Part shown: one piece after another, positions 1-64,000 of the stretch | Position numbering within the stretch: position 1 is the first letter of the stretch | Layout: each line of letters begins with the position of its first letter | Source: Methanomassiliicoccaceae archaeon DOK | GTDB taxonomy: Archaea > Thermoplasmatota > Thermoplasmata > Methanomassiliicoccales > Methanomethylophilaceae | Length of the DNA: 64,000 nt | Assembly (NCBI GenBank): GCA_009911715.1 | Contig: CP047880.1 | Location: forward strand, 1,550,001 to 1,614,000 | Direction of reading: 5' to 3' | Notes under the pieces: model-generated | Databases searched by the model: none | Told to the model about the DNA's origin: nothing | Seen by the model: only the letters and a program-made list of their open reading frames with translations | Made by a program: the position numbers and the translations under genes

Positions 1-320
1 TGGAGGAGGATGACCTGTACGAAGGTCTGAGGAAGAACGCTTGCGAGGGCATGATCCTCATGACCCATGCCCCGTCGTTCGGCATCCTCGACGAGATCCC
101 CTCCGGAGCGCATGTGGGAAGTCCCGCGGTCAAGAGGATCGTCGATGAGTTCCATCCCATCCTGGCTCTCTCCGGGCACATCCACGAGGCCATCGGATGC
201 AAAGTCGTCGACGGCACCACATTCGTCAACCCCGGACCGGCGAAGGAGGGATACTGCGCCGTAGTCGACATCTCCGACGGAAAGGTCGAGGTTGAGATGC
301 TCGGCCCGGCATCCGCATGA
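1..320 (+). CDS. Metallophosphoesterase, C-terminal part (cut by window start)
   Basis: The window opens inside this gene; the frame is open from base 3, giving about 105 visible residues. The motifs THAPSFG, SGHIHEAIG and VNPGPAKEG are the metal-binding histidine motifs of the calcineurin-like phosphoesterase fold (YfcE/MJ0936-type). The protein probably hydrolyses a phosphodiester or phosphomonoester in the cytoplasm; the substrate cannot be read from this part. The next gene (S8e) has its own promoter, so the two need not be co-transcribed. The family call is firm, the exact activity is not. Confidence 0.8.
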   Translation, partial: EEDDLYEGLRKNACEGMILMTHAPSFGILDEIPSGAHVGSPAVKRIVDEFHPILALSGHIHEAIGCKVVDGTTFVNPGPAKEGYCAVVDISDGKVEVEMLGPASA

Positions 321-360
321 GAGTTGTCCCGGGGAGATGCCCCGGGTCCCCCACGCTTAA

Positions 361-370
361 CTTTAAATAT
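361..370 (+). promoter_or_regulatory. TATA box of the S8e gene
   Basis: The sequence CTTTAAATAT lies about 29-38 bases before the ATG at 399, the spacing expected for an archaeal TATA box on a short-leader mRNA. Inferred from sequence and spacing only. Confidence 0.5.
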
Positions 371-398
371 GGAACCATGATTAGCCTGCTTGATTACA

Positions 399-779
399 AT
401 GGCACTTTGGCAGGGTAAATCCAACAGGAAGCCCACAGGCGGCAGGCTCGTCGCCAACCAGGGCAAGAGGAAGTTCGAGATCGGCAGAGAGAAGCAGTTC
501 ACCAGAATCGGTGAGCAGAGCCTCAAGCAGTATCGCGGAGCCGGCGGAAGTGTCAAGGTTGGAATGCTCAGCGCCCAGTACGCCAATGTGGTCGATAAGA
601 AGACCAACACAGTCAAGAAAGTCAAAATCCTGACTGTGAAGTCCAACCCGGCTGACCCCAACTACGTTCAGCGTAACATCATGAACAAAGGGGCGACCAT
701 CACTACCGAGATCGGCGACGCCATCGTCACGTCCAGGCCTGGACAGGATGGCGCCATCAATGCTGTTCTGCTTGAGTAA
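399..779 (+). CDS. rps8e: 30S ribosomal protein S8e
   Basis: Encodes 126 residues, the usual archaeal S8e length. The N-terminus (MALWQGKSNRKPTGGR) with its basic RKPTGGR-type motif and the later NPADPNYVQRNIMNKGA stretch are typical of S8e, a protein of the small ribosomal subunit found in archaea and eukaryotes. The ATG at 399 gives the conserved N-terminus; a longer in-frame start at 390 only adds MIT. The gene stands alone, with a TATA box upstream and a hairpin just after the stop. Confidence 0.95.
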   Translation: MALWQGKSNRKPTGGRLVANQGKRKFEIGREKQFTRIGEQSLKQYRGAGGSVKVGMLSAQYANVVDKKTNTVKKVKILTVKSNPADPNYVQRNIMNKGATITTEIGDAIVTSRPGQDGAINAVLLE

Positions 780-799
780 TCGAATCCATTAAACCCCTT

Positions 800-820
800 A
801 CCGGCCCCCGTGGGCCCGGT
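800..820. terminator. Hairpin after S8e
   Basis: An inverted repeat (ACCGG..CCC / GGG..CCGGT) lies between the convergent S8e and the minus-strand gene ending at 875. It is a plausible terminator for either direction, but no strong T-tract follows on the plus strand. Confidence 0.35.
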
Positions 821-874
821 TCTCATATTATCCTCACGAGTTCGTGTTCATCAGCTCGCAGGACTCTCCATGAT

Positions 875-1612
875 TCAATCCTGATGGTTCTCACGATACA
901 ACTCCGGCAGCATCCCGTCAAGACAGGCGTACTGACGATAGCATACCTCTGCGAGACCCATCATTCTCCGCTCGTTCAGAAGGAGCAGACGAAGCAACAG
1001 GTTTCCGTTGTTGCGGCCTATCCAGAATCTCGCGTTGAACAGACTGCCGTATTCCGTAGGGTACACAGAGTAGACGAAGTCCGAGTAGAGGAACTTGCCC
1101 TTGCGGGCCATCATGTGACCGCATACCAGCAACGGGTCCCCTGCCTCCTCGATGTCCTTCTCCGTGAAGCCGAATTGGTCCGGCATGACCAGATCTATCC
1201 TGAACGGCAAGAAGAAATCGCCGACCGCCTGGTTCGGATAGAGCGTGACGGGACGGAAGGACGGAACATCCTGCGCCATGAAAAAATCGCGGTCGTCCTC
1301 GGAGTACGTGATCTCGAAGTTCGCCTCGGGCAGCCAGGCACGGAAGCGTTCGACATCCTGCGGGAACCACCATAGCCACCACACGAGCATGTCCCGTGTC
1401 ACTCCGTGCATGGGACAAGACACGGAGACCATGAAGGAACCGTCGACAAACTCCCCGACACCGTTCTCGAATCTCAGCTTGGGATCTGTGATGACTCTTC
1501 CACGCTCTTCGAACGGGACCATGGTGACCCTGTGATTCCTGAACGATTCGATGACTTCGGGGGGCACCGGCGGGATGTCTCTGACCTTCAGTCTCCTGAG
1601 AGTGGCATCCAT
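875..1612 (-). CDS. DAPG hydrolase-like protein (putative)
   Basis: Encodes 245 residues from the ATG at 1612. The central segment MHGVTRDMLVWWLWWF, followed by a region rich in acidic and aromatic residues, resembles the PhlG/diacetylphloroglucinol hydrolase family, which cleaves a carbon-carbon bond using a metal held by His and Glu. That family match rests on this motif alone; the substrate in a methanogen is unknown. A TATA-like ATTTTATAC at about 1631-1640 puts the transcript start next to the ATG, which argues against the longer frame upstream. Convergent with S8e, divergent from SRP19. Confidence 0.5.
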   Translation of the reverse strand: MDATLRRLKVRDIPPVPPEVIESFRNHRVTMVPFEERGRVITDPKLRFENGVGEFVDGSFMVSVSCPMHGVTRDMLVWWLWWFPQDVERFRAWLPEANFEITYSEDDRDFFMAQDVPSFRPVTLYPNQAVGDFFLPFRIDLVMPDQFGFTEKDIEEAGDPLLVCGHMMARKGKFLYSDFVYSVYPTEYGSLFNARFWIGRNNGNLLLRLLLLNERRMMGLAEVCYRQYACLDGMLPELYRENHQD

Positions 1613-1748
1613 GGTTCGGATATTGATGCATAGTATAAAATGTACACTTCGGAACACTTGGAGGCGCATCTCAGTTTCCGAGCCGTGAGGCAAAGTCCCC
1701 GAACCACAGTCGCCAAGTAATAAATATCGAAGAGCGAATGAGTGGGAC

Positions 1749-2045
1749 ATGGCATACGACCCGGACATAGCGATAACCCTCTGGCCCGAGTACTTCGATA
1801 TCAACCGCACCAGGTCCGAGGGAAGAAGGCTCCCCAAGGAGCTGTGCGTGTCCAACCCCGACCTCGACATCATCGCCAAAGGCGCGATGATTCTCGACCT
1901 CGAGTACGAGGTCCGCGAGGACATGTCCTATCCGAAGGCACCCCGCGCCAGGCACGGATGCGTCAAGGTCGAGAGAGGCGTCATGTCCAAGACCGAGCTG
2001 CTCCCTAAGATCGGGGAGATCCTCGTGAGCAACCAGAGGAAGTGA
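1749..2045 (+). CDS. srp19: Signal recognition particle 19 kDa protein
   Basis: A 98-residue protein, the usual length for archaeal SRP19. Visible family features are the WPEYFD start (W-P-x-Y-x-x), the GRRLPKELCVSNPDLDII block and the basic RARHGCVKV segment. SRP19 binds the SRP RNA and helps assemble SRP54 for co-translational targeting to the membrane. A TATA-like AATAAATAT at about 1718-1726 precedes it. The next gene (nnr) begins 10 bases after the stop, so the two are probably co-transcribed. Confidence 0.93.
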   Translation: MAYDPDIAITLWPEYFDINRTRSEGRRLPKELCVSNPDLDIIAKGAMILDLEYEVREDMSYPKAPRARHGCVKVERGVMSKTELLPKIGEILVSNQRK

Positions 2046-2054
2046 TCTGTTTTG

Positions 2055-3428
2055 ATGAGTCCTCTGGACTCCAGAGTGATGGATGCCAACGCCGAGGCTC
2101 TCGGGGTGTCCGTCACAGAGCTCATGGGCAACGCTGGGAAGGCGGTCGCCGATTTCCTGGACAGGAGATTCCCCGATAGGAGGATCGTGTTCGTCTGCGG
2201 ACCGGGAAACAACGGCGGTGACGGCTTCGCCGCCGCCTCGCTCATGGATCCCCGCAGGGTGTCAGTGTCACTTCTAAAGAAGCCTTCAGAGATCCACACC
2301 GATGCAGCGTGGCACTTCTACTCCGAACTGAGATGCCCCATCGTCGACTACTCCAAGACCGACCTCCGCGAGTACGATGTCGTCGTGGACTGCGCCCTGG
2401 GGACGGGAGCGAGAGGAGACGTCAGGGAACCGTACAGGAGCTTCATCGCAGCATCGTCGGATTCCGGCACCGTCGTGTCCGTCGATATCCCGTCCGGGCT
2501 CGGAACGGACATGTCCGTCCACCCCGTAGCCACGGTCACATTCCACGACATCAAGGAGGGGATGACGCGCGAGAACAGCGGGGAGATCATCATAGCCGAC
2601 ATAGGCATCCCCGCGGAGGCGGTCGATGCCACCGGACCCGGGGACATGCTCAGATACCCCGTTCCGGGGAAGTGCAGCCACAAGGGACAGAACGGCAGGC
2701 TGATAATCGTGGCCGGAGGACCTTACTTCGGAGCCCCGATCATGGCCTCCATGTCCGCCCTCAGGACTGGAGCCGACATAGTCAGACTCTTCACTCCCGA
2801 ATCCATATTCGATGCCGTTGCGGAGGCCAGTCCCGTACTCATGATCACCAGACTCTCTGGCGATAGGCTGACGACGGATTCCGTGGAACAGCTCCTCTCC
2901 GAGTCCGAGAACTACGATGCCGTGCTTATCGGTCCCGGCCTCGGAACGGACGAGGACACAATGGAGGCTGTGAGATCGTTCGTCTCCGCCTGCAAGGTCC
3001 CGATGGTGATAGACGCCGACGGCATCACAGCTGTCGTCGGGATGGAATTCCGCGGAAACGTCGTGCTGACCCCGCATCATGAGGAGTTCAGAAGATTGGG
3101 CGGGACCTGCTGCCCGAACGAACTGGCGGAGAAGTTGAATGCCGTCGTCCTTCTCAAGGGCGCGACCGACGAGATCTCTGACGGCAGGAGGACGCGGCTG
3201 AACCGCTCAGGTACCCCCGCCATGACCGGTGCGGGAACCGGCGATGTCCTCGCAGGGGCAACCGCCGCACTGCTCTCCAAGGGGATGACACCATTCGACT
3301 CCGCATGCCTGGCGGCCTACATCTGCGGCAGGGCGGGCGAATACGCCTTCGCGGACAAATCGTACGGACTCATCGCGACCGACGTCATCGATGAGATCCC
3401 GCATGTTCTGAGGGACGGCCTGAGATGA
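2055..3428 (+). CDS. nnr: Bifunctional NAD(P)H-hydrate repair enzyme
   Basis: Encodes 457 residues. The N-terminal half is a YjeF_N epimerase domain (VCGPGNNGGDGF, then VDIPSGLGTD); the C-terminal half is the ribokinase-like ADP-dependent dehydratase (GPGLGTDEDT, VIDADGI, TPHHEEF, GTGDVLAG). Together they epimerise and dehydrate damaged NAD(P)HX back to NAD(P)H in the cytoplasm. Both halves look complete for the fused family. I chose the ATG at 2055 over the TTG three bases earlier. The stop overlaps the start of the downstream phosphoesterase by four bases (ATGA), so translation is probably coupled. Confidence 0.93.
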   Translation: MSPLDSRVMDANAEALGVSVTELMGNAGKAVADFLDRRFPDRRIVFVCGPGNNGGDGFAAASLMDPRRVSVSLLKKPSEIHTDAAWHFYSELRCPIVDYSKTDLREYDVVVDCALGTGARGDVREPYRSFIAASSDSGTVVSVDIPSGLGTDMSVHPVATVTFHDIKEGMTRENSGEIIIADIGIPAEAVDATGPGDMLRYPVPGKCSHKGQNGRLIIVAGGPYFGAPIMASMSALRTGADIVRLFTPESIFDAVAEASPVLMITRLSGDRLTTDSVEQLLSESENYDAVLIGPGLGTDEDTMEAVRSFVSACKVPMVIDADGITAVVGMEFRGNVVLTPHHEEFRRLGGTCCPNELAEKLNAVVLLKGATDEISDGRRTRLNRSGTPAMTGAGTGDVLAGATAALLSKGMTPFDSACLAAYICGRAGEYAFADKSYGLIATDVIDEIPHVLRDGLR

Positions 3429-4225
3429 CAGAGATCCAACCGGTGTACGATATCCCGGCGCTGATCGTGGAGAACTGCCTGGTCATAGGGGACCTGCACA
3501 TAGGTGTGGAATCTCATCTGAGATCGAAGGGGTTCCACCTGGTGTCTCGCACATCGGACATGCACGAGACGATTCTGGCGGCAGCGGACGACTATGTCAC
3601 GCGCCTCATCGTCATAGGGGACGTGAAGGACTCTGTGCCTGGGTCGACGAAGCAGGAATACCGCGAGATACCCGACTTCTTCGAGAGCCTCTTCGAGAGA
3701 TTCGACATGATCGACGTGGTCCGCGGGAACCATGACACCAGCATAGAGGAGTTCCTCCCCGGCAGGGTGAAGATCCGCCCCGCCACTGGTTTGAAGCTCG
3801 GGGATGTGGGGTTCATCCACGGCCACACATGGCCATCTGAGGACGTCATGGGCTGCGAGACTCTCGTCATGGCGCACAACCATCCAGCCGTGATGTTCAG
3901 GGACGGCGTCGGAAGGCGCACGACGGAACCGTGCTGGTTCAGGGGAAGATTCAGGGAGGGCGCTCAGGACGCCAGATTCCCGAGACTGCCGAAGGGCTTC
4001 ATCGTGGTCCCTGCGTTCAACCGCATGCTGGGCGGTTCCCCGGTCAATGTCATCGGGGAGGATCTGCTCGGCCCGGTCCTGAACAGCGATCTGGTGGATG
4101 TGGATAACGCGCACCTCTACCTCCTCGACGGAATAGACCTCGGCAAGCGTTCCGATCTCATGGTCACCGGAAAGGACTACAGCAGGTACAAGGACACGCC
4201 TCAGAGAAGGGCCAAGTACTCCTGA
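3425..4225 (+). CDS. Metallophosphoesterase, SbcD-like archaeal family
   Basis: A 266-residue protein with the ordered calcineurin-like motifs GDLHIG, GDVKDS, GNHD, HGHTWP and AHNHPAV. This is the short archaeal phosphoesterase family related to the SbcD/Mre11 nucleases but lacking their capping region. It probably acts on a nucleic acid or nucleotide phosphodiester; the exact substrate is unknown. It overlaps nnr by four bases in a likely operon with srp19. The stop is followed by a gene-free stretch before the convergent hydrogenase operon. Confidence 0.85.
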   Translation: MTEIQPVYDIPALIVENCLVIGDLHIGVESHLRSKGFHLVSRTSDMHETILAAADDYVTRLIVIGDVKDSVPGSTKQEYREIPDFFESLFERFDMIDVVRGNHDTSIEEFLPGRVKIRPATGLKLGDVGFIHGHTWPSEDVMGCETLVMAHNHPAVMFRDGVGRRTTEPCWFRGRFREGAQDARFPRLPKGFIVVPAFNRMLGGSPVNVIGEDLLGPVLNSDLVDVDNAHLYLLDGIDLGKRSDLMVTGKDYSRYKDTPQRRAKYS

Positions 4226-4473
4226 CTACCCCCCATCATTTCCACTGGAGATTCGTGTCGTGTTCCATAGGTCCCTGTTGGAGATGCATATCTTCCATGA
4301 CCGTGCTTTTCTGCTGATTCAGGTATTAAAACCGCCCTGAACCATACATAAACCCTGCAATCCCGACTGTTTCCGTCACTGGATGTGTGGAAACCTCGTA
4401 GAAGTGCGACGGATTTCCACTGGAGCGGACGGATGTGAATTTCCTATGGAGAAGAAAGGAAGTGGTTTGTAAA
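4226..4473. other. Gene-free interval with a repeated 12-bp motif
   Basis: No convincing gene is present. TTTCCACTGGAG occurs at 4239-4250 and 4414-4425, and a variant TTTCCTATGGAG at 4440-4451; each has the inner dyad TCCA-n-TGGA. The interval lies between convergent genes, so these are not obvious promoter operators. Their role is unknown. Confidence 0.4.
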
Positions 4474-4492
4474 GGGAGGGGAGTCCCCTCCC
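4474..4492 (-). terminator. Hairpin ending the hdrA-mvhDGA operon
   Basis: An almost perfect palindrome (GGGAGGGGA / TCCCCTCCC with one central base) lies just downstream of mvhA on the minus strand. It is the best candidate 3' end of the hydrogenase transcript. Confidence 0.45.
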
Positions 4493-4505
4493 GTTTTCAA
4501 CGGTA

Positions 4506-6023
4506 TCAGTTGCGGCTGATGACGTCGTAGATGGAACCGTCGGCGTTCCTGATCTCAGCGGTCAGAGGCATCTGGCCGGGCAGAGCATGGGTAGCGCAGG
4601 AGTTGCAGGGGTCGTAAGCCCTGAACGCCATCTCGACCATGTTCAGCAGACCGGGGGAGACCTCGAAGTTGTGGATCAGCGCCTTAGCGACCTTGGCGAC
4701 ATCCATGCAGATGGGACCGTTGTTGTTGGTGGTTCCGACGACCATGTTGCATGCGGTGACGATTCCGTTCTCGTCGCATGTGTAGTCGTGGGTCAGGGTT
4801 CCGCGAGGAGCCTCGACGCAACCGACTCCGCGTCCGCCGGCCACGATGTCCTTCTGCTTGATGTCTCCGTTGGTGATGTCGGGGTTCTGAGCGTCCTCGA
4901 GACACTTCTCTGCGCAGCAGACCATCTCGATGATCCTTGCCCAGTGGGTAACCAGGGTGTGCTGGCACGGTCCCTCGACACCGGCGTCCTTCAGGATGCC
5001 GCGGTACTCCTGCAGAGCGTCGTTGGCCAGGGGCGTGGGCATCTCCTTGCACACGTTGAGCCTGGACAGGGGCGAGGCCCTGTAGAGTCCGCTCTCGGGT
5101 CCGTCGACGAGTCCCTTGTATCCGGGGTTCCTCAGGTAGGGGAACTTCTCGTAGGACCAGGGCTCGACAGCCTCGGCGATGTTGTCGAGGTAGTCGTAGG
5201 GGTCGTAGAGGTGGGTCTGCTCTCCCTTCTGGTTGACGACCTTGACCTTTCCGTCGTGAATCTCGAACTGGTCCTTGTCGTTGACGAGTCCCATGTGGTA
5301 GGTCTCGTGGTAGTACAGGTCGGGGTTCAGAACGATGTCCATGTACTCCTTGTTGTTCAGGACGACGTCCTTGAACACCTGCAGGGAGGTCTTGGAGAAC
5401 TCGACCATGTCCTGGGCGAACCCGATGATCTGCTGCTGCTCCTCTTTGGAGACTCCCTTGGAGACTCCTCCGGGGACTCCCATCAGGGGGTGGGTGGGCT
5501 TTCCACCGATGATGGCCTGGATGTTCTGGGCCTCACGGCGGGTCTTGACGACGGCTCCACCGAGCTCGAGTCCGACGCGTCCGATGACACCGAGGACGTT
5601 CCTCTCCGCGGCGGGGGCCGCGGGTCCGCACACGAAGTCGGGCGCAGCCAGGGCGTAGAAGTGCGCGATGTGGCTGTGCACGAAGTGGGCGTTGTAGAAC
5701 GTGTCCCTGATGAGGTAGGCTGTGTCGGTGGGCTTGGTGTTGTAGCATCCGTCGATCGCCTTGGTGGCGGCCATGTGGTGGGCACCGGGGCACACACCGC
5801 AGAGCCTGGCGGTGATCTGGTTGAGCTCTGTTACCTTCCTTCCGATGCAGAACCTCTCGAATCCCCTGAGCTCGGGAACCTGCCAGTAGGCGTTCTGGAC
5901 GTCTCCCTTGTCGTCCAGGAAGATCTCGATCTTCCCGTGTCCCTCGAGACGGGTGATAGGGTCAACGGTCACACGGTTTCCGGTGACTTTCTGCTTGTCA
6001 TCCCAAATGATAGGTGCTGTCAT
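4506..6023 (-). CDS. mvhA: F420-non-reducing [NiFe] hydrogenase large subunit MvhA
   Basis: Encodes 505 residues. The N-terminal Ni-binding motif RLCGVCPGAH (near residue 72) and the C-terminal DPCNSCATH (near residue 470) supply the four cysteines of the NiFe site. About 18 residues follow the final His, consistent with removal by a maturation protease. MvhA oxidises H2 in the cytoplasm and passes electrons through MvhG and MvhD to HdrA, where electron bifurcation reduces ferredoxin and CoM-S-S-CoB. It is the last gene of the operon, one base after mvhG, with a strong GGAGGT ribosome-binding site overlapping the mvhG end. Confidence 0.97.
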   Translation of the reverse strand: MTAPIIWDDKQKVTGNRVTVDPITRLEGHGKIEIFLDDKGDVQNAYWQVPELRGFERFCIGRKVTELNQITARLCGVCPGAHHMAATKAIDGCYNTKPTDTAYLIRDTFYNAHFVHSHIAHFYALAAPDFVCGPAAPAAERNVLGVIGRVGLELGGAVVKTRREAQNIQAIIGGKPTHPLMGVPGGVSKGVSKEEQQQIIGFAQDMVEFSKTSLQVFKDVVLNNKEYMDIVLNPDLYYHETYHMGLVNDKDQFEIHDGKVKVVNQKGEQTHLYDPYDYLDNIAEAVEPWSYEKFPYLRNPGYKGLVDGPESGLYRASPLSRLNVCKEMPTPLANDALQEYRGILKDAGVEGPCQHTLVTHWARIIEMVCCAEKCLEDAQNPDITNGDIKQKDIVAGGRGVGCVEAPRGTLTHDYTCDENGIVTACNMVVGTTNNNGPICMDVAKVAKALIHNFEVSPGLLNMVEMAFRAYDPCNSCATHALPGQMPLTAEIRNADGSIYDVISRN

Positions 6024-6024
6024 T

Positions 6025-7338
6025 TCACTGACCTCCTTCCTTGACTGCTCTCTTGATGAGAGACTTTCCGAGTGTGTAGGCGTAGAAGTACCCGAGCGGG
6101 TCCTTGATGGTGCTCATGATCTTGATGATCTCGTCCTCGCCGCAGGTCGGGTCCTCGTCGAGGACGGGGAACAGCGAAGCGACGGCGGTGAACATACTGG
6201 CACCCTGCTCCTGCACATCGGGGGACGGGCCGTAGCATCCACGGCAGGGCTGTCCTGCCCTGGTGCACCTGGCACCGCATCCGCCCATGGTGGCGGGTCC
6301 GAGACAGAGGATTCCCTGGTCCATCAGGCAGACGCCCTCTTTGATGTCGACCTCGTGGGGCTCCTTGATCTCGGTGATCCTGGCGTTCTCCTTCTTCCTG
6401 GGGCACTCCTCGCACAGGGTCTTGGTGGTGATTCCGATCTCGGTTCCCTTGGGCGGGAGGGGCACTCCGTTGTAGGCGAAGTCCTCGACGGCCTTCAGCA
6501 GCTGGCTGATGGACTCGGGGAGGGGCGGGCATCCGGGGATGGAGTAGTCAACATCGATGACCTGGTCGAGCGTCTTGACGGTGTCGTACAGGGTCGGGAT
6601 GGTGAGCTCTCCCTCGGGGGCCTGGTAGGATGTCTGGGGGATCACGGGTGCGTCCTTGTGGTAGTCCGCCTGGAAGTTGGCTGAGGAGGGGGTCTTGGTG
6701 TAGACGTAGTCCAGGATCTCCTCGGCTCCTCCGGGGACCAGGTTGGCCAGGGCGGGGCTTCCACCGAACATGGCGCAGGTTCCGTAGGCGACGACGATCT
6801 TGGACTTCTGCCTCAGCAGCTTGGCCATGTGCTCGTTCTCGGAGTTCCTGATGGCTCCGTTGATGAGCGAGACGGTGATCTCTCCGTCCTCCATGGCGGC
6901 GATGTCCTTCTCCTTTCCATCGGCGGCGACGGGCCACATGACGATGTCGGCCATGTCGCCGATGGTCAGCAGCCTCTCGTGGGTGTCCAGCAGGGACACG
7001 TCGCATCCACCGCAGGCGGCGGTCCAGTAGACCGCCAGCTTGATCTTTCCGCCGGCGGGTGCTCCGGGCAGGAGGGGTCCGAGGTCGGCAGCGGGCAGGA
7101 TGGCGTCCTTGGGGACGCTGGCATCCTCGGCTGTGGCCACGGGCGGGACGATGAAGTCGTAGGGGCCGGGGTTGGCTCCGTCGGACTTGGGCGCGGCCGC
7201 CTTGGGGGCCTCGGTCTTGGCGGGTGCGGGCTCTACCTTGAAGGAAGCGGAGGTCGAGGTGGGCTCGGCCTTCGGCTTCGCGGCAGGCTCTTCCTTTTTC
7301 TCTTCCTTCTTCTTGAACAGCTTGTCAAAGAATCCCAT
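6025..7338 (-). CDS. mvhG: F420-non-reducing hydrogenase small subunit MvhG with N-terminal extension
   Basis: Encodes 437 residues. From about residue 97 it matches the FeS small subunit: YWTAACGGCDVSLLD, YGTCAMFGG, SIPGCPPLPE, then a cysteine-rich segment (CEECPRKK, CLGPATMGGCGARC, CRGCYGPSPDVQEQGA) that binds three FeS clusters. The first 95 or so residues are unusual: a basic KLFKKKEEKKEE start followed by an Ala/Pro/Lys-rich linker. MvhG relays electrons from the NiFe site to MvhD. Its start overlaps the mvhD stop (TGATG), so the genes are translationally coupled. Confidence 0.95.
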   Translation of the reverse strand: MGFFDKLFKKKEEKKEEPAAKPKAEPTSTSASFKVEPAPAKTEAPKAAAPKSDGANPGPYDFIVPPVATAEDASVPKDAILPAADLGPLLPGAPAGGKIKLAVYWTAACGGCDVSLLDTHERLLTIGDMADIVMWPVAADGKEKDIAAMEDGEITVSLINGAIRNSENEHMAKLLRQKSKIVVAYGTCAMFGGSPALANLVPGGAEEILDYVYTKTPSSANFQADYHKDAPVIPQTSYQAPEGELTIPTLYDTVKTLDQVIDVDYSIPGCPPLPESISQLLKAVEDFAYNGVPLPPKGTEIGITTKTLCEECPRKKENARITEIKEPHEVDIKEGVCLMDQGILCLGPATMGGCGARCTRAGQPCRGCYGPSPDVQEQGASMFTAVASLFPVLDEDPTCGEDEIIKIMSTIKDPLGYFYAYTLGKSLIKRAVKEGGQ

Positions 7339-7757
7339 CAGTTCGCCTCCTTCTTGAGGGGTGTGGGTCCGAGGGCCTTGATGGTGTCCACGAACTCGAC
7401 GATTGTTTTCTGGAACTTCTCTCCCTCAGACGCGGAGACCCACTCGAGCTTGAGCCTCTTGGGGTCAAATCCGTACTGCTCCAGGACCATCCTCAGGAGC
7501 GCGATCCTCCTCCTGGCCCTGTAGTTTCCACCGATGTAGTGGCAGTCTGCGGGGTGGCATCCGAGAACCATGACTCCGTCTGCACCTTTGGCGAAGGCCC
7601 TGAGGACGAACTCGGGGTCGACACGTGCAGAGCACATGGTCCTGATGATACGGAAGTTGGTGGGCATCTGAAGCCTGGCAACTCCGGCTCCGTCTGCACC
7701 GGCATAGGAGCACCAGTTGCAGCAGAACGTAACGATTCTGGGTTCGAAATCTGCCAT
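7338..7757 (-). CDS. mvhD: Hydrogenase delta / iron-sulfur subunit MvhD
   Basis: A 139-residue protein, the standard MvhD size. Cysteines in FCCNWCSYAGAD, MCSARVDP and LGCHPADCHY coordinate the [2Fe-2S] cluster. MvhD is the adaptor between the MvhAG hydrogenase and HdrA in the cytoplasmic bifurcating complex. It lies six bases after hdrA and overlaps mvhG, so the gene order hdrA-mvhD-mvhG-mvhA follows the electron path in reverse. Confidence 0.96.
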   Translation of the reverse strand: MADFEPRIVTFCCNWCSYAGADGAGVARLQMPTNFRIIRTMCSARVDPEFVLRAFAKGADGVMVLGCHPADCHYIGGNYRARRRIALLRMVLEQYGFDPKRLKLEWVSASEGEKFQKTIVEFVDTIKALGPTPLKKEAN

Positions 7758-7763
7758 TTTGAA

Positions 7764-10700
7764 TCACTCTCCTCCGACGGGGTAGTCGAGGCATGCGTCG
7801 ATCTCTGCGATGATCTGCTTGTTCCTGAAGCCTCTCTGCTCCATGGCACTGGCAGGACAGGACGCGACACAGCATCCGCATCCCTTGCACAGACCGGGGT
7901 TGACGTTGCTCTTGAATCCTCCGTTGGGCTGCTCCACCAGGGTGATGGCGTTGTAGTCGCAGCATCCGACGCAGACTCCGCATCCGTCACAGCGGTCGGG
8001 GTTGGCGACGGCGGTGATACCCTCGGAGATCAGCTTGTCCTTGGAGATGACGGTCAGCATCCTGGAGGCGGCTCCGGAGGCCTGGGCGATGCACTCGTCC
8101 ATGAACTTGGGCCAGTGGGCTGTTCCGGCGACGTAGACTCCCTCGGTTGCGAAGTCGACGGGCCTCAGCTTCTGGTGGGCCTCGAAGTAGAATCCGTCCT
8201 TGGAGATGGGGACCTTGACCATCTTGGCGAGGTTCTCCTTGTTCTCTCTGTCGGGGGCGATTCCGGCGGCCAGGATGACTGTGTCGACGGGAATCTCGAC
8301 CTCGGCTCCGAGAGTGGCATCGTAGGCCTTGACGACGTTTCCGTCGTAGGCGGGCAGCTCGTCGTCGACGGGGTACCTCAGGAACTTGACTCCCAGCTGG
8401 CAGGCCCTGTAGTAGAGCTCCTCGCGGAAGGCGTAGGTCCTGATGTCCTTGTGGATGACAGTGACGTTGGCCATCGGGTTCTTCATCTTGATCTGGATGG
8501 CCTCGCGCAGGGAAGCTGCGCAGCAGACACGGCTGCAGTAGGCGACGTCCTTGGACCTGGATCCGACACACTGGATGAACGCGACGTCCTGTCCGTTGAA
8601 GGATCCGTCCTCGATCTTCTTCTCCGCGACGGTCTGGGTCATGACCTTGGGGTCCTTTCCGTTGTTGTACTCGGTGGGCTCGTAGGGGGTCGCACCGACG
8701 GCGAACAGGACGACACCGACGGGGTACTCTGCACCGTCGGAGAGCTGGAGCTTGAAGTTACCGACGTATCCGGGGATGTCCTTGACGGTGACACCCTTGT
8801 GGACGGTGATCAGCTTGTTGCTCTCGACTTTCTGGATGGTCTCGGTGAGGAAGTCCTGAACGGCGACTCCGTCCTCCTTGTGGCGGAAGTTGCGGGCGAA
8901 TCCTCCGAGCTCGTTCTCCCTCTCGACGAGGTGGACGGGGTATCCCTGGGCAGCGATGTCCAGAGCGGCGGTCATTCCGGTGATTCCTCCACCGATGACG
9001 GCGGCGGCGTTGGTGACGGGGATCTCGGCACCGACCAGAGGCTCGAGCAGGCAGGCCTTGGCGATTGCCATCCTCAGCAGGTCCTTGGCCTTGTTGGTGG
9101 CGGCCTCGTGCTCGTGCATGTGGATCCAGGAGCACTGGTCACGGATGTTGGCCATGTTGCAGAGGTATTTGTTCAGACCTCCGTTCCTGCAGGCCTCCCT
9201 GAAGAGAGGCTCGTGTGTCCTGGGTGTGCAGGACGCGACGACGACCCTGTTCAGGTCGTGCTCTTTGATGGCGTTGGAGATGGACTCGAGACAGTCCTGA
9301 GCGCAGGCGTACTGGGACTCGCTGGCCATGACGACATGGGGCAGGGTCTTGGCGTACTCGGTGACTGCGGGGACGTCGACCACGGATCCGATGTTGATTC
9401 CGCAGTGGCAGACCCATACTCCGACACGGGGCTCCTTGCCCTCGACATCCTTCTCGGGGGGATAGATCTTGGGGGCGCAGGGCTCGAAGTTCTCGTCGAC
9501 GATGTAGGCACCGGCCTTGGCGGAAGCTCCGCAGGCCTCGGCGACGGATGTGGGGATGTCCTTGGGTGCGGCGAAGGCACCGGTGACGAAGACTCCCTTC
9601 CTTGTGGTCTCGAGCGGGTGGTAGACGGTGGTCTTGCAGAACCCGTACTCGTTGAGCTCGATTCCGAGCATGTCGGCGAACTCCTGGGCTCCCTCGGGGG
9701 GCACGAGTCCGACGGACAGGACGACCATGTCGAACTCCTCGGAGACTCCGTTGTTCTCGTCGTCGGTGTAGCTGATGGTCAGCTTCTTGGTCACGGGGTC
9801 CTCCTCGACGTTGGACACGCGGGCTCCCCTGTGCATCTTGATTCCGTACTCGTTCTCACCGCGGTGGATGTAGGCCTCGAACTCCTTTCCGTAGGACCTG
9901 ATGTCCATGAAGAAGATGTCCTCCTGGAGGTCTCCGTGCTCCTTGGTGATCATGGCCTGCTTGGTCGCGTACATGCAGCACACGGAAGAGCAGTATTTCT
10001 TCCAGCCCTTCTTCTCGGACCTGGATCCGCAGCACTGGATGTAGGCGATCTTCTTGGGGTCCTCTCCGCTGGAGGGCACGACGATGTGTCCCCTGTGAGG
10101 TCCGGAAGCGCACATGATCCTCTCGTACTCGATGGCGGTGACGACGTTCTGGAACCTTCCGTAGCCGTACTCGCTGGCGTTGGCGGCGTTCCAGACGGCG
10201 AATCCGGGAGCGGCGATGATGGATCCGACCTCGAGGGTGATGAGCTCGTCCTTGTCATCGTAGTGGATGGCACCCTTTCCGCAGTTCTTGGCGCAGAGTC
10301 CGCACTTGCCCTTCTTGATCATGTTGCAGTAGTCCTTGTCGATGATGGCGACACGAGGGACAGCCTGCGCATGGGGGATGTAGATGGCCTTCCTGTTGGT
10401 GAGGCCGAACTCGTACTTGTCGGGAATGTTCTTGACGGGACACTTGGCGAGACAGTCGCCGCATCCTGTACACTCCTTGGGGTTGACGTACCTGGCCTTC
10501 TTGAGGACGGTGACCTTGAAGTCCCCGGCCTCTCCCTCGACCTTCTGAACCTCGTGGTAGGTCAGAACGTCGATGTTGGGGTGTCCGGCACAGTCCGCCA
10601 TTTTGGGCGAGAGAATACATGCGGAACAGTCGTTCGTCGGGAAGGTCTTGTCCAGACGGCACATCACTCCTCCGATGGTGGGGTCCTTCTCCACCAGGTA

Positions 10701-10784
10701 GACATGAATGCCCCTGTCTGCAAGATCCAACGAAGCCTGGATTCCTGCGATTCCTCCACCAATAACCAATGCAGATTTTGTCAA
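7764..10784 (-). CDS. hdrA: CoB-CoM heterodisulfide reductase subunit HdrA, double-length form
   Basis: Encodes about 1,006 residues; classical HdrA has about 650. It has an N-terminal FAD-binding VIGGGIAG (residue 8), ferredoxin motifs near 106 and 165 (CTGCGDCLAKCP, CGLCAKNCGKGA), a second Rossmann motif VIGGGITG near 595 and two C-terminal [4Fe-4S] motifs near 933 and 968 (CDGCGVCVGCC, CKGCGCCVASCP). HdrA carries the bifurcating flavin that sends electrons to ferredoxin and to HdrBC. I place the start at a TTG at 10784 because GGAGG (10792-10796) sits seven bases upstream and the frame begins with the dinucleotide-binding strand. HdrB and HdrC are not in this window. Confidence 0.95.
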   Translation of the reverse strand: MTKSALVIGGGIAGIQASLDLADRGIHVYLVEKDPTIGGVMCRLDKTFPTNDCSACILSPKMADCAGHPNIDVLTYHEVQKVEGEAGDFKVTVLKKARYVNPKECTGCGDCLAKCPVKNIPDKYEFGLTNRKAIYIPHAQAVPRVAIIDKDYCNMIKKGKCGLCAKNCGKGAIHYDDKDELITLEVGSIIAAPGFAVWNAANASEYGYGRFQNVVTAIEYERIMCASGPHRGHIVVPSSGEDPKKIAYIQCCGSRSEKKGWKKYCSSVCCMYATKQAMITKEHGDLQEDIFFMDIRSYGKEFEAYIHRGENEYGIKMHRGARVSNVEEDPVTKKLTISYTDDENNGVSEEFDMVVLSVGLVPPEGAQEFADMLGIELNEYGFCKTTVYHPLETTRKGVFVTGAFAAPKDIPTSVAEACGASAKAGAYIVDENFEPCAPKIYPPEKDVEGKEPRVGVWVCHCGINIGSVVDVPAVTEYAKTLPHVVMASESQYACAQDCLESISNAIKEHDLNRVVVASCTPRTHEPLFREACRNGGLNKYLCNMANIRDQCSWIHMHEHEAATNKAKDLLRMAIAKACLLEPLVGAEIPVTNAAAVIGGGITGMTAALDIAAQGYPVHLVERENELGGFARNFRHKEDGVAVQDFLTETIQKVESNKLITVHKGVTVKDIPGYVGNFKLQLSDGAEYPVGVVLFAVGATPYEPTEYNNGKDPKVMTQTVAEKKIEDGSFNGQDVAFIQCVGSRSKDVAYCSRVCCAASLREAIQIKMKNPMANVTVIHKDIRTYAFREELYYRACQLGVKFLRYPVDDELPAYDGNVVKAYDATLGAEVEIPVDTVILAAGIAPDRENKENLAKMVKVPISKDGFYFEAHQKLRPVDFATEGVYVAGTAHWPKFMDECIAQASGAASRMLTVISKDKLISEGITAVANPDRCDGCGVCVGCCDYNAITLVEQPNGGFKSNVNPGLCKGCGCCVASCPASAMEQRGFRNKQIIAEIDACLDYPVGGE

Positions 10785-11346
10785 ATCATTGCCTCCGTAT
10801 ACCAATTGGTGAATTGGAATAGTTGAGGAGATGGAGACTGATATAATAATGGCTTCTAAGGAATCATTATATATTCATGAATCATTTGATAACGCGTTTC
10901 CATTCTCGTGATTTTTATAACTACCTAAATCCTTTAGTTGCCACTAAAACCACAATAGCCAGACATCACGGAAATAATCGAAATTTGTATTATCCTAAGA
11001 TATAATGCAACATATGATTTTGTATCAATTCAGAAGTTCCTTCGTAACATTACGAAGGATTTTTTGAGGGGAACCATAGATACGAACGATTTTATATCGG
11101 GGACGGCGAGGAAATCGATTTTTGGAATGCTGGCTCATACCTGTCGGCTGGATATCCATCCATCCATCACGGATTCCGTGGAAACATCATCGTTTTCCGA
11201 ATAAAGTTCCGTTTATCCTGGTCGGAGGCGAGCCTGTCCGAACGAATACCCGAAAAGTTTCGCAAGGCTACATTTTTAGGTTTTCCTAATATTCTGGGTC
11301 ATTCCCTCGGGAAACGGTTAAATCCGTTGCCCCTCTCGCACCGGGC
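10785..11346. other. AT-rich gene-free interval upstream of hdrA and rnp2
   Basis: About 560 bases separate the divergent hdrA and rnp2 genes. On the hdrA side there are several TATA-like runs (for example ATTATATA near 10866). A nine-base-arm palindrome, CCTTCGTAA / TTACGAAGG, lies at 11039-11058 and is followed by TTTTTT on the plus strand. A TATA-like GTTAAATCC near 11318 probably serves rnp2. No open frame with convincing codon use is seen. A non-coding RNA or a long regulatory leader is possible but not demonstrated. Confidence 0.5.
11039..11058. promoter_or_regulatory. Palindrome in the hdrA-rnp2 interval
   Basis: Nine-base arms separated by two bases, with TTTTTT four bases after. It could be a regulator-binding site or the terminator of an unannotated small RNA; it is 254 bases upstream of the hdrA start. 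Confidence 0.4.
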
Positions 11347-11637
11347 ATGGTCGTCAAGTCGGAACGCGGCAGGAGGCGCTACATCTTCTTCGAGGTGCCC
11401 CAGCCCGTGCGCCGCGACGACGTCTCGCAGGCACTCGACGGGATCGGGAGCGTGAAGGTCATCACATGCTCGGAGGGCAGAGCCGTCGTCAGATGCTCGC
11501 CGGACGACCGCGAGCCAGTGACCCAGAGGATGACGGAGACCTTCGAGGGATGCAGGTCTGTCAGGACGTCTGGCACACTCCGCGGGCTGCGTGACAGGTA
11601 CCCCCCGCTGAGGGTCCCCCAGAAGCGTCGCAGATGA
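11347..11637 (+). CDS. rnp2: Ribonuclease P protein component 2 (Pop5/Rnp2)
   Basis: A 96-residue basic protein beginning with a RRRYIFFEV strand, as in archaeal Pop5/Rnp2, which assists the RNase P RNA in tRNA 5'-end processing. The sequence match is modest, but its place directly before psmA in the conserved archaeal exosome/proteasome superoperon supports the call. Archaeal Rnp2 proteins are usually somewhat longer (about 110-140 residues), so this one is compact. Confidence 0.75.
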   Translation: MVVKSERGRRRYIFFEVPQPVRRDDVSQALDGIGSVKVITCSEGRAVVRCSPDDREPVTQRMTETFEGCRSVRTSGTLRGLRDRYPPLRVPQKRRR

Positions 11638-11721
11638 GCCGCACGGCATCCGAAACTCGGTTGCCAACTACTATATACCGCCCGCTTTATTCAGTCGCGG
11701 TAAGTATAAGGAGCAGGCATT

Positions 11722-12432
11722 ATGCAACCCGGACAGATGGCTTATGACAGGGGCAGCACAGTTTTCTCCCCTGACGGAAGATTGTTCCAAGTTGAGTACG
11801 CCCGTGAGGCCGTGAAGAAAGGATCCACGACCATCGGGCTGAAGTACAAGGACGGGGTGGCCCTTATCGTGGACAGGAGGTCCTCCAGCAAGCTGCTGGA
11901 ACCCAGGTCCACCGAGAAGATCCACGAGATCGACGACTACATCGGGTGCGCTACATCCGGACTCGTCGCCGACGCAAGGATCCTGGTCGACGAGGCCAGG
12001 AAGAACGCGCAGGTCCACAGGGTCAACTACGGGGAGAACATCTCCGTGGAGATGCTTGTCAAGAAGGTCTGCGACTACAAGCAGAACTTCACCCAGTACG
12101 GCGGCGTCCGTCCCTTCGGAACGGCGCTCCTCGTCGCCGGAACCGACGACCTCGGGGCCCACCTCTTCGAGACCGACCCCTCCGGAGCCCTCGTCGCATA
12201 CAAGGCGACCGGCATCGGGAACGGCCGCCCGGCCGTCATGGAGGTCTTCGAGAAGGAGTTCCAGGACGACATGTCCTTCGAGAACGCCATGGCCCTCGGA
12301 CTGAAGGCCATGGAGGCCGCGATCGAGGACAAGCCGAAGGCCGAGTCCATCGAGATCGGCGTTGCCGAGATCGGCAAGAAGTTCAGGAGACTCTCCGAGG
12401 AGGAGATCTCCGCCCTCATCGAGAAGATGTGA
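11722..12432 (+). CDS. psmA: Proteasome subunit alpha
   Basis: Encodes 236 residues, full length for the archaeal alpha subunit. The N-terminal MAYDRGSTVFSPDGRLFQVE is the conserved proteasome alpha signature; the YDR motif takes part in gating and docks the regulatory ATPase. Alpha subunits form the outer heptameric rings of the 20S proteasome. A TATA-like CTATATACC near 11668 suggests a promoter between rnp2 and psmA. The SBDS gene follows after 10 bases. Confidence 0.97.
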   Translation: MQPGQMAYDRGSTVFSPDGRLFQVEYAREAVKKGSTTIGLKYKDGVALIVDRRSSSKLLEPRSTEKIHEIDDYIGCATSGLVADARILVDEARKNAQVHRVNYGENISVEMLVKKVCDYKQNFTQYGGVRPFGTALLVAGTDDLGAHLFETDPSGALVAYKATGIGNGRPAVMEVFEKEFQDDMSFENAMALGLKAMEAAIEDKPKAESIEIGVAEIGKKFRRLSEEEISALIEKM

Positions 12433-12442
12433 GGCTGGGACG

Positions 12443-13138
12443 ATGGTAGACCTCGACGACGCGATAGTGGCGAGACTGGAGACCCACGGCGAGACCTTCG
12501 AGATCCTGCTCGACCCGAAGGTGTTCGACCTCGTCAAGCAGGGCAAGAAGTTCGACATAGTCGACTACATGGCCGTGGAGGACGTCTTCAAGAACGCCAG
12601 CAAGGGGACAAGGCCGCCCGAGGACAAGATCAAGGAGGCCTTCGGGACCGAGGACATCGCGGAGATCGCCGCGAAGATCGTCGAGAAGGGCGAGATACAG
12701 ATCACGGCCGAGCAGCGCAAGGAGATGCTCGAGGCGAAGAAGAACCAGGTGATCGCGTACATCGCCGCCAACGCCATCAACCCGCAGACGCACACCCCCC
12801 ACCCCCCTCTCAGGATCGAACTGGCCCTGGAGGAGGCGAAGTTCCATGTGGACCCCTTCAAGCCGCTGGAGAAGGAGATCGACGAGGCGATGAAGCTGCT
12901 CCGCCCCCTGATACCGATCAGGTTCGAAAAGAGCCGCATCGCCATCAAGCTCAACGGCGCGGACTACGGCCGTTGCTACGACGACATCATCCACTACGGC
13001 ATCGTGGACAGGGAGGAGTGGACGCCCGACGGATCCTGGATCGGCCTCATGGAGATCCCCGCGGGACTCATCACCGAGATAACGGAGAAGCTGAAGCATA
13101 AGACCAAGGGCTCGGCGTCCGTGAAGCTCGTGAGCTGA
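12443..13138 (+). CDS. Ribosome maturation protein SDO1/SBDS
   Basis: A 231-residue homologue of the Shwachman-Bodian-Diamond syndrome protein. The N-terminal FYSH domain (DDAIVARLETHGETFEILLDP), the central helical part (ITAEQRKEMLEAKKNQVIAYIAANAINPQT) and the C-terminal ferredoxin-like domain are in the expected order. It acts in late maturation of the large ribosomal subunit. The ATG at 12443 gives the family N-terminus; the frame is open further upstream only because it runs inside psmA. Confidence 0.95.
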   Translation: MVDLDDAIVARLETHGETFEILLDPKVFDLVKQGKKFDIVDYMAVEDVFKNASKGTRPPEDKIKEAFGTEDIAEIAAKIVEKGEIQITAEQRKEMLEAKKNQVIAYIAANAINPQTHTPHPPLRIELALEEAKFHVDPFKPLEKEIDEAMKLLRPLIPIRFEKSRIAIKLNGADYGRCYDDIIHYGIVDREEWTPDGSWIGLMEIPAGLITEITEKLKHKTKGSASVKLVS

Positions 13139-13166
13139 ATTGTAACATTGGAAGTAAGTGATTGAA

Positions 13167-13883
13167 ATGGAAAGAAGAAACGCCAGACAGACGCGCGAGA
13201 TCGTCGTGCCAGGCGATGTGCTCGACGGGACCGGAATGAAACCCGGCGAGAACGCCTACGTGCAGGACGGAAAGGTTCGCGCGAGCGTGATGGGCGTCCG
13301 CAACGTGTTCCAGAACACCGTGGGCGTCATCCCCCTGAGGGGCTGCTACATGCCCACCTCCGGGGACACTGTCATCGGAGTCATCGTGGACATCGGACCG
13401 TCCAACTGGCTCGTGGACATCGGCGCGCCCTACCCCGCGCCCCTGCATGTGAACGAGGTCCCCTGGAAGGTCGAGTTCGGGGACACGTCCCGCTACCTCA
13501 GCATGGGCAACGTGGTCCTCCTGAAGGTCCTGTCCGTGGACGAGAGCAAGAAGATCCAGGTGACCATGAAGGACTCCGGACTCAGGAGGATCCAGGGCGG
13601 AAGGCTCGTCAAGATCCCCCACTCCAAGGTGTCCAGGGTCATCGGCAAGAGCGGATCCATGATCTCGATGCTGAAGAACATGACCGACTGCCGCATCACC
13701 GTGGGACAGAACGGCATGATCTGGGTCGACGGAGACGACGAGAACGCCGAGGTGGCCGTGCAGGCCATCAAGATGATCGAGGCCCAGGCCCAGGCCGGAA
13801 ACCTCACAGACAGGGTCAAAGAGTTTATCGAGAGCAAGCTCCCCCAGAGCGAAGAAGAAGAGTATGATGAGGGGGAGGAGTGA
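13167..13883 (+). CDS. rrp4: Exosome complex RNA-binding protein Rrp4
   Basis: Encodes 238 residues with an N-terminal exosome domain ([23 protein letters not shown]), an S1 domain ([22 protein letters not shown]) and a C-terminal KH domain ([18 protein letters not shown]). Rrp4 forms the RNA-binding cap on the Rrp41-Rrp42 ring of the archaeal exosome and brings RNA to the pore. A GTG nine bases upstream is an alternative start. The C-terminus is an acidic tail ([11 protein letters not shown]). It lies two bases before rrp41. Confidence 0.95.
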
Positions 13884-13885
13884 CA

Positions 13886-14626
13886 ATGAGCGGACATACT
13901 GACATGGTATTGGTAGATGAGAACGGCATGCGCATCGACGGCAGGACCGAAGAGCAGCACAGGCCGATCAAGATCGAGGCCGGAGTCCTGAACAACGCAG
14001 ACGGCTCCGCATACGTTGAGATTGGTAAGAACAAGGTCCTCGCCGCGGTCTACGGACCCAGGGAGTGCCACCCCAGGCACCTGCAGAACCCTCAGAAGGC
14101 GATCGTGCAGTGCAAGTACAACATGCAGGCGTTCTCCGTCAGCGACAGGAAGAGGCCCGGACCCGACAGGAGGTCCATCGAGATCTCCAAGATCATCTCC
14201 GAGGCCCTCGAGAAGGTCGTCCTCACGGAGCTCTACCCCCGCGCGTCCATCGACGTGTACATCGAGATCCTCCAGGCCAACGCCGGGACAAGGTGCGCCG
14301 GTCTGACCGCCGCATCCGTCGCTCTCGCCGACGCGGGCATCCCCATGAGGGACATCGTCCCCGCCATCGCCGCCGGCAAAGCCGACGGCCACGTCCTGCT
14401 GGACCTCAACAAGGAGGAGGACAACTACGGACAGGCGGACGTGCCCATCGCCATCATCCCCTCCACGGACGAGATCGTCCTGCTCCAGATGGACGGGAAC
14501 ATGACCCGCGAGGAGTTCGATCACGCGATCGAGCTCGCCGTCAACGCCTGCCACGAGGTCCACGACCTCCAGGTCGACGCCCTCAAGAGGCGCTACTCCA
14601 AACCCGCACAGGAGGGATCCGAATGA
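13886..14626 (+). CDS. rrp41: Exosome complex exonuclease Rrp41 (catalytic)
   Basis: A 246-residue RNase PH-fold protein. Family features are [24 protein letters not shown], the phosphate/RNA-binding CKYNMQAFS...KRPGPDRRS region and the acidic [18 protein letters not shown] active-site block. Rrp41 performs phosphorolytic 3'-5' RNA degradation within the hexameric ring with Rrp42. The GGGGGAGGAG ribosome-binding site supports the ATG at 13886 rather than the GTG at 13880. Its stop overlaps the rrp42 start (ATGA). Confidence 0.96.
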
Positions 14627-15396
14627 GCAACGAGATGATGTCCGAGATCAAGCGCGATCACATCATGAACCTGCTGGCCGAGGGCAAGAGGCAGGACGGA
14701 CGCGGAGTCACCGACATCAGGAAGATCCAGGTCGAGACGAACTGCATCGAGAGCGCCGACGGATCCGCCAGGGTCAAGCTCGGCAGGACCGAGGTCATCG
14801 CGGGAGTCAAGATCATCCCCGGAACGCCCTTCGGAGACACCCCCAACATCGGTGTCCTGACCACCGGCGCCGAGCTGATCCCCATGGCCCACCCCACCTT
14901 CGAGTCCGGTCCACCCGGAGAGGACGCCATCGAGCTGGCGAGGGTCGTCGACCGCGGAATCCGCGAGTCCGGCATGGTTGACGTCGAGAAGCTGTGCATC
15001 GTTCCCGGCGAGGAGGTCTGGATGTGCTTCGTGGACATCTACGCCCTCGACTACGACGGCAACCTGTTCGACGCCGCCAACCTCGCCGCCGTATGCGCGC
15101 TGAAGTCCGCGATCATCCCCGGAGAGCAGTACGGCAAGGGCGAGAACACACCCCTGCCCATCACGTGCACCCCCATATCGGTAACAGAGGTCAAAGTCGG
15201 AAACACTTTAATAGTAGACCCCGACTACGACGAAGAGCAGATTTCATCCGCACGTCTGACTGTCACAACTGACGACGTCGGCAACTTCAGGGCAATGCAG
15301 AAGGGAGGCTGCGGTTCCATCACACTCGACGAACTGAGCCTCTGCCTGGACAGGGCCGTGGAGATCGGTGCGGAGATCAGAAAAATCATCGGGTGA
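14623..15396 (+). CDS. rrp42: Exosome complex component Rrp42 (non-catalytic)
   Basis: Encodes 257 residues of the RNase PH fold: [15 protein letters not shown] near the N-terminus, [17 protein letters not shown], then a C-terminal [22 protein letters not shown]. Rrp42 alternates with Rrp41 in the exosome ring, binds RNA and is not itself catalytic. I start it at the ATG overlapping the rrp41 stop; the reading frame continues upstream only as an artefact inside rrp41. L37Ae follows six bases later. Confidence 0.95.
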
Positions 15397-15402
15397 TTTC
15401 CA

Positions 15403-15654
15403 ATGGCAAAGAGAACAGAGAAGGCAGGCTCCTCCGGAAGGTTCGGCGCAAGGTACGGTGTCATCGTCCGCAACAGGATCAAGAACATCGAGGCCCAGCA
15501 GAAGGCCAAGCACGAGTGCCCCGTGTGCCACCACAACTCCGTCAGGAGGGAGAGCTCCGGCATCTGGTACTGCAAACACTGCGGAACCAAATTCGCCGCC
15601 GGCGCCTACAGCCCCAAGACGAAGAAGGAGCTGTCCCAGGTCAGCGAGAACTGA
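15403..15654 (+). CDS. rpl37ae: 50S ribosomal protein L37Ae
   Basis: An 83-residue zinc-ribbon ribosomal protein of the large subunit. The start MAKRTEKAGSSGRFGARYG and the cysteine pairs CPVCHH and CKHCGTKF (C-x2-C ... C-x2-C) are diagnostic for L37Ae/eL43. It follows rrp42 closely and precedes rpoP, the conserved archaeal order. Confidence 0.96.
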   Translation: MAKRTEKAGSSGRFGARYGVIVRNRIKNIEAQQKAKHECPVCHHNSVRRESSGIWYCKHCGTKFAAGAYSPKTKKELSQVSEN

Positions 15655-15669
15655 GTCGAGGTGGACCGA

Positions 15670-15801
15670 TTGTACAGATGCGCCAAGTGCAACGAGCCCG
15701 TGAGGAACGTCAACGCCCTTGGGCTCCAGTGCGAGAAGTGCGGATCCAAGATCTTCTTCAAGGAGAGACCCAACGTGAAGAAGGTCCTGAAATCCGACTG
15801 A
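15670..15801 (+). CDS. rpoP: DNA-directed RNA polymerase subunit P
   Basis: A tiny 43-residue zinc-ribbon subunit of RNA polymerase (Rpc10/Rpb12 homologue). It reads YRCAKCNEPV, then LQCEKCGSKIFFKERP: the C-x2-C pairs that hold zinc and the conserved basic tail. I choose the TTG at 15670 because GAGGTG lies five bases upstream and family members begin M-Y-x-C; an in-frame GTG at 15661 is the alternative. It sits between L37Ae and pcc1 in the superoperon. Confidence 0.9.
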   Translation: MYRCAKCNEPVRNVNALGLQCEKCGSKIFFKERPNVKKVLKSD

Positions 15802-15804
15802 GAC

Positions 15805-16044
15805 ATGCTCTGCGCCAGGCTCACCGTAGACGGACCGGTCGCCAAGGTGGCCGTGCCCGCCATGGGCCCAGAGACGGGGAGGGAACTCCCCAGGACAGAG
15901 ACCCGCATGACAGAGGAAAACGGCACGGTGACCATCAAGGTCACCGCGGCCGACACCTCGGCCATGAGGGCTGCTCTCAACTCCCATCTTGAATGCATCA
16001 GGATAATCGAGGACATCGAAGACCTGACAGAGATGAAACCATGA
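15805..16044 (+). CDS. pcc1: KEOPS complex subunit Pcc1
   Basis: A 79-residue protein that matches the small Pcc1/CGI-121-associated subunit of the KEOPS complex: a beta segment (NGTVTIKVTAADTSAMRAALNSHLECIRIIED) resembling the family's S-x-R-A-x-x-N-S motif. KEOPS makes the t6A modification at position 37 of ANN-decoding tRNAs. The gene sits between rpoP and prefoldin beta, as in many archaea, and overlaps the next gene by four bases. Confidence 0.85.
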   Translation: MLCARLTVDGPVAKVAVPAMGPETGRELPRTETRMTEENGTVTIKVTAADTSAMRAALNSHLECIRIIEDIEDLTEMKP

Positions 16045-16391
16045 ACGGAATCAGCCCCCAGCTCCAGAACCAGATCACGCAGTTCCAGCAGGTCCAGCAG
16101 CAGCTCCAGGCGGTCACCACGCAGAAGATGCAGTACGACGCCCAGAAACGCGAGCTCAGCAGGACGCTCGAGGAGCTCAAAGCCAGCACCGGCGCGGTCT
16201 ACAAGTCCTCCGGATCCCTTCTGGTCAAGGTCGAGGACAAGGACGCCCTCGTGGGAGAGATCGAGGAATCCATCGAGATGATGGACGTCAGGATCGGATC
16301 CCTGGAGCGCCAGGAGAACAGCCTCAAGGAGAGGTACACCGTTCTCCAAGAGACGATCAACACCGCCATGGGCAACAGGCCCACGCAGTGA
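16041..16391 (+). CDS. pfdB: Prefoldin subunit beta
   Basis: A 116-residue coiled-coil protein, rich in Gln, Glu and Lys at its ends (QLQNQITQFQQVQQQLQAVTTQKMQ) with a central beta hairpin (GAVYKSSGSLLVKVEDKDALV). Two alpha and four beta subunits form the jellyfish-shaped chaperone that passes unfolded proteins to the thermosome. It is the last gene of the exosome/proteasome run. A C-rich spacer with the TATA-like ATTATATAC of the next operon follows. Confidence 0.93.
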   Translation: MNGISPQLQNQITQFQQVQQQLQAVTTQKMQYDAQKRELSRTLEELKASTGAVYKSSGSLLVKVEDKDALVGEIEESIEMMDVRIGSLERQENSLKERYTVLQETINTAMGNRPTQ

Positions 16392-16515
16392 CTGAAACCC
16401 CTTACCCCTTCTCCGGGATTCGGCATATGCCGAATTCCAGCTCGTTTAACGACCATTCATACTGCGACTGTCGAACCCCCCCCCCATTATATACACTATC
16501 GTCGTTCGAGGGAGC

Positions 16516-17235
16516 ATGGACGCGCTCGTACTGAACGACGTGCGGAAGTCATACGGGAACAGGGAGGCCGTGCACGGAATCTCCCTGACCGTGAAGGAGG
16601 GCGAGGTGTTCGGGCTCATCGGACACAACGGCGCCGGGAAGACCACGACCCTCCGTATGATATCCACACTGCTCAGCATAACCTCGGGGAGCATATCGGT
16701 GTACGGCCACGACGTGGCAACCGAGCCCGACGAGGTTAGGAAGATAATCAGCTACCTGCCGGAGGACGCAGGCGCATACAAGGACCTCACCGGAAGGGCC
16801 TACCTCGAGTTCATGGCCAGCTTCTTCGCAACCGGTTCCGAGAAGGACGCCATGGTCCAGAAGGGTATCGAACTGGCGGACCTTGGAGACAGGATCGACT
16901 CGAAGGTGGACACCTACAGCAAGGGCATGATGCGCAGGCTGCTCATCGCGAGGGCCATCATGCCTTCACCCAAGCTGGCGATCATGGACGAGGTCACATC
17001 CGGACTGGATGTGATCAACGCATACGAGATCAGGGACATAATCAGAGGCATCGCCAGGGATGGCGTCACCGTCGTCATGTCGTCCCACAACATGTTCGAG
17101 GTGGACATGCTCTGCGACAGGGTGGGCATGATCGACCAGGGCAACCTCATCCTCCTGGGGACGCCGTCGGAGCTGAAGAGTGAGTTCGGCGTGGACACCC
17201 TCGAGGAAGTGTTCGTCAAGGCGGTGAAAGGATGA
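16516..17235 (+). CDS. ABC transporter ATP-binding protein (NatA-like)
   Basis: A 239-residue ATPase with Walker A GHNGAGKTT, signature YSKGMMRRL (a variant of LSGGQ), Walker B LAIMDEV and the H-loop SSHNMFE. The variant signature and the GLDVINAYEIRD segment are typical of NatA/CcmA-type exporters. It energises the permease encoded immediately downstream (four-base overlap). A TATA-like ATTATATAC 25-30 bases upstream of the ATG suggests a leaderless transcript. Confidence 0.9.
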   Translation: MDALVLNDVRKSYGNREAVHGISLTVKEGEVFGLIGHNGAGKTTTLRMISTLLSITSGSISVYGHDVATEPDEVRKIISYLPEDAGAYKDLTGRAYLEFMASFFATGSEKDAMVQKGIELADLGDRIDSKVDTYSKGMMRRLLIARAIMPSPKLAIMDEVTSGLDVINAYEIRDIIRGIARDGVTVVMSSHNMFEVDMLCDRVGMIDQGNLILLGTPSELKSEFGVDTLEEVFVKAVKG

Positions 17236-18569
17236 GCCACATGACAAGCATCATCAGGAAGGAGGTCAGGGAGCTCCTGACCCCCGGCTCCGTCATATCG
17301 GTGCTCGTGATGGTCGTCCTGTTCGCCGGCCTCGGCGGACTCATCGGCGGAGAGGTGGACAGCGCCGCGGAGCTGCCCACGTTCGGATTCGTGGTCGACG
17401 AGGACGGCAAGTACTACGATGATTGGAACCCCTACGACGTCCTCTGCAACGAGACCAACTACGGCGCCGAGGCCGACTCCAAGATCATACTGATGGACAG
17501 CGCCTACGGGGACGACGAGGCGATACTTGCCGAGATGCGGGAGAAGGGCATAACGAGCGTCCTTGCGCTGCCGGACGCCGACTCGTTCAGGGAATCCATG
17601 ACGAACGGCACACAGGTCACCATGAAGCAGTACTACCTGTACGAGCCCACGGGCCTCTTCGGCACCGTGTCATCCAGCGTGCTGTCATCCGTCGTGTCCA
17701 TCCTGAACACCAGCCTGTCCCAGGAGATAATGTCCTCGGCGGGCACGGGGCTGGACTACGATTTCGTCACCAATCCCATAGTATCCGGCACCAACGATGT
17801 CAGCACCATAGTCGACGGCAAGGTCCACACCGGCATCACGCCATCGGACATCTCCAACGAGATCACCAGCCAGACCCTGATGATCCCCATCGTGATCATG
17901 ATCATTATCATGATGGTCGGAAGCATCGTCATCAGCTCCATGGGGTCCGAGAAGGAGAACAAGACCCTGGAGACCCTGCTCACCATGCCGATCAAGAGGA
18001 CATCCATCGTAAGTGGAAAGATCGTCGCTGCCGCCATCGTGGGACTGGTCTACGGCCTGGCCTACATGGTGGGCATGAGCATCTACATGGGATCGATGAC
18101 CGGCACCATCGCCGGATCGTCCAGCGTCAACCTGGAGGATCTGGGCATGTCCCTCGACATCCTGGACTGGTTCCTGATAATGGTCTCCATGTTCCTGGCC
18201 ATCGTGTGCGCCCTTGGAATCTGCATGATCCTGGGAGCGTTCGCCAAGAACTACAAGTCCGCCCAGACCATGACCATGCCCCTGAGCATCCTGGCCATGA
18301 TCCCGATGTTCATCATCATGTTCACCGGATGGTACGGCTCCGGGGGCGTGCTCCAGGCGATCACCTTCGCCATCCCGTTCTCACACCCCATGATGGCGAT
18401 GCAGGCCCTGATGTACGGCGATATGACCCTCGTCCTCGGAGGGATCGCGTACATGGCGGTCTTCGCCCTGGTGTCGATCCTCATCACGGTGAGGCTGTAC
18501 AACTCCGACATCCTGATCACCGGACTGGGACAGAACAAGTACGTCCAGTCGCTCACCGGCAGGAAGTGA
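17232..18569 (+). CDS. ABC-2 type permease (NatB-like)
   Basis: A 445-residue membrane protein: one N-terminal membrane span (SVISVLVMVVLFAGLGGLIG), an extracytoplasmic region of about 180 residues, then at least five C-terminal spans (IPIVIMIIIMMVGSIVIS onward) with the MGSEKENKTLETLLTMP motif typical of NatB/ABC2_membrane_3 proteins. It probably exports ions, a peptide or a drug with the upstream ATPase; the substrate is unknown. A strong terminator follows the stop. Confidence 0.87.
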   Translation: MSHMTSIIRKEVRELLTPGSVISVLVMVVLFAGLGGLIGGEVDSAAELPTFGFVVDEDGKYYDDWNPYDVLCNETNYGAEADSKIILMDSAYGDDEAILAEMREKGITSVLALPDADSFRESMTNGTQVTMKQYYLYEPTGLFGTVSSSVLSSVVSILNTSLSQEIMSSAGTGLDYDFVTNPIVSGTNDVSTIVDGKVHTGITPSDISNEITSQTLMIPIVIMIIIMMVGSIVISSMGSEKENKTLETLLTMPIKRTSIVSGKIVAAAIVGLVYGLAYMVGMSIYMGSMTGTIAGSSSVNLEDLGMSLDILDWFLIMVSMFLAIVCALGICMILGAFAKNYKSAQTMTMPLSILAMIPMFIIMFTGWYGSGGVLQAITFAIPFSHPMMAMQALMYGDMTLVLGGIAYMAVFALVSILITVRLYNSDILITGLGQNKYVQSLTGRK

Positions 18570-18576
18570 GCCAAAC

Positions 18577-18605
18577 GGCGCCTTCGGGCGCCCTTTTTCT
18601 TTTTA
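18577..18605 (+). terminator. Intrinsic-type terminator after the ABC operon
   Basis: GGCGCC-TTCG-GGCGCC stem-tetraloop followed at once by CTTTTTCTTTTT. The UUCG loop and T-tract are a textbook arrangement; archaeal polymerase often stops at such T-tracts. Confidence 0.75.
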
Positions 18606-18608
18606 TTC

Positions 18609-19613
18609 ATGTTCCGCCTTCCAGCGGATATGCTCAACCGCATCGCAGAGGAACTCAGACAGGGCAGGAAGGTCGTACTGGTCCACGGCAACGCCGACAT
18701 GGACGCTCTAGGCTCCGCCTACGCGCTGTCGAAGGCGTTCCCGGAGGCGGACATTTACGCACCCAACGGGCTCGACCGCGTGACCAGGATGGTCTCCGAG
18801 AAGATGAACGTCGCCATCCTGGAGCAGTGCGACCTGTCCGGTTACGACAGGGTCGTGGTCGTCGACACATCCTCCCCGGAGCAGTTGGAAGGGGTCTCGG
18901 ACATCCCGGGAGATTCCATCGTCATCGACCATCACAAGCCCACAGGCAAATGGGACTTCGTGGACACCTTCTACTGCGATGACACGAGGACCTCCTGCTG
19001 CGAGATAATAAAGGAGCTCATCGACGCCGCCGGGATCCCCATCACCAGGGACATGGGGCTGATGCTCCTGGGAGGCATGCTCACGGACAGCGGCCACTTC
19101 CAGTTCGCCAGGCCCGCGATGCTTCCCGCGTTCGCCGACATCATGAGCAGATGCGGCGTCGAGATGGACGAGGCGATGGAGCTCACCCAGGCCCCCGTCA
19201 GCATGTCCGAGAGGATCGCCATGATGAAGGCGATCGAGCGCACCAGGTTCGACCGCGTCGGAGAGATGATCGTCGCCATATCGTTCGGCGGCAGCTTCGA
19301 GGCTTCCTCCTGCAGGGCCATCATGGCGGCGGGCGCCGACGTCGTCTTCGTAGGCTCCCAGAGGGACGAGAACTTCCGTCTCAGCGCCAGGGCGACCCAG
19401 GAGGCCGTCAGGAAGGGCATCCATCTCGGGGAGATCATGTCCGGGATCGGCGAGGAGACGATGTCCGACGGCGGAGGTCACGGAGGAGCGGCAGGGCTCA
19501 CGGGCATAGGCGACACCGAGGCCATGCTGAACATCTGCATGAGCAGGACGATGGACGTGTTCCGCGACATCAAGAAGCGCGAGATGATGGAGCGCGAGAG
19601 CTCACAGTCCTGA
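18609..19613 (+). CDS. DHH-family phosphoesterase (NrnA/RecJ-like)
   Basis: A 334-residue protein. The DHH part has HGNADMDALGSA (motif I), VVVDTSSPEQ, IDHHKP (the DHH motif) and TDSGHFQF; the C-terminal DHHA1 part ends with DGGGHGGAAG, which binds substrate. Such proteins degrade short oligonucleotides or cyclic-dinucleotide products in a manganese-dependent reaction. The archaeal substrate is not known. It is transcribed towards TyrRS, with a shared hairpin between them. Confidence 0.87.
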   Translation: MFRLPADMLNRIAEELRQGRKVVLVHGNADMDALGSAYALSKAFPEADIYAPNGLDRVTRMVSEKMNVAILEQCDLSGYDRVVVVDTSSPEQLEGVSDIPGDSIVIDHHKPTGKWDFVDTFYCDDTRTSCCEIIKELIDAAGIPITRDMGLMLLGGMLTDSGHFQFARPAMLPAFADIMSRCGVEMDEAMELTQAPVSMSERIAMMKAIERTRFDRVGEMIVAISFGGSFEASSCRAIMAAGADVVFVGSQRDENFRLSARATQEAVRKGIHLGEIMSGIGEETMSDGGGHGGAAGLTGIGDTEAMLNICMSRTMDVFRDIKKREMMERESSQS

Positions 19614-19644
19614 GTCCTATACCTTCAATAATTTAGAATAAAGA

Positions 19645-19665
19645 CCGGAGGGTGCCACCCTCCGG
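19645..19665. terminator. Bidirectional hairpin between the DHH gene and TyrRS
   Basis: Ten-base arms (CCGGAGGGTG / CACCCTCCGG) around a single C, between two convergent genes. On the minus strand it is followed by a T-rich run, so it mainly fits the end of tyrS. Confidence 0.6.
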
Positions 19666-19673
19666 AAATGATT

Positions 19674-20741
19674 TCATCTGAGCTTCTTGACGCTCTCGAC
19701 GACTTTGAGGATTGCCTCGTAGTTCTCCGGCTTCTCCGCGAAGTAGTCCCTCACGGGCTGGAGGGTCCTGTCGAGACCGTCCGTCACGCCGGCCTTGAGG
19801 TCGACAGGGGACAGGGATCCGTCGAAGTAGGCCGCTGCGAGCTCGTCGTAGCTGTTGAAGTCGACGGGACCGCCGTACTTCTCGGGCCTCTCGATGTGCA
19901 TCGCGCCGTTCCTGGGGAACAGGATGTACCTGCACAGCATCAGGACGGGGTTCTCGCCCTCGTGCTCCCTCTCCGGCGGACAGTAGGCCTTCTTCATCTT
20001 GGAGGCGATCTCGTCCCTGGTGTCGTGGATCTTGACGCTTCCGTTGGGGTCGCTCTTGGACATCTTGGACTCCACGGGGTCCATCCTGTTGCCTCCCTTG
20101 AGGCCGGGGAGCAGGGGCGTGTGGAGCGCGATGGGCTTCTTCCATCCGAGCTTGTCGGCGGCGTCCCTGGCGAGCATGTGGGCCCTTCTCTGATCGAGAC
20201 CTGCGTAGGCTACGTCCAGTCCCATGCAGAATATGTCGGTGGCCTGGAGGATGGGGTAGAACACCTTCGAGGTGTCGACCTCGGCCTCGTCCTCGGACCT
20301 TCCCATGATGGTCATGGCCCTCTTGACCCTGGAGAGCGAGGTGACCTTGGCCACCTTGATCGCCATCTCCCAGTACTCGATGTCGTTGAGGATCTCGCTG
20401 GCGTACTTGAACTCGACCTTGTCCTCGGGCACCCCGAGTGCGATGAAGCAGTCCTGCATGTACCTGGCGCAGGTGCGTATGTTCTCAAGGTCCCCTCCCA
20501 GCTTGTCGTTGATGTAGGCGTGCCAGTCGGCCCAGAAGATGGTCACCCTGAATCCGGCGTCCGTCAGATCCCTGATCTTCTGTGCGACCAGGACCCATCC
20601 CAGGTGCACAAGCCCTGAGGGTTCGAACCCGATGTACGCTGTGGGCTCCTCCTTCTCGGTGAGGAGCTTGCGGAGCTCCTCGTCTGTCACGACCTCCTCG
20701 GTGTTCCTCGTTACGAGGGCCAGCCTCTGTTCGACATCCAT
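19674..20741 (-). CDS. tyrS: Tyrosine-tRNA ligase
   Basis: Encodes 355 residues of a class I synthetase of the archaeal/eukaryotic type. Visible are the HIGH-like GFEPSGLVHLGW, the tyrosine-binding SEILNDIEYW and YPILQATDI segments, and KMSKSDP. It charges tRNA-Tyr, whose C1-G72 pair (seen in the tRNA gene at 37,647) is the known archaeal identity element. The ATG at 20741 gives the family N-terminus; the frame extends further only through the promoter. It is divergent from the PRTase gene and shares an AT-rich promoter (CTATAAAAAG, about 20768) with it. Confidence 0.95.
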   Translation of the reverse strand: MDVEQRLALVTRNTEEVVTDEELRKLLTEKEEPTAYIGFEPSGLVHLGWVLVAQKIRDLTDAGFRVTIFWADWHAYINDKLGGDLENIRTCARYMQDCFIALGVPEDKVEFKYASEILNDIEYWEMAIKVAKVTSLSRVKRAMTIMGRSEDEAEVDTSKVFYPILQATDIFCMGLDVAYAGLDQRRAHMLARDAADKLGWKKPIALHTPLLPGLKGGNRMDPVESKMSKSDPNGSVKIHDTRDEIASKMKKAYCPPEREHEGENPVLMLCRYILFPRNGAMHIERPEKYGGPVDFNSYDELAAAYFDGSLSPVDLKAGVTDGLDRTLQPVRDYFAEKPENYEAILKVVESVKKLR

Positions 20742-20797
20742 GTTGATCGGTGGGGTGTAGGCAAACCCTATAAAAAGAGATGTTGTTCGGCACCTGA

Positions 20798-21361
20798 ATG
20801 CCATCCGACTACCCCCTCCTGACCGCATCATTCCTGTCCAGCCCCGTCGTCGACAGGAACGGCTACCCGTACTTCGTAAACCCGGTCAGCGACGGCATAC
20901 CCAGGATGGACGCGGCTCTCCTCGACGAGGTCGCCGACGGGATAGTCTCCTTGTGCGACCTCGACTGCGACGTAGTTCTCGCCCCGGAGGCCATGGGCAT
21001 CCCCCTGGCGGTCTGCATCACCCTGAGGACCGGGGTGCCGTACGCCGTCATCCGGAAGAGGAGCTACGGCCTCCCCGGGGAGATAGCCCTGGACCAGCGC
21101 ACGGGCTACTCCAAATCCCCCATGTACATCAACGGGGTCTCCCCCGGGACCAGGGTCGCCATAGTGGACGACGTGGTCAGCACCGGCGGCACGCTGAGGG
21201 CGGTCGTTGGCGCGCTCAGGGAAGCTGGTGCAGTGGTAACGGAGGTCGTGGCCGTGTACAGCAAGCGGAAGGACGTCTCCGACCTGTCCGCGGAGCTGGG
21301 CATCCCGGTCCGCTACCTGCTCGCGGTGAGCTCTTCGGGCGGCAGACCGGCCCTCCTGTGA
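20798..21361 (+). CDS. Purine phosphoribosyltransferase (hypoxanthine/adenine type)
   Basis: A 187-residue PRTase with the PRPP-binding loop VAIVDDVVSTGGTL and the flexible-loop segment RKRSYGLPGEIALDQRTGYSKSPMYI. This is the archaeal Hpt/Apt-like family that salvages hypoxanthine, guanine or adenine to the nucleotide. Which base is preferred cannot be told from sequence. The promoter is shared with the divergent tyrS. The TctA-like gene follows after 55 bases and may be co-transcribed. Confidence 0.85.
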   Translation: MPSDYPLLTASFLSSPVVDRNGYPYFVNPVSDGIPRMDAALLDEVADGIVSLCDLDCDVVLAPEAMGIPLAVCITLRTGVPYAVIRKRSYGLPGEIALDQRTGYSKSPMYINGVSPGTRVAIVDDVVSTGGTLRAVVGALREAGAVVTEVVAVYSKRKDVSDLSAELGIPVRYLLAVSSSGGRPALL

Positions 21362-21416
21362 ATCAACGTTGAGTCACACGGTTCGTCTTATCTGCCCATG
21401 GACGGAACGGCCCGCC

Positions 21417-22691
21417 ATGGACCCAACCCTCGTCGGATTCTGCCTCGCGATGACGCTTGCCGGTGCGGGACTGGGACTCTTCAGCGGCCTCGCCCCCGGG
21501 ATCCACGTCAACACCCTGGCTGCCATGCTTCTCGCCTCGCATTCCGCCCTATCGGCAGCGTTCTCGGGCCATCTCGGAGCGGAGGAGGCGGCGGCCGCGG
21601 TGTGCTGCTGCATCATGTCCGCATCCGTGGTGCACTCCTTCGTGGACTTCGTGCCGTCCGTGTTCATAGGGGCGCCCGACGGGGAGGACGCGGTGTCCGT
21701 GCTGCCGGGGCACCGCCTGCTGCTGAAAGGGAGGGGCATGGAGGCCGTCAGGGCCGCCGCGATAGGGAGCCTTGTCGGAGCGGCCGCGGCCGTGCTCATC
21801 GCCGTCCCGCTGCAGATCCTGCTCTCCGGGCCCGCCGGTAAAGCCCTGGACTCGCTGACTCCGCTCGTGCTGATCCTGGTCTCCGGGATCCTGCTGGTCT
21901 CCGAGCACAGGCGCGGATCCGGCGTCTGGGGGCCGGTGGCGTTCTGCGTCTCGGGACTGCTGGGTCTGATGTGCATGACGGTGCCGGCGTCCTTCGACGG
22001 GATCCTCGGGGAGGACGGCGTGATGATGCCCCTGCTCACCGGCCTGTTCGGGATACCCGTCCTCCTGGAGGGGACCGGGCAGGCGCGCATACCCAGACAG
22101 TCCGACAGGGTGCGCGACCCCGTGGGGGCGGTCCCGGGACTGAAGGGCGTGGCGATGGGCGCCGTGGCGGGATGGTTCTCCGGGATCACATCGACGGTGG
22201 GCGCATCGGTGTCCTCGGCGCTGTTCCCCGAGAGCTCTCCGGCGAGGTTCATATCCTGCGTGGCGTCCGTTGGCACGGTGACGTCGGTACTGGACCTGGT
22301 GACCCTCTCGGTGTCCGGCGACGGGAGGTCGGGGACGGCTCTGGCTATCGGCGAGATCGCCGGGGACTCCGTGTCCGGCGTCATGTCCCAGACGTTCATG
22401 CTCCTCCTGCTGTCCTCCGCCTTGGCCTCTCTACTGGGATACTGGCTAACGATAGCCTCCGGGAGGATGATGTCGGGGCTTGTGTCCAGGATCAGGCCGG
22501 CCAGGATGAACAGGGCCGTTATCGCGGCGCTCGTCGTACTGACCTTCGCGCTGAGCGGGCCGCACGGCCTGCTCGTGCTCCTGTGCTCCACCGCGGTGGG
22601 CCTCATCCCAGGGTTTTTCGGAACGGGGAGGGTGATCCTCTGCGGATGCCTCATCGTCCCCGTGCTGCTGTTCCGCCTGGGCATCGTGTGA
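21417..22691 (+). CDS. TctA-like membrane permease (tripartite tricarboxylate transporter family)
   Basis: A 424-residue, very hydrophobic protein with around ten membrane spans. The start GLFSGLAPGIHVNTLAAML is the glycine/proline-rich motif of the DUF112/TctA family. Bacterial TctA works with TctB and a periplasmic binding protein, neither of which is nearby; archaeal members are usually solitary, so the substrate is unknown. The ATG at 21417 precedes the first span directly; an in-frame TTG at 21369 would add 16 unconserved-looking residues. Confidence 0.8.
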   Translation: MDPTLVGFCLAMTLAGAGLGLFSGLAPGIHVNTLAAMLLASHSALSAAFSGHLGAEEAAAAVCCCIMSASVVHSFVDFVPSVFIGAPDGEDAVSVLPGHRLLLKGRGMEAVRAAAIGSLVGAAAAVLIAVPLQILLSGPAGKALDSLTPLVLILVSGILLVSEHRRGSGVWGPVAFCVSGLLGLMCMTVPASFDGILGEDGVMMPLLTGLFGIPVLLEGTGQARIPRQSDRVRDPVGAVPGLKGVAMGAVAGWFSGITSTVGASVSSALFPESSPARFISCVASVGTVTSVLDLVTLSVSGDGRSGTALAIGEIAGDSVSGVMSQTFMLLLLSSALASLLGYWLTIASGRMMSGLVSRIRPARMNRAVIAALVVLTFALSGPHGLLVLLCSTAVGLIPGFFGTGRVILCGCLIVPVLLFRLGIV

Positions 22692-22727
22692 GAAAAGGAT
22701 GTTAAGGGGTTTCGGAAGGCCCGGAGC

Positions 22728-23114
22728 TCACTGCAGCTTGGACTGGGCCTTGGACATGAACTTCGCGTTGTCCACCACGAACCTCTCGTGGGTGCCGGAG
22801 CCGATCTCGTCCTTCCCGTCAGTGACGGTGACCCTGAACACGAGCCTCCTCCTGTCGATCTCCACGAGCTCGGTGACGCAGGTCGCGCTCATGCCCACAG
22901 GTGTCGCCGCGGAATGGGCGACGTCCAGGTGCGTGCCGACGGTGCTGCTGCCCTCTTCCAGGAACGGGGCCACGCTCTCGCTGGCCGTTGCCTCGATGAG
23001 CGCTATCATGGCAGGTGTCGCGAACACAGGGAGCGTTCCGCTCCCCAGTGCCTCGGCGGTGTTCTCCGGGGTGACCTGTACGGTCTTCTCTCCTCTGATT
23101 CCCGTGTCGAGCAT
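22728..23114 (-). CDS. Thioesterase-family protein (FlK-like hotdog fold)
   Basis: A 128-residue single-domain hotdog protein: TPAMIALIEATASESVAPFLEEG matches the active-site helix of the fluoroacetyl-CoA thioesterase-like family, and VGTHLDVAHSAATPVGM the following strand. It probably hydrolyses a short acyl-CoA. The ATG at 23114 is preceded at a normal distance by TTAATATC on the minus strand (about 23140). It is convergent with the TctA-like gene and divergent from the helicase. Confidence 0.85.
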   Translation of the reverse strand: MLDTGIRGEKTVQVTPENTAEALGSGTLPVFATPAMIALIEATASESVAPFLEEGSSTVGTHLDVAHSAATPVGMSATCVTELVEIDRRRLVFRVTVTDGKDEIGSGTHERFVVDNAKFMSKAQSKLQ

Positions 23115-23171
23115 GGAGTCCCGTATTCCACGCTCGCAGATATTAACTAATCCCATTACGATGCAGGCGTT

Positions 23172-26100
23172 ATGGGATTGGAAGATGACCTCTACGACGA
23201 GCTCTACGAGCTGAGGGAGAGCCTCAGACAGGAACGCAGGATGTCGAACGGACGCATACCGAACGTGTGCTCCGACGAGGCGCTGAGGGAGATGGCCCAG
23301 CGCGTGCCGACCAAGGTCGAGGACTTCTCGGCGATAGTCGGAGTGGGACAGAGGTTCGTGGAGCAGTACGGGGAGGACTTCCTGAACATCACACGCAAGT
23401 ACGCGATCACCGCCGCCAACGGGTCGAACATAGACGCCGACGCGGCCCAGACGCTCAGGGAGCTCGAGAAGAAGCTGATCAACATCAGCAAGAGCAACCG
23501 TCTCCTGTTCCAGCCCAAGATCTCGAGGAAGAACACATTCGACCTCATGACGCTGCCAGAGGTGGACGTCATGAGCCTGCTCTTCGGCAGGAAGAGGATC
23601 CTGAAGCTCTGCGACTCCGCCAAGAGTCCGGAGGACGCCAAGGTGTACAAGCACCTCAACGAGATCATACGCGAGGTCAACAGGGAGCAGAGGGAGAAGG
23701 GTCAGTACGACCTGTACATCGGCTACCCGTTCGTCCAGGGAAAGATGCCCGACGGCGACATAGACGTCCGCGCGCCGCTGGCCCTCTTCCCGGTCATCCT
23801 GGACAAGGACGCCCGCACAATCACGCTCACACTCGACAACTCCAGAGATGCCATCTACAACAACACGCTCGTCCTGGGGTTCATCAAATCCAGCGGCCAG
23901 AACCGCCCCCTACCGGACAACATCCTGGAGGACTACAGCGGCGAGACGTTCCTCACCAACCTGGTCGACTTCTACGAGGACAACGGCATAAAGATGGCCG
24001 TCAACTACAGCCTGCCCACCCCGTTCATCGAGTACAAGGCGGGGGAGTTCCCCAAGTACCTCGCCGGGGACATGGAGATGGTCCCCAACATCATGCTCGG
24101 CAAGTACCCCACGTACTCCAGCTCGATCCAGAAGGACTTCGACGGGATGCTGGCCGGCAGGGAGATCAACGGGATCCTCAACGACCTGATCGTCGACCTC
24201 AACAAGACCGACTTCCTCTCCGACCTCCCGCTGCCCCTGTCCGAGGACGAGATGCGCGACAAGGGCATGGAGGCCTCCGAGAAGGACCTGGTCTACATCA
24301 ACTCCCTGAACAGCTCCCAGGAGAACATCCTCACCGCCATGGAGAGGGGAGACGAGATCGTCGTCCAGGGGCCCCCGGGGACCGGGAAGTCGCAGGTCAT
24401 CACCGGACTGATCACGTCCGCGGTCATCAAGGGAAAGACCGTCCTCATGGTGTCTGAGAAGAAGACCGCGCTCGACGTGGTCTACTCCCGTCTCGGGACC
24501 CTCTCGAAGTACTGCCTGCTCATCGACGACGTCGGTAACAAGGAGCTCTTCTACAAGCAGCTCGGAAGGATGCTGGACAACGGCACGCCAAAGTCCGGTG
24601 TCGACCTGGACTCGGTCTCCGAGGCCATCGACAACGACGTGGCCCTGCTGGACAACATCGCCAACGTGATGTACAGGCCGTCGGACTTCGGCATCGCCCC
24701 TTACAAGCTCTACTCCATGGACAGGTGGCTCGACCTGAACGACAGGCGCCAGTTCGAGGAGTACAAGATGCTCAAGGACAACATCGACGCCTCCCTGCTG
24801 GCCCTGAGGTACCCGTCGGTCACCGAGCTCCACAGGAAGTTCGCCGACCAGGTGCTGATGAAGAACTTCAACGAGTACAGGGAGCTGGTCGAGAAGTACC
24901 CGTGGATGACGCAGATGAAGGCGGACCTGTCCGAGTACAACATCGGGGAGATGAAGGCGGACCTCCTGGACCTGGAGCAGCAGATCAAGACCCTGAACGC
25001 CAAGGGGTTCATGGGCAGGCTGTTCAACAAGGGCAAGGTCACCCGCGAGGCCACGGCCATGACCGGGAAGTACTTCGCCAACTACAACGAGCACACCGTC
25101 CAGAAGGTCATGGAGGACCCCAGGAGGATGTTCGAGGCGCTGGACGGCTACGGCACGTACTCCTCCAGGGCCACGATCTACGACAGGCTCTCCCCCGACG
25201 AGAAGACCTACGGTACCGACGTTCTGAACGTGTCCTCCGTGTCCAAGATGCCCTACGGCGAGAGCAACGACAGGATCTACGAGTGGATCCTCAACGACCA
25301 CCTGCAGAGGTTCGACGCCGAGCACAAGGACATCATGCAGGAGATATGGGACTTCGACAGCATCATCGCCGACATGGACCGCAAGATCGAGTCCAAGAGG
25401 GAGCTCTCAAAGGACAAGGTCGAGCAGGTCTTCCAGCAGAACCTCAAGTACATCACGGAGTCGAAGAGGCGCGGCGACATCAACAGGATCATAGAGTCCA
25501 AGAGGAAGTGGAACCTCAACAAGTTCATCAACAGGTACGGGTACGAGCTCTTCAAGGGCGTCCGCGTATGGCTACTGACCCCCGAGGTCGTGTCCGAGAT
25601 CCTCCCGCTGGAGATGGGCATCTTCGACATGCTCATCTTCGACGAGGCGTCCCAGATGTACGTGGAGAAGGGGGTACCCTCCATCTACCGCGCGAAGAAG
25701 GTCGTGGTCGCGGGCGACCACAAGCAGCTGCGCCCGTCGTCCCTCGGCGTCGGCAGGATCGACTACGAGAGCGACGAGGACGACCTGGACGACATCGTGT
25801 CCGCCGCGCTGGAGGAGGAGAGCCTGCTCGACCTCGCCAGGGCGAAGTACGACTCCATCCTGCTCAACTTCCACTACCGCTCCAAGTACGAGGAGCTCAT
25901 AGCGTTCTCCAACTACGCGTTCTACGGCGGCAGGCTGTACGTCTCACCCAACGTCGAGACCCCCGAGAAGCCCCCGATCGAGGTGTTCAAGGTGAACGGC
26001 CTCTGGGAGGACAAGTCCAACAGGGCGGAGGCCGACAAGATCGTCCAGCTCCTGAAGGAGTTCTTCAGCGTCAGGAAGGACAACGAGACCGTGGGGATCA

Positions 26101-26894
26101 TCACGTTCAACGCCTCCCAGAGGGACCTCATCAACGACGTCCTGGACGAGGAGTGCGCCAACGACCCCGGCTTCGGGAAGCTCGTGGCGGACGAGATGAA
26201 GAGGTTCGACAACGGAGAGGACGTGGGACTCTTCATCAAGAACATCGAGAGCGTGCAGGGGGACGAGAGGGACGTCATCATGTTCTCCATCGGCTACGCC
26301 AAGAACTCCGAGGGCAAGCTGATGCAGAGGTTCGGATGGCTGAACAACCGCGGAGGGGAGAACCGTCTCAACGTCGCCATCTCCAGGGCCAAGAAGAAGA
26401 TCATCATCGTGTCCTCCTTCGAGCCGGAGGACCTGCAGGTCGATGGCACCAAGAACGAGGGCCCGAGGATCCTCAAGAAGTACCTCCAGTACGCCAACGC
26501 CATCAGCAGCGGCAACAGGGAGTACGCCGATTCGATCCTCCACTCGTTCAGCGACGACCGCTGGGACACCCCCGAGGACTTCGACTCCGGCAGGATCGCC
26601 GACCGCGTCTACAACGCACTGACCCGCAAGGGCTACACCGTGGAGAGGAACGTCGGAATCGGAGGCTACCAGATCGACCTGGCGGTCAAGCAGAACGACA
26701 GGTACATCCTCGGGATCGAGTGCGACAGCCGCCTCTACGAGATGTCGTCGTCAACCAGGGAGAGGGACTACCACAGGCAGAAGTACCTGGAGTCCAGGGG
26801 GTGGAAGATCCACAGGGTCTGGACCCCGGGCATGTGGAAGGACCCCGAGAAGGAGATCGCGAGGATCATCCAGGCGATCGAGAAGAACCACTGA
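23172..26894 (+). CDS. HRDC-SF1 helicase-nuclease fusion protein
   Basis: A 1,240-residue protein. Residues 5-85 look like an HRDC nucleic-acid-binding domain (CSDEALREMA ... IVGVGQRFVEQYGEDFL). A DUF4011-like region follows, then an SF1 helicase core split by a long coiled insert: Walker A GPPGTGKSQ near 400, DEASQ near 823, GDHKQLRPSS, and motif VI-like LNVAISRAKKK near 1070. The last ~95 residues (GYTVERNVGIGGYQIDLAV ... GIECD ... HRVWT) match the Vsr/DUF559-like nuclease fold seen at the end of similar helicases. Related proteins occur in genome-defence and repair settings; the role here is an inference. It ends 29 bases inside the convergent HxlR gene. Confidence 0.85.
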   Translation: MGLEDDLYDELYELRESLRQERRMSNGRIPNVCSDEALREMAQRVPTKVEDFSAIVGVGQRFVEQYGEDFLNITRKYAITAANGSNIDADAAQTLRELEKKLINISKSNRLLFQPKISRKNTFDLMTLPEVDVMSLLFGRKRILKLCDSAKSPEDAKVYKHLNEIIREVNREQREKGQYDLYIGYPFVQGKMPDGDIDVRAPLALFPVILDKDARTITLTLDNSRDAIYNNTLVLGFIKSSGQNRPLPDNILEDYSGETFLTNLVDFYEDNGIKMAVNYSLPTPFIEYKAGEFPKYLAGDMEMVPNIMLGKYPTYSSSIQKDFDGMLAGREINGILNDLIVDLNKTDFLSDLPLPLSEDEMRDKGMEASEKDLVYINSLNSSQENILTAMERGDEIVVQGPPGTGKSQVITGLITSAVIKGKTVLMVSEKKTALDVVYSRLGTLSKYCLLIDDVGNKELFYKQLGRMLDNGTPKSGVDLDSVSEAIDNDVALLDNIANVMYRPSDFGIAPYKLYSMDRWLDLNDRRQFEEYKMLKDNIDASLLALRYPSVTELHRKFADQVLMKNFNEYRELVEKYPWMTQMKADLSEYNIGEMKADLLDLEQQIKTLNAKGFMGRLFNKGKVTREATAMTGKYFANYNEHTVQKVMEDPRRMFEALDGYGTYSSRATIYDRLSPDEKTYGTDVLNVSSVSKMPYGESNDRIYEWILNDHLQRFDAEHKDIMQEIWDFDSIIADMDRKIESKRELSKDKVEQVFQQNLKYITESKRRGDINRIIESKRKWNLNKFINRYGYELFKGVRVWLLTPEVVSEILPLEMGIFDMLIFDEASQMYVEKGVPSIYRAKKVVVAGDHKQLRPSSLGVGRIDYESDEDDLDDIVSAALEEESLLDLARAKYDSILLNFHYRSKYEELIAFSNYAFYGGRLYVSPNVETPEKPPIEVFKVNGLWEDKSNRAEADKIVQLLKEFFSVRKDNETVGIITFNASQRDLINDVLDEECANDPGFGKLVADEMKRFDNGEDVGLFIKNIESVQGDERDVIMFSIGYAKNSEGKLMQRFGWLNNRGGENRLNVAISRAKKKIIIVSSFEPEDLQVDGTKNEGPRILKKYLQYANAISSGNREYADSILHSFSDDRWDTPEDFDSGRIADRVYNALTRKGYTVERNVGIGGYQIDLAVKQNDRYILGIECDSRLYEMSSSTRERDYHRQKYLESRGWKIHRVWTPGMWKDPEKEIARIIQAIEKNH

Positions 26895-27231
26895 GACGGG
26901 CCTTCTCGCGCCTCATGTCCTGGTACAGGGCGCCCCATTCGGACATCGCCTCCAGCAGGGGTATCAGCGTCTGCCCCGTCGTGGTCAGGGAGTACTCCAC
27001 CCACGGCGGGTTGTCGCTGACCACGTTGCGGTGAACGAGGCCGTCCGCCTCCAGCTCCTTCAGCTGGCGGCTCAGCACGTTCGCGTTGACATCCAGGAAG
27101 AAGGACGAGTGGAGTTGCCCGAACCTCTTCGGGCCGTTGACCAGCGCCCATATTATGTGCACGCGGTACTTGCCGCCCAGCAGGTCCAGCGTCGTGCTTA
27201 TCGGGGACTCCTCGAGGACTCTTCCGGCCAT
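26866..27231 (-). CDS. HxlR-family transcriptional regulator (second of a pair)
   Basis: A 121-residue winged-helix protein: LDLLGGKYRVHIIWALVNGPKRFGQL, then LSRQLKELEADGLVHRNV and VEYSLTTTGQTLIP are the HxlR recognition-helix and wing motifs. It lacks the N-terminal cysteine found in redox-sensing HxlR proteins (ESPIS where the neighbour has ECPVR). Its start lies 34 bases inside the upstream HxlR gene, so the two are co-translated. It overlaps the 3' end of the helicase gene on the other strand. Confidence 0.88.
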   Translation of the reverse strand: MAGRVLEESPISTTLDLLGGKYRVHIIWALVNGPKRFGQLHSSFFLDVNANVLSRQLKELEADGLVHRNVVSDNPPWVEYSLTTTGQTLIPLLEAMSEWGALYQDMRREKARLSGSSRSPG

Positions 27232-27593
27232 GATCGCATCCTCGCGCAGTCGGAGATCGGCAGACCCTCCTTCTCCAGATAGGATATGCCCCACTCGCTC
27301 ATGTGCCTGATCAGCGGTATCGCCGATCTTCCGAACTCCGTCAGACTGTACTCCGTCCGCGGAGGGACCACGGGGTAGACCTTGCGGGACACCAGGCCGT
27401 CCGCCTCCAGCTCCCTGAGCTGCTTGGTGATCATCTTGGAGGTCGCCTCGGGGACCAGTGCCTGGATCTCGCTGAACCTCTTCGTACCGCCCATCAGCCC
27501 CCACATGATGACTGATTTGTACTTCCCTCCGAGCAGACGGACGGTGGTCCTCACCGGACACTCCGCCTCTGCGATCGTCTGGTCGTGCTGCAT
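27198..27593 (-). CDS. HxlR-family transcriptional regulator (first of a pair)
   Basis: A 131-residue HxlR protein: AECPVRTTVRLLGGKYKSVIMWGL carries the conserved cysteine that senses electrophiles or oxidants in studied members, followed by TKQLRELEADGLVSRKVYPVVPPRTEYSLTEFG. It is transcribed away from a nitroreductase, the classic regulator-target arrangement, and the AT-rich interval between them (27594-27772) should hold its operator. The ATG at 27593 gives the usual short N-terminus. Confidence 0.9.
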   Translation of the reverse strand: MQHDQTIAEAECPVRTTVRLLGGKYKSVIMWGLMGGTKRFSEIQALVPEATSKMITKQLRELEADGLVSRKVYPVVPPRTEYSLTEFGRSAIPLIRHMSEWGISYLEKEGLPISDCARMRSWPEESSRSPR

Positions 27594-27772
27594 GCCATAG
27601 TATCTTTTTGTATAGTATATTTCATTGTGTATTGTACCTGCTATTTGTATATGGCAGACCATCTCATCACCGGAGGGTCGCAGGAAGCCCGTGAACGGGC
27701 CTGAAATGCCTCCGTCCTGCGACCCAAATTGAAATACGACAGCGACGTGACAAACCTAAACAGGTGATATCG

Positions 27773-28276
27773 ATGGATTTCAACGAACTCGTCAGAAGGA
27801 GATACTCCTCACGCGCCTACAAGCCCGACCCTGTCGAGGACGACAAGGTCCGCTCCATCCTCGAGGCTGGACGCCTGGCGCCGACAGCGAGGAACGACCA
27901 GCCGGTCCGCGTGATCGCGGTCAGATCCAAGGAGGGCCTGGCCAAGGTCGAGGAGGCCGGACACATCTACGACGCCCCTCTGGCCTTCATCGTGTACTCC
28001 GACAGGAACAAGACGTGGACGCGTAGCTACGACGGGATGAAGACAACCGACATCGACGCATCGATCGTCACCACCCAGATGATGTACGAGGCGACGGACA
28101 TGGGCCTCGGGACCCTGTGGGTGTGCATGTTCAAGCCCGATGTCATCAGGAAGAACTTCGGCCTTGACGACGACATGGTACCGGTAAACATACTGGCCGT
28201 CGGCTACAAGGACGACACCACTTCCAGGAACCACGGCGTCCGCATCCCCATGGACGAGTTCGTGAGATTCGTCTAA
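27773..28276 (+). CDS. Nitroreductase-family oxidoreductase
   Basis: A 167-residue FMN-dependent protein: FNELVRRRYSSRAYKPDPVEDDK at the N-terminus (phosphate-binding RR-S-R), LEAGRLAPTARNDQP, and GLGTLWVCMF with the C-terminal VGYKDD segment. It probably reduces quinones, nitro compounds or flavins. GGTGAT five bases ahead supports the ATG at 27773 over the in-frame GTG at 27764. The divergent HxlR pair is its likely regulator. Confidence 0.88.
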   Translation: MDFNELVRRRYSSRAYKPDPVEDDKVRSILEAGRLAPTARNDQPVRVIAVRSKEGLAKVEEAGHIYDAPLAFIVYSDRNKTWTRSYDGMKTTDIDASIVTTQMMYEATDMGLGTLWVCMFKPDVIRKNFGLDDDMVPVNILAVGYKDDTTSRNHGVRIPMDEFVRFV

Positions 28277-28303
28277 TTTAGGTTTATCTAAAACTCTTTA
28301 ACC
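28277..28303 (+). promoter_or_regulatory. Operator-like dyad and TATA region of the copper operon
   Basis: TTTAG-GTTTAT-CTAAA (28277-28292) is a dyad directly upstream of a TATA-like CTTTAACC, about 75-95 bases before copZ. The position fits a metal-responsive repressor site. The regulator is not identified here. Confidence 0.4.
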
Positions 28304-28373
28304 TCCCCTTACAATCCGGAGAGGTAGATGTCCGTGCGGACGACAGTCCCGCGGACCGGATACAGGTGATATG

Positions 28374-28595
28374 ATGACCAAGACAACTCTGAAGATCGAG
28401 GGAATGATGTGCGAGGGCTGCGTGAAGTCGGTGAGGGAGTCACTGGAGAAGACCGACAAGGTGACTTCCGTCGACGTCAACCTGAAGAAGGGCACAGCCA
28501 CGGTCGAGCACGGCGGTGCTAGCGACGAGGCTCTTATCAAGGCCGTCGTGGACGCCGGGTTCAGAGCGACCGTCAAGCACGGCCTGTTCTCATGA
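28374..28595 (+). CDS. copZ: Heavy-metal-associated (CopZ-like) chaperone
   Basis: A 73-residue single HMA domain with the metal-binding [11 protein letters not shown] (M-x-C-x2-C) loop and a ferredoxin-like fold pattern. It probably delivers Cu(I) to the ATPase encoded downstream, with which it overlaps by four bases. Two adjacent ATGs (28371, 28374) are possible; GGTGAT directly upstream favours the second. Confidence 0.9.
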
Positions 28596-30805
28596 AGACC
28601 AAGATAATCCGTGTCGGCGGCATGACCTGCGCCGCGTGCGTGGGCCGTGTCGAAGGGGCCCTCAGAGCTGTCGATGGGGTCCAATCGGCCGTCGCCAACA
28701 TCGGCAACAACACCGCCACCGTCGTCTTCGACGAATCCAGGACGACGGAGGAGGAGCTCGCCGCCGCCATTAAGGGGGCGGGGTACCAGGTTATCAGCGA
28801 GAACCGCGCCGAGGCAGCGGAGCAGGAGAGACGTGACCTCGACGTTCGTCGCCGCGACCTCTGGATCTCCATAGTCTTCGCCGTGATCCTGAGCGTCATA
28901 GCCATGGGCCACATGTTCGGCCTGGAGATCCCTCTGGAACCCCTGCCGTTCTGCCTGGTCCAGCTGGCCCTCTGCATCCCGATCATGTACGGCGGGAGGA
29001 GGTTCTACAAGAAGGGCATCCCCGCGCTGTTCACCAGGAACCCAACCATGGACTCGCTCGTGTCCCTGGGGACCCTGGCGTCCCTGTGCATGGGCCTGTA
29101 CAACACGTACCTCGTCTACAGCGGCGACACGGGTGCGATGCATTCCCTGAGCTACGACTCCGTAGGGATGATCATCGCGCTGGTGAGCGTTGGCAAGTAC
29201 CTCGAGGCCAGGTCCAAGATGCGCACCAACGACTCCCTGAGGAAGCTCGTTTCTCTGGCCCCAGACCAGGCGACAGTCATAAGGGACGGGGCGGAGGTCG
29301 TGGTGCCCGCCTCCGAACTGGCGGTCGGCGACACCGTCCTCATCAGACCCGGCGAGAAGGTCCCCGCGGACGCGACCGTCCTGTCCGGGGAGTCTTCGGT
29401 GAACGAGTCGATGCTCACGGGAGAGAGCATCCCCGTGGACAAGAGGGCCGGGGACACGCTCTACGGTGCGACCGTCAACGGATCCGGCAGCCTCAGAGCC
29501 AGGATCGAGAAGACAGGCGAGGACACGGTCCTGTTCCAGATTGCCCGCATGATGGAGATGGCCCAGGGCACGAAGGCCCCTGTCGCGAACATCGCGGACA
29601 GGGTCGCCGCGGTGTTCGTCCCGTCCGTCATCGTCGTTGCCGTCCTGGTCTTCATCGGATGGATGCTCGCCGGGCGCGACGTCCAGTTCAGCCTGACGAT
29701 CGCGATCTCGATCCTCGTCATAGCATGTCCGTGCGCGCTCGGACTCGCCACCCCGATAGCCATCGTTGTGGGTACGGGTCGCGGCTCGCAGTACGGCATC
29801 CTGTTCAAGACGGCGTCCTCCCTGGAGGCCGCTGCCAGGATAGACACCGTCGTCCTGGACAAGACGGGAACATGCACTGTCGGGCATCCCGCTGTGAACT
29901 CCGTCTCCGACGGATCCGTCGTCGGCATCGTCGCTGCTGCGGAGATAGACTCCGAACATCCGCTTGCCCAGGCCATAGTCAGGTACGCCAGGGAGACGGG
30001 GGCCACCATCCCGCCACACTCGGGCTTCGAGAGCGTCACGGGAGGCGGCGTGAGATGCGAGGTCGACGGCCGTATGGTGCTCGTCGGGAGCACAAGGTTC
30101 CTCAGGGAGGAGGGGATCGACGTCCCGGAGGGCGCCGACGACCTAGCCTCCTCGGGAATGACCTGCATCCTGGCCGCCATCGACGGGCGTTACGCCACCA
30201 CCATAGCCATATCCGATCCGATCCGCGAGGAGAGCCCGTCTGCCATCAGGTCGATGCACGAGGACGGCCTCAGGGTCATGATGGTCACCGGGGACAGAAG
30301 GGATACCGCCGAGCACATCGCGTCCGAGCTGGGCATCGACGAGGTCCATGCCGAGACCAAGCCCGGGGACAAGCTGGAGATCGTCAGGAACCTCCAGGTG
30401 TCGCAGGCCCGCGTCGCGATGACCGGGGATGGGATCAACGACGCCCCCGCACTAACCCAGGCGGACGTGGGGATAGCTGTGGGGTCGGGTACGGACATAG
30501 CCATAGAATCCGCGGACATAGTGATGATGAACGACGACCTGCGCAGCGTCCCGGCGGCGCTGGAGATCGGCAGGGCTACGCTGAGGAACATCAAGGAGAA
30601 CCTGTTCTTCGCGTTCTGCTACAACGTGGTCTGCATACCGATCGCGGCCGGACTCCCCGTGCTGCTCGGATACGACGGCCTCGTGGACCAGATGCCGATG
30701 ATATCCGCCCTGGCGATGTCCTGCTCCTCGGTGTCGGTCGTGGCCAACGCCCTGAGGCTGAGAGGATTCAGACCGAGGGCTCTCGCAGAAGCTCGGCATA
30801 GGTGA
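28592..30805 (+). CDS. copA: Copper-translocating P1B-type ATPase
   Basis: A 737-residue membrane ATPase. It has one N-terminal HMA domain (GGMTCAAC), eight predicted membrane spans, the metal-transport CPC motif near residue 378, the phosphorylation loop DKTGTCT near 423 and [10 protein letters not shown] near 611. It exports Cu(I) or a similar soft metal with the CopZ-like chaperone. The residue after DKTGT is Cys, where most P-type ATPases have Leu, Ile or Val. The 3' end overlaps dph6 on the other strand by 38 bases. Confidence 0.95.
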
Positions 30806-31448
30806 CCCGGAGGGTGCCTGCACCCTTCTTCCAATCCTTCTCGAAACCTGTTATCCCCAGAGGCCTGGAGTGCATCGGGGAGTCGAGGGTGAGGGACTCG
30901 TACTCCCCTCCCTCGCCCATTATGCTGATCCCGTACCTCTCGCGCAGTTCCCTGAGCTCGGCCACGGACTCCTCGTCGATCGGCCTGCCCAGCCAGGACT
31001 CGTCCAGGCCCTCGGCATAGCACCCGACGATGACGGCGCGGATACCCGAGGCCAGGAACTGCTCCATCAGCATGTCCTGGTCCTTCCTCCACATGGGGGT
31101 GATGACCCTGAGCCCGAGGTCCCCGCAGACCATGTTCATGCGGTCCCACTGGTAGTCCGACCATATCGCGCCTGTCACGACCCCGTCTACGTCGAGGCCC
31201 TCGAGAGCGTGCCTGAGGCCGACCATGTCGCCCTCCTCCGTGCCCGTGCTGCGGGCAGTGACCAGATCCTTTCCCATGGACTCCGCCATGAGGGGGACGA
31301 TGCCCAGGTTCGGCGTGTGGAAGATCCAGGAGGCCTCGTCGTCCGGGACGATGTTGACGAGGTACGGCACCTCGTGGCCCATCTGTTCGGCGAGGTAGAG
31401 CGAGAACGTGGAGTCCTTTCCGCCGGAATACAGGGAAGCAAGCCTCAT
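30768..31448 (-). CDS. dph6: Diphthine-ammonia ligase
   Basis: A 226-residue ATP-pyrophosphatase-fold protein: [15 protein letters not shown] is the PP-loop, and [21 protein letters not shown] and [14 protein letters not shown] are the Dph6/MJ0570 family signatures. It catalyses the last step of diphthamide formation on elongation factor 2. The ATG at 31448 gives the standard start ([13 protein letters not shown]). Convergent with copA and divergent from rpiA. Confidence 0.92.
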
Positions 31449-31548
31449 GACGGTCCCGTATGCCTGTGGCACTTAAATCTGTGGCTCCGCCGTGATGGAA
31501 CCCTTAATTAGATGTACGGACTACGAGAGGGCACTGGATGGTGGAACC

Positions 31549-32244
31549 ATGGACGCCGCGGAAATGAAGAAGATCGTCGCAGAGAAAGCAGTTGACACCT
31601 TCGTGAAGGACGGCATGAACGTCGGACTCGGCACCGGATCCACCGCATACTTCGCCATCAAGAGGATCGGACAGCTCGTAGCCGACGGATACGACCTCAC
31701 ATGCGTCGCCACATCCGTCCAGAGCGAGAACCTGGCCAGGGAGAGCGGGATAAAGGTCGTCGACCTGGACGAGGTCGACAAGCTCGACGTGACCATCGAC
31801 GGTGCGGACGAGGTCGACCCGAAGATGCAGCTCGTCAAGGGTCTCGGAGGCGCTCTCCTCAGGGAGAAGATCGTCGCCGCGGCCACCGTCAGGGAGGTCA
31901 TCATCGTGGACGAATCCAAGCTCGTCGAGAAGCTCGGCACCAAGGCTCCGCTCCCGGTGGAGGTGCTCAGGTTCGGACACGAGCACACCAGATACGCGCT
32001 CGAGAGGCAGGGATGCAAGCCGGAGCTCAGGATGAGGGATGGGGAGCCGTTCGTCACTGACGGCGGGAACTACATCTACGACTGCAGGTTCCCCGAGGGC
32101 ATATCCAACCCGTTCTTCCTGGAGTCCAGGATCGACGTCATCCCGGGCGTCGTGGAGAACGGCCTGTTCCTGAACACGGCGTTCGACGTGCTGGTGTCCA
32201 GACAGGACGGCACGGTCTCCAGGATGTCGGGCGAGCAGGCCTGA
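31549..32244 (+). CDS. rpiA: Ribose-5-phosphate isomerase A
   Basis: A 231-residue enzyme that interconverts ribose 5-phosphate and ribulose 5-phosphate. The motifs GLGTGSTAYFAI, DGADEVDP (catalytic Asp region) and KGLGGALLREKIVA are conserved, and the length is standard. I choose the ATG at 31549, which puts the first helix (MKKIVAEKAVDTFVKDGM) at the N-terminus. It is a single gene with TTAATTAG about 45 bases upstream. Confidence 0.95.
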   Translation: MDAAEMKKIVAEKAVDTFVKDGMNVGLGTGSTAYFAIKRIGQLVADGYDLTCVATSVQSENLARESGIKVVDLDEVDKLDVTIDGADEVDPKMQLVKGLGGALLREKIVAAATVREVIIVDESKLVEKLGTKAPLPVEVLRFGHEHTRYALERQGCKPELRMRDGEPFVTDGGNYIYDCRFPEGISNPFFLESRIDVIPGVVENGLFLNTAFDVLVSRQDGTVSRMSGEQA

Positions 32245-32350
32245 GACACCCTGATTCGCCCCCCTTAAGTACCGCTAAGAGGGGGCATACCATTTTATAT
32301 AACCCCGATATTAGCACGTTCCTGATTCAATTCATCAGGGTTGATTAATC

Positions 32351-32629
32351 ATGAAGATGCCCAGGACCGTCAAGAGATACTGTCCCTACTGCAAGGCCCA
32401 CACCGAGCAGGAAGTGGAGAGGGTCAAGAAGAAGAAAGCCAGCGAGCTCAAATGGGGTCAGAGGAGATTCAGAAAGGTCACCGCCGGTTACGGAGGTTTC
32501 CCCAGGCCCAAGCCCGAGGGAAGGGAGAAGCCCACCAAGAGGATCAACCTCAGGTACAGGTGCACCCAGTGCAAGAAGGCCAATGTCTCCCCCTGCATCC
32601 GCGCGAAGAAATTCGAGCTCACGGAGTGA
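32351..32629 (+). CDS. rpl44e: 50S ribosomal protein L44e
   Basis: A 92-residue zinc-binding ribosomal protein: YCPYCKAHTEQEVERVKKK and, near the end, YRCTQCKKANVSPCIRAKKFEL give the two C-x2-C pairs. It heads the conserved archaeal run L44e-S27e-aIF2alpha-Nop10. A TATA-like TTTTATATAA lies near 32292. Confidence 0.96.
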   Translation: MKMPRTVKRYCPYCKAHTEQEVERVKKKKASELKWGQRRFRKVTAGYGGFPRPKPEGREKPTKRINLRYRCTQCKKANVSPCIRAKKFELTE

Positions 32630-32633
32630 TCAC

Positions 32634-32801
32634 ATGACCGGAGATTTCATCAAGATCAAGTGCCCGGACTGCGCCAACGAGCAGATCGCTTTCAGGAAAG
32701 CAGCCACCAAGGTCACCTGCCACGTCTGCGGCGCCACACTCATCGTCCCCAAGGGCGGTGTCGGTGACGTCAAGGGCGAGATCCTCGAGGTCGTCGGCTG
32801 A
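32634..32801 (+). CDS. rps27e: 30S ribosomal protein S27e
   Basis: A 55-residue zinc-ribbon protein with CPDCANEQIAF and CHVCGATLIVPKGG (two C-x2-C pairs), typical of S27e. It starts four bases after L44e ends and its last base is shared with the aIF2-alpha start. Confidence 0.95.
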   Translation: MTGDFIKIKCPDCANEQIAFRKAATKVTCHVCGATLIVPKGGVGDVKGEILEVVG

Positions 32802-33583
32802 TGTCGAGAGTCAGGGGCTTTCCCGAGCACGGCGAGCTCGTCGTCTGCACCGTGAAGAACGTCAAGAACTTCGGTGCGTTCGTCACACTCGATGAGTACG
32901 ACGACAAAGAGGGGTTCGTCCACGTAAGGGATGTCGCCACTGGCTGGGTCAAGTACATCAGAGACTACATCAGGGAAGGGCAGAAGATAGTCTGCAAGGT
33001 CCTGGGCGTAGATTCTTCTAAAGGTCACATCGACCTTTCCCTGAAATCAGTAAACGAGCACCAGAAGAGAGAGAAGATCCAGCAGTGGAAGAACGAGAAG
33101 AAGGCCGAGAAGCTCGTGGAGATCATCGCCGAAAGGATGGGAATCTCCGTCGACGACGCCTACGACGAGTTCGGCAACGACCTGCTGGAGACCTACGAGA
33201 CACTCTACGGTGCGTTCGAAGCCGTCGTCGCCGACCCCGAGGACTTCCTCTCGGAATTCTCCGGCGACTGGACGGACACATTCATCGAGGTGGCGAAGGA
33301 GAACGTCGTCCCGCCGTCGGTCCAGATCGACGGAATCCTGGAGATGACATCCTCCGCACCCGACGGCATGGAGCTCGTCAAGCACGCGCTCATGGCCGGC
33401 CTCGAGGCTGCCGACGGCGCCGATGTCGAGATCACGTGCGTCGGATGCCCCAAATACAGGGTCGTCGTCAACGCCGCCGAGTACAAGGAGGCGGAGGAGG
33501 TCATGAGGAACGTCTCGGCCGCCGCCGTCAACGACCTCGTCTCCAACGGCGGAACCGCCAGTCTCAAGCGCGAGAGCAAGTGA
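32801..33583 (+). CDS. eif2a: Translation initiation factor 2 subunit alpha
   Basis: A 260-residue protein with an N-terminal S1 domain (GELVVCTVKNVKNFGAFVTLDEYDDKEGFVHVRDV), a helical domain and a C-terminal alpha-beta domain. It is the alpha subunit of the aIF2 trimer that brings initiator Met-tRNA to the ribosome. The order after S27e and before Nop10 is conserved in archaea. Confidence 0.95.
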   Translation: MSRVRGFPEHGELVVCTVKNVKNFGAFVTLDEYDDKEGFVHVRDVATGWVKYIRDYIREGQKIVCKVLGVDSSKGHIDLSLKSVNEHQKREKIQQWKNEKKAEKLVEIIAERMGISVDDAYDEFGNDLLETYETLYGAFEAVVADPEDFLSEFSGDWTDTFIEVAKENVVPPSVQIDGILEMTSSAPDGMELVKHALMAGLEAADGADVEITCVGCPKYRVVVNAAEYKEAEEVMRNVSAAAVNDLVSNGGTASLKRESK

Positions 33584-33584
33584 G

Positions 33585-33773
33585 ATGAAGTCGCGTCTCA
33601 GGAAATGCCCCTCCTGCGGGAAGTACACACTCCTGGACGCATGCAGGCACTGCGGCGTCGCCACGTTCTGCCCGGTGCCTCCGAGATACTCCCCGGAGGA
33701 CCGCATGGGGGAGTACCGCAGGATATCGATCGTACAGGAGTATGGGGAGAATGGAAAGCTACGTCAGCTTTGA
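33585..33773 (+). CDS. nop10: H/ACA ribonucleoprotein subunit Nop10
   Basis: A 62-residue protein: an N-terminal zinc ribbon (RKCPSCGKYTLLDACRHCG) and the PPRYSPEDRMGEYRR segment that wraps the pseudouridine synthase Cbf5. It supports RNA-guided pseudouridylation. The start follows aIF2-alpha after one base; its 3' end overlaps the PAC2 gene by 23 bases. Confidence 0.95.
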   Translation: MKSRLRKCPSCGKYTLLDACRHCGVATFCPVPPRYSPEDRMGEYRRISIVQEYGENGKLRQL

Positions 33774-34497
33774 CTGCAGGCCGGAACTGAGGAGGCCCGT
33801 CATCATCGAGGGGCTCCCGGGCGTCGGCAACGTCGGCAAACTGGTCGCCGACCTTATGGCCGAGCAGCTCGGAGCGAAACGCATGATGCGCATTTTCTCC
33901 CCCGAACTCCCGCCGCAGGTCCTCGTCGACGACGAATGCATCGCGAACACGGCCTGCTGCGAGGCCTGGTACGCGGACATCGGGGAGAGGGATGCGGTCT
34001 TCATCCTTGGAGACTACCAGGCCACCACACCCATAGGCCAGTACATACTGTCCGACGAAACGTTCAGGATGTTCCTGAAGTACGACCCCTCGCTCATCGT
34101 CACCCTGGGCGGCTACGGCACAGGCGCTCTCGTTCCCGCACCCCGCGTCCTCGGTGCCGTGTCGGATCCCGACATGAAGCCCGCACTCGAGGAGGCCGGC
34201 GTCGGCTTCTACCCGTCGGAGCCGCAGGGAGGCATCGTAGGTGCCGCCGCGATGTTCCTCGGTTTCGGATCCATCTACGGGATCCCCTCTGTTTGCATCA
34301 TGGGCGAGACGTCCGGATACATCGTCGACTACAGGAGTGCCAGGAACGTGCTGGATGCGTTGTGCAACTACCTCGGCATACACGTAGATGCGTCCTCGTA
34401 CCAGGAGCAGATCGACCAGATAGACACAGCCAGCACGATGCTCGCATCGGACTCCCAGAACGACGGGGACGACGAGGATCTGGTGTACATTCGTTGA
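33751..34497 (+). CDS. PAC2-family proteasome assembly chaperone homologue
   Basis: A 248-residue PAC2-family protein: PVIIEGLPGVGNVGKLVADLM at the N-terminus, LGGYGTGALV and GIVGAAAMFLGFGSIYGIP later. Archaeal PAC2-type proteins (PbaB-like) help assemble proteasome alpha rings or related complexes. The last ~30 residues are acidic and probably unstructured. An ATG at 33742 would add three residues. It is the end gene of the L44e operon. Confidence 0.87.
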   Translation: MESYVSFDCRPELRRPVIIEGLPGVGNVGKLVADLMAEQLGAKRMMRIFSPELPPQVLVDDECIANTACCEAWYADIGERDAVFILGDYQATTPIGQYILSDETFRMFLKYDPSLIVTLGGYGTGALVPAPRVLGAVSDPDMKPALEEAGVGFYPSEPQGGIVGAAAMFLGFGSIYGIPSVCIMGETSGYIVDYRSARNVLDALCNYLGIHVDASSYQEQIDQIDTASTMLASDSQNDGDDEDLVYIR

Positions 34498-34539
34498 ACC
34501 GAACTCAAAAGATTTTAGTTAATTAGTCGATTCCTTTTT

Positions 34540-36618
34540 GTGCAAAGGGTATCGGCTGCGAAGCTTCTGAATGGCAAGCGTGTCAAGGATTTCGTGGGAA
34601 GACGCGAGATCATCCTATTCATAGGCGCAGCCATAATTACCCAGATCGTCTCCAGCATCAGCTACCAGCTGCCCGTCAACATAATGCCGAACCTGGCGCT
34701 CTGTCCCGTTATCGGCCTGCTGTTCGGTCCCTTCGCTTCGCTGGGCGTCAACCTGGTCAGCCTCATCGACAACGTGTACATGGGGTACTCGCCGCTCTAC
34801 TGCTGCCTGAACCTCCTCACGATGTTCCTGACATCGTACATCCCGTACAGGCTCTGGTACAGCGTGGGCCTCGACAGGGACGACCGCCCGCCGGTCCTGG
34901 ATTCCGTCCGCAACATCACCAAGTTCGTCGTGATGATGATGGTGTCCAGCCTTGTGTACACCGTGCTGTACAACATAACGTACGGGCTCACGGACGGACA
35001 GTTCATCCTCAACTTCGAGGACGTCGTCCGCTTCATCAACGTGCTCTCGTTCTCGTTCCTCTTCGGACTGGCTGCGATCCTGCTTCTGAGGTACCTCGGA
35101 ATAAAGTTCTACAGCCCGAAGTTCGGAGGCACGCCCGACGACTTCAGACGCTCCGTCGACCCCAGGTTCTACGACATGATCCTGGTGCTCGGGATCCTGC
35201 TCCCGCTACTGGTCCTCAACCTGTCGCCAACAGGACCGGCCATCCCCGCGATCGGGGTTCTGACCTATGCGCTGCTGTTCGCTTTCCTGCTCAAGCCCGT
35301 GGAGTCCGCCAGTATGGACGAGCTCACGGTCAGGATCAAGGGACTCGAGATCAACAAGTTCAACAGGAGCCTGATCGAGCGCATGATCGTGATCTTCATC
35401 ATCTACGGTCTGCTGATCTGCCTCGCTTTCGGAGCGGCGGCTTCCATCGGGATCCTGAACGACGTGTTCGGATGGGGATACGACATCACGGTCCTGTTCT
35501 ACATGAGCATGGGGCTGCTGGTGTTCTTCGTTCCGGCCATGATATTCCTGTGGTACCTCGAGAAGTACGTGACGGACCCCGTGGGAGAGCTGTCTGAGGC
35601 CTCGAGGAACTTCATCAGCAGCGACCACGAGTTCTCCAGCGAGGAGTTCGAGTACAGCTGCAGGGACCTGGTCAACCAGGACTCCGAGATAGGGGAGCTC
35701 GCCAGGTCCCTGACGAAGATGACCGGCGACATAGAAGAGTACGTCGAGGACCTGAGGATGCTGAACAGCCAGCAGGAGATGTACAGGGCGGAGCTAAACG
35801 TCGCCAAGAACATCCAGGAGTCCTTCGTGCCCACCAACTTCTCAATAGTCGACGGCAGCGGCGCGTCAATCGCCGCGGTCATGGATGCGGCGAAGTACGT
35901 CGGAGGAGACTTCTACGACTTCTTCATGATAGACACCGACCACCTGGCGATATCCATCGGAGACGTGTCCGGGAAGGGAGTGCCCGCCGCCCTGTTCATG
36001 GCCGTCACCAAGTCCCTGATCGAGGGACAGTCCCGCCCGGGATTCACCCCCGACGAGATATTCAGCAAGGTCAACATTGGTCTGTGCAGGAACAACGAGG
36101 AGTTCATGTTCGTGACATCCTGGTTGGGGATACTGGAGCTCGAGACCGGAAGGCTGACGTACTGCAGCGCCGGCCACAACCCCCCGGTGCTGATTAGGCT
36201 CGACCAGGACCCGGTGCTCCTCACCACCAAGCAGTGCCTGGTCCTCGGAGCCAGGGAGGGCATAACATACACCTCCGACGAGATAGTGATGGAGCCTGGG
36301 GACAGGATCCTGCTGTACACGGACGGTGTCACCGAGGCGAACGACCACTTCGACAGCTTCTATCAGACTGACCGTCTCATGGCGAAGATGAAGGAGTGCG
36401 ACAGCATGCCCCTCGACGACCAGATACGCGCGATCGTCGACGACATCAATGAGTTCACGAAGGGAGCCACCCAGTTCGACGACATGACAATGCTGATGAT
36501 GAGGTACGACGGGAAGAAGAAGTCAGCTGAGGCTCTTCTCGATCGTGAGGACGTTGCGCCCTCCGTCGCGCCTGTAGCTGATGCCGTCGACGTTCCTCTT
36601 GACAAGGAAGATTCCTAA
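34540..36618 (+). CDS. Membrane SpoIIE/RsbU-type serine phosphatase
   Basis: A 692-residue protein that starts at a GTG. Residues 20-350 hold about ten membrane spans (an ECF-S/MASE-like first half, then a second membrane block), followed by a HAMP-like segment (EKYVTDPVGELSEASRNF), a coiled coil and a PP2C/SpoIIE phosphatase domain (residues ~420-660) with AAKYVGGDFYDFF, GDVSGKGVPAALFM and LYTDGVTEA, which carry the metal-binding Asp residues. In bacteria such enzymes dephosphorylate a STAS anti-anti-sigma factor in response to a signal. RsbW- and STAS-like genes lie next door, so they are the likely partners. Its 3' end overlaps the RsbW-like gene by 96 bases. Confidence 0.9.
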   Translation: MQRVSAAKLLNGKRVKDFVGRREIILFIGAAIITQIVSSISYQLPVNIMPNLALCPVIGLLFGPFASLGVNLVSLIDNVYMGYSPLYCCLNLLTMFLTSYIPYRLWYSVGLDRDDRPPVLDSVRNITKFVVMMMVSSLVYTVLYNITYGLTDGQFILNFEDVVRFINVLSFSFLFGLAAILLLRYLGIKFYSPKFGGTPDDFRRSVDPRFYDMILVLGILLPLLVLNLSPTGPAIPAIGVLTYALLFAFLLKPVESASMDELTVRIKGLEINKFNRSLIERMIVIFIIYGLLICLAFGAAASIGILNDVFGWGYDITVLFYMSMGLLVFFVPAMIFLWYLEKYVTDPVGELSEASRNFISSDHEFSSEEFEYSCRDLVNQDSEIGELARSLTKMTGDIEEYVEDLRMLNSQQEMYRAELNVAKNIQESFVPTNFSIVDGSGASIAAVMDAAKYVGGDFYDFFMIDTDHLAISIGDVSGKGVPAALFMAVTKSLIEGQSRPGFTPDEIFSKVNIGLCRNNEEFMFVTSWLGILELETGRLTYCSAGHNPPVLIRLDQDPVLLTTKQCLVLGAREGITYTSDEIVMEPGDRILLYTDGVTEANDHFDSFYQTDRLMAKMKECDSMPLDDQIRAIVDDINEFTKGATQFDDMTMLMMRYDGKKKSAEALLDREDVAPSVAPVADAVDVPLDKEDS

Positions 36619-36963
36619 TCCCCCCGGTTCGCGGTCCCTGACGTCCTTGCTCACATCCGGATCCCCTATCTCGAGTGGATCGAACTCCGGCCCCTTGTCA
36701 GCGAAGGTTATCGTGACCTTCATCACATCCTTCTCGACATCGCAGGATATCTCTACCTCTCCCGAGCCGGGCGGGTGGTACGCATAGCTGGAGATGTTTA
36801 TGAAAATCTCCTCGATTATGAGTTCCAGTTGCGTCAGGGCCTTGGGGGAGACTCCGCAACCCTTCAGGCACTTCTCCACGAACCCCTGGACCTCATACAA
36901 ATTGTCCTTGGAGGACGGAACGGTTAGGGACTTTGTGTCCTCCGCTCCCGCGGTACCACGCAT
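36523..36963 (-). CDS. RsbW/SpoIIAB-like serine kinase (HATPase_c)
   Basis: A 146-residue GHKL-fold ATPase: N-box ELIIEEIFINISSYAY, G1-like DKGPEFDP and G2 GGLGIFLVKRNVD. Bacterial homologues bind and inactivate a sigma factor and phosphorylate a STAS antagonist. Archaea have no sigma factors, so the target here must differ. The final 32 codons lie opposite the phosphatase gene's last codons. The start is near a STAS gene on the other strand (divergent, about 110 bases apart). Confidence 0.9.
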   Translation of the reverse strand: MRGTAGAEDTKSLTVPSSKDNLYEVQGFVEKCLKGCGVSPKALTQLELIIEEIFINISSYAYHPPGSGEVEISCDVEKDVMKVTITFADKGPEFDPLEIGDPDVSKDVRDREPGGLGIFLVKRNVDGISYRRDGGRNVLTIEKSLS

Positions 36964-37072
36964 GCGATGAAATCTGCACACCTGTTAATAAAGGATTCTT
37001 CCCTGGGAGAGGGGTTCGGGCACTGGACACATCGTTTTAAGTCCTCGCCAGCGATGTACCATATCATACGGG

Positions 37073-37399
37073 GTGACCGCATTGTTCGGCAGGAAGAAGA
37101 CCAAGGACCAGCCACTGACATCCAGCTACACCGAGACGGAAGAGGGCATAATCATCAGACTCTCGGGAAGACTGGACTCCGTGTCGTCCGCAGAGTTCCA
37201 GGAGGAGGCCGTCCAGAAATGCAGGGGCAGGTCGACCACGCTCGACATGGATGGGGTCACCTACCTGTCCAGCGCCGGACTGAGGGCCATCCTCGCCCTG
37301 GACAAGGCTGTGGGCAGGAACAACAAGCTCAGCGTCATCAACGCCAAGGACGCCGTCAAGGACGTCCTCGACATGTCCGGATTCAGCGAGTTCATCTGA
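37073..37399 (+). CDS. STAS-domain anti-anti-sigma-like protein (RsbV-like)
   Basis: A 108-residue STAS protein starting at a GTG: GIIIRLSGRLDSVSSAEFQEE and LDMDGVTYLSSAGLRAILALDKA, in which the SS pair matches the position phosphorylated by RsbW-type kinases. With the neighbouring kinase and phosphatase it makes a complete partner-switching set. The transcript probably starts at the TATA-like CGTTTTAAG (37032-37040). Confidence 0.88.
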   Translation: MTALFGRKKTKDQPLTSSYTETEEGIIIRLSGRLDSVSSAEFQEEAVQKCRGRSTTLDMDGVTYLSSAGLRAILALDKAVGRNNKLSVINAKDAVKDVLDMSGFSEFI

Positions 37400-37646
37400 A
37401 CCGTCACCTGCAATATGGCTCTTCGGGATTGAGGATGTGCGGCCCCATCCCGAAGCGCCGTTCGAAACCCCCTCGGACTTACGAAGAGCCCAGATCATGA
37501 GTTGAAGTTATGATGTGATGTTGTACAACGCCCACCGTTCGACACCGGGACCCTCCTCCGTCCGTATTCTTGATGAGTATGGGCCTGCGCCCTATACGGT
37601 CGTCTAAGTTAATTTTAAATAAGCCATCTGTATCCCCTGATTCAAT
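37400..37646. other. Gene-free interval before tRNA-Tyr
   Basis: No supported gene is seen. The stretch ends with TTAATTTTAAATAAG (about 37609-37623), a good TATA box about 27 bases before the tRNA. Confidence 0.5.
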
Positions 37647-37755
37647 CCCCACTTAGCTCAGACTGGCCAGAGCGGCTGACTGTAGAGTGTTTTCGGCGAA
37701 AACCGATACAGCCGCTGAAATCAGCAGGTCCCCTGTTCAAATCAGGGAGTGGGGA
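37647..37755 (+). tRNA. tRNA-Tyr (GTA) with a 34-nt intron
   Basis: The acceptor stem CCCCACT (37647-37653) pairs with AGTGGGG (37748-37754), discriminator A at 37755, and CCA follows in the DNA. The anticodon stem is GCTGA / TCAGC around C-T-GTA-G-A, with the anticodon at 37682-37684. An intron of 34 bases (37686-37719) interrupts after position 37, the canonical archaeal site. C1-G72 is the identity pair of archaeal tyrosine tRNA. The T-arm and acceptor 3' side form the attachment site of the integrated elements. Confidence 0.95.
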
Positions 37756-37758
37756 CCA
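37738..37758 (+). repeat. Attachment site copy 1 (attL of element E1, in tRNA-Tyr)
   Basis: A 21-bp core covering the tRNA T-stem 3' side, acceptor 3' strand and CCA. It recurs exactly at 44279-44299 and 61718-61738. The base to its left differs (TT in the tRNA, CC in the other two), which marks the core boundary. Confidence 0.93.
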
Positions 37759-39001
37759 TCCTTTTCCAGCATCCCAGAAATTTGGGAATTTAACCACCCC
37801 GCCGACCCTCTTAACGAGTTATGCTGCGGATACCCCTCCCCTGTATCAGGAGCCTCCACAAGAACCTAAGAAGGGCTCCACGCACCTCAGTGGGGACTGG
37901 TACGGGGAGTGGCGCTACGACCGCAGGGAACTCCGCGCCGACCTCGTAAACGGCAAGGCGAGCCTCGACGACGGCAGGCATCAGGGAAGGTTCCTCGATT
38001 GGATGCGCGACGACTCCGTGGTGGTGTTCGAGGACAAGGCCTCCAAGGAGCGCGTGTGCTCCCCGATCTGCCGCCGCGGGAACCGCCAGTACGCCATGAA
38101 GAAGGCCAGGCAGCGCGACGCGTTCCTCGAGGGCATCGGCAGGAAGGTCCTCGACCACCCGCACAGCAGCAACCCGAATTACAGGGACACGCAAGCCCTC
38201 CTCATCACGGTCACGTTCGACAAGAAGCGCTTCACCAAGGAGCAGTCCTGGGCCCATCTGTCATCCACTGAGATCGAGGGCTCAGACATCAAGACCGGTG
38301 TGCTCAACGACCTGACATCCAACCTCAGGGACATCTTCGGCCCGCTCTGCAAGATCACCGTCAAGGAAGCCCAGGAGGACGGCTACCCGGCACCGCACAT
38401 GATCGTGTTCCTGGACCGCCCGGTCACGGTCAAGCTGCATAGGGGGAGGTACGGGCAGTCGTGGCGCATCGTCGACCCACGCATCCTCAGGCGCATCGGG
38501 AAGGACCCCGCGCTCCGCAGGCTCTCCCGGAAGAACCATGTCGACGCCATCAGGCTCAACCCGATCTGGAAGTACGGATTCATCGACATCCAGGGCATCG
38601 TGAAGGGAGACCTCTTCAGGAACCGCAGGGATGCCGTCAGCTACGCCTACAAGTACCTGACCAAGTCCCTCGTCGACGACCACGGGAGGGAGCTCGAGCG
38701 GCTCGACACGATCTCCGGATGCCGCACCAAGGGCATGAGAATCGCTCTATGGGGCCATCTAGCCAACAAGTCATTCGGCCTCAGGGACATCACATACGGT
38801 AGGAAGGTCAAGGAGTTCCTCGAGATGCTTCCAGAGGAATCCGAGGACGAGGAGGACCCTCAACCAACAAGATGGGAGTTCAAGAGGACCATGCCCAGAT
38901 TCGTCTATGAGGACATAGTCATCAAGAAGGCCAAGAAGATGCTCAGGAAGTTCAAGATCGTCGAGGACCCTCCTCTGGTAACATCATACACAACATCTTG
39001 A
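37742..39001 (+). CDS. Rep-like protein of E1, start codon lost by integration
   Basis: The frame is open from the tRNA gene (stop at 37616) to 39001, but it holds no ATG, GTG or TTG before 38003. Residues coded upstream of 38003 (SGDWYGEWRYDR...) are conserved in the E2 copy, so they belong to the protein. The likely true start lies across the att site, as in E2, and is restored only in the circular form; otherwise a 332-residue truncated protein from 38003 is possible. Motifs LLITVTFD, YPAPHMIVFLD and YAYKYLTKSL resemble, in order, motif 1, a degenerate HUH motif and the tyrosine motif of rolling-circle Rep proteins; this assignment is tentative. Confidence 0.65.
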   Translation, partial: SGSGDHPFPASQKFGNLTTPPTLLTSYAADTPPLYQEPPQEPKKGSTHLSGDWYGEWRYDRRELRADLVNGKASLDDGRHQGRFLDWMRDDSVVVFEDKASKERVCSPICRRGNRQYAMKKARQRDAFLEGIGRKVLDHPHSSNPNYRDTQALLITVTFDKKRFTKEQSWAHLSSTEIEGSDIKTGVLNDLTSNLRDIFGPLCKITVKEAQEDGYPAPHMIVFLDRPVTVKLHRGRYGQSWRIVDPRILRRIGKDPALRRLSRKNHVDAIRLNPIWKYGFIDIQGIVKGDLFRNRRDAVSYAYKYLTKSLVDDHGRELERLDTISGCRTKGMRIALWGHLANKSFGLRDITYGRKVKEFLEMLPEESEDEEDPQPTRWEFKRTMPRFVYEDIVIKKAKKMLRKFKIVEDPPLVTSYTTS

Positions 39002-39121
39002 TCTCAATTAGGGGACGTCATCAATCATTCTATACAGCCGTCAAGCTGCGTTCCGTCCCCATCCCCCCAGGGCCCTCTGGCCCATCATATCATCCAGCCA
39101 CCGCCATCCCACCACGTCCTG

Positions 39122-39319
39122 TCCCAATCATCACGCGGGTGGGCATGCGCCCCCGTCTGCCGCACGGCAGGGGGCGCTGCACACACGCGTAAGGGAGCCG
39201 CGAAGCGGCGACCGTGCCCGAGCGGAGCGATGGCACAGGGGCCGTAGCGTCAGCGGAGGCCCCCAGGACGGAGCGCAGCGACGTCCCGACTTGATGGAGA
39301 GAACGCGAGTTAAAAGTCC
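39122..39319 (+). repeat. Multi-hairpin non-coding block, copy 1
   Basis: A G+C-rich block after rep with five consecutive inverted repeats: a long nested stem (outer ACGCG / CGCGT, inner GCGCCCCC / GGGGGCGC, core GCCG / CGGC), GCCGC / GCGGC, TGCC / GGCA, GGGGCC-type and GGACG / CGTCC. Copies 2 and 3 lie at 45657 and 62155. It ends with GAGTTAAAAG, a TATA-like run 23-30 bases before the next gene. It may be a replication origin or a structured RNA. Confidence 0.75.
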
Positions 39320-39337
39320 TCAAGTACATATCCCATC

Positions 39338-39856
39338 ATGGCCTACTCTCCCATCCAATTACAAGCTCTGCAACTAATCTCCAAATTCTATACTCCTGGC
39401 GAGCCCCGTACAATCATTCCTTATTCCGAGGCATACTCACTCTTCCAACATCGTGCTGAAGACGTTTTCAAATCTCTTGAGGTCGAGGGCCTCATCCTCT
39501 ACATCTCAGGTTCCTTTGATTCGTATCAATTACAGGTATACACCTCAACCTTCGATCAAATTAAGCAAGATTCCGAATCGACCGCACCCTCTTCAATGAC
39601 GACAACCATCAATCTGAACATTACAATCAACCAGTACATCTCTCAAATATCACAAAATGCCCAACAGGATCAAGATGTGATTGAGCTTCTTCAGGAAATT
39701 AGGGATTATGTGGGTGATTCAATCGCTCAAAAGAAGAAACTCGATGATTCGTGGATCTCTAAAATTCACAATGCAATCAGCACTTATCCTCTTTTAGCTG
39801 ATGTTATCTCGAAAGTAACGATTGATGTTCCCCTGAAATACTTCCTCGGAATATGA
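39338..39856 (+). CDS. Hypothetical protein of E1 (possible winged-helix N-terminus)
   Basis: A 172-residue protein that I do not recognise. The first ~70 residues (QLQALQLISKFYTPGEPRT ... EDVFKSLEVEGLILYI) have the pattern of a small winged-helix domain; the rest has a Thr/Asn-rich strand region and an amphipathic helix. Codon use is more A+T-rich than the chromosome. It follows the hairpin block and precedes vsr, so it may be part of the same cargo transcript. No homologue is present in E2. Confidence 0.6.
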   Translation: MAYSPIQLQALQLISKFYTPGEPRTIIPYSEAYSLFQHRAEDVFKSLEVEGLILYISGSFDSYQLQVYTSTFDQIKQDSESTAPSSMTTTINLNITINQYISQISQNAQQDQDVIELLQEIRDYVGDSIAQKKKLDDSWISKIHNAISTYPLLADVISKVTIDVPLKYFLGI

Positions 39857-39895
39857 AACCGGCAAGTATAAACCGGTCCAACGCCTCCATAGTCT

Positions 39896-40306
39896 GTGCA
39901 GAAAACTCCCGAGCAGATACATTACAATATGTCCCGCATCCGTAGCAAGGACACCAAGATTGAAGTGGAACTCAGAAAAGAGCTCTGGTCTCGTGGACTC
40001 CGCTATCGTAAGAATGTCAAAAATGTCCCAGGCAAACCTGACATTGCATTCATTGGGAAGAAGGTAGCTGTATTTTGTGACAGTGAGTTCTGGCACGGTT
40101 ATGACTGGGAACATCGCAAGAACGATATCAAGACCCGCAGAGAGTTTTGGATTCCCAAGATAGAGAGGAACATACAAAGGGATTTAGAAGTGAACCAGCT
40201 ACTGGAAGAGCAAGGTTGGATCGTCCTGAGATTCTGGGGAAAAGAAATTCAGAAGGATGTCTCAGGCTGCGCGGATAGGATAGAAAAGGTGGTGAGAGAA
40301 AGATGA
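39896..40306 (+). CDS. vsr: Very short patch repair endonuclease
   Basis: A 136-residue Vsr protein starting at a GTG: TPEQIHYNMSRIRSKDTKIE (the family N-terminus), LRYRKNVKNVPGKPDIAF with the metal-binding Asp, VFCDSEFWHG and WIPKIERNIQRD. It nicks next to T:G mismatches made by deamination of 5-methylcytosine and so protects the methylated site. It overlaps the methylase by four bases. A TATA-like GTATAAACC lies about 22-30 bases upstream. Confidence 0.93.
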   Translation: MQKTPEQIHYNMSRIRSKDTKIEVELRKELWSRGLRYRKNVKNVPGKPDIAFIGKKVAVFCDSEFWHGYDWEHRKNDIKTRREFWIPKIERNIQRDLEVNQLLEEQGWIVLRFWGKEIQKDVSGCADRIEKVVRER

Positions 40307-41367
40307 CGTCTAAATACAGGTCCATAGACCTCTTCGCGGGAATAGGCGGAATCCGCATGGGATTCGACAGAGCCTTCGGTGACGAGATCAAGACGGTCTT
40401 CGCCAGCGAATGGGATCCCTACGCGCAGCAGACCTACAAGGCCAACTTCGATACTCCCGAAGAAATCAACGGAGATATTACTAAGATCGATGAGAAGGAT
40501 GTGCCTGATTTCGATATCTGTCTCGCTGGATTCCCCTGCCAGGCATTCTCCATCGCTGGAAGGAAACAGGGATTCAAGGACGACTACAAAGGCATGTCCC
40601 GCGGAACTCTGTTTTTCGACGTTGTCAGAATCTGTGACCTCCACAGACCTAAGGTAATCTTCTGCGAGAACGTCAAGGGCCTCACAATCCATGATAAAGG
40701 CAGGACATTTGATGTGATCATCAACACTCTCAAAGACATGGGCTACACCCCCCTGTATAAAGTCCTCAACAGCAAGGACTACGGAGTCCCACAGAATAGG
40801 GAGCGCATCTACATCGTCGCATTCAGGAACGACATCGACTGCTCGTCATTCCAGTTCCCCCAGCCCACCAACACGAAGACGAAGATTGCTGATATCTTGG
40901 AAAAGGAACCCGTCTCTGTGAAGTACTACCTCAGCGACGTGTATCTGGAGACCCTAAGAAAACACAGGGCCAGACACGAGGCTGCGGGCCACGGATTCGG
41001 CTATGAAATCAAGGATCTCAACGGCGTATCTTCCGCTCTCGTCTGCGGAGGGATGGGTAGGGAGAGGAATCTGATCGTAGACGACCGCCTCACCGATTTC
41101 ACCCCCGTGACCAACATCAAGGGAGAGGTCAACCGCGAAGGAGTCCGTAAAATGACCCCTCGCGAATGGGCGAGACTCCAGGGATTCCCCGACGACTTTA
41201 AGCTTGTTCTTTCCGATACCCACCTCTACAAACAGTTCGGCAATTCGGTCACCGTCCCGGTCATCGAGGCCATTGCGAAGGAAGTTAGGAGGACTTTGGA
41301 TGGGAATAACAAAGGGGAATGCGGGGGAATGGTCGGAGCCGTATGTTCTTCTCAAACTGTTGGCTGA
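40303..41367 (+). CDS. DNA cytosine-5 methyltransferase (HpaII-like, CCGG)
   Basis: A 354-residue C5 methylase: motif I DLFAGIGGIRMGF, motif IV GFPCQAFSIAG with the catalytic Cys, motif VI ENVKG, motif VIII QNRERIYIV, motif IX REWARLQGFP and motif X KQFGNSVTVPVIEAIA. The target-recognition region (RHEAAGHGFGYEI, GGMGRERNLIVDDRLTDFTP) is very like that of M.HpaII, so CCGG is the likely target. The 3' end overlaps the nuclease gene by 68 bases in another frame. Confidence 0.92.
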   Translation: MTSKYRSIDLFAGIGGIRMGFDRAFGDEIKTVFASEWDPYAQQTYKANFDTPEEINGDITKIDEKDVPDFDICLAGFPCQAFSIAGRKQGFKDDYKGMSRGTLFFDVVRICDLHRPKVIFCENVKGLTIHDKGRTFDVIINTLKDMGYTPLYKVLNSKDYGVPQNRERIYIVAFRNDIDCSSFQFPQPTNTKTKIADILEKEPVSVKYYLSDVYLETLRKHRARHEAAGHGFGYEIKDLNGVSSALVCGGMGRERNLIVDDRLTDFTPVTNIKGEVNREGVRKMTPREWARLQGFPDDFKLVLSDTHLYKQFGNSVTVPVIEAIAKEVRRTLDGNNKGECGGMVGAVCSSQTVG

Positions 41368-42610
41368 CGGAAAGATCTACAAGTCAGACAAAGATTTGAA
41401 CATAAACGAAAACGTCTGGCATGAGATTCGCTCTATCATCTTCAAAAAGAACAAATCTGACATGGACGGATCTCTGAAATACATAATTGATCCAGATCAA
41501 AGAACCGTCGAAGTTCAGGTCGACGGAGAACCTGTTCTTAGAATCCAGAGAGAAGACTGCAGATCATATGCCGAGGGACTGAGAGAGGCCATTTTAACGT
41601 CTTCCCATGGAAGGGGTACGGTGGACATTCCAGCGACCTACGAAGAATATCTGAAGAATTCTCTCAAACGCGAAGTCCTCAAAGCCTCTGTAAAGGATAC
41701 TCCCGACATCTGGCTGAATCTGGAGGATACGCGCAATACTACGGACAAACCTCTCGGATTCAGCATCAAGTCCATCCTGAGTAGTCCACCTACCATTTTC
41801 AATCCCAGTGACGGCACAAATATCATCTACGAACTCACAGGAAACGTAAACGAACAGACAATCTCCGAACTTCAGAGCATTACGAAACACTACAAAGGCG
41901 TTGAGAAAAGAGGTAAGAAGAAGGTTGAAGTCGAATACGACCACCCCAACCGTGAGGAGAGGGTGTTGTACATAAGAAACCATGGGATAGGTCTCAAATT
42001 GGTCGGTACAGGAACTGTCCATCACGATAATCATGGAAACCATACTCTTGAGCCGAGTCAATTTGAAAGAAATCTCCTTATGATCGGCTCAGACGCTCTT
42101 CCAATTCTCTCTTTCATGACCATTGAAGCCTACTTCAACGGAATCGTAAACCTCAGTCACCTTGTGGACGTGCTCGATAAGGAAGACCCCCTGAATTACA
42201 AACCCAGTCCCGAGCAGCCTTTCTACAGGAGAAGAGTCGAGGACATGCTTGTAGCAATGACCCTCTCGATGACCGGTGTCGATGTGTGGGACGGTTCGGA
42301 AGGAACCAACGGAGGAATGATCTTCGTAAAGACGGACGGAGATGTTGTGTGCTACCACTTGTTCGACAGGAACGATTTCCGCGAATTCCTTCTTCAGAAT
42401 ATGCGCTTTGACTGGCCCAGCGCCAGAAGATACTTCAGCACAAGCATAACTAAAGATGGAGACAGATACCTTATGAATCTGAACGTACAGATTCGCATGG
42501 TACCGAGACAGAAGGCAATGTCGAATCTTCTCATTGAAGGATATTACGACTTCGAAAAAGGCATTGTATACGAAGAACATGAAATAATAAAAATGTTTGA
42601 ATCGTTGTGA
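41300..42610 (+). CDS. HpaII-like type II restriction endonuclease
   Basis: A 436-residue protein. The N-terminus KGNAGEWSEPYVLLKLLADG is the hallmark of the HpaII restriction-endonuclease family, which cuts CCGG. The body (FSIKSILSSPPTIFN ... NIIYELTG) and the conserved WDGSEGTNGGMIFVKTDGD ... CYHLFDRNDFREFLL part are shared with the E2 relic. AGGAGG seven bases before the ATG at 41300 supports the start inside the methylase gene. It is probably translated after the methylase, which delays nuclease synthesis. Confidence 0.88.
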   Translation: MGITKGNAGEWSEPYVLLKLLADGKIYKSDKDLNINENVWHEIRSIIFKKNKSDMDGSLKYIIDPDQRTVEVQVDGEPVLRIQREDCRSYAEGLREAILTSSHGRGTVDIPATYEEYLKNSLKREVLKASVKDTPDIWLNLEDTRNTTDKPLGFSIKSILSSPPTIFNPSDGTNIIYELTGNVNEQTISELQSITKHYKGVEKRGKKKVEVEYDHPNREERVLYIRNHGIGLKLVGTGTVHHDNHGNHTLEPSQFERNLLMIGSDALPILSFMTIEAYFNGIVNLSHLVDVLDKEDPLNYKPSPEQPFYRRRVEDMLVAMTLSMTGVDVWDGSEGTNGGMIFVKTDGDVVCYHLFDRNDFREFLLQNMRFDWPSARRYFSTSITKDGDRYLMNLNVQIRMVPRQKAMSNLLIEGYYDFEKGIVYEEHEIIKMFESL

Positions 42611-42638
42611 TTTGAGGCAATGAAAACCTCACTCACAA
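42605..42638 (+). terminator. Hairpin at the convergent ends of the nuclease and AbrB-like genes
   Basis: Arms TTGTGA/TCACAA and GAGG/CCTC enclose an A-rich loop, followed by CCCTTTTT on the plus strand. It overlaps the nuclease stop codon. Confidence 0.5.
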
Positions 42639-42980
42639 CCCTTTTTCCTTCTTCTTCTCCTCGCGCTTCCTCCTCTCGAGGGCGTACTCCTCCCTCGCGA
42701 TGCGGAGGCGCTCCTCTGGATCCAGATTGAGGTCGGCGTCCTCGTCCAGATGCTCCTCCTCGTACTCTATGAGCCTTTGGCGGATGTCCTGACTCTCGAG
42801 GTCGAACCCCTGATAGGTTTTCGTCCTCTTCCTCAGGACCACGTTGCCGTCGATGATGTGCCATTCGACGACGTCCTCCCCCTTCTCAAGCTCCAGGAGC
42901 TCGGCGATCTTGATGCTGCATGTGATGCGACCGTAGTTGTCGTACTTGGACTCCCCTACCTTGACCATCGTTACCATCAT
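42633..42980 (-). CDS. AbrB/MazE-like regulator of E1
   Basis: A 115-residue protein. The N-terminal VKVGESKYDNYGRITCSIKIAELLELEKGEDVVEWHI has the swapped-hairpin AbrB/SpoVT pattern; the C-terminal half is a long charged helix ending in a Lys/Glu-rich tail. A close homologue of equal length lies at 60073 in E2. The adjacent ATG pair (42978-42980 and 42975-42977) lies next to TTGGCAA-type sites, so autoregulation and control of the divergent small ORF/integrase are likely. An ATG at 42968 is the alternative start. Confidence 0.75.
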   Translation of the reverse strand: MMVTMVKVGESKYDNYGRITCSIKIAELLELEKGEDVVEWHIIDGNVVLRKRTKTYQGFDLESQDIRQRLIEYEEEHLDEDADLNLDPEERLRIAREEYALERRKREEKKKEKGL

Positions 42981-43027
42981 TGGCAACGATACCAAATCGT
43001 TTAATATTTGGTTGGCACTGATGGCAA
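42980..43027. promoter_or_regulatory. TTGGCAA operator cluster, E1
   Basis: TTGGCAACGATACCAA (42980-42995) is an imperfect dyad; TTGGCAC (43012-43018) and TGGCAA (43022-43027) follow. A TATA-like TTTAATAT lies between. The layout matches the E2 cluster at 60420. Confidence 0.7.
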
Positions 43028-43029
43028 TC

Positions 43030-43281
43030 ATGAACCAAATTGCCGTCAACGCCAGTGAAGGTGCGACCCGCCTTCACGACATCAGTCCCCCTGTGAGGGA
43101 CCACAGCTGTGAGGACTTCAGGAGGGTGGACAGGGCAGCCCACATCAGCGCCCTGGGCATCTTCCTCAGGAACTTCCCCCTCGGTGTCTTCGACGACGAG
43201 GAGAGGAGATGGTTCCTGGACATCCAGTCAAGGGTATGCCACATGGAGTCAAACGCCTTCGATGATCTCGGGATGGAGTGA
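43030..43281 (+). CDS. Small conserved element protein (before integrase), E1
   Basis: An 83-residue protein of unknown function, conserved with the one at 60470: both share MNQIAV at the start and AAxISALGIFLRNFPL..FDD.ER.WFL at the centre. The ATG at 43030 is homologous to the one in E2. Its stop overlaps the GTG of an upstream integrase start by zero bases, so it is probably co-transcribed with the integrase; an excisionase-like or regulatory role is possible but not shown. Confidence 0.65.
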   Translation: MNQIAVNASEGATRLHDISPPVRDHSCEDFRRVDRAAHISALGIFLRNFPLGVFDDEERRWFLDIQSRVCHMESNAFDDLGME

Positions 43282-43290
43282 GTGGCAATC

Positions 43291-44244
43291 ATGGCAAGAG
43301 GTAATTACACTGGAATCTCGTGCATCAACGAGCATCTCGCGACGACATATAAGCACAGCAAGCCCGAGACCGTGGCCAAGTACCGCGGCGTCCTTTACCA
43401 GATCAACGGGGACGTGAAGGACAACGGCTACTCGGACAATCCCCGTCAATACGACGAGGAGACCATCGAGTTCCTTCTCGGACTCTGGAAGGAGCGCGAC
43501 CTCGCTGTCTCCACCAAGGACTGGTACCTCCACATCCTCAACAGGTACCTCAGATGCTTCGACAACAACGTGATCGAGGAGATGGGCATCGACTTCGGCC
43601 AGGACATCCGCCCCAACGTCAACTGGCTGTCCGACGAGCAGGCAGAACACCTCATGAGAATGGAGAAGACCCCCCTCGAGGAGGTCGTCATCCACCTCGA
43701 GCTCTGCCTCGGCCTAAGGGTTGCTGAGGTCTGCAGGCTGCGCCTCGTGGACATCCACTTCGATGACGACCCCCGCAAGTGCTACGTCTCCGTCCGCGGC
43801 AAGGGCAAGGGGGACGGCAAGTGGAGGAGCGTCCCGTTCCACCCGGACTCCAGGGCGGTTTTCGAGAGGTGGATCGTCAGGCGCAACGACATTATCGAGA
43901 AGATCCACGCATACGACCCGACCTGGGAGGTCCCCGAGCAGCTCCTGATCTGGGGCCACTACGAGAACCGCCCGACCGGAGGACACTACACCGAGAGGAG
44001 CCACAGCCTGGACCGCGCGGTGATCCACAAGGTCCGCGACCGTGCCGGATTCGACTTCTCCAACCACACCCTCAGGAGGACGTTCGGCCGCACGCTCTAT
44101 CGTGCCGGCATCCCGATCGAGACAATCTCCAAGCTCTACGGCCATGACGACACACAGACCACCATCCGCTACCTCGGTATCGACCTCGACGACATGGGCT
44201 CCGCCCTCGCCAGGATGTACGAGTATCAGTACTCCAAGAGATGA
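43291..44244 (+). CDS. int: Tyrosine recombinase (integrase) of E1
   Basis: A 317-residue integrase: N-terminal SAM-like domain, then the catalytic domain with LCLGLRVAEVCRL (Arg), HTLRRTFGRTLYRAG (H-x2-R), LYGHDD (His) and TTIRYLG (Tyr nucleophile). It acts on the tRNA-Tyr att site 34 bases downstream. Its stop codon (TGA, 44242-44244) overlaps the rep start of the next element as ATGA. An in-frame GTG at 43282 is an alternative start. Confidence 0.93.
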   Translation: MARGNYTGISCINEHLATTYKHSKPETVAKYRGVLYQINGDVKDNGYSDNPRQYDEETIEFLLGLWKERDLAVSTKDWYLHILNRYLRCFDNNVIEEMGIDFGQDIRPNVNWLSDEQAEHLMRMEKTPLEEVVIHLELCLGLRVAEVCRLRLVDIHFDDDPRKCYVSVRGKGKGDGKWRSVPFHPDSRAVFERWIVRRNDIIEKIHAYDPTWEVPEQLLIWGHYENRPTGGHYTERSHSLDRAVIHKVRDRAGFDFSNHTLRRTFGRTLYRAGIPIETISKLYGHDDTQTTIRYLGIDLDDMGSALARMYEYQYSKR

Positions 44245-45542
44245 TTTGCATGGTCCCCACAAACCCTGTCGGAGAACCCAAATCAGGGAGTGGGGACCAT
44301 CCCTTCCCACATTCCGAATTTTTTGGGAACTTAACCGATTCGTCAGACCGCTTAACCGTTTATGCTTCCGATACCCCCGTCCCGTATCAATCCTCTCCGA
44401 ATCCCACCAGATCCCGCAGGCCGAGCTTCTCGGGGGACTGGTTCGGCGAGTGGCGCTACGACCGCAAGGGGCTTCGCTCCGACCTCGCCAACGGAAAGAT
44501 CCATTTGAAGAACCGCAGGCATCAGCAGAGGTTCCTGGATTGGATGCGCGACGAGCAGATGATTGTCTTCCAGGACAAGAAGACGGGCGAGAAGGTCTAC
44601 AGCCCCGTCTGTCGCCGCGGAAACCGCCAGTACGCAATGAAGAAGGCGAGGCAACGCGACCTGTTCCTGGAGGCGTTCAGAACCAAGGAATTGGATCGCC
44701 AGATCGGCAACAATCCCAACATCCGTGAGACCTGCGCATTGCTAATCACCGTGACCTTCGACAAGAAGAAGTACACGATGGAGGAGGCATGGGGTATGCT
44801 CTCGTCCACGGAGATCGCCAGCTCTGACCTCAAGACAGGGGTGCTGAACAACCTGACAGCCAATCTCCGGGACATTTTCGGGCCTCTATGCAAGATCACC
44901 GTCAAGGAGGCCCAGGAGGACGGCTATCCCGCGCCGCATCTGATCGTCCTCCTTGACAATCCGACGACCGTCAAGCTCCATCGCGGCAAGGGTGGCCAGT
45001 CGTGGCGCATCTTCGATCCCCACACACTCAGACGCATCGGCAAGGACCCGGCGCTCCGCAGACTTTCCAGAATCCGCCATATAGATGCAATCTCCATGAA
45101 TCCTATCTGGAAGTACGGATTCATAGATGTTCAGGGTGTTGTGAAGGGATGCCGCTTCAAGAACCGCAAGGACGCCGTCAGTTATGCGTACAAATATCTC
45201 ACAAAGTCCCTGACAGACGACCACTGCAGGGAGCTCGAGGACCTCGATTCGATCTCCGAATGCAGGACCAAGAGCCTCCGCATATCCCTCTGGGGACACC
45301 TCTGCAACAAGTCCTATGGTCTGAGGGACATCACTTACGGAAGAAAGGTCAAGGAGTTCTTGAGCATGCTGCCTGCCGAGAACATGGACGGAGAAAATAC
45401 AATGGAATCTAGATGGACATTCATGAGAACTATCCCCTCGTTCGTCTATGAGAAGATCGTCATGTGGAATGCCAGGAAGATGTTGCGTCCATTCAGATCC
45501 AGACCAGAGACCTCCGACGCCAATCCATCACCAGCTTTCTGA
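44241..45542 (+). CDS. Rep-like protein of E2, reading through the att site
   Basis: A 433-residue protein, homologous over its length to the E1 copy. It begins at an ATG overlapping the E1 integrase stop (ATGA), so residues 1-14 are coded to the left of att and residues 14-20 by the att core itself. A second ATG lies at 44250. Motifs ALLITVTFDKK, YPAPHLIVLLDN and VSYAYKYLTKSL suggest a Rep of rolling-circle type with a degenerate HUH motif. Only the tandem position gives it a start codon here. Confidence 0.75.
   Translation: MICMVPTNPVGEPKSGSGDHPFPHSEFFGNLTDSSDRLTVYASDTPVPYQSSPNPTRSRRPSFSGDWFGEWRYDRKGLRSDLANGKIHLKNRRHQQRFLDWMRDEQMIVFQDKKTGEKVYSPVCRRGNRQYAMKKARQRDLFLEAFRTKELDRQIGNNPNIRETCALLITVTFDKKKYTMEEAWGMLSSTEIASSDLKTGVLNNLTANLRDIFGPLCKITVKEAQEDGYPAPHLIVLLDNPTTVKLHRGKGGQSWRIFDPHTLRRIGKDPALRRLSRIRHIDAISMNPIWKYGFIDVQGVVKGCRFKNRKDAVSYAYKYLTKSLTDDHCRELEDLDSISECRTKSLRISLWGHLCNKSYGLRDITYGRKVKEFLSMLPAENMDGENTMESRWTFMRTIPSFVYEKIVMWNARKMLRPFRSRPETSDANPSPAF
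44279..44299 (+). repeat. Attachment site copy 2 (E1/E2 junction)
   Basis: Identical 21-bp core to copies 1 and 3. Its left flank continues the integrase end; its right flank begins the E2 rep coding region (att codes K-S-G-S-G-D-H in the rep frame). Confidence 0.93.
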
Positions 45543-45656
45543 TTCCTTTTTGAATCACTTCTATCATACACAGCCGTCAGGCTGCGCTCCGTCCGTCCCA
45601 TCCCTTCTACCTGGACGTCCTCAGCATCATACTTCAGTCTTCTACACCACCTGCTA

Positions 45657-45843
45657 TCCCAAGCGGGCGGGCAAGCGCCCCCACAGCCGCACGGCAGGGG
45701 GCGCGCCCGCTCGCCAGGGAGCCGCGGAGCGGCGACCATGCCCGAGCGGAGCGAGGGCACAGGGGCCGGAGCGTCAGCGGAGGCCCCCAGGACGGAGCGC
45801 AGCGACGTCCCGACTTGATGGGGAGAACGTGAGTTAAAAGTCC
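45657..45843 (+). repeat. Multi-hairpin non-coding block, copy 2
   Basis: Homologous to copy 1. The outer arm here is GCGGGCGGGC pairing with GCCCGCTCGC (one G-T), different in sequence from copy 1 but still paired. Inner stems and the GGGGCC/GGCCCC and GGACG/CGTCC hairpins are kept. It ends in GAGTTAAAAG. Confidence 0.75.
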
Positions 45844-46811
45844 CAATACAGATCCCCTCCTCTTCCTGTTACATCCATTATTTTGGATAATAACGGAAAT
45901 CCGAACATTATACAGTATGTCACTTCGAATACGATTAGTATTGTGATGTCCATTGTGACAATAGCCAATATCATCGCATTAATGATAACAATCAGAACCA
46001 TGCCCAAAATGCAGAAATATAAAGCAGGATGTACACGCCTCATCGATTCTGTTTTTATACAAATGTAATACACGATGCAGCATACTACAAAAATAATAAT
46101 TGCAACATCACTTCCAGTCATGTAGACGTAGTATATTGCCAAAAACATCAAACAGACAATTGAATAGAACACTGCAAATGTGTCAAAAACAAATATTCTA
46201 CTTGTATTGTAGCTATGATCTGCCCTTCTGAACTTACGTTCGTCCTGCGGTTCGAACATAAATGTTGTAAGCCATTTTTTAGTTAGATACAAACCATCAG
46301 ACAATTGAACCCCAACTTTGATTGAGAAACAGGGGTAACGTAGTTTTCTTTCAATCTTGTCTGACTTTATGATGACCTCTTTTCTCTTAATCCACCGGAT
46401 TGTCTGCATATACAAGCTATTGTTGAGATCCCAATTGATATCACGCAATATGTCTGCTTTGACATCATTCCATTTATTTTTTGATACATAGAAACATTGA
46501 GACTGACCAGGATTGATAATAATATCATCTGTTTCGATTAAATCGAACAATCTTCCTGACACATAGACGCCTAGGTTGTAGATTAATATCGGGTCCTTGC
46601 CCTCATTGATAACATTAATCGAAACAACTTCGAGATGTTCTTTAACTTGAGTTGGACAGTTGAATTTTGAAGATTCAATGCATTTTTGATGTCTGGCCAG
46701 GAAAATCGCAAAATCAGAAGAGCGTCCTGAAGCGTCTGTGTCCAAGCAAACGACTTTCAGGACAGCTGACGCTATGGCGGAGGGCAATAAATCCCTGCCG
46801 TACGGGATCAT
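45834..46811 (-). CDS. Membrane protein of E2, 5' part replaced by IS sequence
   Basis: The A+T-rich gene ends at 45834. It encodes a soluble N-terminal part (VSINVINEGKDPILIYNLGVYV, a beta-sandwich-like pattern), then four or five C-terminal membrane spans (TFAVFYSIVCLMFLAIYYVY onward). The left end of an IS relic falls at about 46651, so the residues coded from 46651 to 46811 are IS-derived and the original start has been lost or displaced. Function unknown. Low G+C suggests a different origin from its neighbours. Confidence 0.6.
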   Translation of the reverse strand: MIPYGRDLLPSAIASAVLKVVCLDTDASGRSSDFAIFLARHQKCIESSKFNCPTQVKEHLEVVSINVINEGKDPILIYNLGVYVSGRLFDLIETDDIIINPGQSQCFYVSKNKWNDVKADILRDINWDLNNSLYMQTIRWIKRKEVIIKSDKIERKLRYPCFSIKVGVQLSDGLYLTKKWLTTFMFEPQDERKFRRADHSYNTSRIFVFDTFAVFYSIVCLMFLAIYYVYMTGSDVAIIIFVVCCIVYYICIKTESMRRVHPALYFCILGMVLIVIINAMILAIVTMDITILIVFEVTYCIMFGFPLLSKIMDVTGRGGDLYWDF

Positions 46812-47698
46812 CCGTACCGTCCGCGCCTGCTTCCGCAGGCTCGGACCGTACGAGTTCCTGGAAGGTCTGAAGGAGAAGGGTGTCCCCCTCAGCTATGTCG
46901 TCGAGCTCATGTGCGTGTACCAGCTGAACGGGGGCGGCTCCATGAACGAGTGCGGAGCCCTTTCGGGCTCCGTCCTCGTCAGAGAGGAGCTGTGCCACGG
47001 CCACTCCATCTCCCGCAAGACGATCGAGAGGGGCCTTTTCCTCCTGGACCTGTACTTCGAGGAGACAATAGTCCACCTGTGGCGCCGTCTGAACGAGATA
47101 TACCCTGATCTTTCGACCGATGCATATGTGGACGGGTCCCACATCCCACGTGAGGGTTCCGGTCGTGGAGCCTACACTGCCGCCGGCGAAGGCGGCGGCA
47201 GCGTCCAGCTCCAGGACCAGTTCATGATCGCCCAGTTGTGCGTCTCGATGGTCCGCTACGACATGGAGCCGGACCAGGTCGTCAAGAGGATCGACGGCAG
47301 AGTGGTCCGGATGGACCACAAGCCGTCGACAGCCACAATCTGCAAGAACCTGAGCCATTGGACAGTTGTGTTGATTCCGAGGGACGGGTTCAGGGTCGAC
47401 CGCATATACACCGATGAAAACGACCTCACACGTCGGATTTCAGAGGTTTTGGACCGTTATCGAGGGTGTTTTAGGTCGCTTCCCAGGGCCACAGGCCCCT
47501 GGGAAGCAGTATAAAACACTAACTGTCCAATGAACATCGGTTCCCAAATTTTTGCGGATGTCTGGCTATGCCCATTGGACAGGAGATTTCCCTCAGAAAA
47601 ATTTCACGCAGACACTTAGATATGAAGTTCTGATTCGACAATTGTCACGAAGCTGTGTGAAATCTGAAAAATGCTTCAAGCTGAAAACTCAATTGTCC
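46651..47698 (+). mobile_element. Insertion-sequence relic with inverted ends
   Basis: The left end (GAGTTGGACAGTTGAATTTT, from 46649) and the reverse complement of the right end (GAGTTGGACAATTGAGTTTT, to about 47704) match in most positions. Between them lies a shortened transposase. Extra copies of TTGGACAG at 47356 and 47575 suggest internal rearrangement. Target duplications are not clear. Confidence 0.6.
46774..47514 (+). pseudogene. Truncated IS4/IS1634-like transposase
   Basis: Encodes 246 residues, about half the usual length. The N-terminal part (GGSMNECGALSGSVLVREEL ... SISRKTIERGLFLLD) and TDAYVDGSHIPR, which holds the first Asp of the DDE triad, look like an IS4/IS1634-group transposase. 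The following residues jump to what looks like a C-terminal region, and the second Asp and Glu motifs are not seen. I infer an in-frame internal deletion. A TTG/GTG start at 46738 is also open. Confidence 0.6.
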
Positions 47699-47893
47699 AA
47701 CTCGAGGTAACTATATAAATATCGAGTGAGGCGATGTACTTTTCGGATGTCGTTGGCAGTTCATGGCAGGACATTCCGGAGAATGATAATGCACCGAAAT
47801 ACGAGGCTGACTGAATCCGGGGCGCCCAGCCGCAAGTAGCGCGCAACGATGGGACTGCGGTAGCATCCGTCCCCTCCAGGATCTGGTGGTACG
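47515..47893. other. Gene-free interval including the IS right end and a long leader
   Basis: Contains the IS right end (to about 47704) and then CTATATAAATA (47711-47721), a good TATA box. The next ATG is at 47894, which implies a leader of about 150 bases if this promoter is used. The leader holds GGGGCGCC-type complementary runs but no riboswitch class that I recognise. Confidence 0.45.
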
Positions 47894-49198
47894 ATGACAG
47901 ATGAAAACAACACGAATGACCAGATGCCCGTCGGTATCGATGACACCTCCACACCTACGGAGAGCAACCCCGCAACAGACCCTGCACCTCAGAATAGCAA
48001 ATCACTCACAGACATCCTACAATACACGGTCGGCCCCTATACGTTATCCGTCTGGCTGTTGATGTTCGCCGTCATCCTCGGGTATGCATCGTACGGAATG
48101 GCGATGATGAAGATTACCTGGGACCCATCGGTAGGATTCAACGGATACGAACTGGTTACATACAGGGGGTTCAACAACACCGACTTCGATGCCGAATGGA
48201 TAAGATTCGTTCCAACGGTGGCATTGATTGTGATTGTACTGACGGGGATACTTGTGCTCCTCCCGCGTCTCCGTATCAAGGAGATAAACAGGTATGCTTC
48301 CAAGTTGTATCTGATACCCTCAAACATCGCCGGAAAGAACCTGACACTGATACTCGGCGTGTTGATCGCGGTCCTGGGGATAATCACGGCCTCGTGGGGC
48401 GGCGTCTCCAGGACAGCGTGGGGGACCCAGGATGTCCTGGACCCCGCCACAGGCGTTTACGTTCTCGTTTTGTCTGGGTTGATCATAGCACTCCTGGGAT
48501 TCTTGGAAACGAGGCAGGGGACGCAGGCGGATGAGGGGGAGCTGTCCCTTCTGCTGCTCAGAAGCCCCGCACCCAGACCCGCGTCCGAGCCGGAACCTCC
48601 GGCCACAGACGGACTGGGGAAGCTCGTTCAGTTCTTCAGCAACACGACGTACATGACGTACGTCGCATTCGCAGTAGGCCTGCTTCTCATCTTCTTCGGA
48701 CTGTACGCCATGGTCGTCGGTAACGGGGAATTCCAGGAGAGGATCCCGATCATCGTCGGAGAGATAGGGACGATCCTTGCAGGGGTTCTGGTGTTCTTCC
48801 TAGCGAAGAACCTCTACGAGGGGAAGATCGTCGAGAAGGTTGACGTGATGTCCAGAGTGATCATGACCATCGGGATGGCCATGATGGTGTACCTGCTGTT
48901 CGACATGTTCGCGATGTCAAGCATATGGTTGGTGTTCGCATTCTTCGTCGCCGCATTGGTCTACATTTACGGCGAGTACATGGAACGCGACAAGAGCAAC
49001 GAGACGGTGGACAGGATCATGTGGGTTCTCATGCTTCTGGGAGGGGCGATCCTGACTCTGTTCAACGCTTACGGATTGATCATGGGACTGAAGGATCCGG
49101 GCCTGTATCTCATCATGAATCTGGCGTTGATCCTCGCAGGACTCTTCATGGTTTTCCTGACCCTGAATCCGCAGGTCAAGGCACGCATGGGGATGTGA
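47894..49198 (+). CDS. Multi-span membrane protein of unknown function
   Basis: A 434-residue protein: a hydrophilic, Asn/Thr/Pro-rich N-terminal tail of about 50 residues, then about ten membrane spans in two blocks separated by a cytoplasmic Pro/Glu-rich linker (APRPASEPEPPATDG). No family motif is recognised. GGTGGT upstream of the ATG may be the ribosome-binding site. It precedes a clear hairpin terminator. Two related blocks of spans suggest an internal duplication, which I could not verify. Confidence 0.7.
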   Translation: MTDENNTNDQMPVGIDDTSTPTESNPATDPAPQNSKSLTDILQYTVGPYTLSVWLLMFAVILGYASYGMAMMKITWDPSVGFNGYELVTYRGFNNTDFDAEWIRFVPTVALIVIVLTGILVLLPRLRIKEINRYASKLYLIPSNIAGKNLTLILGVLIAVLGIITASWGGVSRTAWGTQDVLDPATGVYVLVLSGLIIALLGFLETRQGTQADEGELSLLLLRSPAPRPASEPEPPATDGLGKLVQFFSNTTYMTYVAFAVGLLLIFFGLYAMVVGNGEFQERIPIIVGEIGTILAGVLVFFLAKNLYEGKIVEKVDVMSRVIMTIGMAMMVYLLFDMFAMSSIWLVFAFFVAALVYIYGEYMERDKSNETVDRIMWVLMLLGGAILTLFNAYGLIMGLKDPGLYLIMNLALILAGLFMVFLTLNPQVKARMGM

Positions 49199-49211
49199 TC
49201 CTCTGAAACAA

Positions 49212-49232
49212 CTCGGGGGTCACCCCCCCGAG
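49212..49232 (+). terminator. Hairpin after the membrane-protein gene
   Basis: CTCGGGGG / CCCCCGAG arms with a short loop, 14 bases after the stop. No T-tract follows. Confidence 0.45.
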
Positions 49233-49342
49233 CCATTTCATGCTCTTGGTCAATCGGATCAATATAGATTCTCACGGGGTGAACATCCGCACCCATGGCG
49301 CCTACGCCCTGTAGGTCCAGGCTAGTCTTGGTCGTGACCAGT

Positions 49343-49783
49343 TCAATCACTTCCGCGCCCCTTCCAGTAGGAGTCGATGCGGACATCCATCCTTTCGTAG
49401 AACGATTCCATCTGAGAGATCTCCTCATCGGTGAAATCCGAGAACAGGTACTCGAGGCATGATTCGGCACACTCCTTCACCACGGTCCTGACGCGCTCCC
49501 CCTCCGGGGTGAGGTGTATCCCGCAGCTCCTGCCGCGAGGCTCGTTCTCGACCAGCCCCATGTCCTGCAGCTGCCTCGTCACCCTGGTGGACAGGGCCAT
49601 GGTGACCCCGACCTTCTCCGCCAGCTCACTGTTGGTCAGGACCATGCCGGGTTCCAGTTCGATGAGGAATATGGCAGCGGATGATGTGATGCCGGTGCCT
49701 CTCAGCTTCTCGTTCATCATAGTCTCGATGAACTTCTTCACCTCTGCGGGTTTCTTGAAACTGCGGAAATCCACTGCCCTCAT
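49343..49783 (-). CDS. MarR-family transcriptional regulator
   Basis: A 146-residue winged-helix protein: ITSSAAIFLIELEPGMVLTNSELAEKVGVTMALSTRVTRQLQDMGLVENEPRGRSCGIHLTPEGERV contains the recognition helix and the D-x-R-like wing of MarR proteins. It lies downstream of the MFS gene on the same strand and probably represses that promoter through the TTTTACATGTAAAA pair at 51402-51446. The MFS gene is broken; the regulator looks intact. Confidence 0.88.
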   Translation of the reverse strand: MRAVDFRSFKKPAEVKKFIETMMNEKLRGTGITSSAAIFLIELEPGMVLTNSELAEKVGVTMALSTRVTRQLQDMGLVENEPRGRSCGIHLTPEGERVRTVVKECAESCLEYLFSDFTDEEISQMESFYERMDVRIDSYWKGRGSD

Positions 49784-49820
49784 GGTATCGACGAATCGCC
49801 CATCGGTGGTAAATGGTTTC

Positions 49821-49844
49821 GCCCGCCGCGATGGGGCGGCGGGC
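49821..49844. terminator. Hairpin between the MFS and MarR genes
   Basis: GCCCGCCGC / GCGGCGGGC arms around GATGGG. It may limit readthrough from the MFS gene into marR. Confidence 0.45.
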
Positions 49845-49852
49845 CATGGACA

Positions 49853-51334
49853 TCAGTCCTCCTCCGGGGTCCTGCCGTTACCGACCCTGAACGTCACTCC
49901 GATGAACATCAGCAGCAGGAGGAGGACGCCACCGATCAGGAACGCGGTGTCCACGCTGTCGGCGAACGCACCCAGGATGTCGTCGACGTAGGGGGCGACG
50001 GACTCGTACCCGGGCGTGCCGGCCTGGATCGCGGCCACGATGTCGAGGATCCCAGTGTCATGGGGCACGGCATCGAACATCCCGCTCGGCAGGACGGCCT
50101 CGAGATGCAGGGCTATCGCAGCGGTGATGATCATGGAGAATATCGCCGTCCCCATGGTGGCCCCGATGGATCTGACAAGGTTCACGGACGAGGTGGTCAT
50201 CCCCATCTCCCTGGGCTTGGAGCTGTTCTGGACGGCGGTCATGATCACGGACATGAAGCACCCAAGCCCGAGTCCGAACAGGAACGTGCTCCCGCAGTAG
50301 TACGCTATGGACGTGCCCAGCCCCATCCTGGACATCAGGCACAGGCCGACGAAGCAGAGGACTGGTCCGACCGTGAGCCACGCTCTGTATCCCGTCCTGT
50401 TGATAAGCATCCCGCTGGACACGGAGGTGATCGGCATGCCGCACACCATGGCCAGGGAGTACACCCCGGCCTCCAGGGTGGTCAGACCGAATATGTAGAT
50501 TGCGAACATGGACGAGTAGGTCATCACGCCCATCATCCCTATGCCGTAGATCAGCATGAACAGGGCCGACTTGACGATGGTGCGGTTCCTGAACAGGTGC
50601 GGTGCCAGGAGAGGCTCGCGCGCGCTCCTCTCGACCCTGACGAACAGGCAGAGGAGGACAACCGCGACGGCTGCCATGGCGGCGCTGGTCGGACTCACCC
50701 ATTCGAACTCCCTTCCGCCGAGCTCTATCAGGAGCAGCACGTCCAGGAGAAGGAGGGACAGCAGCGCGATGCCGCGTCTGTCTATGCTGTGCTCCGCATC
50801 CTCGTCGGGTTGTGCGAACCTCCTCACGGTGAGGGCCATGCTCACCACCGCCAGCGGCACGTTGATGTAGAATATCCAGTACCAGGACACGTACTCCGTT
50901 ATGTATCCGCCTATGAGGGGGCCGATCCCGCTCCCGATCCCGAAGAACGCACCGAGTATGCCCTGCATCCTGCCCCTGTCCTTGGGAGCGTAGAAATCCG
51001 CGACGGCGGCGGTGGCGACCGGGATCAGTATGCCCCCGCCGAACCCCTGGATCGCACGGCAGACGATGAGCATCTCCATGTTCACCGACATCCCCGCGAC
51101 GACGGACCCGAGGATGAATAGCACGAATCCCAGGAGGAACAGCGGCTTCCTCCCGTATATGTCGGACAGCTTCCCGGCAACGGGGATCATGATGGTCTCG
51201 CAGAGCATGTACGCCGTCACCATTCAGGAGTAGAGGTCGCTCCCGTCGAGGTCGGCCGCGATGACGGGTCCGCATGTTCCGACGATCGTCCCGTCGAAGC
51301 ATGCGATCAGCATCCCCAGGAATATGCCGATCAT
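49853..51334 (-). pseudogene. MFS drug-efflux transporter (DHA2/EmrB type) with a nonsense codon
   Basis: The C-terminal 456 residues (from 51223) form a long MFS protein with about 13 spans; motif GKLSDIYGRKP is the A-motif of the superfamily. Upstream in the same frame lies the first span (MIGIFLGMLIACFDGTIVGT ... DGSDLYS), separated only by a TGA at 51224-51226 where family members have Trp (YS-W-MVTAYML). I infer one TGG-to-TGA change. A restart at the ATG right after the TGA would make a protein without the first span. Confidence 0.82.
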
Positions 51335-51401
51335 CGTGACCGTGCGTGTCCTGGGGTCGATGTTTCTCCAGGTAATCTGTTCATTCGTTTGAAATCACCA
51401 G

Positions 51402-51446
51402 TTTTACATGTAAAATTAGTTCTGTATTTAAATTTTACATGTAAAA
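51402..51446. promoter_or_regulatory. Paired MarR-type operators around a TATA box
   Basis: Two exact palindromes TTTTACATGTAAAA at 51402-51415 and 51433-51446, centres 31 bases (about three turns) apart, with ATTTAAATA between. The minus-strand promoter of the MFS/marR pair would sit in the middle. Binding by the linked MarR is inferred. Confidence 0.8.
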
Positions 51447-51598
51447 CTATTTCATACAAACCATTCTGTGGTGGTTTCAAGTGGGATGGCGGTCCGAACC
51501 GTCTGTTCCGCAACGCTGTCCCGAGGGGACGAACATCCTGCAATAATCGAACATCGGCCGAAGATCCGTCCGTCCGCAACGGCGGCCTCGGGTTGTGG

Positions 51599-51621
51599 CC
51601 CCCGTCCGAAGACGGGGGCGG
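51599..51621 (-). terminator. Hairpin after the surface protein gene at 51646
   Basis: GCCCCCGTC-CGAA-GACGGGGGC, a tight stem-loop 25 bases past the stop on the minus strand. Confidence 0.55.
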
Positions 51622-51645
51622 GCAAGGGTGTTTATGCAGCGATGA

Positions 51646-53379
51646 TCAGGCCACGTAGCTGGCCCAGTAGAGCTCCAGCAGGGTCTCCTCACCGTCCCTT
51701 TCCTCGCCGAGGGCGTACAGTATGCCGTCGTCTATCCCGATGTAGCTGGTGAAGACGGTGCCGTCGTCCTCGATGCTGCGGTACACCTCGCAGTTGCGGG
51801 TGCCGTAGAGGAAATCGCCCACGAACTTGCCGACGTACTCGCCGTTGGTGTAGCCGGGGCCCTTGAGCAGGCCCTCCACGGTCCAGGAGCTCTCGACGCC
51901 GTCCTGCATCACGGTGATGTTGCCGTCGCCGTCCGTCGCCGTCACCCTCAGGGTGACGATATCGCTCCAGTCGTTCTCCACGTATCTGCAGTAGTCGTTG
52001 ACGACGATGTCGGTGCGCAGCTCGCTCTTCTGAATCGGGTCGTCGCGCCCCCAGTCGTAACCGTAGTGTGTGTAGACGATGAACGAGCGATCCTCTCCGT
52101 CCTGAACGTCCAAGGCTATGACGACCCCGCCGTACCTGTAGGCGGTGACCAGCAGTCCGTCCAGCTCTCCGGCCATGCCCTCGCACTCCAGAGCGCCCCA
52201 GGGCGTGTTGATCGTCCTTCCCTCGGCGGCCTCCCAGGTGACGTCCTGCAGGGCTATGAAATCCGGTATGCCCGGCTCCTGTCCGGCGGGCTCCAGGTTC
52301 TCGTAGAGGGAGGTCGTGTACGTTCCGTCCGCGGACTGGTACGCGATCAGATAGTCCTCCTCGACGGAGTATGTCGGGACCACGCCGTCCATGGTGTAGC
52401 GGACTCCGGTCGCGTTGTAGCCGAAGGGATCGTCCATCGGCATCAGTTCGAACGGGGCGGATCCCACAACCAGGCTCGAATAAGCAAGGGAGTACTCGAT
52501 GCGGAGGTCACCTTCGTATTCGCAGCGGAGGTAGACGACGCCGTCGTCCTTCCCCACGTACACCTCCTGGTATCCGCCGTCCGCATCCTCCTCGAGGTAG
52601 AGGTCGCACAGGATGTTCCCGTACTCCGTGTTCTTCACGTACCCGGTCCCCATGGGCTCCAGGCCCCTGTAGCCGTCGGTGTTGAGGAAGTTGGCCACGG
52701 TGTCGGTCATGGACTCCCCGGTCCCCGCGACGGTGTACGTCAGCATGTCCCCGTCGACGGATGTTACGGCATGTGTGATCATCCCGATCCCGGTCTGTGT
52801 CGCGCCATCGTACTGCGTGATGAGATACGACACCACGTCCCCGGCTTCGACCTCGGTCTTCTGGGAGTTCACGGCCACGTCCATGTCCAGTCCGCCGTAC
52901 AGGGTGGACTTGACGAGCTCCATCACGTACCTCATCCCTCCGCCGTCGGATTCGGCATGGACTATGGCGCCCGTGCGGGGGTCCACCCAGTAGACGTCCT
53001 CGGCGCCCGGGCCGAAGTATCCCTCGTAGACCCGGCACTCGACCTCCTCGCCCATGAACCCGATGGTCTCCATGCGCTGAGGCTCCATCTCCGAGAAATA
53101 CCTGTACGGGCTGTATGGTTCGTAGTCCCAACCGGAGACCCCGGACATGAGCATGAGGCCATCCGGATCGGACTTGTAGACGTATTCGTACTGATAGTAG
53201 CTGGACTCGACCCCCGGGTAGTCCTCGTCGGTGACGGTCACCTTGTACAGGAAACTGTCCCCGACGCCGATCTCCCTGTACGCATCATCGTGGTCCTCGG
53301 ACGCGTACCAGGAGATCCCCACCGCAGCGACGATGACGACAGTGACTATCGCGATCAATCCTATCGACTTCGACTCCAT
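51646..53379 (-). CDS. Membrane-anchored extracytoplasmic protein, unknown function
   Basis: A 577-residue protein. Residues 5-25 (IGLIAIVTVVIVAAVGISWYA) form an N-terminal membrane anchor; the rest is acidic, rich in Asp, Gly and Tyr, with repeated beta-strand-like units of about 130 residues (each with a pattern such as VGDSFLYKVTVTDED / AGDVVSYLITQYDG / VNDYCRYVEND), suggesting three related domains outside the cell. The ATG at 53379 follows TTAAATATC at the right distance for a leaderless transcript. No catalytic motif is seen. Confidence 0.72.
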   Translation of the reverse strand: MESKSIGLIAIVTVVIVAAVGISWYASEDHDDAYREIGVGDSFLYKVTVTDEDYPGVESSYYQYEYVYKSDPDGLMLMSGVSGWDYEPYSPYRYFSEMEPQRMETIGFMGEEVECRVYEGYFGPGAEDVYWVDPRTGAIVHAESDGGGMRYVMELVKSTLYGGLDMDVAVNSQKTEVEAGDVVSYLITQYDGATQTGIGMITHAVTSVDGDMLTYTVAGTGESMTDTVANFLNTDGYRGLEPMGTGYVKNTEYGNILCDLYLEEDADGGYQEVYVGKDDGVVYLRCEYEGDLRIEYSLAYSSLVVGSAPFELMPMDDPFGYNATGVRYTMDGVVPTYSVEEDYLIAYQSADGTYTTSLYENLEPAGQEPGIPDFIALQDVTWEAAEGRTINTPWGALECEGMAGELDGLLVTAYRYGGVVIALDVQDGEDRSFIVYTHYGYDWGRDDPIQKSELRTDIVVNDYCRYVENDWSDIVTLRVTATDGDGNITVMQDGVESSWTVEGLLKGPGYTNGEYVGKFVGDFLYGTRNCEVYRSIEDDGTVFTSYIGIDDGILYALGEERDGEETLLELYWASYVA

Positions 53380-53755
53380 GGTTAACCATCCGGTCGGTCG
53401 ATATTTAATGATGATGAGGTTCCCATGTCTCTGGACGCCAAACGCGGATGGGGACTCCACGGATCCCGGCCCGGTGCATCCCGGTCCAGGAGCTCCGTCG
53501 TCATCACGGGGTCCGCGTGTGCTCAGGACGTCGCAGAACATTCATGATGTCCTACGGCAATCTGGGTCGCACTGGAATCATATCTTGTACAAAATGTTGA
53601 CGTATGAACATAAGGCTCAGCACATATGTTCTACGTCCTAGTGGATTTTTGTTACGGGGCATCAACAGTCTACATCGGGGCACGTCCCATCGAAGCTCAG
53701 GTCATTCCCTGATCCATCAGGGTCCTCGCCTTTCCAAACTCCTCAACTCGACCGT
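53380..53755. other. Gene-free interval with degraded sequence
   Basis: Holds the promoter of the minus-strand surface protein (TTAAATATC near 53400). No supported gene is seen beyond short frames. Confidence 0.4.
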
Positions 53756-54070
53756 TTGCTCTCGGAGACGAAGGAGGGGAGGCTCAACAAGATCATGGTC
53801 GTCAAGCCGGACCGTCTGACCAGATCGGTGATCAACCTCTACAGGACCGAGGATGGACCGGCGAGGGTGAGATCCCAGGGCGGATCATGGCAGACCGAGA
53901 GGCGGCTGACCGACCACCATCGCGAGAAAAACCTGAGAATCCTCGAAGAGGAGCCAGACATCTCAAATTACAGGCCGGAGCATCAGTTCGAGGGAATCTC
54001 CAGGAACACGACGATCAAGCTAGCTAAGAGGGGGAGGGGCTGCTGTGATCAGATGATCTGGACCATCTGA
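53756..54070 (+). pseudogene. Possible serine-recombinase remnant
   Basis: A 104-residue frame. KIMVVKPDRLTRSVINLY resembles the V-x-K-x-D-R-L-x-R-S segment of serine recombinases, and ILEEEPDIS ... EGISRNTTIKLAKRG resembles their C-terminal helix-turn-helix. The catalytic N-terminus with its Ser is missing. I treat it as a collapsed relic; it could also be a chance open frame. Confidence 0.35.
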
Positions 54071-54590
54071 TTGATCGGCGGCTTGTCCTCGGTCTGGTCA
54101 GTGACGCACAGGTATCTGAAGCCGTGCTGTTCATAGTAGGGGATGAGCTCGTCCAGGCAGTCCACTCTGATCACGCGGCATCCGGCCAGCTCATCGGCCC
54201 GCTTGATGATTTCAATCGCGCCCTCCAACAGATCCGCGCCCATCCCCTTGTAGGAATAGTCGGCTCTTCCGAGCTGACCGAGGAGGTAGCTCTGGGCGAC
54301 GTTGTTGTTCGGGTCGATGTTCATCTTCTTGCTCAGCGACATGGAGATGTGCTGATCATCGGGGGCCCGGAGGCATCTGATGGAAAGGGTGAATTAACCG
54401 GCTATTACAACATCCATGACAGCCAGATAGGTCCTGGCCATGTTCTTTCTCTCGAAGACCATGGCCTTGTTGTGCAGGAAATCCTCCCTGTTGTGGTCAC
54501 GGGTGCAGATGAACTGCCTGAGACGTTTTGATACATCCTCTTCTTCGAACTCATCGAGGAGGTCCTTCAGGGATACGATGAGATATTGAC
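54049..54590 (-). pseudogene. GNAT acetyltransferase toxin relic (nonsense codon)
   Basis: In one frame the minus strand codes LLDEFEEEDVSKRLRQFICT ... NMARTYLAVMDVVIAG, then TAA, then FTLSIRCLRAPDDQHISMSLSKKM ... LLGQLGRADYSYKGMGADLL ... YYEQHGFRYL. The acetyl-CoA-binding Q/R-x-x-G-x-G/A pattern and YEQHGF are those of the TacT/AtaT-like GNAT toxins. The TAA stands where family members have Tyr (V-x-G-Y-F-T-L). The 3' part alone is a 97-residue frame. Confidence 0.7.
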
Positions 54591-54767
54591 TTACGATTTC
54601 AACCCAAGGAACAACTTGCGAATCTCTTCGGGATCCGAGATGGGATGAGCCGCGTTGGAGGCGTCGATAGGTCCGCGACGGTCGGCCTCGTCGAAAGCAT
54701 CCACTAGCCTATCGACCTCTTCCTGTGTCTTCAGCACGATGTCCTGGTAGAATGACTGTGTTGCCAT
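54591..54767 (-). CDS. Small antitoxin-like protein paired with the GNAT gene
   Basis: A 58-residue protein starting ATQSFYQDIVLKTQEEVDRL, the form often found directly upstream of GNAT-toxin genes. AGGAGG (54775-54780) seven bases before the ATG gives a strong start. Its stop overlaps the GNAT reading frame. It looks intact although the toxin partner is broken. Confidence 0.65.
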   Translation of the reverse strand: MATQSFYQDIVLKTQEEVDRLVDAFDEADRRGPIDASNAAHPISDPEEIRKLFLGLKS

Positions 54768-55032
54768 ACCCACGCCTCCTTGTCATTATGCATGTTCGAC
54801 CAATCTTGATATCTTGTTAAAAACGGTTCTATAATGTTTCGCGTGGAACCGTGTCCGGGCATCCTCTCCACATCTTCACCCAACCATCGGGAAGGAAACG
54901 CAGATCCGGCTCAGGGTCATATCTACAGAGTTGGCGAAGGACGCGGCGATCCCGGGGACCGGTCACCCTCCATTGTCGGTCTTCTGGCCGAAGGTGGAGA
55001 CCGGCATGGGGCCGAGGACAGGATGCCAGCCC

Positions 55033-56274
55033 TCAAGCCGGAGGTCTCGGAGCACCGCCGATACGTCGCGGATCCTCCGAGAGCCAATCCAGCAGGCTGA
55101 TGATGCGGATGCCGTCGATGTCCGTCATGGGGAACCTTTCGTACGTGATCACCGTCTTGGGGTAGTTGTCCCCGATGGCCTTCAGCGGACGAAGCTCCCT
55201 TTCCCTGGTGGCCGGGTCGTTGATGCTTATGGACACCTGGTAGTACGACGGGGTGCCCATGGAATTGGCCACGAAGTCCACCTCGTATTGTCCGACACTG
55301 CACACCGCCACATCCCCGAAACGATATATGAGCTCGTTGTACACCACATTCTCCATGATGCCGTCGAGGTCGTCCGGATGGAACGGGACCCTGCAGTGAC
55401 GGATGCCTAGGTCAGCGACATAGAACTTGTCCGCGGTCCTGAGGTACTCTTTCGCCTTGGAATCCAATCTCCTGGCCCTTGAGAACAGGAAAGCCTCCTC
55501 CAGAAAGCCGATGTACTGGTCGACGGTCGGAGGTTGCGTCCTCATCCCCTTGCTGGTCATGTAGTTCGCCGCTCCCCTGACGGATGTGCGGTCGCCGATG
55601 TTCTTCATGAGGTAGTTGCAGAGGTGGTCGATCATCGCGTTCCCGCGGATCTCGTGCCTTCCAGCTATATCCTTGTTGAACACCGTGTTGTATATACCGT
55701 CCAGGATGTCGTCCACCTGCGCTGGCATCCTGTCCAGGGCCAGGGACACTGCCGGGAACCCGCCGTGACGGAGGTAGTCCTCCAGCAGTCTTGTATGATC
55801 GTCCGATTGCCTGAACATGACGTATTCGGAGAATACGAGGGGCTGCACGCGGATCTCCAGACACCTGCCGGAGAGTTTTGTGGCGAGTTCGGAGGACAGC
55901 ATGTCGGAGTTGGAGCCGGTGATGTACACATCCGCTCCGCGAGTATAGAACGTCGACACGGCACGCTCCCACTCGGGGATGTTCTGCACCTCGTCGAGGA
56001 AGATGTACGATCCCTCGACATCGCCCACCTTCGATTCGACGGCGTCAATGAGGTCACGGAAAGTCTCCATCTCCATGCTCGCGTCGTCCAGATTAACAAA
56101 GAATATCCTGTCGTCCGGTATGCTCGAATCCTTGAGCTCATCGATGAACATCCCCATGAGGGTGGATTTTCCGCACCTGCGGATCCCCGTCAATACCTTG
56201 ATGAAATCGGAACCGCGGGACTCGCGGATGCGTGACAAGTAATGCTCGCGTGGGATGTATGCATCCTTAGACAT
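55033..56274 (-). CDS. AAA ATPase with DUF4143 domain
   Basis: A 413-residue protein: Walker A GIRRCGKST near residue 31, Walker B YIFLDEVQN near 92, sensor ITGSNSDML, then a winged-helix region and a C-terminal DUF4143 part with a PD-(D/E)XK-like VGQYEVDFVAN. This archaeal/bacterial ATPase family is common, mobile and of uncertain role; some members sit in toxin-antitoxin-like or defence loci. Its start codon directly abuts a perfect palindrome, suggesting autoregulation. Confidence 0.88.
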   Translation of the reverse strand: MSKDAYIPREHYLSRIRESRGSDFIKVLTGIRRCGKSTLMGMFIDELKDSSIPDDRIFFVNLDDASMEMETFRDLIDAVESKVGDVEGSYIFLDEVQNIPEWERAVSTFYTRGADVYITGSNSDMLSSELATKLSGRCLEIRVQPLVFSEYVMFRQSDDHTRLLEDYLRHGGFPAVSLALDRMPAQVDDILDGIYNTVFNKDIAGRHEIRGNAMIDHLCNYLMKNIGDRTSVRGAANYMTSKGMRTQPPTVDQYIGFLEEAFLFSRARRLDSKAKEYLRTADKFYVADLGIRHCRVPFHPDDLDGIMENVVYNELIYRFGDVAVCSVGQYEVDFVANSMGTPSYYQVSISINDPATRERELRPLKAIGDNYPKTVITYERFPMTDIDGIRIISLLDWLSEDPRRIGGAPRPPA

Positions 56275-56333
56275 GATATGTTATAACATATCAGAGTATT
56301 TCAAAATGATTATTTGATATATTATAGAATATC
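56275..56333. promoter_or_regulatory. Paired palindromic operators of the AAA ATPase gene
   Basis: GATATGTTATAACATATC (56275-56292) is a perfect 18-bp palindrome touching the start codon; GATATATTATAGAATATC (56316-56333) is a close variant 41 bases away. Consensus GATAT-n-TTATA-n-nATATC. The TATA element is likely within the second site. Confidence 0.7.
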
Positions 56334-56775
56334 GAATTCTATAAGAGGTCATCATCATCTCGTGTTCACTTCCCGTTCGGGTACTAGGGTCCAGGAGAGG
56401 AGGATGGAAACTACAGCAGCGGAATGCTGAAGGGGGCTGGCGAAGTACGATTTTATGCAGGTTATAAGACGGAACCGCACTTGCAACAGGAGCATGAAGG
56501 TCCGGAGGCCAGCGTCATTGTAGGAACGGCCACCGTAAATCCGTTGCCGGCTCCGATGGTTTTCGGGATGTGGAGAGTCAATCATGCACTGCACTCTCGG
56601 ATATGCCGACGAACCCTGGATCCTGATCCGGCATGGACGGGGACGGTGAGGGGCGTAGAGGGGTGTTCCGACCGTTGTACTGCCCACACATCGGCTGCAA
56701 CGTGGGGATCCGCTTCCACACCCGGCGTGCGGGTCTGTTGCGACGATGCCTTGTCGGTCGAAATTGGATAATTAA
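56334..56775. other. Interval without a supported gene
   Basis: About 440 bases. A short frame around 56633-56780 contains PLYCPHIGCNVGIRFHTRRAG, which hints at a zinc-ribbon fragment, but no start, partner or conservation supports a gene. Confidence 0.4.
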
Positions 56776-56798
56776 GGTCGGAAGGAACCCTCCGACCG
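56776..56798. terminator. Hairpin after the BspA-like gene
   Basis: GGTCGGAAGG / CCCTCCGACC arms around AA, just past the stop of the minus-strand gene, followed by GTTTTT on the plus strand. Confidence 0.55.
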
Positions 56799-56812
56799 TT
56801 TTTCAGGTAAGG

Positions 56813-58423
56813 TCAGATTTCGCGCCTGCTCTTGACGATCAGGAGTATGGCCGCTATCACAACGATGACGCCGATTATCGCAGCCAGCCAGAGGGTGCTG
56901 TTGCTCGACCCCTCCCCTTCAGGTTCGGCATCCGGAGTGTCGTCGTCTCCTCCCGGGACATCCGGGGTGTCGTCATCACCGCCAGGCGTCACACCGGGGT
57001 CGTCGCCTCCGGGCTGACCCGGCACATCCCTGATGTATCCGCAGCCGTTGTTGCATTCGGCATCGTATTCGTTGTCGAACACATGGCCGACGGTGGCGCC
57101 GGCGGCGGCACTGTTGCCGTTGCAGACGCCATTGAACGCTGACGGAGAGATGGAGGCTACGGTTGAAGGTATGGTGACCGAGGTCAGGGAAACGCAGTCC
57201 TCGAACGCATACATCCCGATTATCGTCATGCCGTCAGGTATGTTTACCGTCTCGAGCGACTTGCATCCGGAGAACGCATTGGCCCCGATCGTCGTCACTC
57301 CGGACGGTATCGCATATGCACCTCCCCTGCTGGCAGGGAACTGGATCAGCGTCGTCATTTCCTTGTCGAACAGCACCCCGTCCTTCGAGACGTAGTTCGC
57401 GTTGCCGGAATCCACGTCTATCCTGGTGAGGGACGTGCAGTAATCGAACGGACCGTATCCGATAACGGTCACGCTTGAAGGTATTGCGACCGTCCCGAGG
57501 GATGTGCATCCTGAGAACGCATAGTTTCCGATCTCCTTCACTCCGGACGGTATAACGATCGATTCGAGTGATTCGCATCCTGCGAACGCAGAGTCATAGA
57601 TCTTTGTCACGCTTGAAGGCATGACGATCGATTCGAGCGACGTGCATCCTACAAACACAGAAGACGAGATGTATTTCAGGCCATCCGATATCTCGACGGA
57701 CTTGAGCGACTTGCATCCTCTGAACGCCTCCTGGTACAGGTCGGTCACGCTTGAGGGTATGGCGACGGACGTCAGCGACGAGCATTCTTCGAAAGCGGAA
57801 GCCCCGATCGTGGCTACGGAGTCAGGTATGGCGACCGATTCGAGCGACGTGCATCCCCTGAAAGCGGAAGCCCCGATGGACATCACACTTTCCGACATGT
57901 CGACGGACTTGAGCGACGAGCAGTCGTAGAAAGCTGAACCGCATATGCTGATCACGCTGTCCGGTATGTCGACGGATTTGAGCGAAGTGCATCCCTCGAA
58001 TGTATTGAAGCCAATTACCGTCAAGCCGTCCGGTATGGTGATGGATTTGAGAGACGAGCATCCGTAGAACGCGTAGGAACCGAGTTCGACAACTTTGTAT
58101 GTGACGCCATTGTATTGGACCGTCCCGGGGATATTGACCGAGACTACAGAAGGGTCGACGGCGACATCTCTGACGTTGCTGGTACCGACTTGTACGGTGC
58201 TTCCATCCGCTTTGATCATGTATTCGATATCTATGCCGTCCCCATTCGCAACGGTGAAGGTGTCCCCCGCCTCCGCATAACCGTCATCGCTTCCGATGCC
58301 GATGACAAGGGCGACGCTCGCGGTCACGAGAATCAACGCCAGTGCGAAAGTCATGACGCGGTCGCTCCTCCTCGACGATGGGATGAGGTCCCGCATTGAA
58401 ACATCATTACTTTTAAGAGTCAT
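56813..58423 (-). CDS. BspA-like leucine-rich-repeat surface protein
   Basis: A 536-residue protein. Residues 20-42 form a signal/anchor segment (TFALALILVTASVALVIGIG). Residues ~100-440 are a run of about 14 BspA-type LRR_5 repeats of 23 residues, each like SLESVAIPDSVATIGASAFE. A Pro/Gly/Asp linker (PGGDDPGVTPGGDDDTPDVP) follows, then a C-terminal membrane span and basic RREI end. Such proteins are displayed on the surface of gut microbes and may bind host or microbial ligands. TATTTATAG near 58445 supports the ATG at 58423; a second ATG lies at 58396. Confidence 0.9.
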   Translation of the reverse strand: MTLKSNDVSMRDLIPSSRRSDRVMTFALALILVTASVALVIGIGSDDGYAEAGDTFTVANGDGIDIEYMIKADGSTVQVGTSNVRDVAVDPSVVSVNIPGTVQYNGVTYKVVELGSYAFYGCSSLKSITIPDGLTVIGFNTFEGCTSLKSVDIPDSVISICGSAFYDCSSLKSVDMSESVMSIGASAFRGCTSLESVAIPDSVATIGASAFEECSSLTSVAIPSSVTDLYQEAFRGCKSLKSVEISDGLKYISSSVFVGCTSLESIVMPSSVTKIYDSAFAGCESLESIVIPSGVKEIGNYAFSGCTSLGTVAIPSSVTVIGYGPFDYCTSLTRIDVDSGNANYVSKDGVLFDKEMTTLIQFPASRGGAYAIPSGVTTIGANAFSGCKSLETVNIPDGMTIIGMYAFEDCVSLTSVTIPSTVASISPSAFNGVCNGNSAAAGATVGHVFDNEYDAECNNGCGYIRDVPGQPGGDDPGVTPGGDDDTPDVPGGDDDTPDAEPEGEGSSNSTLWLAAIIGVIVVIAAILLIVKSRREI

Positions 58424-58620
58424 GACTGAACATCGGATTGCTTTCTATAAATACTTCCTTGTAAGAGCATATAGTCCGCTCGGGTCAATGGAACAGGAAG
58501 CTTCGTCTCTCCCCATGGGCATGTGTCGTGTTTGGAACGGAAATCCGTCGCAGGAGTGGAGATTGAAATCGTCGCACTGCACGGGATGTCTGTCGGAGAT
58601 GTGTTCTGAGGCGGTTCTCC

Positions 58621-59502
58621 GGCGATGTCCGCAACACATCAAACAAGCCCCTTGGATTCAGCATCAAATCCCGTTTAAGCAGCCATCTCCCTACGATTTT
58701 CAACAGCAGCGGAGCATCCAATATCATCTATGAGATTACCGGAGACGTCACCGAAGAGAAAATCTCCGAGTTGATGAGAATGGTGATTGCACACGGTTCG
58801 TCCAGTGAAGATCGCGACCGCGAATTCTTCTATCCCGACTATCCGCTCCGTATCAAGACCTTCAAAGATATGGGCCTGGGTCTGAAATACCACAGTGCGG
58901 AATCGTTGAAGACGGAAGACGACGGCGGCATACGGTTCAAAGGAACTGACCCGTTTGAGAAGAATCTCCTGATGATCGACTACTGCATGCCCCAGATACT
59001 GGCTGATATGACCGCGGAGGCCTATTTCAACGGTGTGATGAACATATCCGATCTCGTCAGAATTCTTGACGGTAAAGACAGATTCGGCGTAGATCCATCC
59101 GAATCTTACCCGTTCTACAAAAAGAAAGTTCAGGATATGTTGGTTGCGATGACCACATCCATGACCGCTGCAAAGGTATGGGACGGCACCGAAGGTACCA
59201 ACGGTGGTCTGATTATCGTGAAGGAGGACGGAGACATCGTCTGCTACCACATCTTCGATCGCAACGATTTCAGAGAGTTCCTGCTAAACAACATGAAGTT
59301 CGAATATCCTGACAATTCCAGATACTTCTCCACGGGAATCATCGAGGACCACGGGAAGTACTTCATGAGCCTGAACGTGCAGATTCGCATGGGCCAGAAA
59401 AAGAGGAAAGGCTCCTCCAGACAGTCAGGAGGATACTATGACATCGATGCAGGCAAGTATTTGGAAAATAGTCCGCTAGATAAAGGAACATTTTGGTTTT
59501 GA
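58621..59502 (+). pseudogene. HpaII-like restriction endonuclease, 3' remnant in E2
   Basis: The frame matches the E1 nuclease from NTSNKPLGFSIKS (E1: NTTDKPLGFSIKS) through EAYFNGVMNISDLVRIL, WDGTEGTNGGLIIVKEDGD and CYHIFDRNDFREFLL to GGYYDIDAG. The N-terminal third, including the GEWSE-type start, is missing and the sequence before 58621 is unrelated. The last ~20 residues also differ from E1. No methylase is present in E2, so an active nuclease would be harmful. Confidence 0.88.
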
Positions 59503-59508
59503 TACATT

Positions 59509-60066
59509 ATGACAACTCCGACAATTAAACCTCTTCATGACACACTTAAACATCAAATGCGTGTGACAAAGATTAATCGTATTTCGAAAAGAGATATGTC
59601 TAAACTAGACTACTTTCGCAATCGCTTCTTCATTTTGAGTGACAAACACAAAGAACTATTCGACAAATACCACTTTCTTTACGTGAAAAACTATCTTGAT
59701 CCTGAGATAAGAACTAGATATGGAAATGATGCAGCTAATGAGATGTATGTCTTGTATGATGACTGGTGCAACCTTCGTCAAGAAATGGAATTATTTCTAG
59801 AATCCAAAAATCTTCCATTGACCTACCCAGAGCGTACTTGGAGCCGTCCATTTGTCGGTACCGAGTCGGGAACTAGAAATTACGATGGAAGTTATACTAT
59901 AATCGGTTTTGATTTGGGTCCAGCTAGATGGTGTTCTGTCACCCTAGATGGCATGACAGGCAAAATGCATCAACGTCTTCACCTACAAAGAATAGAGTGG
60001 TTCTCGGCAGCAGGATTTATTACTGGCGTCATTGGCATTATTATCAGTTTAGTAACCCTTTTCTGA
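59509..60066 (+). CDS. Hypothetical protein with a C-terminal membrane anchor
   Basis: A 185-residue, A+T-rich gene. The soluble part has a helical N-terminus (SKLDYFRNRFFILSDKHKELFDKYHFLYVKNYLDPE) and a beta-rich centre; the last ~22 residues (AAGFITGVIGIIISLVTLF) are a membrane span. No family is recognised. It follows the nuclease remnant after six bases and is convergent with the AbrB-like gene. Confidence 0.65.
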   Translation: MTTPTIKPLHDTLKHQMRVTKINRISKRDMSKLDYFRNRFFILSDKHKELFDKYHFLYVKNYLDPEIRTRYGNDAANEMYVLYDDWCNLRQEMELFLESKNLPLTYPERTWSRPFVGTESGTRNYDGSYTIIGFDLGPARWCSVTLDGMTGKMHQRLHLQRIEWFSAAGFITGVIGIIISLVTLF

Positions 60067-60072
60067 TGTCAT

Positions 60073-60420
60073 TCAACGCTTTTCCTTCTCCAATTTCTCC
60101 GCACGAGCTTTCCTATCTTTGGCATATTCTTCCTCGGCCATGCGAAGACGCTCTTCCGGATTAAGATCCTGCTCCATCGCCTCTTCCATATGGTCCTCTT
60201 CATAGGATATCAAACGGTTGCGGATGTCCTGAGATTCGAGATCGAATCCATAGTAAGAGCGAGTTCTCTTTCTAAGGATAACCTCCCCGTTATGCACATG
60301 CCACTCAACGACATCTTCACCCTTTACTAGCTCTAGCAGCTCAGCAATCTTGATGCTGCATGTGATGCGACCGTAATTATCATACTTGGACTCCCCGACT
60401 TTCACCATTATATCCATCAT
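60073..60420 (-). CDS. AbrB/MazE-like regulator of E2
   Basis: A 115-residue homologue of the E1 protein at 42633, equal in length from the paired ATGs. It shares VKVGESKYDNYGRITCSIKI and ELVKGEDVVEWHVHNGEVILRKRTRSYYGFDLESQDIRNRL. The C-terminal Lys/Glu-rich helix is also kept. The start codon touches the TTGGCAACGTTGCCAA dyad, which suggests autoregulation. Confidence 0.75.
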   Translation of the reverse strand: MMDIMVKVGESKYDNYGRITCSIKIAELLELVKGEDVVEWHVHNGEVILRKRTRSYYGFDLESQDIRNRLISYEEDHMEEAMEQDLNPEERLRMAEEEYAKDRKARAEKLEKEKR

Positions 60421-60467
60421 TGGCAACGTTGCCAAACGATTTAATATGTAGTTGGCAATATTGGCAA
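60420..60467. promoter_or_regulatory. TTGGCAA operator cluster, E2
   Basis: TTGGCAACGTTGCCAA (60420-60435) is a perfect 16-bp dyad, followed by TTGGCAA at 60452-60458 and 60461-60467 in tandem (9-base period). The TATA-like TTTAATATG lies between. Position and spacing match the E1 cluster. Confidence 0.75.
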
Positions 60468-60469
60468 TA

Positions 60470-60721
60470 ATGAATCAAATTGCCGTAATTGCCAATGAGG
60501 GTGGCACATATCATCCCGAGTCTGGAACCGCGCATCCAGACCACACATCCGACCTCTTCACCAGAACCAACAGGGCCGCATATATCAGCGCACTGGGCAT
60601 CTTCCTGAGAAACTTCCCTCTTGAGGTGTTCGATGACAGCGAGAGATCCTGGTTCCTCGCATTCGAGTCCAGAGTCTGCAGGATGGAATCTGAGGCCTTT
60701 GACGACCTCGAATTGGAGTGA
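60470..60721 (+). CDS. Small conserved element protein (before integrase), E2
   Basis: An 83-residue homologue of the E1 protein at 43030. Conserved: MNQIAV at the start, RAAYISALGIFLRNFPLEVFDD.ER.WFL.F.SRVCRMES in the body. Function unknown. It is placed between the operator cluster and the integrase, so it is likely made with the integrase. Confidence 0.65.
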   Translation: MNQIAVIANEGGTYHPESGTAHPDHTSDLFTRTNRAAYISALGIFLRNFPLEVFDDSERSWFLAFESRVCRMESEAFDDLELE

Positions 60722-60730
60722 GTGGCAACC

Positions 60731-61684
60731 ATGGCAAAGGGCAACTACTCCGGAATCTCGTGCATCAACGAGCACATCGCCAACACCTACAGGAGATCGA
60801 AGGAGGAGACCTCCTCGAAGTACCGCGGAGTCCTCTACCAGATCAACGCCGATCTTCAGCAGAACGGATACTCCACCAACCCCCGCGAGTTCGACGAGGA
60901 GACGATAGAGTTCCTCCTGGGGCTCTGGAAGGAGCGCGACCTCGCGGTGTCCACCAAGAACTGGTACCTGCACATCCTGAGAAGGTACCTCTCATACTTC
61001 CAGAACGACGTTGTGGAGCAGATGGGCGTGGACTTCGGTCAGGATGTCCGCCCCAACGTCAATTGGCTCTCTGACGCGCAGGCCGAGCAGCTCATGGAGA
61101 TGGAGAAGACCCCTCTCGAGGAGGTCGTCATCCACTTGGAGCTCTGCCTCGGCCTCAGGATCGTGGAGGTCTGCAGGCTGCGCCTCTCGGACATCCACTT
61201 CGACGATGATCCCCGCAAGTGCTATGTCTCCGTCCGCGGGAAGGGCAAGGGCGACGGCAAGTGGAGGAGCATCCCGTTCCACCCGGACTCCAAGGAGGTC
61301 TTCGAGCGCTGGATTGCCAGGCGCAACGAGATTATCGCCAGGATGCACGAGTTCGACCCCTCATGGAAGGTCCCCGAGGAATTCCTGATCTGGTGCCACT
61401 ACGAGAACTCCCCCTCCGCCGGACGCTACACCGAGAGAGGCCACAGCCTCGACCGTGCGGTTATCCACAAGATCCGCGACCGCGCCGGGTTCGAGTTCTC
61501 CAACCACACTCTCAGGAGGACCTTCGGTCGTACCCTCTACCGCGCCGGCATCCCGATAGAGACAATCTCCAAGCTCTACGGTCACGACGATGTTAAGACG
61601 ACCATCCGCTACCTCGGAATCGACCTCGACGACATGGGCTCCGCCCTGGCGAGGATGTACGAGTACCAGTACTCCAGGAGATGA
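60731..61684 (+). CDS. int: Tyrosine recombinase (integrase) of E2
   Basis: A 317-residue integrase, very similar to that of E1 and equal in length. Catalytic segments LCLGLRIVEVCRL, HTLRRTFGRTLYRAG, LYGHDD and TTIRYLG are kept. It ends 33 bases before att copy 3. A GTG at 60722 is the alternative start. Confidence 0.93.
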   Translation: MAKGNYSGISCINEHIANTYRRSKEETSSKYRGVLYQINADLQQNGYSTNPREFDEETIEFLLGLWKERDLAVSTKNWYLHILRRYLSYFQNDVVEQMGVDFGQDVRPNVNWLSDAQAEQLMEMEKTPLEEVVIHLELCLGLRIVEVCRLRLSDIHFDDDPRKCYVSVRGKGKGDGKWRSIPFHPDSKEVFERWIARRNEIIARMHEFDPSWKVPEEFLIWCHYENSPSAGRYTERGHSLDRAVIHKIRDRAGFEFSNHTLRRTFGRTLYRAGIPIETISKLYGHDDVKTTIRYLGIDLDDMGSALARMYEYQYSRR

Positions 61685-61688
61685 TCTA

Positions 61689-61802
61689 GTGACCCTCTCA
61701 AACACGGTCCCCGAACCCAAATCAGGGAGTGGGGACCACTACCCCCTCCTTTCTTATACTTGGATTCTTCCAAAATTTAAACGTTATAGGCATTCCCATT
61801 GA
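61689..61802 (+). pseudogene. Rep N-terminal remnant of E3
   Basis: From a GTG at 61689 the frame codes VTLSNTVPEPKSGSGDHYP, matching the rep N-terminus through att, and stops at 61802. The rest of rep is absent before the hairpin block at 62155, so rep in this element was deleted or replaced. Confidence 0.55.
61718..61738 (+). repeat. Attachment site copy 3 (E2/E3 junction)
   Basis: Identical 21-bp core. Left flank CCGAACC is like that of copy 2 (GAGAACC); right flank differs, marking the start of E3. Confidence 0.93.
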
Positions 61803-61901
61803 TTGCCATCAATGGCGCCAGCGTTCCAAAATCAACATTTCTGTACATTGCATCGAAGTAACACCCTCCTTAGAATTAGGTAACATTCGTCCGATCGGGG
61901 G

Positions 61902-62150
61902 GTGCCATCTCTGAGCGACTCTGCCCCGATCCTCCGCCAAACATCGCTGAACCCGTTCTTGTTCCGCCCTGATCCGTCGCTCTATGAGCAGTCGGAGAAA
62001 GACTGCGATATCAACAAGTTCGATCCTGACGACGTGTACGCCCTCGCCCTCTCCGAATCGACGAAGTGGACCGAGAAGGTGATCTATAAGGCGGTCTCCA
62101 AGGGGCGTTTCTCCCCCGTAGAATTTCATCCTGCTCTTTCCAGACCACTC
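61902..62150 (+). other. Short open frame of doubtful status in E3
   Basis: From a GTG, about 80 residues (LNPFLFRPDPSLYEQSEKDCDINKFDPDDVYALALSE...) have protein-like composition before the frame runs into the non-coding hairpin block. It could be a remnant of a gene lost from E3. No family is recognised. Confidence 0.3.
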
Positions 62151-62154
62151 GCTG

Positions 62155-62339
62155 TCCCAAGCGGGCGGGCGGGCGCCCCCACAGCCGCACGGCAGGGGGC
62201 GCGCCCGCACGCCGAGGGAGCCGCGGAGCGGCGACCGTGCCCGAGCGAAGCGAGGGCAGAGGGGCCGTAGCATCAGCGGAGGCCCCCAGGACGGAGCGCA
62301 GCGACGTCCAGACTTGATAGAGAATACATGAGTTAAAAC
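62155..62339 (+). repeat. Multi-hairpin non-coding block, copy 3
   Basis: Homologous to copies 1 and 2. The outer arm GCGGGCGGGC pairs with GCCCGCACGC except for one mismatch; inner stems and the downstream GCCGC/GCGGC, TGCCC/GGGCA, GGCCCC and GGACG/CGTCC hairpins are preserved. It ends with GAGTTAAAAC. Confidence 0.75.
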
Positions 62340-62614
62340 CAAGTCACTAATCTTCTTCAGGCACTGTATCTGTTTGAGTCCTCTACTTTATAGAGGACAC
62401 AGAATCTAGTTTACCAAAGACACAAAGTCAAGCGTAGGCTATTATCTGAGACATTTTGTGAGAAACTTGAATAAGAGAAAGCTTGTCTTCTACGCAAACC
62501 TGATGGATGAGGATAATGTATGTCTGAACATTATCAAACTATAATCTTTTGACTAAAGCAGGTCATCCAAGCACAACATAGATACACAGGGACGTCGATG
62601 CTTGTTTCGGTCAT
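62340..62614. other. A+T-rich gene-free interval in E3
   Basis: About 275 bases without a supported gene. GTCCTCTA-CTTTA-TAGAGGAC (62378-62398) forms a strong hairpin or operator. Confidence 0.45.
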
Positions 62615-62905
62615 ATGCCGATACTGATGGATGCGGAAGATTGCTCATTCGAAGGAAAGCCTGTGAGAATCTCTGAATCCGCAATAACTCATCTGAGGTA
62701 CGAGGGGTTCGACGTTTACACGCTCTGCGATATGCTTGCAACCCCGGTGGACTGTCCGAAAAGGAAGGGTACTGGCAAACCATTCAGAAAAACTTCACGT
62801 AGAGTCTGTTCGCGCAGAAATGGACATACATACAACATAATCCTCGATCCGTATCCCCCCAATGATATGGAATACTGGAGCGTGTCGCATCTGGAGCCGA
62901 TATGA
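62615..62905 (+). CDS. Small hypothetical protein of E3
   Basis: A 96-residue basic protein that I do not recognise. ISESAITHLRYEGFDVYTLCDML followed by KRKGTGKPFRKTSRRVCSRRNGHTYNIILD suggests a small alpha-beta protein with a basic, possibly nucleic-acid-binding or RelE-like face. The stop overlaps the next gene's ATG by four bases, so the two may be a toxin-antitoxin-like pair; this is only positional evidence. Confidence 0.6.
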   Translation: MPILMDAEDCSFEGKPVRISESAITHLRYEGFDVYTLCDMLATPVDCPKRKGTGKPFRKTSRRVCSRRNGHTYNIILDPYPPNDMEYWSVSHLEPI

Positions 62906-63537
62906 TGAGTAAGAAGGATGACTGCCAATGCAACAGCATGGAGCGCGTGGAAAGAACGCTCCCCGACGGGTTCTCTTACTATTACTATCAGTGCCCACGT
63001 TGCAACCGTGTTGACTACCCTCCCTGCGAAGCCCAGAAACTTCTAGAGTATTCAAAGACCCATACATTCTTGTTCCTTGACGATTGGATACTTCTCTGGT
63101 TGTATATCGGTGACGGAGCCCCTGTTTGCGGGATCACAAAACTCCAGAAAGACATTTTCATCGTCACGATGGAGTTCGCACAGAAGAACAACATCCCTTC
63201 TGAGAACCCTGGATTCAAGGCATACAAATTCGGCCCCTATACTGAGAGGATTGATCGTAGTATAGACACCTTGACAAAAATGGGCCTTGTTAAGAGCGTA
63301 GGTCGCCTCAACACAGACGTAGAAAGATTCTTCCTCACAGAATCGGGAATTAACGTTGCTGCCAAGCTATCGAGAAGTCTGACTCAAGAGCAAATGAAAG
63401 CTCTAAGGGAACTCAGGGAGGACCTCCAACAGTTCAGCGCCCAAGGGGAAATGACGTATGTATACGCTCATTATCCAGAATACACTGACGAATCCGTAGT
63501 GTTCGAACGCACACTCCATCGCCGGAGGAACCGATGA
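62902..63537 (+). CDS. Zinc-ribbon/winged-helix protein, YwgA/Panacea-like (tentative)
   Basis: A 211-residue protein. N-terminal cysteines (CQC ... CPRCNRVDYPPC) could bind zinc. The body ITKLQKDIFIVTMEF ... GFKAYKFGPYTERIDRSIDTLTKMGLV, ending with MTYVYAHYPEYTDESVV, resembles the winged-helix YwgA/DUF4065 (Panacea) group, in which some members are antitoxins. It overlaps both neighbours by four bases, so the three genes form one translational unit. Confidence 0.6.
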   Translation: MMSKKDDCQCNSMERVERTLPDGFSYYYYQCPRCNRVDYPPCEAQKLLEYSKTHTFLFLDDWILLWLYIGDGAPVCGITKLQKDIFIVTMEFAQKNNIPSENPGFKAYKFGPYTERIDRSIDTLTKMGLVKSVGRLNTDVERFFLTESGINVAAKLSRSLTQEQMKALRELREDLQQFSAQGEMTYVYAHYPEYTDESVVFERTLHRRRNR

Positions 63538-64000
63538 TGGAAATCATCAGAGTGGATCCGGGCGAGTCAACCCTTTCAGGAAAAGGCGGGCGTGTCGTCA
63601 GCGTACGCGTGAGCAGCTCTGTATCCTTCGACACTCCTGTAAGGCCATTATCCATCGCCGAAACTATTGCCAAGGACTATCTCGGATACAGAGGCATCTT
63701 GGAATCACCGATAGCTATCATGCCTATAGACCTCCAGTCCAACGACGGATACACTAAGTTTCTTAGAAAGAACGGTTTCATTCACGAGAATCAGAACAAC
63801 CTCCAATCTTTCACAGACCGCAACCACGGCAAACCGTGCGCCCCTCTACTCCAACTACCACCTTTAGATTTTGATGACAGGGTCCCATTCAAGATTGCTT
63901 TCGATATGCAGAAAGATGTTGATGGACTGGCATTCATGTGTATGCCAGAGGTAGATGTCGAATACGACGATTATGAAAAGGCAGTAAGGGACTGGTGCTC
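63534..64000 (+). CDS. Hypothetical protein of E3 (cut by window end)
   Basis: The ATG at 63534 overlaps the previous stop, with CGGAGGAA as ribosome-binding site. At least 155 residues are coded before the window ends. The sequence (VSVRVSSSVSFDTPVRPLSIAET ... RVPFKIAFDMQKDVDGLAFMC) has alternating strands and helices but no family that I can name. It belongs to the same cargo operon. Confidence 0.65.
   Translation, partial: MMEIIRVDPGESTLSGKGGRVVSVRVSSSVSFDTPVRPLSIAETIAKDYLGYRGILESPIAIMPIDLQSNDGYTKFLRKNGFIHENQNNLQSFTDRNHGKPCAPLLQLPPLDFDDRVPFKIAFDMQKDVDGLAFMCMPEVDVEYDDYEKAVRDWC

Follow-up and report, generated by a model that had tools for sequence, protein, structure and literature searches.

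The window is a 64,000-nt stretch of the chromosome of Methanomassiliicoccaceae archaeon DOK (contig CP047880.1, positions 1,550,001 to 1,614,000). Three adjacent open reading frames within it encode a membrane phosphatase, a serine kinase and a STAS protein:

34540-36618, plus strand: SpoIIE-type PP2C membrane phosphatase, 692 aa (PF07228, 1.7e-52)
34588-35115, plus strand: N-terminal six-TM sensor of the phosphatase, residues 17-192, predicted ECF S-component fold (AF2 model, structural matches)
35866-36513, plus strand: PP2C/SpoIIE catalytic domain of the phosphatase, approximately residues 443-658 (Pfam, alignment, Foldseek)
36523-36981, minus strand: RsbW/SpoIIAB-type HATPase_c_2 serine kinase, 152 aa (PF13581, 1.1e-22)
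36982-37072, no strand: intergenic region of 91 bp separating the divergent kinase and STAS genes (sequence)
37073-37399, plus strand: STAS protein, anti-anti-sigma-factor-like, 108 aa (PF01740, 2.3e-14)

An adjacent SpoIIE-type phosphatase, RsbW-like kinase and STAS protein with a serine pair had been described in the initial annotation, and all three reading frames are found. The phosphatase and kinase genes are convergent, their 3' ends overlapping by 96 bp. On the other side of the kinase gene, the intergenic region carries A+T-rich stretches 5' of both the kinase and the STAS starts and is, on sequence grounds, the putative site of promoters. The host genome is a single contig of 1,889,135 bp (99.79% complete). 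Each of the three families has exactly one match in these 1.89 Mb, which rules out the presence of several competing modules. A PAC2-family gene and the gene for aIF2-alpha lie upstream of the triad, marking the locus as archaeal chromosome. Chance adjacency or misread reading frames are ruled out by the domain matches, the conserved residues, the linkage in relatives and the co-occurrence described below.

The module is complete, as had been proposed, in that the catalytic residues of the phosphatase and the kinase and the critical residues of the STAS protein are all present and conserved. Against PF07228 the phosphatase scores 178.6 bits (gathering cut-off, 25). Its motifs GGDFYD (455), GDVSGKG (474), YTDG (593) and DDMT (647) contain the metal ligands D457, D460, D475, D595, D647 and D648, and these aspartates are invariant in an alignment of 41-42 related sequences. 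With Foldseek, the catalytic domain matches the phosphatase domains of RssB, SiaA, SpoIIE and Rv1364c (E 1e-9 to 1e-12). The kinase (80.8 bits against PF13581) has the N-box residues E58/N62, the D95-x-G97 motif and a GGLG glycine box at 120-123. These motifs are kept in 32/32 free-standing homologues except for one glycine-box substitution, and the E, N and D positions are kept in all 74 kinase HATPases, whether free or fused to the phosphatase. In the STAS protein, the loop reads YLSSAGLR and the serine pair is S66/S67. S67 (codon 37271-37273) aligns with the SpoIIAA phosphoserine S58 (structures 1th8 and 1tid, the latter having Ala at the site), and the second serine of the pair is invariant in 42/42 sequences. 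We infer that Ser67 is the phosphoacceptor; the phosphatase would be the enzyme that dephosphorylates the STAS phosphoserine.

RsbW (6m36) is the closest solved structure to the kinase by sequence. The kinase falls below the NCBIfam equivalog cut-offs for RsbW (38.9 bits vs 155) and for SpoIIAB (15 vs 135), and the STAS protein passes TIGR00377, the STAS anti-sigma-factor-antagonist superfamily, with 54.3 bits (curated cut-off, 53.45). Judged by the curated equivalog models, the window proteins are not orthologues of RsbW, SpoIIAB or SpoIIAA: they share the machinery and belong to another subfamily.

In its AF2 model, the phosphatase consists of the S-component-like sensor, more transmembrane helices, linker helices, the PP2C domain and a 34-aa tail. 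AlphaFold renders the sensor residues 17-192 as a six-helix membrane domain (pLDDT 87.8, pTM 0.82). The best 22 VIA-align matches to this model belong without exception to the ECF S-components or their close relatives, with Z from 15.1 to 10.0 on a scale where helical bundles reach up to 13 from arrangement alone; the match covers approximately 150 of the 176 residues and the next, unrelated entry has a Z of 8.4. Matches of this type include ThiT, RibU, FolT, PanT, transition-metal S-components and BtuM. Among 12 members of the sensor family, Pfam QueT matches four (best 2.8e-9) and ECF-ribofla_trS one (2e-6); the window phosphatase itself has no QueT match by sequence in Pfam, the resemblance being carried by its homologues and its predicted fold. 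Since the sensor profile matched no PDB sequence and Foldseek alone gave weak matches (E 0.03 and above), the fold assignment rests on the VIA-align Z values, the Pfam matches of the homologues and the confidence of the model. Given such a fold, the phosphatase is probably a small-molecule sensor, its activity gated by a small ligand via the N-terminal domain.

Among 147 genomes from the order, 37 carry SpoIIE, 41 carry STAS and 35 carry both (Fisher 3e-25, a value that ignores kinship and so partly reflects shared ancestry). The 42 related phosphatase ORFs examined in the order include an interrupted gene in G093 that is counted twice. A kinase domain is fused to the phosphatase in 23 of them and lies within 1 kb in 13 (36/42 together), and a STAS gene lies within 4 kb of 34. 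In one relative (G100), STAS and HATPase domains occur in a single protein (L075:7735-9507). The three proteins diverge in a correlated manner across 33 systems, with Spearman coefficients of 0.53-0.58 and 0/2000 permutations as high, a correlation due in part to shared ancestry. In a 389-genome sample of the phylum, only this order and one further genome give strong SpoIIE-type hits, the remaining hits being weak and in short frames.

The neighbourhoods of the relatives were mapped up to 19.5 kb, and four kinds of neighbour recur. The first is a two-module NRPS built from condensation, adenylation, carrier and terminal reductase domains. The second combines GH3-family enzymes, RimK-like ATP-grasp ligases and ABC transporters. 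The third comprises LuxE, LuxC/AMP-binding proteins, a MATE exporter carrying a HATPase domain at its C terminus and a protein with an N-terminal HATPase domain, the rest of which we read as GNAT-like though it has no Pfam hit there. In the fourth, a pair of Peptidase_C39 ABC exporters is accompanied by a radical-SAM-like protein and by a peptide of 92-94 aa whose leader ends in GG. An NRPS, GH3/ATP-grasp, LuxC/LuxE-MATE or radical-SAM/C39-exporter gene lies within 8 kb of 28 of the 42 phosphatase ORFs. The STAS and kinase genes of G074 are co-directional with the biosynthetic genes. SpoIIE is present in 13 of the 14 genomes with a two-module NRPS and in all six with GH3. In G099, a triad orthologous to that of the window, and with the same layout, adjoins a second triad and its GH3 cluster; the cluster may in fact belong to this second triad rather than to the window-type orthologue. 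Pairs of HATPase and STAS genes beside alaS in G095, G096, G098 and G102 had no candidate output recognised next to them.

In a contig scan beyond the order, most of the matches came from gut and rumen Firmicutes, Treponema and other organisms, with Methanobrevibacter and Methanoflexus in addition. MATE-HATPase fusions are encoded at 17 of the 80 loci. HATPase domains are also fused to GH3 in Methanobrevibacter (L127), to an AMP-binding protein (L145) and, probably, to an ABC ATPase (L171, its ABC identity coming only from a profile built in this analysis). STAS domains are fused to an AMP-binding enzyme (L158) and to APH-type phosphotransferases, recognised by Pfam at L126 and L139 and by similarity to those two at L149 and L169. 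The effector-fused HATPases keep the N-box Glu and often lose the Asn or the glycine box (the N-box Asn is kept in 15/28 MATE-fused domains). This partial degeneracy, set against the intact motifs of the kinase HATPases, suggests that their role is to dock STAS as receivers and not to act as kinases. The openly accessible literature searched on archaeal partner switching and MATE-HATPase fusions yielded nothing beyond PMC2812497 and PMC11109136. Descriptions of HATPase or STAS fusions to exporters and adenylating enzymes were not found in this open literature.

Co-clustering in the relatives, together with the HATPase and STAS fusions, suggests outputs that are enzymes or exporters controlled after translation. 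The initial annotation had argued that the output is something other than a sigma factor, and had guessed at a general transcription factor or an enzyme. The argument is supported; archaea lack bacterial sigma factors, and no sigma factor gene was seen among the annotated neighbours of the window triad. Between the two guesses, the enzyme is favoured by the co-clustering and by the fusions to MATE, GH3, AMP-binding, GNAT-like and ABC proteins, and the general transcription factor finds no support. We consider unlikely a transcriptional output, with the kinase or the STAS protein sequestering one of the archaeal general transcription factors, or some conventional regulator, where bacteria have a sigma factor. 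Such an arrangement would parallel RsbW-sigmaB and SpoIIAB-sigmaF (PMC8256260), and it would agree with the NRPS, GH3, C39 and receiver-HATPase searches of the window genome, which gave no effector candidate; the authors of the Methanobrevibacter ruminantium genome, too, spoke of regulating NRPS expression (PMC2812497). Against it, we noticed no transcription factor in the set of recurring neighbours identified (part of the neighbours being annotated), and the HATPase and STAS fusion partners identified outside the module are enzymes or transporters.

The window genome differs from these relatives in what surrounds the triad. Condensation, GH3 and Peptidase_C39 domains are absent from the entire genome; no NRPS, GH3, LuxC/E, radical-SAM/C39 or MATE gene was seen beside the triad; and a profile of effector-fused HATPases, used to look for receiver-type domains, finds only the kinase itself in the genome. 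Since the NRPS, GH3, C39 exporter and receiver-type HATPase are all missing here, the class of output is drawn from the relatives only. The triad could be the remnant of a lost biosynthetic cluster, now devoid of a target. Consistent with this are the absence of biosynthetic genes of the linked kinds, the lack at the window locus of the c65/c12 membrane genes that separate kinase and STAS in G097 and G100, and dN/dS values above those of the flanking genes. Compared with the orthologous triad of G099, dN/dS is 0.14 for the phosphatase, 0.24 for the kinase and 0.23 for the STAS protein, at a dS of about 1, as against 0.08 for PAC2 and 0.07 for aIF2-alpha in the same comparison. Thus, the window triad is under purifying selection, though less constrained than its housekeeping neighbours, and these values lend no support to pseudogene formation or decay. 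As, moreover, every catalytic residue is intact and the layout persists in G099, we regard a remnant as improbable. The genome has no NRPS, GH3 or C39 genes yet the triad is selected, which argues that its target lies unlinked to it.

The uncharacterised membrane proteins c12 and c65 were also considered as the target. Their genes form a divergent pair between kinase and STAS in G097 and G100, c65 being co-directional with the kinase and c12 with STAS. The pair adjoins the module in G076, G077, G087 and G102, and is found in 8 of the 9 genomes with a window-type phosphatase. A related pair lies in the window genome approximately 51 kb from the triad (G000:C1:1535489-1536334 and its divergent neighbour, L191). 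Relatives of c12, however, occur in 65 of the 147 genomes, many of which have no SpoIIE or STAS; the family being so widespread, the association is weak and does not designate a specific output, and we give this pair little chance of being the target.

We lean, with some reserve, towards a ligand-gated partner switch whose effectors are likely small-molecule enzymes or exporters, the effector being unlinked in the window species. In this scheme, the S-component-like domain would bind a small molecule in the membrane and set how active the PP2C domain is in the cytoplasm. The STAS protein would receive a phosphate on Ser67 from the RsbW-like kinase and lose it through the phosphatase; depending on its phosphorylation state, STAS would either remain with the kinase or bind to an effector. 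Effectors would be enzymes or exporters of natural-product-like pathways, controlled post-translationally through fused HATPase or STAS domains, and in the window species, where the linked pathway is absent, the selected switch would act on an unlinked effector. Computation provides the domain identities, the intact catalytic residues, the S-component fold, the co-occurrence, the fusions, the gene neighbourhoods of the relatives, the lack of such neighbours here and the purifying selection; to these the scheme adds phosphorylation chemistry, ligand sensing, the direction of the switch and a post-translational output, as we infer them.

Several elements of this scheme have precedents. In M. ruminantium M1 (mru_0066-0071 and mru_0513-0516), serine phosphatases, an anti-sigma-factor antagonist and an anti-sigma kinase are encoded beside NRPS, NRPS-associated and MatE genes, and in 2010 the authors put forward sensing and regulation of the NRPS by these regulators (PMC2812497). 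Such a link in a methanogen had thus already been proposed; there the regulators lie beside NRPS and MatE genes, whereas the window triad stands alone, with phosphatase and kinase convergent. The bacterial RsbU-RsbW-RsbV and SpoIIE-SpoIIAB-SpoIIAA systems share with the window triad the three domain families, the catalytic motifs and the position of the phosphoserine. They differ in that the window triad has no sigma factor gene among its annotated neighbours, scores well under the equivalog cut-offs of RsbW and SpoIIAA and has an S-component-like sensor. The premise of the initial annotation that bacterial versions control sigma factors holds for some of them; the exceptions, likewise already known, are the SiaABC-SiaD, HsbRA-HsbD, BgrUWV-BgrR and SypE-SypA switches, with diguanylate cyclases or unknown biofilm targets as outputs (PMC7647112, PMC8256260). 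Their sensors differ from that of the window phosphatase. In SypE, a single protein unites kinase and phosphatase (PMC12826045), an organisation seen in many relatives of the window module as well.

The S-component fold was described in 2024 as a receptor, including in 5TMR-PPM fusions to SpoIIE-type phosphatases that were reported as prevalent in archaea (PMC11109136). Such fusions share with the window protein an S-component-like fold on a SpoIIE-type phosphatase; the Pfam family nearest to the present sensors is QueT and not 5TMR-LYT, and the passages of that source considered here draw no link to kinase, STAS or biosynthetic clusters. To this knowledge the present data add the S-component-fold sensor on the window phosphatase, the position of the module next to small-molecule genes in relatives, the effector fusions and a triad under selection with no linked output. 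Among the best sequence and fold matches is the bacterial Rv1364c of Mycobacterium tuberculosis (3ke6), in which RsbU and RsbW domains share one polypeptide; we know of no S-component sensor in this protein.

Partner switching is known almost entirely from the control of sigma factors and c-di-GMP in bacteria. A complete, single-copy archaeal set represents a minimal case, in which an output of the bacterial sigma factor type is not to be expected, and the relatives point the search toward HATPase- or STAS-bearing exporters and biosynthetic enzymes. A wider reading, which we put forward tentatively and as rather doubtful, is that STAS and HATPase form a portable docking pair, common to gut bacteria and archaea, that directly gates exporters and adenylate-forming enzymes. 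The active HATPase, free or on the phosphatase, would write a phosphate onto STAS, the S-component-sensing phosphatase would erase it, and degenerate HATPase receivers fused to MATE, GH3, GNAT-like or AMP-binding proteins would read it; the window genome would keep writer, eraser and messenger, with a different reader. If true, this would explain post-translational small-molecule control in gut methanogens and gut Firmicutes alike, and the S-component sensor would give a handle on the trigger. The sensor domain of the window phosphatase is shared by the phosphatases of Methanobrevibacter (L127) and Methanoflexus (L111).

The module's phosphatase and kinase genes converge, and their 3' ends share 96 bp (window 36523-36618); the phosphatase tail that follows the PP2C domain is encoded antisense to the C-terminus of the kinase. 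Gene maps of relatives place a similar overlap, of about 90 bp, in G099 and none in G097, G074 or G100. The window's own genome also has two divergent genes for uncharacterised membrane proteins, c12 and c65 (G000:C1:1535489-1536334; L191:8439-9956), related to the pair located inside the module in sister genomes.

In three relatives (G077, G087 and also G076) the module-bearing locus is possibly an archaeal RiPP cluster. Its candidate precursors, 92-94 aa long, have a Cys-containing core and a Nif11-like leader that ends in GG. Besides the partner-switch module, the locus encodes a radical-SAM-like protein and a Peptidase_C39 ABC exporter pair.

L101:1475-1753 and L090:11650-11931, candidate precursor peptides (G077, G087; also G076)

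In gut Clostridia and relatives, genes that adjoin SpoIIE loci encode STAS domains fused to an APH-type phosphotransferase, two of them with an additional domain:

L139:11679-13241, STAS-APH, additional C-terminal HATPase
L126:2512-4254, STAS-APH, additional HD domain
L149:10731-11903, STAS-APH
L169:9878-11041, STAS-APH

Two bacterial proteins (L121:2758-3600 and L132:11747-12745) seemingly carry an S-component-like membrane domain fused straight to a HATPase domain; this sensor may thus be present on the kinase side as well.

Two integrated elements lie in tandem at a tRNA-like gene (window 37650-61740). The gene, which has an apparent intron, is absent from the ARAGORN output; its 3' end, AAATCAGGGAGTGGGGACCA, is repeated at about 44280-44299 and 61719-61738.

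about 37650-37757, tRNA-like gene
about 6.5 kb, element 1, first of the pair
43282, integrase of element 1
about 17.4 kb, element 2, second of the pair
56813-58423, BspA-type leucine-rich-repeat protein (PF13306), within element 2
60722, second integrase-like ORF, element 2

Besides its integrase, element 1 encodes a REP-like protein, Vsr, a DNA methyltransferase-like ORF and an HpaII-type restriction enzyme; element 2 contains a REP-like region related to the REP-like protein of element 1.
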